Source of the DNA: an uncultured Elusimicrobium sp.
GTDB taxonomy: Bacteria > Elusimicrobiota > Elusimicrobia > Elusimicrobiales > Elusimicrobiaceae
Length of the DNA: 32,288 nt
Assembly (NCBI GenBank): GCA_902766765.1
Contig: CACXER010000003.1
Coordinates: forward strand, 1-32,288
Direction: 5' to 3'
The notes beneath the pieces were generated by a model that had not been told where the DNA came from, made no database searches, and saw only the letters and a list, made by a program, of their open reading frames with translations. The position numbers and the translations under genes were made by a program. Below are positions 1-32,288 of the stretch, in pieces. The first letter of the stretch is position 1; each line of letters opens with the position of its first letter.

Positions 1-62
1 ACGCGACAGACTTAAAATCTGTTGACCGCAAGGTCGTGGGGGTTCAAGTCCCCCCCTGCCCA
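1..62 (+). tRNA. tRNA-Leu (anticodon TAA), 5' end cut off by window
   Basis: Only the 3' two thirds of the gene is present. The anticodon stem is 6-10 paired with 18-22, with the seven-base loop 11-17 and anticodon TAA at 13-15, which reads UUA leucine codons. A long variable arm (24-27 paired with 32-35, loop GCAA) is the class II feature expected for tRNA-Leu. The T arm is 38-42/50-54 with a TTCAAGT loop. The 3' acceptor strand is 55-61 and the discriminator A is base 62. The CCA end is not encoded (the next bases are CTC), so it must be added by the CCA enzyme, for which a gene lies at 25844-26944. Confidence 0.93.
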
Positions 63-110
63 CTCTTTTAAATCTGCCATTCAAATCTATCCCACCGGCA
101 GTGAACTCCT

Positions 111-779
111 ATGCTAGAAGATATTAAACGTACGTTGTCCAAAAGTTTTGGTTGGGTGTCTACCGTTTTGCCCTTTGGGTTAAAACTGTTTGGTGTCGGT
201 TTTGTATGTGCCTTTATCTGTTTGTTGCTGCATTGGCACACGTTGTGTGTACTCTTTATCATTGCGGCTACATTCTGTGCGTATTTCTTCCGCGATCCAA
301 ACCGCAATACTGTTTTTGCCGATGACGAAATTGCTTGTCCGGCTGACGGGACGGTGTTGTCTATCAAAACCGAAGACGACCCGAACTCTGTGGTGGTTCG
401 TATTTTCCTGTCCATTTTTGACGTACATGTGCAACGCTCTACCGTGGCGGGAAAAATCGGCGAGATTTTTTATAATCAAGGTACGTTTTTGTTTGCCGAT
501 CATCCGGACGCGGATAAAAATGAACGCAATTTGATTCAGATTTTCAAAAACGGGCAACCGGAGAATTTTGCCCACGTGGAACAAATTACCGGTGCGATTG
601 CGCGGCGCATAGAGTGCTGGCGGCATACCGGTCAAGAAGTGAAAATCGGCGAGCGCATTGGGTTGGTGCGGTTTGGTTCGCAAGTGGCGGTGTATTTGCC
701 GAAAAACAAAGTGCGCGTAGTCGTTAAAGAAGGACAAAAAGTGCAAGGCGGTATTACCGTTTTGGCATTGTGGAAATAA
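111..779 (+). CDS. psd: phosphatidylserine decarboxylase proenzyme
   Basis: Makes phosphatidylethanolamine by decarboxylating phosphatidylserine at the inner membrane. The 222-residue protein has hydrophobic N-terminal segments (about residues 16-58), then FFRDPNR at 59-65, the ADG motif with Asp79 and DVH with His106, and NERN near 137-140. The self-cleavage site that creates the pyruvoyl group is the Gly189-Ser190 pair in RFGS. Family knowledge: the Asp/His/Ser triad drives self-processing. The short length fits the compact bacterial/archaeal-type Psd rather than the roughly 300-residue E. coli form. No good Shine-Dalgarno is visible before the ATG. The gene lies 48 bases after tRNA-Leu and may share its transcript, and it abuts pssA, so the two form a PE-synthesis operon. 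Confidence 0.93.
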   Translation: MLEDIKRTLSKSFGWVSTVLPFGLKLFGVGFVCAFICLLLHWHTLCVLFIIAATFCAYFFRDPNRNTVFADDEIACPADGTVLSIKTEDDPNSVVVRIFLSIFDVHVQRSTVAGKIGEIFYNQGTFLFADHPDADKNERNLIQIFKNGQPENFAHVEQITGAIARRIECWRHTGQEVKIGERIGLVRFGSQVAVYLPKNKVRVVVKEGQKVQGGITVLALWK

Positions 780-781
780 GT

Positions 782-1564
782 ATGACAGAAAAAAAAGATA
801 CAAAAGTAGTAGAAAAATTAAAACATACCGGCGCGGTAACGGTGCCGTCCTTGTTTACGCTGGGTAATTTGGCGTGCGGATTTTTCTCTATTTTATCCGC
901 GGCCAAAGGGAACTTTGCCAATGCCGGGTGGCTGATTTTGTTTGCCATGATTTTTGATATGTTTGACGGACGCATGGCGCGGCTATTTGGTACGGAAAGC
1001 AGTTTCGGTGTTGAAATGGATTCACTCGCAGATGCAGTTTCGTTCTGCACGGCCCCGGCGATGCTCATGTACTTTTTCGTATTGCATACCCAACCTACTT
1101 GGGGCGCACCGATTGCGTGTGTGTACGCGTGTTTTGGCGTATTACGTTTGGCCAAGTTTAATGCCATGGCCTACGCGGGAGAAAGTTCCAAACAGTATTT
1201 CAGCGGGCTTCCTACTCCGGCAGCGGCGGGTATTTTGGCTTCGTTTGCTATTTCGTACAGCATTATGGAGGGGACGTCCGGCGGACGCAATATCCAACTG
1301 CTTAGCGCCTACTTGCCGCACATTTACAATTTTGTATGGTTTGTGATGTTGGTGCTGTCTTTGCTGATGGTATCCAATGTGCCGTATGCGGCTTTCAAAG
1401 CCAAACGCGACAAAATCCGTGGCCCGTGGGTGCTGCTTTTGGTGGTATTCCTCGTGGTGATGACGATTAAATTCCCGCACAACATGGTGTTTATTGTATT
1501 TTCGCTCTATGTGATTTTAGGGCTATTAGCGGTGTTGTGGCGCGCGTTTAGAAGAATTAAATAA
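782..1564 (+). CDS. pssA: CDP-diacylglycerol--serine O-phosphatidyltransferase
   Basis: Condenses CDP-diacylglycerol with serine to give phosphatidylserine, the substrate of the Psd encoded just upstream. The protein (260 residues from the chosen start) is a multi-pass membrane enzyme with the CDP-alcohol phosphotransferase signature: DG..AR, then G...D...D, seen as FDGRMARLFG followed by FGVEMDSLAD. These aspartates bind the metal and the CDP head group in the family. The ATG at 782 is preferred because it follows the psd stop by two bases; an in-frame ATG at 770 would overlap psd by ten bases and add only four residues. Hydrophobic helices continue to the C terminus. The transcript ends at the hairpin at 1591-1622. 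Confidence 0.93.
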   Translation: MTEKKDTKVVEKLKHTGAVTVPSLFTLGNLACGFFSILSAAKGNFANAGWLILFAMIFDMFDGRMARLFGTESSFGVEMDSLADAVSFCTAPAMLMYFFVLHTQPTWGAPIACVYACFGVLRLAKFNAMAYAGESSKQYFSGLPTPAAAGILASFAISYSIMEGTSGGRNIQLLSAYLPHIYNFVWFVMLVLSLLMVSNVPYAAFKAKRDKIRGPWVLLLVVFLVVMTIKFPHNMVFIVFSLYVILGLLAVLWRAFRRIK

Positions 1565-1590
1565 TTTAGTTCATAAGTTTTAATTATGAG

Positions 1591-1622
1591 ACGTCCGCGA
1601 AATTATTTTTGCGGACGTTTTT
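1591..1622 (+). terminator. intrinsic terminator after pssA
   Basis: Perfect 8-bp stem (1591-1598 with 1611-1618), a 12-base A/T-rich loop, then a run of T. It closes the psd-pssA transcript. Confidence 0.85.
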
Positions 1623-1660
1623 ATAGCATTGTCTCCCAGCATAACCGGAAGAGAAAGAAG

Positions 1661-1683
1661 AAAAGCCACCCAATTGGATGGCT
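1661..1683 (-). terminator. terminator after lptG (minus strand)
   Basis: Stem AGCCATCC / GGGTGGCT around an AATT loop (1664-1683, one G-T pair) followed on the minus strand by TTTTCTTCTTT. It lies 24 bases beyond the lptG stop. The stem also forms on the plus strand but is followed there only by a mixed CTTTATAAAATC stretch. Confidence 0.75.
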
Positions 1684-1706
1684 CTTTATAAAATCTTTTT
1701 TAGCAG

Positions 1707-2831
1707 TTACAATCGTAACCACTTAAATTCAAAAAACACAACCACACTAAAAATCAATACCGGCCCCCATCCGGCCAGGAAAGGGCTTAAATATCCGTTC
1801 TCACCAATAGAAGTACACATGGAAATCAGCCACCAGAACGTAAACGCAATGACCATGGACGCGATAATGTTTAGGATTTTACTCTTTCGCCGTGTGCTAA
1901 TGGCAAACGGCATCCCCAGTAGACACATGACAATCGTGGCGAACGGGGCGGCCAGTTTAGCCTGGCGTTGGGTTTCGGCCGAGTAAGACGCCAAGCCGGT
2001 GCGTTTGTGGAATTTGATGCGTTTGGTAAGGTCCCGTATGCTCATTACATCCTCATCTACCCGCCCTACCGACATTTGGTTGGGGCGGATATCTACGGGA
2101 GAGACCCGGGTTTCAAACGGCTCATCTTTGGCATCGGTGTTGTTATTGGTATTATTAAAGGTGCGGTGTAGCCCGTTGTGAAAGACCCACCGTTTCTCGG
2201 CGGTGTCCCATTTCATCGTGTCGGCTACAATTTGCTCGGAAATATCCCACGCATCATTGTAAGTATCCAGGGAAATTTTTGTCATCGTGCCGGAAGTCAA
2301 ATCTACCGTTTTGGCATATAACATTTGTTTGGGGGAAATTTTAATTAGCACGTCATTTTCCAAATACTGGTTATAATTCGGATGCGGTTTGAGGCGCGTA
2401 TAATAGATATAATCGGCTTTGACATTTAGGGGGGGAACTATAAATTCTTGCATCAACATAGTGCACGCACAGACCAGTAAAATGCACCCGATAATAGGTT
2501 TAAATAATTCGCGCGGGGCAAATCCGCCCGCCACGCATGCGGTCCATTCACCGTTAGATACCATTTCGGAGATCACAGAAATCGCCCCCAATAGGCACGC
2601 TACCGGCATGATAGTTGTCAGCCAGTTGGGAAATGTTACTAGCGAATAAGAGAGCACGTCGGCCAGTGTAGTAACCCCGTTGCCCAGGTTTTTCATTTTT
2701 TCAAAGGTGTCACCCAACACGACCAGTGCGGCAAACACGCCCATGGCAAACAAGAACGGCCCCCAAAATTTGCGGGCAATATAGCCAAACAGCAAACGCG
2801 CTCCTACTAAATGTTTAACCGTTTTTTCCAT
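1707..2831 (-). CDS. lptG: LPS export permease, LptG-like (YjgP/YjgQ family)
   Basis: Inner-membrane permease of the Lpt machine that extracts lipopolysaccharide from the membrane and passes it to the periplasmic bridge. The 374-residue protein has the family plan: N-terminal transmembrane segments, a large soluble periplasmic beta domain in the middle (roughly residues 120-270), then C-terminal membrane segments near residues 290-370. The ATG at 2831 is preferred over the GTG at 2873: the latter would overlap lptF by 67 bases and add a charged extension unlike the family. An AGGAG lies 13 bases upstream, rather far. It overlaps the end of lptF by 25 bases, indicating translational coupling. 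Which member is LptF and which LptG is taken from the usual gene order; the LptB ATPase gene is not in the window. Confidence 0.85.
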   Translation of the reverse strand: MEKTVKHLVGARLLFGYIARKFWGPFLFAMGVFAALVVLGDTFEKMKNLGNGVTTLADVLSYSLVTFPNWLTTIMPVACLLGAISVISEMVSNGEWTACVAGGFAPRELFKPIIGCILLVCACTMLMQEFIVPPLNVKADYIYYTRLKPHPNYNQYLENDVLIKISPKQMLYAKTVDLTSGTMTKISLDTYNDAWDISEQIVADTMKWDTAEKRWVFHNGLHRTFNNTNNNTDAKDEPFETRVSPVDIRPNQMSVGRVDEDVMSIRDLTKRIKFHKRTGLASYSAETQRQAKLAAPFATIVMCLLGMPFAISTRRKSKILNIIASMVIAFTFWWLISMCTSIGENGYLSPFLAGWGPVLIFSVVVFFEFKWLRL

Positions 2832-3901
2832 AAATAATAGCCGGCTCCTATGCCTACTACAATCGGCAGCCACGGCCCGGGATACGAAATCCAGGTATAT
2901 TTTTTACCGAGAGACAACCCTAATGTCATTAGCAAATAAAACGCGAAAATAATAACTACACTATAAAACATGCCCCACCCTTTGTTGGTGCGTTTGCCCA
3001 GTGAAAACCCAATCGGGCAACTGACAAACAATAAAATAAGCGGCGAAAGGGCCAGCACATTACGCATACTGATAGCGGTGCGGAATTCGTTGGCCAGTTT
3101 AGGAGTTAGCGGATCCTTGCGTAAACTACGCAGTAGTTTGGTGGTAGTCATTTCTCCTACGCGAAGCCGCCGCGTGTGGGCTTTGGTAAGTGAAATACTC
3201 ATGGTGTAATCGTCAAAATTGGCCGCGATGATGGATGACGGATCTTTGGTGGAAATACGTTGCATTTGTCCGTCTTTAAGTTGCAAGCCGATGGCCGTAT
3301 CGGTCAGTACAATGCGTCCGGAAGAGGCATTGACTTTGGTGCTTAGCGCGCCGGAATCGCTTTTGTTGACTAGGTGAATTAGATTAGCCGTGTTAGTTAG
3401 TTTGTCTAAATCTTCCAAATACAAATCCCAATCGCCTAAGTTGATGAATGTTTTTGGCTCCAGGGTAACTTTGGTAATTTTGCTGTACGCTTCTTCGCGC
3501 TTGTTGATAAATTTTTTGTAACTTCTTGGGGTAAGCCAGTTGCCCATTACAAACAGTAAGGCTGATAAGGCAAGCGCGCATACGAACATGGGCCGGACAA
3601 TTTCTTTAAACGAAAATCCTGCCGCGCGCAAGGCAATCAGTTCGCCTTGTTCGCTCATGTTGGTAAGTGTAAGTAACACTGCAATTTGAAAGGCCATCGG
3701 CGCACTTAAACAAAACACGTCCGGCAAAATGTTGAGTAACGATGATACAATCCACCCGAAACTTGTGCCGTAGGTCATCGCCATTTTGAGCACGCGGATA
3801 AAATGGTTCATGAAAATAACAAAGGTTAGTACACCCACCACGCCGGTAAAAAAGGTGAGTAAACTTTTAGCGATATATCGGGTGAAAATGGAAATACGCA
3901 T
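2807..3901 (-). CDS. lptF: LPS export permease, LptF-like (YjgP/YjgQ family)
   Basis: First gene of the lptFG pair; together with LptG and the ATPase LptB it forms the inner-membrane LPS extractor. The 364-residue protein starts with a hydrophobic segment after MRISIFTRYIAK, has further membrane segments up to about residue 120, a periplasmic beta-rich domain (about 130-265), and three hydrophobic segments at the C terminus. The sequence LIALRAAGFSFKEIVRP around residues 85-105 is the conserved cytoplasmic coupling region of the family. It is transcribed away from the SprA-like gene, with a 109-base shared upstream region. Its presence argues for an LPS-bearing outer membrane. Confidence 0.87.
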   Translation of the reverse strand: MRISIFTRYIAKSLLTFFTGVVGVLTFVIFMNHFIRVLKMAMTYGTSFGWIVSSLLNILPDVFCLSAPMAFQIAVLLTLTNMSEQGELIALRAAGFSFKEIVRPMFVCALALSALLFVMGNWLTPRSYKKFINKREEAYSKITKVTLEPKTFINLGDWDLYLEDLDKLTNTANLIHLVNKSDSGALSTKVNASSGRIVLTDTAIGLQLKDGQMQRISTKDPSSIIAANFDDYTMSISLTKAHTRRLRVGEMTTTKLLRSLRKDPLTPKLANEFRTAISMRNVLALSPLILLFVSCPIGFSLGKRTNKGWGMFYSVVIIFAFYLLMTLGLSLGKKYTWISYPGPWLPIVVGIGAGYYLWKKRLNI

Positions 3902-4010
3902 ATTCTCATTTTAACAAAATTTATGCACGTTGTGTGCTTCGCGCGCGTTTTGTGCGCGCGTGCGTGCGCGAAATGTTATAGAATGAAATAATGAGGTATT
4001 TTTTCGTCTT
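3902..4010. promoter_or_regulatory. divergent promoter region lptF / sprA-like with alternating GC tract
   Basis: This 109-base gap must hold promoters for both directions. On the plus strand TATAGAAT (3978-3985) is a plausible -10 about 25 bases before the sprA-like ATG, and GAGGT at 3993-3997 is the likely ribosome binding site at a long spacing of 13. Bases 3930-3970 are strikingly rich in alternating purine-pyrimidine GC/GT steps and can also fold as a GC hairpin around a TTTTG loop. No clear -35 is seen. Confidence 0.45.
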
Positions 4011-7000
4011 ATGAAAATACTGCGCTTGTTTGTTGCCTTGGTGTTGTGCCTGCAACTGGGTTTTTCGCCGGATGTATGGGCGCAATCCTTGCCGTACAGT
4101 TTGGTAGATAAGGACCAATACGCCATTTTTGAGGAAGAGCAAGCCGCCAAAGAGGACGCCGCCCTGGCTTTGGAAGATCCGCCGGACGACGCGGCCCTTT
4201 TGCACTATTCCGATGCATTTTGGCGCCAGGCCGTTACCTCGGTAGAAGGCGCGTACAAGTTAGATAACGAGCCGGAACCCATCCCCGATTTAACGCTGTT
4301 AAATCCCACGCTTTCTTTGCCGCTCTACGGTACCAGTATTGCCCTAACGGGGCGTTATGTGCTCGGTTTTAAAACGGCGGCTAAAAAATATAAAGAACCT
4401 TCCAAAAGTGCCAGCACATCCAACACCAACCAACGCAATTTGGAAATGACCCAACAAATGCAACTTAAAATGCAGGGTAAAATTATGGACCGCGTGTTTG
4501 TAGATATTGACTACGATGATCAACGCGAGGAAGAGAAAACATTGTCTGTGGCCTATCGTGGTAAACCGGGTGAAATTGTACAGGAAGCGGAGTTCGGGGA
4601 TATCAACTTGGCTTTGCCGCAAACGGATTTAATTGCTTATCAAAAACAACTGTTCGGCGCGAAGATGCATTTGCAATATAAAAACGCCAATTTGTACGTG
4701 ATTGGGTCGCAAACTAAAGGTACCAGCAAACAAAAGCAATTCGTGGGTTCCAGCGTGCAGGAAATCGTTTCGCTGGCCGACACCAGTTATTTGCGCCGTA
4801 CCTACTATGATTTAACTTTTGGCGGGAACATCCACGGCGATCCTCAACTCCAACCTGATGCCTATAACGATTGGAAAAATAATGTTATTTCCATTTCTCC
4901 CGGCAGCGAAGAAATTTATTTAAACAGCAATACTACTTCGCGCACGTTTGTCCCGATAGAAAAAACCGCCACTGATTATTTGGGTACCCAACTTTATACA
5001 GCCCAATTTGAACTTTTAACTCGCGGGGTGGACTATACGATAGATTACGCGCGCGGTATCGTAACGTTTAAACGCACTATTACCGCGCAAAGCGTCATCG
5101 CGGTAGATTACCGCAATGCGCAAGGCCAATTACTTAGCGAAATGGGTACTACGCCCAATACTATTAAACTAATTAAAACCGAAAACGATAAACCGTTTGA
5201 AGGAACCGCGACCGAGACGGCCAATAAATTAGAAATGAAAACATTCTACCGTATCGGTGCACAAAAAATTACGGAAGATAACGGAAAGGGTAATTTTGTC
5301 CTTACTTTGTTAGATGCTAACGGCCAAGATGCCGGCGGTAGTGCTTCCCCACAACAAGTATACCCCACCACTATTACCATGGATTTTGACCAAGGTATTT
5401 TCGAACTTAAAAACCGCATGACCGACGATATCGGTTTGTATAATGCCACGCCGGTTTCGGCGCGTAACCGCACGTTTAAAATTCAATATGAGTCTACCGT
5501 TAAAACGTATTTTATTGAATCCGATATTGTGGTGCAGTCCGAACAAGTGAAATTAAACGGCCGCCCGCTTGTGCGTAACAATGATTATTATATTGACTAC
5601 ACTTCCGGTTTTATTACCTTCTACAGAGGCGAAGAAATTACCGAAAATGCCGTTATTGATATATCCTACGATACGGTAACGGGCACTAGTTCCAACAACT
5701 CGGTACTTGGGGGGCGGTTGGATTATAAATTGTTTGATAAAATCGTCATGGGAGCGACGATGATTCAGGAAGGAGGCGAAAAGCCGGCTGTTGTGCCGCA
5801 AGTGGGAGCATACAGTAAGGAATTACTCGTTTACGGGGCCGATGTGAAAGGGCGGGATATCAAACTGGGAGATAGAGTCAACGTAGATTTCAGCGCCGAA
5901 GCCGCCCGTAGCCAGAAAAAACAAAATATGTTCGGTTATGCCATGATAGACAGCATGAACGAAACAAGTGAGCAAGTGGGCGGGTCTATGATTTTTAGGG
6001 ATTGGCTCATTGCATCCAACCCCAACAATAAACCGAACTTTTTAGATGCTATTCGGTGGGATAGCCAAGATTTACCCGCCTTAGAAATTAACCCGCACGC
6101 CATTGCCAACGCCAACGATAAACAACAAGTGCTCGTACTCAATTACGACTTTACCCAAGGGGTAGATTTTGACGGCCGCGATGAAGTTTCTATCGTTTAT
6201 CCGCTGAGCAAAAGCGGCCTGGATTTATCTTCCAAGACGACCTTTGAACTAACGATTTTAGGTGAAACCGGTGGCCCGCAAGTTAACTTTACATTTGGGA
6301 ATATTAGCGAAGATTCCGATGGCAGCGGCGGCATGACTACCCAATGTGGTAGCGGCGTACCCAAGACGGAAGATATTTATTGTCGCAACAGTTTGGCCCC
6401 CAACGAAGATGTCGGCTGGTTGTACGCCAACCCGGACGGTACCGAACAGCGCTACAATCCGTTTGTTTACAACCTTTACAATCCCGAGTCGCAACCGAAC
6501 GGTCGTATTGATACGCAAGACCTAAACGGAAACGGAAAATTTGATACGGAAAATATTCCAACGCAGGGCAACTTCGGGTTTGGCGGCGCGAATATTGACG
6601 GAATGAGTGGCGGACATACGGCCGATAATACAACTTGGCAAACCTATTCCATGCCGTTCCAAATTACCAATAAATCGGAGTGGACGGCAGTGCGTCATTT
6701 GCGTATCACACTTAAAAAAGGTACTAAACTCAAAGGGCAAATTAAAATTGCCAACATCGCCCTGTCGGGAACTTCCTGGAACACGGAGGCCGACCCGAAC
6801 GCTAATCCTGCTGAAATGTCCGTGTCCGGTGTCAACAATGTAGACGATATTACGTATGAACCGATTTTCAATTCTCCCGGTGACGGCCAAACCGTATTTA
6901 ATTACCTGTATGGTTCTATCCAAAATTACCGCAGTACATTGGATTCCGCTAACGTCTTGGACCAAGCACTCCGCTTGAAATTTAATACTACAAGTTTACC

Positions 7001-9353
7001 CGTTGTGATAGATGATCCGTCTTCCCCGGTACTGACCGGTGAGCGGTATGCCAACCGTAATTTCAGAAGTATGGATTTTTCCCAACACCGCGAGTTCCGG
7101 TTTCTGTTACATAGTAAAATGGCTAATGCGGGTTCAGAATTTTTCCTAAAAGTCGGTACACAAACCAATTACGATAAGATCATCGTGCCGCTTGATTTTG
7201 ACGGTTGGCGTTTGATTTCCGTGAAAATGGTTGATACGAACGGCGACGGTATCCCCGATTCGTTTACCAATGTTTCTAACCCGGATTACGGCATTAAAAT
7301 AGTGAATTACCGAGCTCCGGGGGGGCTGCTCAATTTCCGTGAAATCAGTTTGATTATATCGGGGATGCAGCGCCCGCAAGGAGCATCCGGCAGTGCGGGT
7401 GAAGTGTGGCTGAATGTCATTCACTTAGCCGACGCCATTACACTTACCGGCGATGCCTATAAGGGCGATGTAACGGTAACATGGGATGGCTGGGGAAGTG
7501 CCAGTGCCAAGTATAAACACCAGGATAGCAACTTTGAAACACCCCTTACCGTTGCCAAAAATCAAGAAACGACCGAAGAAGAATACCTGTTGAAAGTGGA
7601 CCGCATTAAAGAATTTCCGATGTCGGCCAAATTTACCCGCAGTGAAGTAACGACGCCGCTCATTACCGATACTACCAATTACAACACGGTCTCGCTGTTA
7701 GACAAAGGCAAAGTAGAGCGGCAAAATGCTACCGTGCGCGGGGATTTTATCAAGGAAAATTTACCCAAAATCGGGTTGGAATATACGTTAGACCGCACGG
7801 ATTATCAACTTATGAAGCGTAAAGACGATGCGCAAACGTACGGGGCGACGCTGTCGCACTCGGTGGGTTCGTTTAAAAACATTTCCGCCGGCTATTACCT
7901 GACCAATTCTTCCGTGGACTATGACCGCGTGCGCCACGAAGAATCTACCACGTATTATAATACCGACGAAGATACCCATAAAATGAATATGAAGTTTACC
8001 TATCAACCCACGCAGAATTTTAACTTGATCCCATCGTATAGTTTAAGTAAGAGCAGCGAAGACCGCCTCCATTACGGCGACAACAAAATCCACTACCCCA
8101 AAGCCATGACGCAACGTGCCGGGCTGAGTAGTACGTGGCGTATTGCCAAGTGGTTGGTTCCGTCGGCCAGTTACAACATCACTACCGTAGAGAACAATAA
8201 CCTTACCGCAAAAACTCCTACCAAAGCCGGAACGGATGTGACGGTGGGCGTAGGGGATGTGAAAACTATTACACGTAACGCGGACGGAAGCGTTTCGCTT
8301 ACCATCAATGGGAATGATTTACTGCCACAAAGTAAACTGTTTAGTACGCTGGTGGTGTCATCGGGATACCGTATCCAGGATGCAGATGCGTGGAGTGATG
8401 TGGACCGTGATTTTGATTCGCGCAAAGAACTGTGGATTCGCGGCGACTCGTTTAAGCAGGTCGGTCGTTACGGCTACCGGCGCAATATGACGTTGCGTGA
8501 TACGTTTACGTCCACCCAACGTTGGAATCCGCTTTCCAAATATGAATTCACCGGTGTAGCGGCTCCGCTTAAAACGGTATCCGTTATCAATAATTTCAGT
8601 AAGACCTTGCAGAAAAATGATCAAACCGGTACGATGTATAATTCTACCAGCATGACCTTGCCGGATTTGACGTTCTCTATTTCCGATCTGGAAAAATTCT
8701 TCTATGCCGGCAAATGGTTTGCCAACAGTAATTTGAAATTGCGTTACAGTTGGGTGGAACAAACGAATATCGGTACCGATGAACAAGAGACTATCCAATA
8801 TGGGGCGGATTTACGCTTTATGTTCCTCAATTATTTTGATACGGTGCTTACCGGACAACGCAAAGAGTCCAATAAAGACGACTTGCGTTTACGTACCAGT
8901 TTGGAGCGGCAACGAGAAAATAATTTATCGGCTCAAACATCCTTTTACATTAAATCCTTACGCTTGACGCCTAAACTGACTTATGTTACCTACGATAAAT
9001 GGCTTGTTAACGGACAGGTCAGCCAAAGCACCAAAGAAATGGTGCCCAGTCTTAACTTGCGTTGGGATTTCAACTTGCCCCACGGCTTAAAATTACCGTT
9101 TATCAACCGGATTTACTCCGCCACCAACCGCGTGATTTGGAATACGAATATCAGTTTCACGGATAAACGTTCCCAGGTGGAAGTCATTGATAATTACCAA
9201 AAATACGATGTAACCACGTCGTTGGATTACGAATTTTCGCAAAATTTACGTTTCACACTTTCCGGCGGGCTGACCGTGTTGGAGCACGCGTATGTAAAGA
9301 CGGAAGATTACACCGCGTATAACATCGCCGCGAACATGACGATACAATTTTAA
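4011..9353 (+). CDS. sprA: SprA-like giant outer-membrane beta-barrel protein
   Basis: A 1780-residue exported protein. Signal peptide residues 1-24 (hydrophobic stretch, VWA then Q). Residues about 150-270 resemble the N-terminal repeat of SprA, the outer-membrane channel of type IX secretion: V.IDYDDQ at 164-171, then YRGKPGEIVQEAEFGDINL with the GDI/GNV-type turn, a LIAYQKQLFGAKM segment and a following SQTKGTSKQK stretch. The rest is beta-rich with many alternating aromatic/polar strands and ends in the Phe-terminated strand (TIQF) typical of barrels inserted by BamA. Two Ca-binding-like loops occur, DLNGNGKFD and DTNGDGIPD. F. johnsoniae SprA is about 2400 residues, so this is shorter. 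No PorV, plug, PorK-N or C-terminal sorting-domain cargo is visible in the window, so whether it secretes proteins or does something else is open. comF follows four bases after the stop. Confidence 0.72.
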   Translation: MKILRLFVALVLCLQLGFSPDVWAQSLPYSLVDKDQYAIFEEEQAAKEDAALALEDPPDDAALLHYSDAFWRQAVTSVEGAYKLDNEPEPIPDLTLLNPTLSLPLYGTSIALTGRYVLGFKTAAKKYKEPSKSASTSNTNQRNLEMTQQMQLKMQGKIMDRVFVDIDYDDQREEEKTLSVAYRGKPGEIVQEAEFGDINLALPQTDLIAYQKQLFGAKMHLQYKNANLYVIGSQTKGTSKQKQFVGSSVQEIVSLADTSYLRRTYYDLTFGGNIHGDPQLQPDAYNDWKNNVISISPGSEEIYLNSNTTSRTFVPIEKTATDYLGTQLYTAQFELLTRGVDYTIDYARGIVTFKRTITAQSVIAVDYRNAQGQLLSEMGTTPNTIKLIKTENDKPFEGTATETANKLEMKTFYRIGAQKITEDNGKGNFVLTLLDANGQDAGGSASPQQVYPTTITMDFDQGIFELKNRMTDDIGLYNATPVSARNRTFKIQYESTVKTYFIESDIVVQSEQVKLNGRPLVRNNDYYIDYTSGFITFYRGEEITENAVIDISYDTVTGTSSNNSVLGGRLDYKLFDKIVMGATMIQEGGEKPAVVPQVGAYSKELLVYGADVKGRDIKLGDRVNVDFSAEAARSQKKQNMFGYAMIDSMNETSEQVGGSMIFRDWLIASNPNNKPNFLDAIRWDSQDLPALEINPHAIANANDKQQVLVLNYDFTQGVDFDGRDEVSIVYPLSKSGLDLSSKTTFELTILGETGGPQVNFTFGNISEDSDGSGGMTTQCGSGVPKTEDIYCRNSLAPNEDVGWLYANPDGTEQRYNPFVYNLYNPESQPNGRIDTQDLNGNGKFDTENIPTQGNFGFGGANIDGMSGGHTADNTTWQTYSMPFQITNKSEWTAVRHLRITLKKGTKLKGQIKIANIALSGTSWNTEADPNANPAEMSVSGVNNVDDITYEPIFNSPGDGQTVFNYLYGSIQNYRSTLDSANVLDQALRLKFNTTSLPVVIDDPSSPVLTGERYANRNFRSMDFSQHREFRFLLHSKMANAGSEFFLKVGTQTNYDKIIVPLDFDGWRLISVKMVDTNGDGIPDSFTNVSNPDYGIKIVNYRAPGGLLNFREISLIISGMQRPQGASGSAGEVWLNVIHLADAITLTGDAYKGDVTVTWDGWGSASAKYKHQDSNFETPLTVAKNQETTEEEYLLKVDRIKEFPMSAKFTRSEVTTPLITDTTNYNTVSLLDKGKVERQNATVRGDFIKENLPKIGLEYTLDRTDYQLMKRKDDAQTYGATLSHSVGSFKNISAGYYLTNSSVDYDRVRHEESTTYYNTDEDTHKMNMKFTYQPTQNFNLIPSYSLSKSSEDRLHYGDNKIHYPKAMTQRAGLSSTWRIAKWLVPSASYNITTVENNNLTAKTPTKAGTDVTVGVGDVKTITRNADGSVSLTINGNDLLPQSKLFSTLVVSSGYRIQDADAWSDVDRDFDSRKELWIRGDSFKQVGRYGYRRNMTLRDTFTSTQRWNPLSKYEFTGVAAPLKTVSVINNFSKTLQKNDQTGTMYNSTSMTLPDLTFSISDLEKFFYAGKWFANSNLKLRYSWVEQTNIGTDEQETIQYGADLRFMFLNYFDTVLTGQRKESNKDDLRLRTSLERQRENNLSAQTSFYIKSLRLTPKLTYVTYDKWLVNGQVSQSTKEMVPSLNLRWDFNLPHGLKLPFINRIYSATNRVIWNTNISFTDKRSQVEVIDNYQKYDVTTSLDYEFSQNLRFTLSGGLTVLEHAYVKTEDYTAYNIAANMTIQF

Positions 9354-9357
9354 CCGG

Positions 9358-10083
9358 ATGAAAAATAAATTGTTACAAGGTGTATTACACTTCTTTTTCC
9401 CGCGTACATGCGTTTGTTGCGGGCGGGATTTATCTTACCGGGCCACCTCGTATTTATGTCAAGATTGTACCGCCCAGCTTACGCGTCCCGGACCGCTGTT
9501 TTGTGTGCGTTGCGGGGTCAATTTGCCTTCGGGCGGAGCGCATTGTTTTGCGTGCCGTGGCAGTAAAGCCAAAGCGTACAAGTGTAGTTTGATCCGTTCG
9601 GCATGGATATTTAATACGCCCTCGCGCTCGCTTGTGCACGGACTTAAATACGCGTTTGAAGATTATTTGGCCGAGGATATGGGCCTTCAAATGGCACGCA
9701 ATTTTGCCTATTATCCGGAACTGGTTACGGCAGAATTAGTGATCCCGGTGCCGTTATTTCCTTCCCGGCAACGCTCGCGCGGATATAACCAAAGTGAACG
9801 GTTGGCGGACAGTTTTTCCCATCATACCGGTTTGCCACTACTTTCGGATGCACTCGCGCGTACGCGCGACACGGTCAGCCAAACTACGCTTGGGCGTACG
9901 GCGCGTTTGTCTAATATGGTGGGTGCTTTTTCTTGCGTGCGGCCGCAAGCCGTTCGTGGGAAAGTTGTTTTGCTGATAGATGATGTGGCAACTACCGGCG
10001 CCACGTTAGAAGGTTGCGCCCGGGCACTTAAACTGGCCGGGGCCAAACGGGTGTTTGCGTACACCTATGCGCGGGAAAATTAA
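9358..10083 (+). CDS. comF: ComF-family phosphoribosyltransferase-like protein
   Basis: Member of the ComF family, needed for DNA uptake in naturally competent bacteria; the biochemical role is unsettled. The 241-residue protein has two N-terminal zinc knuckles (CVCC near 18-21 with CQDC 34-37, and CVRC 49-52 with CFAC 63-66), then a phosphoribosyltransferase fold with GYNQSERLA and the PRPP-binding loop LLIDDVATTGATLEG near the C terminus. It begins four bases after the SprA-like gene and is probably co-transcribed with it. The link with competence fits the prepilin genes in this window, because type IV pili serve DNA uptake in many bacteria, but that link is an inference. Confidence 0.9.
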   Translation: MKNKLLQGVLHFFFPRTCVCCGRDLSYRATSYLCQDCTAQLTRPGPLFCVRCGVNLPSGGAHCFACRGSKAKAYKCSLIRSAWIFNTPSRSLVHGLKYAFEDYLAEDMGLQMARNFAYYPELVTAELVIPVPLFPSRQRSRGYNQSERLADSFSHHTGLPLLSDALARTRDTVSQTTLGRTARLSNMVGAFSCVRPQAVRGKVVLLIDDVATTGATLEGCARALKLAGAKRVFAYTYAREN

Positions 10084-10087
10084 CATC

Positions 10088-10792
10088 TCACTTTTTCTCT
10101 TTTGGGTGTACTAATTGATGCCCATGGAAACTAAAATGAGCATTACGACACACAATTAGGTGCTCCCAAACAGAAATATCAAAAACGTTAGCAGCTTTTT
10201 CCAGTTGTTCCGTCCAGGCCACATCGGCTGCGGAAGGGCGCGGATCGCCGGAGGGATGGTTGTGAATAATGATCAACCCCGTGGCTTTAATGTTGAGGGC
10301 CATTTCTACAATTTTGCGTGGTTCCAAGTTGATTTCGGAAATAGCCCCACCAAAGAAACGGCGTGTGTTAAGTAGCGTCCACCCCGTAGAAAGAAACATT
10401 ACTTCCACAAATTCTTCGTGCTTCCCGGCCAGTGAATAACGGCAATAATCCAAAATATCATCTAACGCACCCACTTTAATAGTTTGGGATAACTGGTCTT
10501 TGGCATAGCGGCTGAACGCATCACGCACTAGTACAAGCAGTTGGGCGGCACGCGGCCCGATACCCGGCACTTCGCACAAGGCGGCCTCATCGGCATCTAA
10601 TACGGCGGATAAGGAGCCGAACTGTTTAAGTAAATTCCACGCAAGAGACTTTGTATCTTTGCGCGTGATGGCATAGGTAAGCAGTAATTCCAGAAATTCG
10701 TGATCTAATAGAGAGTCCAAACCGGCTGATTCTACACGTGCACGCAAACGGGCGCGATGGCCGAGGTGGGAAGGTTTAGGGGAGGTAGCCAT
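10088..10792 (-). CDS. radC: RadC family JAMM/MPN-domain protein
   Basis: The 234-residue protein matches the RadC (DUF2466) family: N-terminal helix-hairpin-helix region (EVPGIGPRAAQLL, residues 74-86) and a C-terminal JAMM metal site with HNHPSGD at 177-183 and Asp190. The family was once tied to DNA repair, but its role is not established; the JAMM motif suggests a metalloprotease-like fold. Full length for the family. The ATG is preceded by AAGAAAGAGAA. It converges on comF with only four bases between the stop codons and no terminator between them. Confidence 0.93.
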   Translation of the reverse strand: MATSPKPSHLGHRARLRARVESAGLDSLLDHEFLELLLTYAITRKDTKSLAWNLLKQFGSLSAVLDADEAALCEVPGIGPRAAQLLVLVRDAFSRYAKDQLSQTIKVGALDDILDYCRYSLAGKHEEFVEVMFLSTGWTLLNTRRFFGGAISEINLEPRKIVEMALNIKATGLIIIHNHPSGDPRPSAADVAWTEQLEKAANVFDISVWEHLIVCRNAHFSFHGHQLVHPKEKK

Positions 10793-10827
10793 AATTCTAA
10801 TTCTCTTTCTTATTGTACTGCTTTTAA

Positions 10828-10836
10828 TGCTACAAT
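10828..10836 (+). promoter_or_regulatory. extended -10 promoter for lpdA
   Basis: TGCTACAAT, an extended -10 element 36 bases before the lpdA ATG. No good -35 at the right distance, as is usual for extended -10 promoters. The ribosome binding site GGGGGAG lies just before the ATG. Confidence 0.6.
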
Positions 10837-10872
10837 GGTAATAAAGTTATAAGGTGTTAGGCAAGGGGGAGT

Positions 10873-12240
10873 ATGAAAAAGATTATCATTATTGGTGGCG
10901 GCCCGGCGGGTTATCCGGCAGCGTTGGAGGCGGCCGCACTCGGGGCGGAAGTAACCCTGGTGGAAAAGAATAAACTGGGCGGAGTATGTTTGAATTGCGG
11001 GTGTATACCCTCCAAATCGTTTTTAGATGCGGCACATCGTTTTCAGGCGGCATTTTCCGCCGTAGGGTTTAGCGCAGAGGGCGCGCAAACGGCAGCCGAA
11101 CAATTATTCCAAGCCCGCGATTTTGAGCAAGTCAAAAAACGTCAGCAAGTAGCCACCCAAAAACTAACGCAAGGGATTTCCTTTTTACTTAAGAAAGCCA
11201 ACGTAACGGTACTTACGGGCGAGGCGTCTTTTGTAGATGAGCATACGGTAGAAGTGCAAACAGAACAAGGCAAGCAAAAACTGTCCTTTGACGGGGTGAT
11301 TATTGCCACCGGTTCGCAAGCGTTTTATCCGCCGGCGTTGGAAGCGTTGCGCGGGAAAGTGTACGATAATGCCAATTTCTTTGAAATGGAGAAATTGCCC
11401 GCGTCTATGGCTGTTATCGGCGGCGGCGTTATCGGGTGTGAGATGGCTGATTTCTTGCAATCCTTTGGCGTGGAAGTACATTTGATTGAAATGCAACCGC
11501 GGTTGTTGCCACTGGAAGATGAGGGCGTTTCGCGCGTGTTATTCCAAGCATTTACCAAACGGAAAATCAATCTTCATTTGGGCGTAAGTGCGACGTCGGT
11601 GTCGCAAACGCAAGACGGGTTTGAACTGACGCTTTCCGACGGGGGAAAAATCAAAACCCAGCAAGTGCTTGCCGCTATCGGGCGCACGGTAGATGTAAGT
11701 GCCCTGCATTTGGAACGGGTGGGTATTTCTGCCACGCGCAAAGGGATACAAGTAAATCCGCAAACCCTACAAGTTAAAGACAATATCTACGCGGCCGGTG
11801 ACGTAACGGGCTTACTGCAACTGGCGCACGCGGCCACGCGCCAAGGGCAAGTGGCGGCTCGCAATTTATGCGGGGTGTCTGCGGTGTATCACAACGAGCG
11901 GGTGCCGCACGCGGTTTACACCACGCCGGAAATTTCCTCGGTGGGTTTATCTGCCGCGCAAGCACAAGCGCAAGGTATAGAAGTAAAAGCACATAAATCG
12001 TTTTTCTTAGCTAACGGACGGGCTGTGGCGCAAGGTCAAACGGAAGGCTATGTGGAGTGGTTAAGCGATGCCAAAACGGGGAAACTTCTCGGTGCCGTTT
12101 GCGTAGGGGCCCAAGCGTCGGAACTTATCCATATTGCGGCGGTAGCGCTGGAGGCGCAATTTACACTTTCTCAACTCAAAGACGTCGTTTTTGCTCACCC
12201 GACATTTGCCGAAACGTGGTCGGAGGCGTTACATAAATGA
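10873..12240 (+). CDS. lpdA: dihydrolipoyl dehydrogenase (E3)
   Basis: FAD-dependent disulfide oxidoreductase that reoxidises lipoyl groups of 2-oxo acid dehydrogenase or glycine cleavage complexes using NAD. In the 455-residue protein: FAD-binding GGGPAGY near residue 8, redox-active cysteines Cys39 and Cys44 in GGVCLNCGCIPSK, NAD-binding AVIGGGVIGCEMADF around 180, the second FAD motif IYAAGDVTG near 308-316, and the C-terminal interface HPT..E (HPTFAE) bearing the active-site His/Glu pair. An unusual extra Cys42 lies between the redox pair. No E1 or E2 gene is adjacent, so its partner complex lies elsewhere. It shares a four-base ATGA overlap with the next gene. Confidence 0.92.
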   Translation: MKKIIIIGGGPAGYPAALEAAALGAEVTLVEKNKLGGVCLNCGCIPSKSFLDAAHRFQAAFSAVGFSAEGAQTAAEQLFQARDFEQVKKRQQVATQKLTQGISFLLKKANVTVLTGEASFVDEHTVEVQTEQGKQKLSFDGVIIATGSQAFYPPALEALRGKVYDNANFFEMEKLPASMAVIGGGVIGCEMADFLQSFGVEVHLIEMQPRLLPLEDEGVSRVLFQAFTKRKINLHLGVSATSVSQTQDGFELTLSDGGKIKTQQVLAAIGRTVDVSALHLERVGISATRKGIQVNPQTLQVKDNIYAAGDVTGLLQLAHAATRQGQVAARNLCGVSAVYHNERVPHAVYTTPEISSVGLSAAQAQAQGIEVKAHKSFFLANGRAVAQGQTEGYVEWLSDAKTGKLLGAVCVGAQASELIHIAAVALEAQFTLSQLKDVVFAHPTFAETWSEALHK

Positions 12241-12950
12241 AATCGTTTTGTGTGGTGCTTGTCCGTCCGCGTGATCCTAATAATATTGGTGCCGCCGCGC
12301 GTGCAATGGCGAATTTCGGATTGTCTGATTTGCGCGTGGTGGAACCGTTTGCCGTGGCGTGGCGTGAAGCCGTCAGCGCGGTCGGTGCGGAAGATATTAT
12401 GCATAGCGCCGTGCAGTACCAAACATTGGATGAGGCACTGGCGGATACGTCTTTTTCGCTGGCGGCCACGGCCCTTCGCAATCGGCATTTAGAGCAGGAA
12501 ATTGTTACACTTCCCGTCTTAAATAAACGCTTGGAAAAGGCGCCGGAAGGAAAAATCGCCCTGGTGTTTGGTAATGAAAAAACGGGACTTTCCGGCGAGG
12601 ATATTGAGCGGTGTGTGGCGGTATTAAATATTCCTACCGTGTCCAAGCAACCCTCCATCAATTTGGCGCAAGCCGTTATTTTGACGTGTTACGAACTTTC
12701 CCGCCGCGCGGATTTTGTGCCTTTGCGTACAGCCGGATCCCATATTGCTGCTGCACCAACCGACGCGCAAAAAGAAATTTTGGTGGACAAACTATTTACG
12801 CTTTGCGAAAAAGCGGACCTCCGCCCCGATTTAACGTGCGACCAACGCAAAGCATTTTTGCGCCGCATGGTAGGCAATTTATCCTTAAACGAAGTGCAAC
12901 TCTTTTTTGCCAAATCACTCGCCGAACGATTAGCCCAACGGGTAAAATAG
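12237..12950 (+). CDS. trmJ: SPOUT RNA 2'-O-methyltransferase, TrmJ/TrmH group
   Basis: SAM-dependent ribose methyltransferase of the SPOUT class, most likely acting on tRNA position 32 (TrmJ). The 237-residue protein shows the three family motifs: NIGAAARAM near 17-25, the knot glycine segment FGNEKTGLS near 104-112, and the SAM-loop region IPTVSKQPSINLAQA near 130-145. The start overlaps the lpdA stop (ATGA), which implies coupling. The C-terminal about 80 residues form a helical extension, as in TrmJ. An exact substrate cannot be read from the sequence; other TrmH relatives modify rRNA. It converges with a prepilin gene five bases away. Confidence 0.85.
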   Translation: MKSFCVVLVRPRDPNNIGAAARAMANFGLSDLRVVEPFAVAWREAVSAVGAEDIMHSAVQYQTLDEALADTSFSLAATALRNRHLEQEIVTLPVLNKRLEKAPEGKIALVFGNEKTGLSGEDIERCVAVLNIPTVSKQPSINLAQAVILTCYELSRRADFVPLRTAGSHIAAAPTDAQKEILVDKLFTLCEKADLRPDLTCDQRKAFLRRMVGNLSLNEVQLFFAKSLAERLAQRVK

Positions 12951-12955
12951 ATAGA

Positions 12956-13483
12956 TTATTGGTCTATGGGATACACGGTGTATCCATAAGTCAATCCTTG
13001 CAGGGTTGGCACACCGCCCGTAAAACCGGAATTCCCTGTTAGTGAGCGGCATAATTTGATTGCGTTGGCATCCGTCTCTTTGGCGTAACAGTATCGTTTG
13101 TTTGTAGTGAAATTATCTTGATATACAAAAGAAGCGTCGCGCCGTCCGCAAGAAACAGAATTGTTTTGGCTTCCTACTGCCGAATTGATACAACAGAAAA
13201 CATCTTCATTTTGAGCGCAAGAACTGTTTTGATTGATTGAAGTAACGGACATTCCTCCGGGTGCATCGACCGCTAATTCGTCAAAACTGCTGGGATAAGT
13301 TCCATTTGCCAAATGGTAAGTTTGTACAGCGGTAGAATAGGCATGTGTGAGCGTTTTTAGGTTGGAAAAGCGCGCTTTGTTGACGGCGAGCGTATATTGC
13401 GGCATGGCCACTGCGGCAAGTATGCCGATAATGAGTACCACCACTAATAATTCTATAAGCGTAAATGCTTGTTTGTTTTTCAT
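12956..13483 (-). CDS. type IV prepilin-like protein A (orphan)
   Basis: A 175-residue prepilin-like protein. Short leader MKNKQA, processing before Phe7, and the conserved hydrophobic helix [19 protein letters not shown] with the mature Glu5 (Glu11). The residue at -1 is Ala6, not the usual Gly. The globular part is rich in cysteine (10) and polar residues and has the block TYHLANGTYPSSFDEL seen in related pilins. The ATG at 13483 is chosen because AGGAG stands five bases upstream; the longer frame to 13537 runs through the promoter. Transcribed alone from a near-consensus promoter (13517-13545), convergent with trmJ and divergent from prepilin B. No assembly genes nearby, so it may be a minor pilin or pseudopilin of a system encoded elsewhere. 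Confidence 0.88.
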   Translation of the reverse strand: MKNKQAFTLIELLVVVLIIGILAAVAMPQYTLAVNKARFSNLKTLTHAYSTAVQTYHLANGTYPSSFDELAVDAPGGMSVTSINQNSSCAQNEDVFCCINSAVGSQNNSVSCGRRDASFVYQDNFTTNKRYCYAKETDANAIKLCRSLTGNSGFTGGVPTLQGLTYGYTVYPIDQ

Positions 13484-13516
13484 AAAATCTCCTGGTTGCT
13501 TTTTTACGGATACTTC

Positions 13517-13545
13517 ATTATTGTTCTTTTTTTTCAATTTGTCAA
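13517..13545 (-). promoter_or_regulatory. sigma-70 promoter of prepilin A with T/A-tract spacer
   Basis: Read on the minus strand: TTGACA (13545-13540), a 17-base spacer containing eight consecutive A, then AATAAT (13522-13517). Perfect -35 hexamer. Closely matches the promoter of prepilin C. Confidence 0.75.
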
Positions 13546-13567
13546 GTTTTTAAAAGGCACAAAAAAC

Positions 13568-13595
13568 TTGCATTTATTTTTTTTTTTGCTAAACT
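13568..13595 (+). promoter_or_regulatory. promoter of prepilin B with 11-T spacer
   Basis: TTGCAT (13568-13573), a 16-base spacer containing 11 consecutive T (13577-13587) and TGC, then TAAACT (13590-13595). Same layout as the promoter of prepilin D. A strong ribosome binding site GGAGGGG follows at 13617-13623. Confidence 0.7.
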
Positions 13596-13628
13596 CTACG
13601 TATACTTATTTTATATGGAGGGGTATAT

Positions 13629-14183
13629 ATGAAAAATAAAAGTGGTTTGTCGGGCCGTTTGAATGCAAAAGGATTCACACTCATTGAACTTTTAGTGGTG
13701 GTACTCATTATCGGTATTTTGGCGTCTATAGCGTTACCGCAATATAAGGTGGCTGTATTGAAAGCCAAATATGCACGTATGATTACGGTGGCTGAAAGTT
13801 TTAAGTTGGCCCAGGAACGGTACTATATGGCCAATAACGCGTACGCCCCCAGTATTTGGGATGTGGATATAGATATAACGGGTGAGCAGGTAACGGAACC
13901 TTTTAGTAATATGGATGCTTATAAAGTGGGCGAGTTTTATGTGTTTGCTTCCCCGACGCAAATTGCTACGTATTGGGTGGACAAAGATAACAGTTTGTAT
14001 ATGATGTATAACTTGTGCTACGATAACGCTTACCTGCATTGTGCTTGGGGGGAGGCACATTCATTATGTCGGGCCTATTCGGGTAGCGGTGCGGCGGGAA
14101 AAACCGTATGCCGCAGTTTGCCCGGGGCATTCAATTGTGAGGAAAAGACGTCTAAGGGGTATTATTCTTGCCAAGGAATGTAA
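13629..14183 (+). CDS. type IV prepilin-like protein B (orphan)
   Basis: A 184-residue prepilin with a 15-residue leader ending in Lys-Gly15, cleavage before Phe16, and the helix [24 protein letters not shown] with Glu20 as mature Glu5. After the helix come AQERYYMANNAYAPS and DVDIDITG, then Cys-containing C-terminal blocks (SLCRAYSG and TVCRSLPG). GGAGGGG stands six bases before the ATG. Divergent from prepilin A across a 145-base gap holding both promoters; rpmE follows 82 bases later from its own promoter. The RBS region is nearly identical to that of prepilin D, pointing to a duplicated cassette. The specific role (major or minor pilin, DNA uptake, secretion) cannot be read. Confidence 0.9.
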   Translation: MKNKSGLSGRLNAKGFTLIELLVVVLIIGILASIALPQYKVAVLKAKYARMITVAESFKLAQERYYMANNAYAPSIWDVDIDITGEQVTEPFSNMDAYKVGEFYVFASPTQIATYWVDKDNSLYMMYNLCYDNAYLHCAWGEAHSLCRAYSGSGAAGKTVCRSLPGAFNCEEKTSKGYYSCQGM

Positions 14184-14209
14184 TTTTCTTTTTATTTTCC
14201 ATTACAATT

Positions 14210-14218
14210 TGCTATAAT
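14210..14218 (+). promoter_or_regulatory. extended -10 promoter for rpmE
   Basis: TGCTATAAT, a perfect TATAAT with the extended TGC; start expected near 14225, giving a leader of about 40 bases before the rpmE ATG, with GAGG near 14255. Confidence 0.65.
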
Positions 14219-14265
14219 AATCAAGAAGTCCTTTTTGGGCTGAACCATTTTTTAGAGGAAAAACT

Positions 14266-14619
14266 ATGAAAGAAAAAATTCATCCGACGTACGACTTCGT
14301 AGAAGCCGTCTGCGCGTGCGGGAACAAATTTATGACCCGCTCTACCGCTAAAACCTTAAAATTGGACATTTGCTCCGCTTGCCATCCGTTCTTTACGGGG
14401 AAACAAAAACTCTTGGATACGGAAGGTATGGTAGACAAATTCAATAAACGCTATGCCAAAACCGAAGGCAAAACGTTGGTCCGCAAACCCAAAACCGAAG
14501 TAAAAGCCAAAGCCAAATTGGCCCGCAAACCGGCAGCCGCCGCCAAAAAAACGGCCGCTAAAAAACCGGCAAAAAAAGCCGCGGCCAAAAAAGAAACTAA
14601 GGCCGAAACCGCTAAATAG
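14266..14619 (+). CDS. rpmE: 50S ribosomal protein L31, with long basic C-terminal tail
   Basis: Ribosomal protein bL31 of the zinc-binding (C+) type: IHPTY near the start, CAC at 16-18 and CSAC at 36-39 supply four Cys ligands, and PFFTGKQ and DKFNKRY follow as in E. coli L31. The normal protein is about 70 residues; this one is 117 because of a tail of about 45 residues made of Lys, Ala and Pro repeats ([16 protein letters not shown]). The tail resembles histone H1-like low-complexity extensions and would be disordered and RNA-binding. Own promoter upstream, strong terminator downstream, so it is a single-gene unit. Confidence 0.95.
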
Positions 14620-14634
14620 CGTCAGGTTTTTAAA

Positions 14635-14665
14635 AGAGCAGACACTTCCGGTGTCTGCTCTTTTT
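14635..14665 (+). terminator. intrinsic terminator after rpmE
   Basis: Perfect 11-bp stem (14635-14645 with 14651-14661), five-base loop TTCCG, then TTTTT. It separates rpmE from the prfA operon. Confidence 0.95.
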
Positions 14666-14688
14666 CTATGTAAACGACAGGGGACAGT

Positions 14689-15747
14689 ATGGATACATCT
14701 AAATACGTTGCTGAATTTCAACAGTTGGAAAAAGACCTTTCCAGCGGCAATTTGTCCGCGGCGGACTTGGCGGCCAAAGCCAAACGCCACGCTTATTTAA
14801 AGCCGATTATTGAAAAGGAACGGGAAGTGGCCGCCGTGGAAAAATCCATTGCCGATGACCGTGCGATGATTGAAGCGGGGGAAGATAAAGAACTTGTCAA
14901 AATGGCCGCCGAAGAACTGGCCGAGTTGGAAGAAAAACTGCCCGTTTTGCAAAAGCAGTTGCGTATTTTGGTAATTCCGCCCGATCCCAATGATTCCAAA
15001 AACATTTATTTGGAAATCCGCCCCGGTGCCGGTGGCGAAGAATCCGCATTGTTTGCCGCCGAACTCTTGCGCGTATATCAACATTTCGCGCAAACAAAGG
15101 GCTGGGGTACGGAACTATTGGAATATACCCCTACCGGACTGAAAGGTTGTAAATACGTCAGTATGTTTATCAAGGGTGACGGCGCCTATTCGTGGCTTCG
15201 TATGGAAGCAGGCACGCACCGCGTGCAACGCGTGCCGGATACGGAAACCTCCGGCCGTGTACACACGTCTACCGTAACGGTTGCCATTATGCCGGAAGCC
15301 GAAGAGATTGATATTCAAATCCGTCCCGAAGATTTAGAAATGGAAACGTGCCGCTCCGGTGGAGCCGGCGGACAGAACGTCAACAAAGTGGAAACCGCCG
15401 TACGTATTTTACACAAACCTACCGGCATAGTCGTTTCCTGCCGCGAAGAACGTCACCAGGGTGCCAACCGCGAGAAAGCTATGGCCATGCTGCGCGCCAA
15501 ACTCTATCAAATAGAGGAAGAAAAACGTAATAAGGAAATTTACGACGAGCGCAAAAGCCAAGTGGGTACCGGCGACCGTTCCGAAAAAATTCGCACGTAT
15601 AACTTTCCGCAGAGCCGCGTAACCGACCACCGCACCGATATTTCCTACCATAACATTATGGAAATTATGGCCGGAAACATTGAGCCCGTGCTAGAAGATT
15701 TGCGCGCGTGGCGTGTGGAACAAAAACTTAAAAACTTGCAACTCTAA
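14689..15747 (+). CDS. prfA: peptide chain release factor 1
   Basis: Class I release factor that reads UAA and UAG and triggers hydrolysis of the finished peptide. The 352-residue protein carries the GGQ motif at 227-229 within [14 protein letters not shown], whose Gln is the substrate of PrmC encoded next. The stop-codon recognition loop reads RVPDTE (PDT at 183-185), the P-x-T form that marks RF1 rather than the SPF of RF2. Full length for the family. An AGGGGACAGT stretch precedes the ATG. The stop codon overlaps the prmC start by one base (TAATG). Confidence 0.97.
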
Positions 15748-16583
15748 TGCAACTGGCCGAAATTCTTTCTCAAGCGGTTATCCGTCTTACCCGGTCCGGC
15801 TCCGATGAGCCGCAAGCCAATGCTGAGTGGTTACTGGCGTGCGTGTTAAACGTTACGCGCACGTGGCTACTGGCCCACGGCGATTATGAATTATCCGAAA
15901 ACGAACTTGCCTTATACGAAAAATACCTCACGCGCAAGGCCGCCGGGGAGCCGCTTTCCCACATTGTAGGTTATCAGCCGTTTGACGGTATGGACATTAT
16001 CGTGTCGCCCGACGTCCTGACTCCTCGGCCGGAAACGGAAGAACTGGTGGAAATTGTTTCTGCGTTATACGATAAAAAAGGGACGTATACCTTTTTGGAT
16101 ATGTGCACAGGTAGTGGGTGTATTGCGTGTGCCTTGGCACGGCGTTTTGCCCGTGCGCGGGTACTGGGAGTAGATATTAGTGAAAAGGCGCTCGCTATTG
16201 CGCACGAAAATATCAAAAAATTCCGTCTGCATGAGCGCGTGCAACTGATGCAAAGTAATTTGTGGGAAAGTGTCACAGGCACGTTTGATTTAATTATTTC
16301 CAATCCCCCTTATATTCCTTCGCAAATTGTAGATACACTTACGCAAGAAGTATTGCGTGAGCCGCGGCTGGCCTTGGATGGCGGCGCGGACGGCTTGGAT
16401 ATTGTGCGTCCTTTATGCTCGGTAGCGGCGGATTATTTGAACCCCGGCGGGTGGCTTGCGTTGGAACTGTGCAAAGGGCAAGCCGCGGCCGTAGCGCGGG
16501 GGTTGCAAGAAATCGGCTGGCAAGCCGTCGTCAAAAAAGATATAGTGGGAATAGAGCGTTTTGTGCTGGCGCAAAAAATTTAA
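15747..16583 (+). CDS. prmC: release factor glutamine methyltransferase
   Basis: Methylates the Gln of the GGQ motif in release factors using SAM. The 278-residue protein has the N-terminal helical domain (1-80), the SAM-binding motif LDMCTGSGCIACALA near 117-131, an acidic DIS after the second strand, and the catalytic NPPY at 186-189 in SNPPYIPS. Start overlaps the prfA stop, the classic prfA-prmC arrangement, so enzyme and substrate are co-translated. murA follows after a 17-base gap. Confidence 0.96.
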   Translation: MQLAEILSQAVIRLTRSGSDEPQANAEWLLACVLNVTRTWLLAHGDYELSENELALYEKYLTRKAAGEPLSHIVGYQPFDGMDIIVSPDVLTPRPETEELVEIVSALYDKKGTYTFLDMCTGSGCIACALARRFARARVLGVDISEKALAIAHENIKKFRLHERVQLMQSNLWESVTGTFDLIISNPPYIPSQIVDTLTQEVLREPRLALDGGADGLDIVRPLCSVAADYLNPGGWLALELCKGQAAAVARGLQEIGWQAVVKKDIVGIERFVLAQKI

Positions 16584-16600
16584 ACTTTTTAGGAGTTTTT

Positions 16601-17872
16601 ATGGACCGTTTTTTAATTCGTGGCGGTAAAAAATTACAAGGTGTGGTGCAAATTAGCGGTAGTAAAAATGCGGCACTGCCTATTTTGGTAGCCACGTTAC
16701 TTACCGACGGGAAATGTGTGCTTCACCGCGTTCCCAATTTGCGCGATGTGCGCACGACGCTTAAAATTTTGGAGTATTTAGGCAAGAAAATTTCCTACCA
16801 AAAAAATACCGTTACCATTGAAGCCAACGGACAACTCAAAAACAATTTGCCCTATGAGTTGGTTAAACAAATGCGGGCGAGTTTTTGGGTGGCCGGGCCG
16901 CTTTTAGCGCGCTTTAAAGAGGCGGAAATTCCGCTACCGGGTGGGTGCGCTATCGGCGTGCGCCCGGTGGATATTCATTTAAAAGGATTTGAAAAATTAG
17001 GTGCCACTTGCGAAACAAAAGCAGGCGACGTTGTCATCCGTGCAAAAAAACTAACTCCCGCTAAGATTGTGTTGCGCTTTCCCAGCGTGGGGGCAACACA
17101 AAATCTACTTATGTGCGCGTGTTTGATTGACGGCGAAACCGTATTGGAAAACGTAGCCAAAGAACCGGAAATTGACGACGTGGTGGCGTTTTTAAATAAA
17201 ATGGGAGCAGATATCCACAGCGATGACAAAGGCCGCCTGATTGTGCGCGGTGTCAAGGCGCTACACGGCGCGGAACATACGGTCGTGGCTGATCGCATTG
17301 AAACCGGTTCGTATGCGCTGGCTGCCGCGGCTACGCGCGGAGAAGTAACTTTAGAGGGTTGCGTGCCGGAACATAACGCCATTTTGTGGGACGATTTACA
17401 AGAAGCCGGATTTAAGTTAGACATCGGTAAAGATTTTGTGCGTGTGCACGCTTACGACGGAGAAATTAAACCCTTGCGCGTGCGGACGGCGCCGTATCCC
17501 GGTTTCGCGACGGATTTACAAGCCCCGTGGATGACGCTGATGACCTTGTGCAACGGTACGGCGGAAGTGGACGAAGATATTTTTGAAAACCGCTTTATGC
17601 ACGCGCCGGAACTCGTGCGTATGGGGGCGCAAATCTCTACGGAAAAAAGTTTGGCGCGTATTACGGGCGTGAAAGAATTATCAGCCGCGCACGTGCAATC
17701 GTCCGATTTGCGCGGCGGGTTTGCGCTTGTAATGGCAGGACTTTGCGCCAAGGGCGAAACGGAAGTAGAGCGCGTGTATCACATTGACCGCGGCTATGAA
17801 CGGTTGGAAGAAAAACTGACCGAGTTGGGCGCGGATATCCGCCGCTATAACCCCGATAAAGATGAATTTTAA
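16601..17872 (+). CDS. murA: UDP-N-acetylglucosamine 1-carboxyvinyltransferase
   Basis: First committed step of peptidoglycan synthesis, moving enolpyruvate from PEP to UDP-GlcNAc in the cytoplasm. 423 residues from the chosen ATG, which has AGGAG five bases upstream; an open frame reaching back to 16415 lies inside prmC and is not used. Lys22-Asn23 (SGSKNAA) bind substrate, and the catalytic cysteine is Cys116 in PGGCAIGVRPVDIH, so the enzyme is of the fosfomycin-sensitive type rather than the Asp variant. Two-fold repeated domains as usual. The end overlaps folC by 11 bases. Confidence 0.97.
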   Translation: MDRFLIRGGKKLQGVVQISGSKNAALPILVATLLTDGKCVLHRVPNLRDVRTTLKILEYLGKKISYQKNTVTIEANGQLKNNLPYELVKQMRASFWVAGPLLARFKEAEIPLPGGCAIGVRPVDIHLKGFEKLGATCETKAGDVVIRAKKLTPAKIVLRFPSVGATQNLLMCACLIDGETVLENVAKEPEIDDVVAFLNKMGADIHSDDKGRLIVRGVKALHGAEHTVVADRIETGSYALAAAATRGEVTLEGCVPEHNAILWDDLQEAGFKLDIGKDFVRVHAYDGEIKPLRVRTAPYPGFATDLQAPWMTLMTLCNGTAEVDEDIFENRFMHAPELVRMGAQISTEKSLARITGVKELSAAHVQSSDLRGGFALVMAGLCAKGETEVERVYHIDRGYERLEEKLTELGADIRRYNPDKDEF

Positions 17873-19013
17873 CGATTGGTTTTTACAGTTACAAACCCGC
17901 ACCGCGTGTAATCGTGGGGCGGGTTTAGTTGCGTTTAAGGCGCTACTGGCGCGGCTTGAAAATCCGCAAAAAAAATACAAAATTATTCACGTGGCGGGCA
18001 CAAACGGAAAAGGCACCGTTTGCATACTGCTTGCGCACGTATTAAGAGCGGCAGGGGAAAAAACGGGGCTGTTCGTTTCGCCGCATTTGATTTCACCAAC
18101 GGAGCGCATTCAACTTGACGGCCTGGAAATTACGCCGGAAGATTTCAGGAGTGCGGTGGAAAAAGTTCTCACGCAAGCGCAGGAGCCGCTGAATTTATTT
18201 GAAGTTCTAACCGCTGCCGCGCTGGTGTATTTTGCCGAAAAAAAGGCGCAATACGTCGTGCTGGAAACAGGGCTCGGCGGGCGCAAAGACCCGACCAATG
18301 TGTGCGCGCCTGTTCTTTCTATTATTACTTCTGTGGGGTTGGATCACACACATATTTTAGGCGACACGTTGGAAAAAATTGCGGCTGAAAAAGCGGGGAT
18401 TATTAAACCCGGGGTGCCGATGCTCTGCGGTTATTTGCCTCCCGAAGCCACGCGCGTGGTGGAAGAAACGGCGCGCGAAAGGAAAGCCCCTGTGGAAATT
18501 GTATGTACGAAAATACCTTCGGGAAATGCGCAAGAACAAAATAAACAGTTGGTACGGCGCGCGGCGAATTTATTGGGAATTTCAGATGATATTTTGCAAC
18601 GCAGTTTGGAAACGGTACGGATACCCGGGCGGTTTGAAATTTTTCCGTGCGGGGAAAAAACAATTATTTTAGACGGGGCGCACAATCCGCAAGCCGTGGA
18701 AAATTTGCTTGCGTTTTGGCAGAAGACGCCGTTTGCCCAAAAACGCACAACGGTTTTGTGCGCGTTTATGCAAGATAAAGATTATCCGCAAATGCTTGCT
18801 ATGTTATCCGCGCATTTTAAGACGGGGATTGCAACGGCTGTTTCTTCGCCGCGCGCGGCGGGAAAAGAATTGCTTGCGCCCTTGTTGCCGCCCGGTTGGG
18901 AGTTTATTTCAGACGTTTCTACCGCACTCACGCGTGCACAAGAACAGGCCGAGGTTATTTTAGTAACGGGCTCGTTTTATCTCGTGGGCGAAGTGAGAAA
19001 ATTATTGCGGTAA
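17862..19013 (+). CDS. folC: folylpolyglutamate / dihydrofolate synthase
   Basis: Adds glutamate to folates and possibly to dihydropteroate. The 383-residue protein has the Mur-ligase-type P loop AGTNGKGT (45-52), the folate-binding [13 protein letters not shown] stretch near 75-87, [14 protein letters not shown] near 134-147 and the DGAHNP motif near 275. It is a little shorter than E. coli FolC (422). Starts inside the last codons of murA, so it belongs to the prfA-prmC-murA-folC operon. Its 3' end overlaps the end of prepilin C on the other strand by 12 bases; no terminator is visible. Confidence 0.93.
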
Positions 19014-19499
19014 TTGTAAGGAATGACATATCTTTTGCCCTAAAGTGGTATGGGAAACACAAAGCCACTTTCCTAAAACGGAAGCATTGGCCGACGTGTG
19101 TTGGTAATATTTCCAGATTTCAAAATCGCTAGCAGCAGTACAAACTGTGTATCCGGTTGCATGTCCCGGACAATATAATAATTCCATACTTTGATTCATG
19201 CCGCCGAAGTCAAATACAAAATTATCCCCACAAACGTAAGAAGTTGCTCCTGTGGCAGCAGCGTGGCAACTGGCAGGCATATCTATATCAAAGACGGAAG
19301 GGTCCCTTGAATAAGCGTTATTAGCCAGGTAGTAGTTTTCTTGGGCGTCGGCTATACTTCTCATCATAGGCAACATAGCGGCTGTTCTGGATTTTACAAC
19401 GGCCACTTTATATTGCGGCAAGGCCACCGCCGCCAAAATGCCGATGATGAGGACAACGACTAACAATTCTATTAGCGTAAATGCTTTTTCGTTTTTCAT
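19002..19499 (-). CDS. type IV prepilin-like protein C (orphan)
   Basis: A 165-residue prepilin: leader MKNEKA, cleavage before Phe7 with Ala at -1, helix [24 protein letters not shown] with Glu11 as mature Glu5. Then [15 protein letters not shown] and FDIDMP, followed by a Cys-rich globular part ending in [17 protein letters not shown], the same paired-Cys block as in prepilins A, B and D. AGGAG lies seven bases before the ATG. The last 12 bases overlap the 3' end of folC on the other strand. Leader and promoter are nearly the same as for prepilin A, so the two are recent cassette copies with diverged bodies. Confidence 0.9.
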
Positions 19500-19534
19500 G
19501 TTTTTGCTCCTGTGTTGTTTTTTACTAACACTCT

Positions 19535-19562
19535 ATTATTGTTTTTTTTTTTGGTTTGTCAA
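19535..19562 (-). promoter_or_regulatory. sigma-70 promoter of prepilin C with 11-A spacer
   Basis: Minus strand: TTGACA (19562-19557), 16-base spacer with 11 consecutive A, then AATAAT (19540-19535). Perfect -35; same -10 and flanks as prepilin A. Confidence 0.75.
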
Positions 19563-19602
19563 GAGGGGAATTTGTAAGTAGGGCTGTTCGTCCTAAAAAT
19601 CA

Positions 19603-19632
19603 TTGACAGCGCCCCCGTTATTGTGGTTAAAT
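19603..19632 (+). promoter_or_regulatory. probable promoter of the coiled-coil gene
   Basis: TTGACA (19603-19608), 18-base spacer, TTAAAT (19627-19632), about 30 bases before the ATG. GGGAG at 19653-19657 is the ribosome binding site. Confidence 0.55.
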
Positions 19633-19661
19633 GAAAATATACTCTGTTTTGTGGGAGCGTT

Positions 19662-21374
19662 ATGGCTTTAGAAAATAATTCCAACGGACAAGGCGATATT
19701 GCCCAATTCCTAGAAAAATTTAAAGATCCTAACTTAAACACCTTTAATTTTACACCTGCTTCCCAGCGGGAAAAATCGGCGCCCGATACGTCGGCGCAAT
19801 ACGAACGCTCCTTCGAAAAATTAGAGCGTAAAGTGCAAGAGTTGGAAGAAAAATTTGACGTTTCCGCGCATCAAAACGAACTTATTCTATCCGAACTGGC
19901 CCATACACGCGAACACATTGAACGCCAAAAAGACCGCGATTCGTTTATTGAACATTTGTCTTTTTCTATTGCTAATTTGCGCGCGAGTGTAGAAAATTTA
20001 ACCCGCGCCCAACAAGATCGTTCCTACGCCTTGCGCGAGCCTGATGTGGAACGTAATTTTGATTCGTTCCCGCGTCCGGTTTCCCACGAGCCGATTCATC
20101 ATTACGAGCCCGATGTGTACCGTCAGGTACAGGAGCGCCGTCAACGGGAAGAACAGGCCGAAAAAGAACGCATTATTTCCAGTTTGCACCAAAAGGCGTC
20201 GCAATTAAAAGCCGTCAATAGTGCCTTGGACCGCGAGATTAAAAAGGTTCAACAGGAAAAAACAGAAGCCCTCAAGAAATCAGCGGAACAGGCCAAAGAA
20301 ATTTTGTCTTTGCGCACCCAACTCTCCGAGGCCGAGGCACGCTTTAAGTCCTTTAATTTTGAAGGCCGCATCATTTCTATCCGTCAGGAATATGAGCAAC
20401 GCGTAAACAGTTTGGAAACGCAACTGAAAGAAATTTCCGAAACGTGTATGAAACAAGTGGAGGAAATTGAAACGTTGCGCGCCGAAAACATCAAACTCCA
20501 CGCGGCTGCCGCAGAAAAAGAACAACTGCTGGTGCGCTTGGAAGAAAAAGAAAAGGAACTCCAATCCCTGCGCGAAGAAATGAACGCATTGCAAGACAAT
20601 AATACATTGCAAAGCCAAAACCAACAGGCCATTTTCTCCGATACGATTCGCTCGCTGGAGACCCAGCGCGATGAGTTGACCGTGCAACTCCAAGCCGCTC
20701 AGAACGAGTTGGATGCCGTGCGCGGAGAAAAAGACCAACTGGAAAAGAATTTCAAAACGCTCTTGGAGAAAATCAACGGCAACGATGCTGTTATTGAGCA
20801 ACTCAAAGAGAAAATTGAAGTGCTTGGGCAGCAAAATGAACAACTGGCGTTCCAAAATACCCGTTTAAGTGAAAAACAGACGCTCCTTTTTGAACAAACC
20901 GAACACTTGGCCCGCCAAAACGAGAACTTGGTCTCTCGTCAGGGGGAACTGAAAGAGCGGCTAAACCGGGTGGAAACTATTCCGCCCACGCCGATAGTAA
21001 CCCCGAAACAGGCCCCTGCCGAAACTGCCCCAACGAATACGACGAAACAGATTGTTCCGGCGGCTCCGGCGGCTCAAAAACCCGTGGAAACTCCGGTCCA
21101 ACCACCGGCTGAAACGGTAAAGCCAGCCCCTCAAGCCGCGGCTGAGCCCACTGAAAAAGTAACGCCCGTACAAGAGGCCCGCGTGGATAGCCCGGTGGAA
21201 ATCAACAAGCAAGCCAAACCGAAAGTGCAAACGGAAGCCGATTTGCCGGAAATCAAGGTGGCCGATCCGGAACCTCAGTCCGAACCGGCGTTGATGGACG
21301 GGGAAGATTTTTTAGAGAAAACCGATAACTTTATCGGACGAATTAAGTGGTCTATCTTTAACGAAGACCGCTAA
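19662..21374 (+). CDS. long coiled-coil protein of unknown function
   Basis: Not recognised as a named family. The 570-residue cytoplasmic protein (no signal peptide or membrane segment) has a short N-terminal segment (DIAQFLEKFKDPNLNTF near 12-28), a first coiled coil at about 45-110, a linker rich in Pro/His around 130-150, and a long Glu/Gln/Lys heptad coiled coil from about 155 to 440. A Pro/Ala/Thr-rich disordered region follows (about 440-540), and the protein ends in a compact segment DGEDFLEKTDNFIGRIKW that may be a docking motif. Own promoter and terminator; ddl comes next. The build (coil, flexible linker, terminal peptide) resembles cytoskeletal or polar organiser proteins, but this is only resemblance. 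Confidence 0.85.
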   Translation: MALENNSNGQGDIAQFLEKFKDPNLNTFNFTPASQREKSAPDTSAQYERSFEKLERKVQELEEKFDVSAHQNELILSELAHTREHIERQKDRDSFIEHLSFSIANLRASVENLTRAQQDRSYALREPDVERNFDSFPRPVSHEPIHHYEPDVYRQVQERRQREEQAEKERIISSLHQKASQLKAVNSALDREIKKVQQEKTEALKKSAEQAKEILSLRTQLSEAEARFKSFNFEGRIISIRQEYEQRVNSLETQLKEISETCMKQVEEIETLRAENIKLHAAAAEKEQLLVRLEEKEKELQSLREEMNALQDNNTLQSQNQQAIFSDTIRSLETQRDELTVQLQAAQNELDAVRGEKDQLEKNFKTLLEKINGNDAVIEQLKEKIEVLGQQNEQLAFQNTRLSEKQTLLFEQTEHLARQNENLVSRQGELKERLNRVETIPPTPIVTPKQAPAETAPTNTTKQIVPAAPAAQKPVETPVQPPAETVKPAPQAAAEPTEKVTPVQEARVDSPVEINKQAKPKVQTEADLPEIKVADPEPQSEPALMDGEDFLEKTDNFIGRIKWSIFNEDR

Positions 21375-21379
21375 AATTT

Positions 21380-21405
21380 AGGCCTGGTGAAAATCAGGCC
21401 TTTTA
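21380..21405 (+). terminator. intrinsic terminator between the coiled-coil gene and ddl
   Basis: AGGCCTG (21380-21386) pairs with CAGGCCT (21395-21401), eight-base loop, followed by a short T run. It is weak enough that some read-through into ddl is likely; no separate ddl promoter is obvious. Confidence 0.7.
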
Positions 21406-21421
21406 TAAGGATTATTTTTGT

Positions 21422-22495
21422 ATGTCACGTTTACAAGTAGCCGTTTTGTACGGCGGAAAATCTACCGAACACGAAGTTTCTGTGCATAGTGCGCAAACCG
21501 TGGTGCAGATGTTGCAAGAAAAAAAGGACAAATACCAACTTCACCTCGTCTTTATTGATAAACAGGGCTATTGGTTCTTGCAAAATGAATGTGGGGAATC
21601 TCATCCCGATGATAAACCCATTACACCCGTACTTACACCGCAGGCCAATTTGCGCGCGTTGGATGGTTCGTGGCAAGCCAAAATAGATGTGTTCTTCCCG
21701 GTTTTACACGGCACCAACTGCGAGGACGGAACATTGCAAGGATTTTTGGAAACATTAGACGTGCCCTATGTGGGGTGCGGTGTGTTATCTTCGGCTATGG
21801 GTATGGATAAACTCATTACCAAACTGATTGCGCAATGTGCGGGCATTCCCGTATTACCTTTTTATCCGGTGCACCGAGACGCGGCCTACGACGCGCAGGC
21901 CTTGGAAACGTGGGTAAAAGAACAAGGTCTTCCGGTGTTTGTTAAACCGGTACGGTTGGGTTCATCCGTCGGCGTGCGAAAAGTGAAAACGATGGACGAA
22001 TTAAAACCCGCGATTGATTTTGCGTTACAATTTGATACGGATGTAATGGTGGAAAAAGGCGTGGATCACGCACGCGAAATTTTCTGCGCATTGTATGGGG
22101 AGCGCGGGAACTTGAAATCTTCCGCGTGCGGTGAACTGCGGATGTTGGCCGGGGAATTTTTTGATTACAACGCTAAATATCTGGTGGAAGGCGGCTGCGA
22201 AACAAAAGTTCCGGCGGATATTCCGGCGGATATCGCCGCGGGTATGCGTGCCGATAGTGAGGCCATTTTCCGCGCGCTTAACGGCAGCGGGCTGGCCCGT
22301 GCAGATTTTTTGATGGATAAAGACGGTGCGTATTATTTTTCCGAAATCAATACGCTCCCCGGTATGAGTCATACCAGTTTATTCCCGCAACTCTTTGAAG
22401 CCAGCGGGGAAGAATATTCCCAAATTTTAGACGGACTTATTGAACAGGCGATTGCCGTACACGCCCGTAAAGAGTCGCTTGCTCTGAACCGATAA
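21422..22495 (+). CDS. ddl: D-alanine--D-alanine ligase
   Basis: ATP-grasp ligase making the D-Ala-D-Ala end of the peptidoglycan precursor. 357 residues: GGKSTEHEVSVHSA at the N terminus, KPVRLGSSVGV around 174-184, the DYNAKY loop whose Tyr marks D-Ala rather than D-lactate ligases, and the metal-binding EINTLPGMSHTSLFP near 303-317. AAGGA precedes the ATG at a spacing of about ten. It sits one base before the next gene. With murA, it makes this part of the window rich in cell-wall genes. Confidence 0.96.
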   Translation: MSRLQVAVLYGGKSTEHEVSVHSAQTVVQMLQEKKDKYQLHLVFIDKQGYWFLQNECGESHPDDKPITPVLTPQANLRALDGSWQAKIDVFFPVLHGTNCEDGTLQGFLETLDVPYVGCGVLSSAMGMDKLITKLIAQCAGIPVLPFYPVHRDAAYDAQALETWVKEQGLPVFVKPVRLGSSVGVRKVKTMDELKPAIDFALQFDTDVMVEKGVDHAREIFCALYGERGNLKSSACGELRMLAGEFFDYNAKYLVEGGCETKVPADIPADIAAGMRADSEAIFRALNGSGLARADFLMDKDGAYYFSEINTLPGMSHTSLFPQLFEASGEEYSQILDGLIEQAIAVHARKESLALNR

Positions 22496-22496
22496 T

Positions 22497-22952
22497 ATGG
22501 AAAAATTCAAAAACTATTTTTTGGAACTGAATCCGTGGGTCAAAGTAGTGTTGTTTTTTTGCGTGATTGGCCTGCTGTCCAACGCCGGGCTCGTGGGGAA
22601 GGATTGGGCTAACCACGGTATTTTACTGCGGCTTCATATCGGATTTTTTATCTTATATATTGGGCAAGTTGTTTTTATCTTGTGTCACGAACGGATGGTG
22701 TGGGTGTTGGCCGCGTTGCAAGGGATCATCGCGCTACTTACAAATGCCGATTTTACCTTTATGCCGCTGGTGCATTTTTTGGGGAACGTCGTGTATATGT
22801 GTTGGCCGGATCCGTCTTTGGAATATACAAAAGTTTATCAATATATTATGATTTCGCTTGCCTTTACACTTCAAATGCTCAGTGCTTACATCTTACTTAG
22901 TTTGCTTCCGCCGTCCGCCAAAAAAAACGGGCAACCGCAAAACGCCGAGTAG
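22497..22952 (+). CDS. small four-helix membrane protein, unknown
   Basis: No family recognised. 151 residues with about four hydrophobic helices (near 16-30, 43-63, 67-84 and 115-138) and a short polar C-terminal tail (PPSAKKNGQPQNAE). Helix 2-3 contains Cys-His-Glu (CHERMVW) between membrane segments. Starts one base after the ddl stop, so it is co-transcribed with ddl and depends on coupling, as no separate ribosome binding site is visible. The operon position suggests an envelope role, but nothing in the sequence says which. Confidence 0.8.
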   Translation: MEKFKNYFLELNPWVKVVLFFCVIGLLSNAGLVGKDWANHGILLRLHIGFFILYIGQVVFILCHERMVWVLAALQGIIALLTNADFTFMPLVHFLGNVVYMCWPDPSLEYTKVYQYIMISLAFTLQMLSAYILLSLLPPSAKKNGQPQNAE

Positions 22953-22969
22953 CGTAGCGAATCTCTACG
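22951..22969 (+). terminator. possible weak terminator after the membrane protein gene
   Basis: GCGTAG / CTACGC 6-bp stem with seven-base loop covering the stop codon region, followed only after 15 bases by a T-rich stretch. Weak. Confidence 0.3.
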
Positions 22970-23019
22970 CGCCCGGTCTTCATTATTTGTTCTTTTCTCC
23001 CGTCGTAAAATAAAAGGGC

Positions 23020-23047
23020 TTGACTTTGTTTTTTTTTTTGCTAGAAT
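23020..23047 (+). promoter_or_regulatory. promoter of prepilin D with 11-T spacer
   Basis: TTGACT (23020-23025), 16-base spacer with 11 consecutive T (23029-23039) and TGC, then TAGAAT (23042-23047). Same plan as the prepilin B promoter. Confidence 0.75.
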
Positions 23048-23080
23048 TTCCATATATTAAATTCCTGTGGAGGGATATAT

Positions 23081-23575
23081 ATGCAAAAGAAAAGTGTTTT
23101 TAAGAGTTGTTTAGACGCCAACGCATTTACGCTCATTGAACTGCTCGTTGTTGTTCTCATCATTGGTATTTTGGCGGCGGTGGCCTTGCCGCAATATAAT
23201 TTAGCCGTTGCCAAAGCGCGGGTGAATAGATTATTACCTCTTATGAAAAGTATTGAAAACGCACAAGAAGTATATAAAATAGCCAACGGCACTTACGCCG
23301 CCGATTTTACACTGCTTGATATTGACATGCCCGCGGGCGCGGTTACCACGACACCGCAAAGTATTGACTATTCAAACTTTGTTTGTGGCTTATATACAAA
23401 TTCATTGCTTTGTACAGACAGACAAGATTCCGTTGCTTTGGAGAGTGTGTATAATTCTCACATGATTTGTTGGGCACAAAATAGTACTTCGTCACAAAGT
23501 ATTTGCAAAGCTGTTTGCAAAGTAAACACATTGTACACAACGGGATCGCCCCATTGTGATTTTGCACACCATTAA
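23081..23575 (+). CDS. type IV prepilin-like protein D (orphan)
   Basis: A 164-residue prepilin: 15-residue leader ending in Asn-Ala15, cleavage before Phe16, helix [24 protein letters not shown] with Glu20 as mature Glu5. Then AQEVYKIANGTYAADF and LDIDMPAG as in prepilin C, and a short Cys-containing end with MICWAQNS and SICKAVCKV. The ribosome binding site GGAGGG and the following ATATATATG nearly repeat those of prepilin B. Its stop overlaps the stop of ruvC on the other strand by four bases. It sits between an envelope operon and the yebC-ruvC operon with no pilus genes near. Confidence 0.9.
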   Translation: MQKKSVFKSCLDANAFTLIELLVVVLIIGILAAVALPQYNLAVAKARVNRLLPLMKSIENAQEVYKIANGTYAADFTLLDIDMPAGAVTTTPQSIDYSNFVCGLYTNSLLCTDRQDSVALESVYNSHMICWAQNSTSSQSICKAVCKVNTLYTTGSPHCDFAHH

Positions 23576-24129
23576 TTTCTCTTTTTAATTTGTTGTTCGC
23601 GGGCGGCTTTTAACTTCTCTAAAAAGGCAGCTTTTACATTGATTTGATGAGCCAGCGGATTTGTTTTTAAGTGGCAAATTCCAATGGCTACTGCATCGGC
23701 GGTATCATCGGGAGAGGGGGCTTTATCTAAGTTCAGCGTCAGTTGTACCATACGCTGAACTTGTTTTTTGTCAGCGGTGCCTGTGCCGCAAATCATCATT
23801 TTCACGCGGCGGGGGGGATAAAACGTAATTGCTTTACCGGCTTGTTCACATGCTAAAATAATCACGCCGCGCGTCATGACCGTATTTGCCATAGTGGTGG
23901 CACGCTTTAAAAAGAAGTTTTGCTCCATGGCTACTTGGTCGGGTGCGTAGGTCTTTAAAATCTGCTGAAATTGGCGGAAGATATAATCCAGCCGTTTGGG
24001 TAAATCTTGGGCGGCGTCGGTATGAATGAGCCCGCACGCGCGCAAAGAAAGAACGGAACGGGCGTTTCGTGTTACAATCGCCCATCCCGTTCTGTCTAAA
24101 CCGGGGTCAATGCCTAAAACGGTAGTCAT
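23572..24129 (-). CDS. ruvC: Holliday junction endonuclease RuvC
   Basis: Resolves Holliday junctions together with RuvAB. 185 residues from the ATG at 24129; acidic catalytic residues are Asp7 (GIDPG), Glu69 (AMEQNFF), and Asp142 and Asp145 (PDDTADAVAIGICH). The C terminus carries a basic tail. A TTG at 24141, preceded by AGAGGTG at good spacing, would add four residues; the ATG is kept because the family usually begins right before the first strand. Downstream of yebC, the common yebC-ruvC order; ruvA and ruvB are not adjacent. The end overlaps prepilin D on the other strand. Confidence 0.94.
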   Translation of the reverse strand: MTTVLGIDPGLDRTGWAIVTRNARSVLSLRACGLIHTDAAQDLPKRLDYIFRQFQQILKTYAPDQVAMEQNFFLKRATTMANTVMTRGVIILACEQAGKAITFYPPRRVKMMICGTGTADKKQVQRMVQLTLNLDKAPSPDDTADAVAIGICHLKTNPLAHQINVKAAFLEKLKAAREQQIKKRN

Positions 24130-24153
24130 TTTTTCCGTCAAGGCACACCTCTT

Positions 24154-24912
24154 TTATGCGTTGAGCTTGGCTGCCACGGCTTCGTCAATGTTGGAGTTGT
24201 CGTACACGTTTTTGGTATCGTCGTGATCGTCCAACGCTTCCAACATTTTCATCAGCGTTTCAGCGGTGTGTTCGTCTGTGACGCTGACTTCCGTATCCGG
24301 CAGCATCGTCAAATCGGCCGATTCGGGCGTAATGCCTTTTGCCTCAATGGCTTTTTTCACGGACTCTAATTCGTTCATGTCCGGGTTGGTGATCACTTCA
24401 TACACATCACCCGCGGTGCGCACATCTTCCGCGCCGGCTTCCAACGCGAGGTTCATCAAATCGTCTTCGCTGATGTCTTCTTTCTTCACGACAATCATGC
24501 CTTTGCTCTTGAACATATACGACACACAACCCGCTGTGCCGATAGAGCCGCCGTGACTGGTGAAGATTTTGCGGATTTCCGCGAACGTGCGGTTCTTGTT
24601 ATCTGTCGTGCATTCTACAATGATAGCCACGGAACCGGGGCCGTACCCTTCGTACGTGATTTCTTCATACGATACACCGGGCAATTGGCCGGTACCTTTC
24701 ATGATAGCGCGTTTGACGTTATCAGAGGGCATATTAGCGGCGCGTGCATCATCAACGGCTTTGCGCAAGCGCGGGTTTTGGTCGGGGTTGCCACCGCTCA
24801 TTTTGGCGGCAATGGTGATTTCCCGTAAAATTTTTGTGAATACTTTGCCTTTTTTGGCGTCTACGAGGGCCTTTTTGTGTTTAATACCGGCCCAGTGCGA
24901 ATGTCCACCCAT
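24154..24912 (-). CDS. yebC: YebC/TACO1 family protein
   Basis: 252 residues starting MGGHSHWAGIKHKK, the family hallmark, followed by FTKILREITIAAK, DNVKRAIMKGTG and YEGYGPGSVAI. The family includes regulators such as PmpR and the mitochondrial translation activator TACO1; recent work ties it to relief of ribosome stalling. Full length with three domains. AAGGAG stands seven bases before the ATG. First gene of the yebC-ruvC operon; a TACAAT about 40 bases upstream on the minus strand could be its -10. Confidence 0.95.
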   Translation of the reverse strand: MGGHSHWAGIKHKKALVDAKKGKVFTKILREITIAAKMSGGNPDQNPRLRKAVDDARAANMPSDNVKRAIMKGTGQLPGVSYEEITYEGYGPGSVAIIVECTTDNKNRTFAEIRKIFTSHGGSIGTAGCVSYMFKSKGMIVVKKEDISEDDLMNLALEAGAEDVRTAGDVYEVITNPDMNELESVKKAIEAKGITPESADLTMLPDTEVSVTDEHTAETLMKMLEALDDHDDTKNVYDNSNIDEAVAAKLNA

Positions 24913-24993
24913 GGGTTTGCTCCTTACTACAATAAGATACTTTATTGTACTAAATTTTAAAGTACGCGGTTAAAAATATCCTACAGCATAATT

Positions 24994-25002
24994 TGCTACA
25001 AT
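24994..25002 (+). promoter_or_regulatory. extended -10 promoter for tRNA-Arg
   Basis: TGCTACAAT, ending 10 bases before the tRNA 5' end; identical to the element before lpdA. Confidence 0.65.
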
Positions 25003-25012
25003 ACCTATACTT

Positions 25013-25085
25013 GCCCCGTTAGTTCAACTGGATAGAGCGTTGGTCTTCGGAACCAAAGATACGAGTTCGAATCTTGTACGGGGCG
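25013..25085 (+). tRNA. tRNA-Arg (anticodon TCG)
   Basis: Complete cloverleaf of 73 bases: acceptor GCCCCGT (25013-25019) pairs with ACGGGGC (25078-25084), discriminator G at 25085. Anticodon stem TTGGT/ACCAA (25040-25044/25052-25056), loop CTTCGGA, anticodon TCG at 25047-25049 reading CGA. The T arm contains GTTCGAATC. CCA is not encoded. The next T-rich bases may end transcription. Confidence 0.95.
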
Positions 25086-25193
25086 TTCTTCTTTGTAAAA
25101 TGTGAGTGGACGTTGTTGCAATTAGAAGTATCAAAAGATCAATCTAATATAAAATAAGTGTCCTATGTTAGTAAAAAAAAGGACTAGTTGAGA

Positions 25194-25199
25194 TATAAT
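25194..25199 (+). promoter_or_regulatory. TATAAT box directly before the CpXC gene
   Basis: Perfect TATAAT ending six bases before the ATG at 25206, so transcription should start at or next to the ATG. No Shine-Dalgarno is present. See the leaderless-transcript finding. Confidence 0.5.
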
Positions 25200-25205
25200 A
25201 TACCT

Positions 25206-25847
25206 ATGAAATCTATTAAAAACGAAGCATCAGTATGCTGCCCGAACCGGTGTGAAGAATTTGATGTGGAGTATTGGTCGCTTATCAGCGCAGACCAGGA
25301 CCCGGATTTGAAAACCGCCGCGCTGGGCGGGGAACTCAATTTGGTGCAGTGCCCGCAATGCGGGGCGATGTTCCACCATGATGGCGATTTGATTTATTTT
25401 GATGCGCCGGCTGAATTGCTTGTCTTCGTTTTTTCGGAAAAAAACCGCGCGCAAGAAAAAGAACTTCGCGTTAAAATGCAGCGCGATTACGAAATTATCA
25501 AAAATACGTTAGTCAAACAATTACATATCGATTTTCCTCCTGTGTGCGTGTTTGGGTTGGAAGCACTCAAACACTTGTTGGAACACGAAGAAAAAAACTC
25601 GTTTGAGTCGGAAGCAGTCGCAGCTTCGGCGGCCGCGGCGGGATTTAATGTAGTACGGTTAAAACCGTCCTACGCGCGGGAACATCATTTCCCGTATTAT
25701 GTTCCCGCACCGCAAAAGGGCCACACGCCCAACGATTATGCGGTGGCCGCCAGCAAAGTGCTCAAGAGTGGGCTGAAAAGTCCGCTGCTTTTGAACTTTA
25801 AAGACCAAATGAGCCAGGAGGGGGTAGCGACGCCGTTATTTATATGA
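25206..25847 (+). CDS. CpXC-domain protein
   Basis: 213 residues. The N-terminal half matches the CpXC domain: CCPNRC at 11-16, then EYWSLISADQDPDLK, GGELNLVQCPQCG (Cys49/Cys52) and LIYFD at about 63-67. Four cysteines in two pairs probably bind zinc; the first pair here is spaced C-P-N-R-C rather than the common C-P-x-C. Function of the family is unknown. The C-terminal half (from about residue 90) has no recognisable motif. An upstream TTG at 25188 would run through the TATAAT box and is rejected. Overlaps the cca start by four bases (ATGA), so the two are coupled. Confidence 0.8.
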   Translation: MKSIKNEASVCCPNRCEEFDVEYWSLISADQDPDLKTAALGGELNLVQCPQCGAMFHHDGDLIYFDAPAELLVFVFSEKNRAQEKELRVKMQRDYEIIKNTLVKQLHIDFPPVCVFGLEALKHLLEHEEKNSFESEAVAASAAAAGFNVVRLKPSYAREHHFPYYVPAPQKGHTPNDYAVAASKVLKSGLKSPLLLNFKDQMSQEGVATPLFI

Positions 25848-26944
25848 TACCGCAGAAGTACAAAGAAGCACTTTATACTGTTGGAGCGTACGCCAGCAAA
25901 CTGGGGCTAAAGGCCTGGGTAGTGGGTGGTGCGGTGCGCGATTTTTATTTGCACCGCGATACGCAAGATATTGATTTGGCGTTTAGTGGCAATCAGGAAT
26001 CTGTGGCCGGCTTTTGTGTCAAACGTTGGGGCGGGGATAAACATAAATTTTCCCGCTTTTTAACGTATCGGGTGGATCTGGACAATGGGCTCAAATTGGA
26101 TATGATCCGCACCCGCAAAGAAAATTATCCGTACCCCGGTTGCTTGCCGCAGGTAGAGCCCAGCCATATTAAAGACGATCTTTTCCGCCGTGATTTTACC
26201 ACCAATGCGTGGTGTTGTTCTATCACGCCGGATTCGTTTGGACAACTCTACGATCCGTTTGGCGCGCAAAAAGATATTGAGCGCGGGCTCGTGCGTATCT
26301 TACACGAAAAAAGTTTTTTGGATGATCCAACCCGTCTGTACCGGGCGGTGCGTTTTGCCGGACGTTTCGGATGGAAATTGGCTCCTAAAACAGAGCGGTT
26401 GTTGCGTAAAGCCGTGCAAGAAGAATACCCGCTGCTTGTATCGCGTGAACGCTTTAGCCACGAGTTGCTGAAGATTTTGGAAGAATCGCGCATAAAGGAA
26501 ATTTTTGCGCTGATGGAAAAATATGATCTCTTAAAATTTGCCTGGCCGGGACTTCGTTGGAACGAAAATTTACTTCGGGTAGACAACGCGGTGGCGCGGG
26601 TAGGTGTGCTTGCCTGCCAACTGGGAGAAAGCGGCGAAGAATTTATCCGCAGTTTACATTTACACGCGTCGGATACGCATGAAATTATTGGCGCGTGGAA
26701 AGTCGTGCAAGAAAAACTTAGTCCGCTTACTCCGTTGTCGGATAGGAAAAAAGTGATTATTCAAGCCGTATGCCCGCAGTTGCCTGCAGTGGCTTTGGAG
26801 CCCTGCGTCATCAGTGGGCGTGAATTAAAAGAAATCGGTTTATCAGGGAGGCATATTTCTGCCGCGCTGGCCCGGGTGCGTCACGCCCAGTGGGAAGGCC
26901 GCGTGCGTAACAAGCCCGATGCACTCAAACTTCTGGAAAAATAA
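25844..26944 (+). CDS. cca: CCA tRNA nucleotidyltransferase / poly(A) polymerase family
   Basis: Class II nucleotidyltransferase of 366 residues: GGAVRD at 28-33, metal-binding DID at 42-44, RRDFTTNA at 115-122, then the helical neck and body (RLYRAVRFAGRFGW near 160-175). Since the two tRNA genes in this window do not encode CCA, a CCA-adding enzyme is needed and this is the candidate; poly(A) polymerase cannot be excluded from the sequence. Coupled to the CpXC gene. A terminator follows at once. Confidence 0.9.
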   Translation: MIPQKYKEALYTVGAYASKLGLKAWVVGGAVRDFYLHRDTQDIDLAFSGNQESVAGFCVKRWGGDKHKFSRFLTYRVDLDNGLKLDMIRTRKENYPYPGCLPQVEPSHIKDDLFRRDFTTNAWCCSITPDSFGQLYDPFGAQKDIERGLVRILHEKSFLDDPTRLYRAVRFAGRFGWKLAPKTERLLRKAVQEEYPLLVSRERFSHELLKILEESRIKEIFALMEKYDLLKFAWPGLRWNENLLRVDNAVARVGVLACQLGESGEEFIRSLHLHASDTHEIIGAWKVVQEKLSPLTPLSDRKKVIIQAVCPQLPAVALEPCVISGRELKEIGLSGRHISAALARVRHAQWEGRVRNKPDALKLLEK

Positions 26945-26949
26945 GTACA

Positions 26950-26974
26950 CCCTCGCCAAGCGCGGGGGTTTTTT
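26950..26974 (+). terminator. intrinsic terminator after cca
   Basis: CCCTCGC / GCGCGGG stem (one mismatch) with a CAA loop, then GGTTTTTT. The promoter of prepilin E begins four bases later. Confidence 0.8.
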
Positions 26975-26977
26975 ATC

Positions 26978-27006
26978 TTGATTTTTTGTTAGCATAGTGA
27001 TATCAT
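26978..27006 (+). promoter_or_regulatory. promoter of prepilin E
   Basis: TTGATT (26978-26983), 17-base spacer, TATCAT (27001-27006). Lacks the long homopolymer seen in promoters A-D. Confidence 0.6.
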
Positions 27007-27028
27007 TTGTCTATATAAAGGAGTGTGT

Positions 27029-27586
27029 ATGTTGTCTTCCCGCAATGGTTTTACTTTAATTGAACTTTTAATTGTAGTACTTATCATTGGTATTTTGGCA
27101 GCGTTTTCCTTACCCGTTTATATGAAAGCCGTGGAACGTGCCCGCATGACGGAAGCCGTTACCTTATTAGACAGTATTGCCAAAGCCCAACAGCGTGTAT
27201 ATATGACAGGCAATGTATTTACGAGCAACTTTGCCGTGTTGGACGTCGCCCCGCAAAAAGCCTCCGGCCCGGTGTATTACACGAAAGGTAATCCTTTGAC
27301 CGGTGCGGGTGGAAATGGGTTTGCCATTACCTTATATACCGGAGATTATGATGAAGGATATGCCGAAGCCGTGCGTGTGAATGATTCCGGCGAATTACAA
27401 AATCGCTATTCGCTCATTCGGTTATATGGTGGTTCGGAAACCACTTGTTTAAGTGATGAGCCCAACGGTCAGGCCTTGTGTGCTGATTTTTGTGGGATTG
27501 ATACCCCTGTTCCGGCTTGTTGCAGTGATGCTACGGCCGAACCTTGCTATGAAGAAATAGTGGAATATGAAGATGAAGAGGATTAA
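27029..27586 (+). CDS. type IV prepilin-like protein E (paralogue of F)
   Basis: 185 residues: leader MLSSRNG, cleavage before Phe8, helix [19 protein letters not shown], mature Glu5 at Glu12. The body shares long blocks with pilin F: MTEAVTLL, LDVAP, YYTKGN, TGAGGNGF, ALCADFCGID and CCSD, so E and F are tandem duplicates of a subfamily distinct from A-D. AAAGGAG lies five bases before the ATG; a GTG at 27023 lies inside that site and is rejected. All six Phe codons are TTT, unlike F, suggesting low expression. The C terminus is acidic (EEIVEYEDEED). Confidence 0.92.
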   Translation: MLSSRNGFTLIELLIVVLIIGILAAFSLPVYMKAVERARMTEAVTLLDSIAKAQQRVYMTGNVFTSNFAVLDVAPQKASGPVYYTKGNPLTGAGGNGFAITLYTGDYDEGYAEAVRVNDSGELQNRYSLIRLYGGSETTCLSDEPNGQALCADFCGIDTPVPACCSDATAEPCYEEIVEYEDEED

Positions 27587-27587
27587 C

Positions 27588-27606
27588 TCCTGCCGATCGG
27601 GTAGGA
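27588..27606 (+). other. hairpin after prepilin E
   Basis: TCCTGCC / GGGTAGGA 7-bp stem, loop GATCG, right after the stop codon. No T run follows, so it is an RNA-stabilising hairpin or a poor terminator. Confidence 0.45.
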
Positions 27607-27684
27607 TACTATGATTTCTGAGGGCGTAATTGAATATTCTTTCCTTTCCTAAAAAACCTTCCCTAAAAAAATTTAAAAAAACAC

Positions 27685-27713
27685 TTGACTTCTTTGCATT
27701 TATGCATTAAAAT
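27685..27713 (+). promoter_or_regulatory. promoter of the main pilin F
   Basis: TTGACT (27685-27690), 17-base spacer, TAAAAT (27708-27713), preceded by an A-rich stretch (27665-27682) that could act as an UP element. Start expected near 27720, leaving a leader of about 95 bases. Confidence 0.75.
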
Positions 27714-27719
27714 TAAATT

Positions 27720-27814
27720 ATGGCCCTGGTTGAGGAAGAAAATCCTACAAGCCTCTACTTCGGGTCGCCCGTGGAGGACAAGCGGGCAAACAAAAATGTA
27801 GGAAGGAGATCAAC
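27720..27814 (+). ncRNA. long structured 5' leader of pilin F
   Basis: Long-range stem 27743-27749 with 27797-27803 (TCCTACA / TGTAGGA) encloses a helix 27752-27757 / 27772-27777 topped by 27761-27764 / 27768-27771 (CGGG-TCG-CCCG). Alternatives exist: 27767-27771 with 27783-27787, and 27733-27736 with 27743-27746, the latter excluding the outer stem. The 3' strand of the outer stem touches the Shine-Dalgarno AAGGAGAT (27803-27810). It does not match any riboswitch I can recognise; a translation control element or mRNA stabiliser is likely. Confidence 0.55.
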
Positions 27815-28387
27815 ATGATTAAGAATCAAAAAGGGTTCACCCTGATTGAATTGTTAGTAGTAGTATTGATTATCGGTATTTTGGCCGCCATGGCGATGCC
27901 TCAATACTTCAAAGCCGTAGAACGCTCCCGCATGACGGAAGCCGTCACCTTGCTTGGTAACATTGCGCAATCTCAACAACGCAAATACTTGCAAATCAAC
28001 AAGTATGCTACCAACTACAAAGGTTTGGACGTCGCCCCGAAAGGTGCTTCTGGTACGTTGTACTACACCAAAGGGAACGTAACCACGGGTGCTGGTGGTA
28101 ACGGTTTCGGTATCACGATTTCCGGTACGACTTTCACCGGCGGTAAAGCTACTGCCAAACGCTATGGTGGTTCTGCCTCGGCTACCTTGCAATACGACTA
28201 CGAATTGGAACGCTACTATGCCAACACCGGTACGAAATGTACGGGTAAAGATAGCGCCGGTAACGGTGCTGCCTTGTGTGCCGACTTCTGCGGTATCGAT
28301 GACCTCGCGGCCACCGGTTCTTGCTGTAGTGACGGTTCCTCGACGATCGCTGGTTCTAACTGCGATACGCCGACTGACGGCAACTAA
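27815..28387 (+). CDS. type IV pilin, probably a major subunit
   Basis: 190 residues: leader MIKNQKG, cleavage before Phe8, helix [24 protein letters not shown], mature Glu5 at Glu12. The body has YLQINKYATNY, LDVAPKGASG, YYTKGN, TGAGGNGF and a Cys-rich end (ALCADFCGID and SCCSDGSS). Strong promoter, A-rich upstream region, structured leader, excellent Shine-Dalgarno and a strong terminator all point to high expression. Codon use agrees: all five Phe codons are TTC and most Asn/Tyr codons end in C, while neighbours favour TTT. It is therefore the best candidate for the main structural pilin, though assembly genes are not in the window. Confidence 0.93.
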   Translation: MIKNQKGFTLIELLVVVLIIGILAAMAMPQYFKAVERSRMTEAVTLLGNIAQSQQRKYLQINKYATNYKGLDVAPKGASGTLYYTKGNVTTGAGGNGFGITISGTTFTGGKATAKRYGGSASATLQYDYELERYYANTGTKCTGKDSAGNGAALCADFCGIDDLAATGSCCSDGSSTIAGSNCDTPTDGN

Positions 28388-28410
28388 TCATACGCTTTTA
28401 GTATGAACAA

Positions 28411-28436
28411 CCCCCGCTTTACGCGGGGGTTTTTTT
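28411..28436 (+). terminator. strong terminator after pilin F
   Basis: CCCCCGC / GCGGGGG perfect 7-bp stem, TTTAC loop, then seven T. A second small hairpin (CATAC / GTATG, 28389-28405) precedes it. Confidence 0.93.
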
Positions 28437-28464
28437 ATGTCCTCATCCGAGAACTGATCGTGGT

Positions 28465-28497
28465 GGGTAGCGCTCTTGAACTGCTATTCAAGTACCC
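28465..28497. repeat. bulged inverted repeat between pilin F and the M50 gene
   Basis: GGGTA (28465-28469) pairs with TACCC (28493-28497) and CTTGAA (28475-28480) with TTCAAG (28487-28492), giving 11 pairs with a five-base bulge GCGCT and a six-base loop. It is followed by CCGTTTTCTTTT. No reading frame or known RNA family seen; the rest of 28441-28567 shows nothing clear. Confidence 0.45.
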
Positions 28498-28567
28498 CCG
28501 TTTTCTTTTGCTGGCCGGGATTTCATTTTTTACTCCTTTTTCCCTATACACGCCCCTCATAAATTAG

Positions 28568-28573
28568 TAAAAT
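28568..28573 (+). promoter_or_regulatory. -10 box directly before the M50 protease gene
   Basis: TAAAAT ending eight bases before the ATG; the sequence TAAAATATACCTGTATG closely parallels the one before the CpXC gene. No Shine-Dalgarno. Confidence 0.45.
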
Positions 28574-28581
28574 ATACCTGT

Positions 28582-29217
28582 ATGCAATTTGTCATTTTTT
28601 TACTGATTTTATTTTTTTCCATTGTCATTCATGAATTCGCCCATGGCTACGTGGCTTACCGCTTGGGGGATGATACCGCTTACCTGTCCGGACGCCTAAC
28701 ATTAAACCCACTTCGCCATGTGGACCCGGTGGGCACTATTGGCGTGCCGTTACTCTGTTATGTGACGGGGTTGCCGTTATTCGGATGGGCTAAACCGGTT
28801 CCCATCAACCCGTTGCGCTTACCGTCTCCGCATCGAGATATGGGCAAGGTGGCAGCGGCGGGCCCGCTGATCAATTTGACGTTGGCCCTTGTATTTGCGC
28901 TTACATTCAAAGGAATGCTTTTATTGCAAGGCGTTGTTTTTTCGCCGGAAACACTCCAGCAAACTTTCCCGATTTTTCAATACGGTATTTTAATCAATGT
29001 CATGCTGGCGGTGTTTAATTTATTACCTATCTCGCCGTTGGATGGCGGACGCATTGTTACTGCGCTGTTGCCGCTACATTTGGCGCGTGGATATGGACGG
29101 GTTTTTGAACGGTATGGCATGTGGATTGTAATTGCCCTTATTTTGACGGGTGCGGTGCGGTATCTGATTTTACCGCCGGCGCTGTTTGTGTTAGACTTAA
29201 TAGGAAAAATTTTCTAA
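28582..29217 (+). CDS. site-2-protease-type M50 family membrane metalloprotease
   Basis: 211 residues, compact zinc protease within the membrane. HEFAH at 17-21 is the HExxH site in the first helix; the third ligand is Asp154 in NLLPISPLDGGR. Hydrophobic segments cover about residues 1-20, 95-115, 133-150 and 170-205. No PDZ domain, so it belongs to the short M50B group and not to RseP proper; substrate unknown. trpS follows after 16 bases, likely in the same operon. Confidence 0.92.
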   Translation: MQFVIFLLILFFSIVIHEFAHGYVAYRLGDDTAYLSGRLTLNPLRHVDPVGTIGVPLLCYVTGLPLFGWAKPVPINPLRLPSPHRDMGKVAAAGPLINLTLALVFALTFKGMLLLQGVVFSPETLQQTFPIFQYGILINVMLAVFNLLPISPLDGGRIVTALLPLHLARGYGRVFERYGMWIVIALILTGAVRYLILPPALFVLDLIGKIF

Positions 29218-29233
29218 TTTTACAGAGGTTGTT

Positions 29234-30289
29234 ATGAGTGATACAAAAATTGTACTTTCCGGTATGCGCCCGACGGGTAAACTCCATTTGGGGAATTTCC
29301 ACGGCGCGCTAAAGAACTGGGTCGCGTTGCAAGAGAAATATAATTGCTATTTTTTCGTGGCAGATTTACACTCGCTTACAACGGCTTACGAACAAACCGA
29401 AAATTTGGCCGCTAACTCGCGCGAAATGCTTATTGACTGGCTCACCGCTGGACTAAACCCGGAAAAATGTACCATTTTTATCCAATCCGATGTGCCCGAA
29501 GTTAGCGAATTAAATACCTTGCTCGGTATGATTACGCCCTTGGGCTGGTTACTTAGAAACCCGACGTATAAAGAACAACTGCAAGAACTTTTTAAGCAAA
29601 AATACGCCGGGCAATTGGATGAAAAATCACTCGGTGAAAAAATGGCTTCTATCGCGGGCGATGAAGAAATTTCCTGCTTTGGTTTTTTGGGGTATCCGGT
29701 TCTTATGGCTACAGATATTCTCATCCAACAGGCGTCTTATGTGCCTGTCGGACAAGACCAAACCGCGCACCTGGAAATCGCACGCGATTTGATGCGCCGT
29801 TTTGAACAAATTTATGGGGAACAAGTGTTCACGGAGCCTCAGCCGCTCTTTACGTCTGTGGCGCGTGTGCCGGGTATTGACGGACGGAAAATGTCTAAGT
29901 CCTACAACAATGCAATTGCGTTGGGCGAAGACTTGGACAGCGTACGCAAAAAAGTAATGACCATGTTTACCGACCCCGACAAGAAAAAAGCCACCGACCC
30001 CGCTAATCCCGATGGATGTGTGGTCTATGCGTTCCATAAAATTTACAACCCGAACCACGCTAAACGTTGTGAGGAGTGCAAGGCGGGCGCATTAGGTTGT
30101 GTGGCCTGCAAAAAGGAATTGTTTGCACTTATGGAGCCGGAATTGACGTCCTTTGCCGCTCGTCGTAAAGAAATTGAACATGATACCGCGCACCTTACGC
30201 AAATTGTAACTGAGGGCAAAGAGCGTGCCCGCGCTAACGCAGCCCAAACGCTCGCAAAAGTTAAAAAAGTTATGCGGATAATAAAATGA
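29234..30289 (+). CDS. trpS: tryptophanyl-tRNA synthetase with a Cys cluster
   Basis: Charges tRNA-Trp. 351 residues: MRPTGKLHLGN with the HIGH-type HLGN at 18-21 and GRKMSKS at 217-223. After the KMSKS region the protein has cysteines 262, 279, 282, 289 and 292; 282-x6-289-x2-292 matches the spacing of the last three ligands of the [4Fe-4S] cluster seen in Thermotoga maritima TrpRS, which sits near the anticodon-binding region. The fourth ligand could be Cys262 or Cys279. Most TrpRS enzymes lack this cluster. GAGG lies near the ATG. The stop overlaps scpA by four bases. Confidence 0.96.
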   Translation: MSDTKIVLSGMRPTGKLHLGNFHGALKNWVALQEKYNCYFFVADLHSLTTAYEQTENLAANSREMLIDWLTAGLNPEKCTIFIQSDVPEVSELNTLLGMITPLGWLLRNPTYKEQLQELFKQKYAGQLDEKSLGEKMASIAGDEEISCFGFLGYPVLMATDILIQQASYVPVGQDQTAHLEIARDLMRRFEQIYGEQVFTEPQPLFTSVARVPGIDGRKMSKSYNNAIALGEDLDSVRKKVMTMFTDPDKKKATDPANPDGCVVYAFHKIYNPNHAKRCEECKAGALGCVACKKELFALMEPELTSFAARRKEIEHDTAHLTQIVTEGKERARANAAQTLAKVKKVMRIIK

Positions 30290-31071
30290 TAAACGCACCC
30301 CAAGCCATTAACGTACACATCAATGTCTTTGAAGGTCCGATGGACCTGCTGCTGCACCTTATCAAAAAAGACAATTTGGACGTGTGCGATATCAACATTG
30401 CCGAGATTACCAAACAGTACTTGGATTACTTAAACGTAATGAAAGAACTGAATTTGGAAGTGGCCGGCGAGTTTTTGGTGATGGCCAGTACGCTCATGCA
30501 AATCAAGGCCAAGACATTACTTCCCAGCCAGGCGCCTACGTCGGAAAACGAAGGCCCCGACCCGGCCAAAGAACTAATTGCCAAATTAGTTGAATACCAA
30601 AAATACAAAGAAGCCAGTGCCTATTTAAACCAGAAGTTAGAAGAAAATAAAGACAAGTTTTATCGTTCCGCCCCCATTTTTGATAACGGCGAAAAAGTAA
30701 TCAATGTACAAATGTTTGATTTGTTGGCTGCCGTCAAACGGGCGTTTGAACGATTGGATGAACGTAAACGAATTGAACTACTCAAAATAGAAGAATTTCC
30801 GATTGAAATGAAGATGCAAAAAGTAGTGGATATGCTCAAAAACCGCACGTGGGTACTCTTGGATGATATCTTCGTGGGCGAAACCAAAAAACGCGGAATT
30901 ATTACGTGTTTTATGGCTTTACTTGAACTGATTAAAATCAAAAAATTACTCGCCCGGCAAGACGAGCAAGAAGGGCAAATCCGCATTTACTTAAATCCGG
31001 AAAATAAAGATAAAGATTTCAAAACCCTTATGCACGGTAGCGAGACCGCTGCTGAATTGGAGCATGTATGA
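30286..31071 (+). CDS. scpA: segregation and condensation protein A (kleisin)
   Basis: Kleisin that bridges the SMC heads in the chromosome-organising complex Smc-ScpA-ScpB. 261 residues: NVFEGPMDLLLHLIKK near 12-27, LDVCDINIAEITKQYLDYL near 31-49 and the conserved ASTLMQIKAKTLLP near 67-80. The C-terminal winged helix that contacts SMC spans about 160-240. Overlaps trpS and scpB by four bases each, giving tight coupling. smc itself is not in the window. Confidence 0.95.
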   Translation: MINAPQAINVHINVFEGPMDLLLHLIKKDNLDVCDINIAEITKQYLDYLNVMKELNLEVAGEFLVMASTLMQIKAKTLLPSQAPTSENEGPDPAKELIAKLVEYQKYKEASAYLNQKLEENKDKFYRSAPIFDNGEKVINVQMFDLLAAVKRAFERLDERKRIELLKIEEFPIEMKMQKVVDMLKNRTWVLLDDIFVGETKKRGIITCFMALLELIKIKKLLARQDEQEGQIRIYLNPENKDKDFKTLMHGSETAAELEHV

Positions 31072-31985
31072 GTACAGAAGAACAAGTAACCCCTCAGCCA
31101 ATTTCCAACGTACAGGAATCGGCCCCGCAGGAAACTGCGCCGGCAGAACCCGTGGCGCAGTTGCTGCAAACCGACGATTTGAAAAAAATCGTGGAAACAC
31201 TTTTGTTTATTACTGACCGTCCGGTTAAACCCAGCCGCTTGGCCGATGTGATCGACGGAAGTAATGCAAAACAAATCCGCGAAGTCATTTCCGCCCTGCA
31301 GGAAGAATATACCGCGCAAGGCCGTGCGGTGCAAATTGTGGAAATCGGCGGTGGATTCCAAATGGCGACCAAGCCTGAATACGGCCGTTGGGTGCGTAAG
31401 TTATATAACGAAAAAATGACAACCAAACTTTCCAACGCCGCTTTGGAAACGTTAGCCATTATCGCCTACAAACAACCCATTACCCGTGCCGAAATGGAAG
31501 CCATTCGCGGCGTAGATGTGGCCGGACCGTTGGAAAGATTATTAGAGCGTGCACTCGTGCGCGTGGTCGGGAAAAAAGATACGGTAGGTCGTCCGATGGT
31601 GTACGGTACGACGGATGAATTTTTGCGGATGTTTGGTTTAAATAAACTGGCCGAATTGCCCGATTTGCAAGTATTTGCCGCTAAAAACTTGCATGAAAAA
31701 CAAGAAGATTTGCCGTTTGGCGAAGCGCTGCCGCCTCTTAGCGAACCGGCCATTATTCCGCTGGAAGAATTAGATCCGGAGGAACGCTTGCAGGCGCTTG
31801 GAACCGACGTGGATCCGTTCTTTAAACGAAACAGTTACAACCGCGGTGATTTTTTTGTAGACAATACACAAACTCCAGGTGATTTGCCGGCAGCCGATGC
31901 TCCGGCCACGTTGGAAACAGCCGACGCGTCTGCCGCTACGGCTGAATCTAGTCAGGAAGGGGAAACCCCCCAGGAGGAAAAATAA
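31068..31985 (+). CDS. scpB: segregation and condensation protein B
   Basis: Partner of ScpA. 305 residues; the two winged-helix domains cover about residues 38-195, with ETLLFITDRPVKPSRLADV near 43-61, LETLAIIAYKQPITRAEMEAIRGV near 125-148 and GRPMVYGTTDEFLRMFGL near 173-190. It is longer than usual (about 180-200 residues) owing to an N-terminal Gln/Pro/Ala-rich extension (about 36 residues) and a C-terminal Glu/Ala/Pro-rich acidic tail (about 100 residues). Both are probably disordered. Confidence 0.94.
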   Translation: MSTEEQVTPQPISNVQESAPQETAPAEPVAQLLQTDDLKKIVETLLFITDRPVKPSRLADVIDGSNAKQIREVISALQEEYTAQGRAVQIVEIGGGFQMATKPEYGRWVRKLYNEKMTTKLSNAALETLAIIAYKQPITRAEMEAIRGVDVAGPLERLLERALVRVVGKKDTVGRPMVYGTTDEFLRMFGLNKLAELPDLQVFAAKNLHEKQEDLPFGEALPPLSEPAIIPLEELDPEERLQALGTDVDPFFKRNSYNRGDFFVDNTQTPGDLPAADAPATLETADASAATAESSQEGETPQEEK

Positions 31986-31986
31986 T

Positions 31987-32288
31987 ATGAATATCGTTTT
32001 AGCCGCCAGTGAAGCATTCCCGTTTTGTAAAACAGGCGGGCTCGCCGATGTAGTTGGTGCACTTTGCCAACAGTTTGCTGCGCGCAAAGGCAATAAGGTG
32101 CTCTTGTTTTTGCCGCATTATCGCAATATTGTACGGGTGTCATCGCTCAAAGTCGTACCCGGTGTGTATCTAATCCCGATTGGAGATAAAATTGAGCAAG
32201 TTTCCCTTTCGTATATCAACTGGGGCAACGTGCTGGTATTCTTTGTAGGGAACCGCAAATACTTTGACCGTCCCGAACTGTACCGCAC
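31987..32288 (+). CDS. glgA: glycogen synthase GlgA, 5' part only
   Basis: Starts one base after scpB with GGAGG nine bases upstream; the window ends after 100 codons. The visible part begins NIVLAASEAFPFCKTGGLADV, the ADP-glucose-binding signature with Lys15 of KTGGLAD, followed by FLPHYRNI. Glycogen synthase of the GT5 family, using ADP-glucose (or UDP-glucose). Suggests glycogen storage; other glg genes are beyond the window. The frame is open to the end. Confidence 0.93.
   Translation, partial: MNIVLAASEAFPFCKTGGLADVVGALCQQFAARKGNKVLLFLPHYRNIVRVSSLKVVPGVYLIPIGDKIEQVSLSYINWGNVLVFFVGNRKYFDRPELYR

Follow-up and report, generated by a model that had tools for sequence, protein, structure and literature searches.

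The closest described counterpart of the protein analysed here is SprA, the type IX secretion channel of F. johnsoniae. This barrel of 36 strands opens laterally; in its pore, the C-terminal domain (CTD) of the substrate binds the loops of PorV, and the release of the complex of carrier and substrate requires energy (PMC10994853). A single PorV serves all type A CTDs of this organism and is probably recycled (PMC12618676). For type B substrates, the carrier is a cognate SprF/PorP protein which is encoded directly downstream and is made in stoichiometric amount; each such carrier is dedicated to its own cargo and may anchor it at the surface (PMC12618676, PMC9143113). Coupling of SprF and PorG to GldK occurs through a tail of the Cys-pair type near the C-terminus (PMC12635249). 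With TXSScan, the type IX secretion system (T9SS) was found in Bacteroidetes only (PMC4793230), and a paper of 2024 reported its genes to be absent outside the FCB phyla (PMC11285876). Our search, which covered the open-access literature, found no report of SprA or of a T9SS in Elusimicrobiota; the mention of 'type IX' in one Elusimicrobia paper (PMC7031533) is the title of a reference.

The window, i.e. the whole stretch of 32,288 nucleotides analysed here, contains a long open reading frame (Table 1) whose product had been described in the earlier note as SprA-like from its N-terminal motifs, signal peptide and Phe-terminated end. All of these features are present. IDYDDQ, YRGKPGEIVQEAEFGDINL and LIAYQKQLFGAK, which are SprA-type motifs, lie at residues ~166–217, the signal peptide (MKILRLFVALVLCLQLGFSPDVWAQ) is of the Sec type and the terminal Phe is conserved in 119 of 119 near-full-length relatives. 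The SprA/Sov profile TIGR04189 matches the window protein with E=3.3e-31 and 107.5 bits, which is below its curated NCBIfam equivalog cut-off of 200 bits, and it also matches 22 of 22 relatives (best 2e-44). Single-sequence phmmer of the window protein against the PDB found nothing, and a family profile was required. With a profile of 22 members, SprA is the only match in the PDB (E=1e-20, three colinear stretches), while a 73-member profile covering residues 30–1200 finds it with E 1.4e-34 in four colinear stretches. Colinear sequence homology to SprA thus spans the N-terminal two thirds of the protein, and the profile search favours SprA over every other family. A profile made from the C-terminal half alone found neither a relative nor SprA by sequence, and the assignment of that half therefore rests on the fold. 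Matches to phage tail-tube, DUF2460 and CBM_11 families were dropped, being short or weak compared with SprA; CBM-like jelly-rolls are seen inside modelled inserts of the protein.

Table 1. Position of the SprA-like gene, its matching stretches and other genes of the window.
Feature	Position	Strand	Remarks
Second LptF/LptG-family permease	1707..2873	-	Conserved neighbourhood
LptF/LptG-family LPS export permease	2807..3901	-	Divergent neighbour of sprA, conserved synteny
SprA-like giant outer-membrane channel gene	4011..9353	+	ATG start, 1780 aa, Sec-type signal peptide, C-terminal Phe
N-terminal SprA-matching stretch	4335..4808	+	Residues 109-266 = TIGR04189 positions 98-254; F. johnsoniae SprA 148-291
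Second SprA-matching stretch	5439..5846	+	Residues ~477-612 = TIGR04189 positions 567-711; SprA 701-779
C-terminal barrel region (predicted)	7395..9344	+	Residues 1129-1778, ~28 consecutive long strands in model, Phe signal at end
Colinear stretches, 22-member profile	query 138-278, 520-598, 863-1178		SprA 148-291, 701-779, 1198-1562
ComF-family phosphoribosyltransferase	9358..10083	+	Directly downstream of sprA, conserved synteny
Pilin-like gene	12956-13537	-	N-terminal methylation motif
Pilin-like gene	13629-14183	+	N-terminal methylation motif
Pilin-like gene	23081-23575	+	N-terminal methylation motif

For the fold, the window protein was modelled as two overlapping parts, residues 600–1780 (pLDDT 88.1) and residues 30–1200 (pLDDT 82.8). 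Comparison with the F. johnsoniae barrel supports the SprA-like reading, as Foldseek places four F. johnsoniae SprA entries at ranks 1–4 for both parts, with values of 1e-35 to 1e-28 for residues 600–1780 (next match 1e-6) and 1e-47 to 1e-36 for residues 30–1200 (next match 4e-6). VIA-align superposes the former on SprA 792–2401 over 1007 residues (Z 16.8, rmsd 6.5 Å) and the latter on SprA 132–1570 over 888 residues (Z 18.2, rmsd 7.2 Å). Further long strands are present upstream of the C-terminal run of strands, in a count taken on two separately modelled parts. TonB-dependent receptors also match the C-terminal half with Z ~17; these matches cover only ~400 residues at 12–14 Å rmsd and are therefore taken as generic barrels. 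Our models thus predict that the window protein has the SprA fold, a giant beta-barrel.

We conclude that the product of this reading frame is a true, distant homologue of SprA which lies outside the present TIGR04189 equivalog. It resembles SprA/Sov (F. johnsoniae 6h3i, 8gl6 and 8gl8; TIGR04189) in its giant barrel ending in Phe, in the colinear N-terminal homology and in a fold match over nearly the full length. In contrast to SprA, it is shorter (1780 vs 2403 aa), shares 11–18% identity with it in the structural alignment, remains below the equivalog cut-off, lacks a match to Pfam SprA_N (PF14349, which is silent in the control genomes too) and occurs in Elusimicrobiota. In a sub-lineage of the window's genus (L039, L163–L166, L183 and relatives), the SprA-like protein is ~110 aa longer and carries an insertion close to the position of residue 1122 in the window protein.

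The host is a gut member of the Elusimicrobiaceae in the phylum Elusimicrobiota. Named relatives are uncultured Elusimicrobium, Elusimicrobiaceae and Ca. Avelusimicrobium, many of them from rumen or gut samples, which bears out the setting outside Bacteroidota suggested earlier; more distant named relatives are groundwater Elusimicrobia. The gene is found in 61 of 61 close relatives and in 213 of 248 Elusimicrobiota genomes (168 of the 177 of good quality), nearly always as a single copy. Among the absences listed, most belong to one family and chiefly to a genus with genomes of 0.5–1.4 Mb, which we infer to be Endomicrobium-like.

The earlier note had stated that no other type IX gene is present. 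This holds within the window and fails at the scale of the genome, where PorV-family genes and a pair of sorting-domain-like cargo and PorV are found. A search across the phylum likewise contradicts the absence. The PorV-family profile (PorV_fam, NF033709) matches in 36 of 36 Elusimicrobiota genomes tested, above the curated cut-off in 29, with 3–5 matches per genome in the window's genus and close genera and 10–45 in most others. The type A CTD profile TIGR04183 matches in 26 of 31 genomes, above the cut-off in 25, with a maximum of 39 per genome. The two kinds of genes are tightly arranged: in four genomes of three lineages, for which complete match lists were used, a PorV-family gene follows within 500 bp downstream on the same strand for 57 of 91 sorting-domain matches, where ~0.23 would be expected, and it stands upstream of or on the opposite strand to these matches in 0 and 0 cases. 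The gene is therefore not a lone relic. Its wide distribution, the PorV genes, the cargo-PorV pair of its own genome and the tens of pairs per genome elsewhere in the phylum argue for a core gene, which might still descend from a form that preceded type IX, as the earlier note proposed.

In the window's own genome, the pair is located on contig C20, where a gene for a 1737-aa protein stands directly before a PorV-family gene (L136, 7142–8146; 87.3 bits), behind which Flp/Tad pilus genes are located; other genera of the family share this arrangement. The C-terminal region of the 1737-aa protein matches PorZ (E 7.6e-6), and three stretches of it are FlgD Ig-like. No TIGR04183 match reaches the threshold in the window's own genus, and the CTD likeness of its one clear cargo is seen through PorZ and FlgD_ig only, which makes for a thinner case in this genus than in the free-living lineages. 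The PorV gene of gut Elusimicrobiaceae directly adjoins the Flp/Tad pilus locus (L136 (G000 C20), 7142–16001; L138–L141; L143), which contains RcpC/CpaB, a secretin, a T2SSE fused to a ParA-like domain and two T2SSF, and a cargo gene stands next to PorV wherever the contig reaches that far.

These observations make it likely, in our judgement, that Elusimicrobiota possess a reduced T9SS-like system with private cargo-carrier pairs, in which the window protein is the outer-membrane translocon. As in the SprA/Sov systems, PorV-family partners and type-A CTD proteins are present in the same genomes, and the combination of PorV_fam barrels with TIGR04183-type domains is that of the Bacteroidota PorV shuttle and type A route. 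However, whereas F. johnsoniae uses one PorV for this route, each Elusimicrobiota genome has 3–45 PorV-family matches, and many of these immediately follow one cargo gene. The position of the carrier gene directly 3' of the cargo gene is instead like that of the type B pair SprB-SprF, from which the Elusimicrobiota pairs differ in having a type-A-like signal and a PorV-family barrel. Cargo-carrier pairs in Bacteroidota concern type B cargo only, while in Elusimicrobiota they are formed with type-A-like cargo.

From the type A signal, the PorV-family carriers and the type B pairing, we propose that each carrier would leave with its own cargo and anchor it. Judging from the signal peptides, Sec would carry cargo and carrier over the inner membrane, and BAM would insert the channel, for which the terminal Phe also speaks. 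By analogy with SprA-PorV of F. johnsoniae, the PorV-family barrel encoded directly 3' of the cargo gene would then dock at a putative lateral opening of the SprA-like channel. The C-terminal Ig-like sorting domain may bind this carrier in the pore, and both would exit sideways into the outer membrane. Because most cargo and carrier genes are paired, the carrier probably remains bound as a surface anchor and is not recycled, comparable to the SprB-SprF type B pairs. One SprA channel would in this way serve many private cargo-carrier pairs, and a powered recycling of the carrier would be unnecessary.

For the GldKLMN motor and ring, the GldM (TIGR03517) and GldL (TIGR03513) profiles match in 0 of 31 Elusimicrobiota genomes, a result which lacks a positive control and for which the control genomes are silent too. 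It may be argued that the system is a complete canonical T9SS powered as in F. johnsoniae, in which GldKLMN, SprE and the attachment parts are present and have diverged beyond the reach of Bacteroidota profiles. Even the channel attains no more than 107 bits where the cut-off is 200 bits, and other T9SS parts could therefore be missed; in addition, F. johnsoniae needs energy for the release of carrier and cargo (PMC10994853). However, the SprA, PorV and CTD profiles do match in most of the same 31 genomes, and a CxC, CC or CxxC pair near the C-terminus, the tail type through which coupling to GldK occurs (PMC12635249), is found in 0 of 76 PorV-family ORFs. We therefore regard a complete canonical system as unlikely. 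A tentative possibility is that type IX secretion persists in Elusimicrobiota in an early form without a motor, consisting of SprA, a C-terminal signal and a private, unrecycled PorV, to which GldKLMN would be a later Bacteroidota addition enabling one recycled PorV to serve all type A cargo.

The nature of the cargo domains also has to be considered. The TIGR04183 profile resembles FlgD Ig domains and also matches the genomes of Deinobacterium and Bacteroides ihuae, two controls without SprA. The CTDs might accordingly be ordinary FlgD-type Ig domains and the PorV-family proteins FadL-like porins, paired for surface anchoring only and unrelated to the SprA-like channel, and it fits this reading that FlgD_ig matches the same kind of domains, with three matching stretches in one protein. 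However, the domains stand at the extreme C-terminus of the cargo, directly 5' of the PorV gene, with tails such as WDGKN..G..VASGVY......KK..KIAV.K read immediately before it. They score above the T9SS cut-off, and the C-termini of several cargo proteins also match the PorU, PorZ or M6i T9SS profiles; the signal of the PorU and PorZ profiles is seen only as such C-terminal matches within cargo. The cargo itself is of surface type and includes subtilase, M6 protease, beta-helix, Kelch and PQQ/NHL propeller proteins. In one genome (G046, contig C35, ~268907–270527) a sorting-domain match is part of a 14,446-aa open frame that immediately precedes a PorV-family gene, and other giant open frames of this kind measure 5,900–7,300 aa; these giant proteins may be cargo of the SprA-PorV route.

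A further argument against unrelated Ig domains and porins comes from the joint loss of SprA and PorV within one reduced genus (g41). Of its SprA-negative genomes, 11 of 12 are without a PorV-family match and the twelfth has one marginal fragment, whereas 7 of 7 SprA-positive genomes have 2–6 matches (Fisher p 1.6e-4, which is indicative only as the genomes are related and reduced and relatedness was uncorrected). An exception to the co-occurrence is G068, a genome 99% complete with two PorV-family matches and no SprA detected, and several fragmented SprA-negative genomes outside this genus retain PorV matches. On balance, we consider it improbable that the domains and barrels are unrelated to the channel.

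The order lptG-lptF, divergent from sprA-comF, recurs at most of 27 diverse loci. This conservation over most of the phylum would agree with an outer-membrane or LPS biogenesis channel tied to lptFG in place of a protein exporter. On the other hand, the PorV expansion, the CTD-PorV pairing, the co-loss and an M6-CTD gene beside sprA fit an exporter, and the fold match to SprA extends over nearly the whole protein while LptD is just a weak generic barrel match, which makes an LPS channel very unlikely. The M6-type protease-family gene with a type-A-like tail is present in the lptFG-sprA neighbourhood at 10 loci of deep lineages (in one member scanned, the CTD scores 30.9 bits against a cut-off of 23), and such genes were noted at L236–L250, cluster 3. 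As a matter of speculation, this protein might be a PorU-like processing enzyme.

Identity of the SprA-like proteins falls to 28% inside Elusimicrobiota. In a tree of these proteins, which has some low deep supports and no Bacteroidota SprA as outgroup, the tested host families stay together; as the tree follows host families, the gene is old in the phylum, of which it is a core gene. Although horizontal movement of T9SS components has been reported within Bacteroidetes (PMC7323717), a recent transfer of T9SS parts from Bacteroidota is hardly credible, since the one conserved neighbourhood, the single copy in nearly every genome, the deep divergence and the tree point to old vertical descent. 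A transfer in the distant past may nevertheless have taken place.

Our preferred reading thus remains that of a SprA-like translocon serving private cargo-carrier pairs. SprA homology and fold, conservation, PorV expansion, CTDs, pairing and co-loss together lead us to place the Elusimicrobiota system provisionally within type IX secretion, as a new form of it, until the motor has been clarified and experiments are at hand. The near-universal presence of a SprA-PorV-CTD system in another phylum would shift the origin of the translocon, and Elusimicrobiota would gain a main route for surface proteins. The system would also serve as a natural test case for the question of which T9SS components are indispensable and for that of the energy source.
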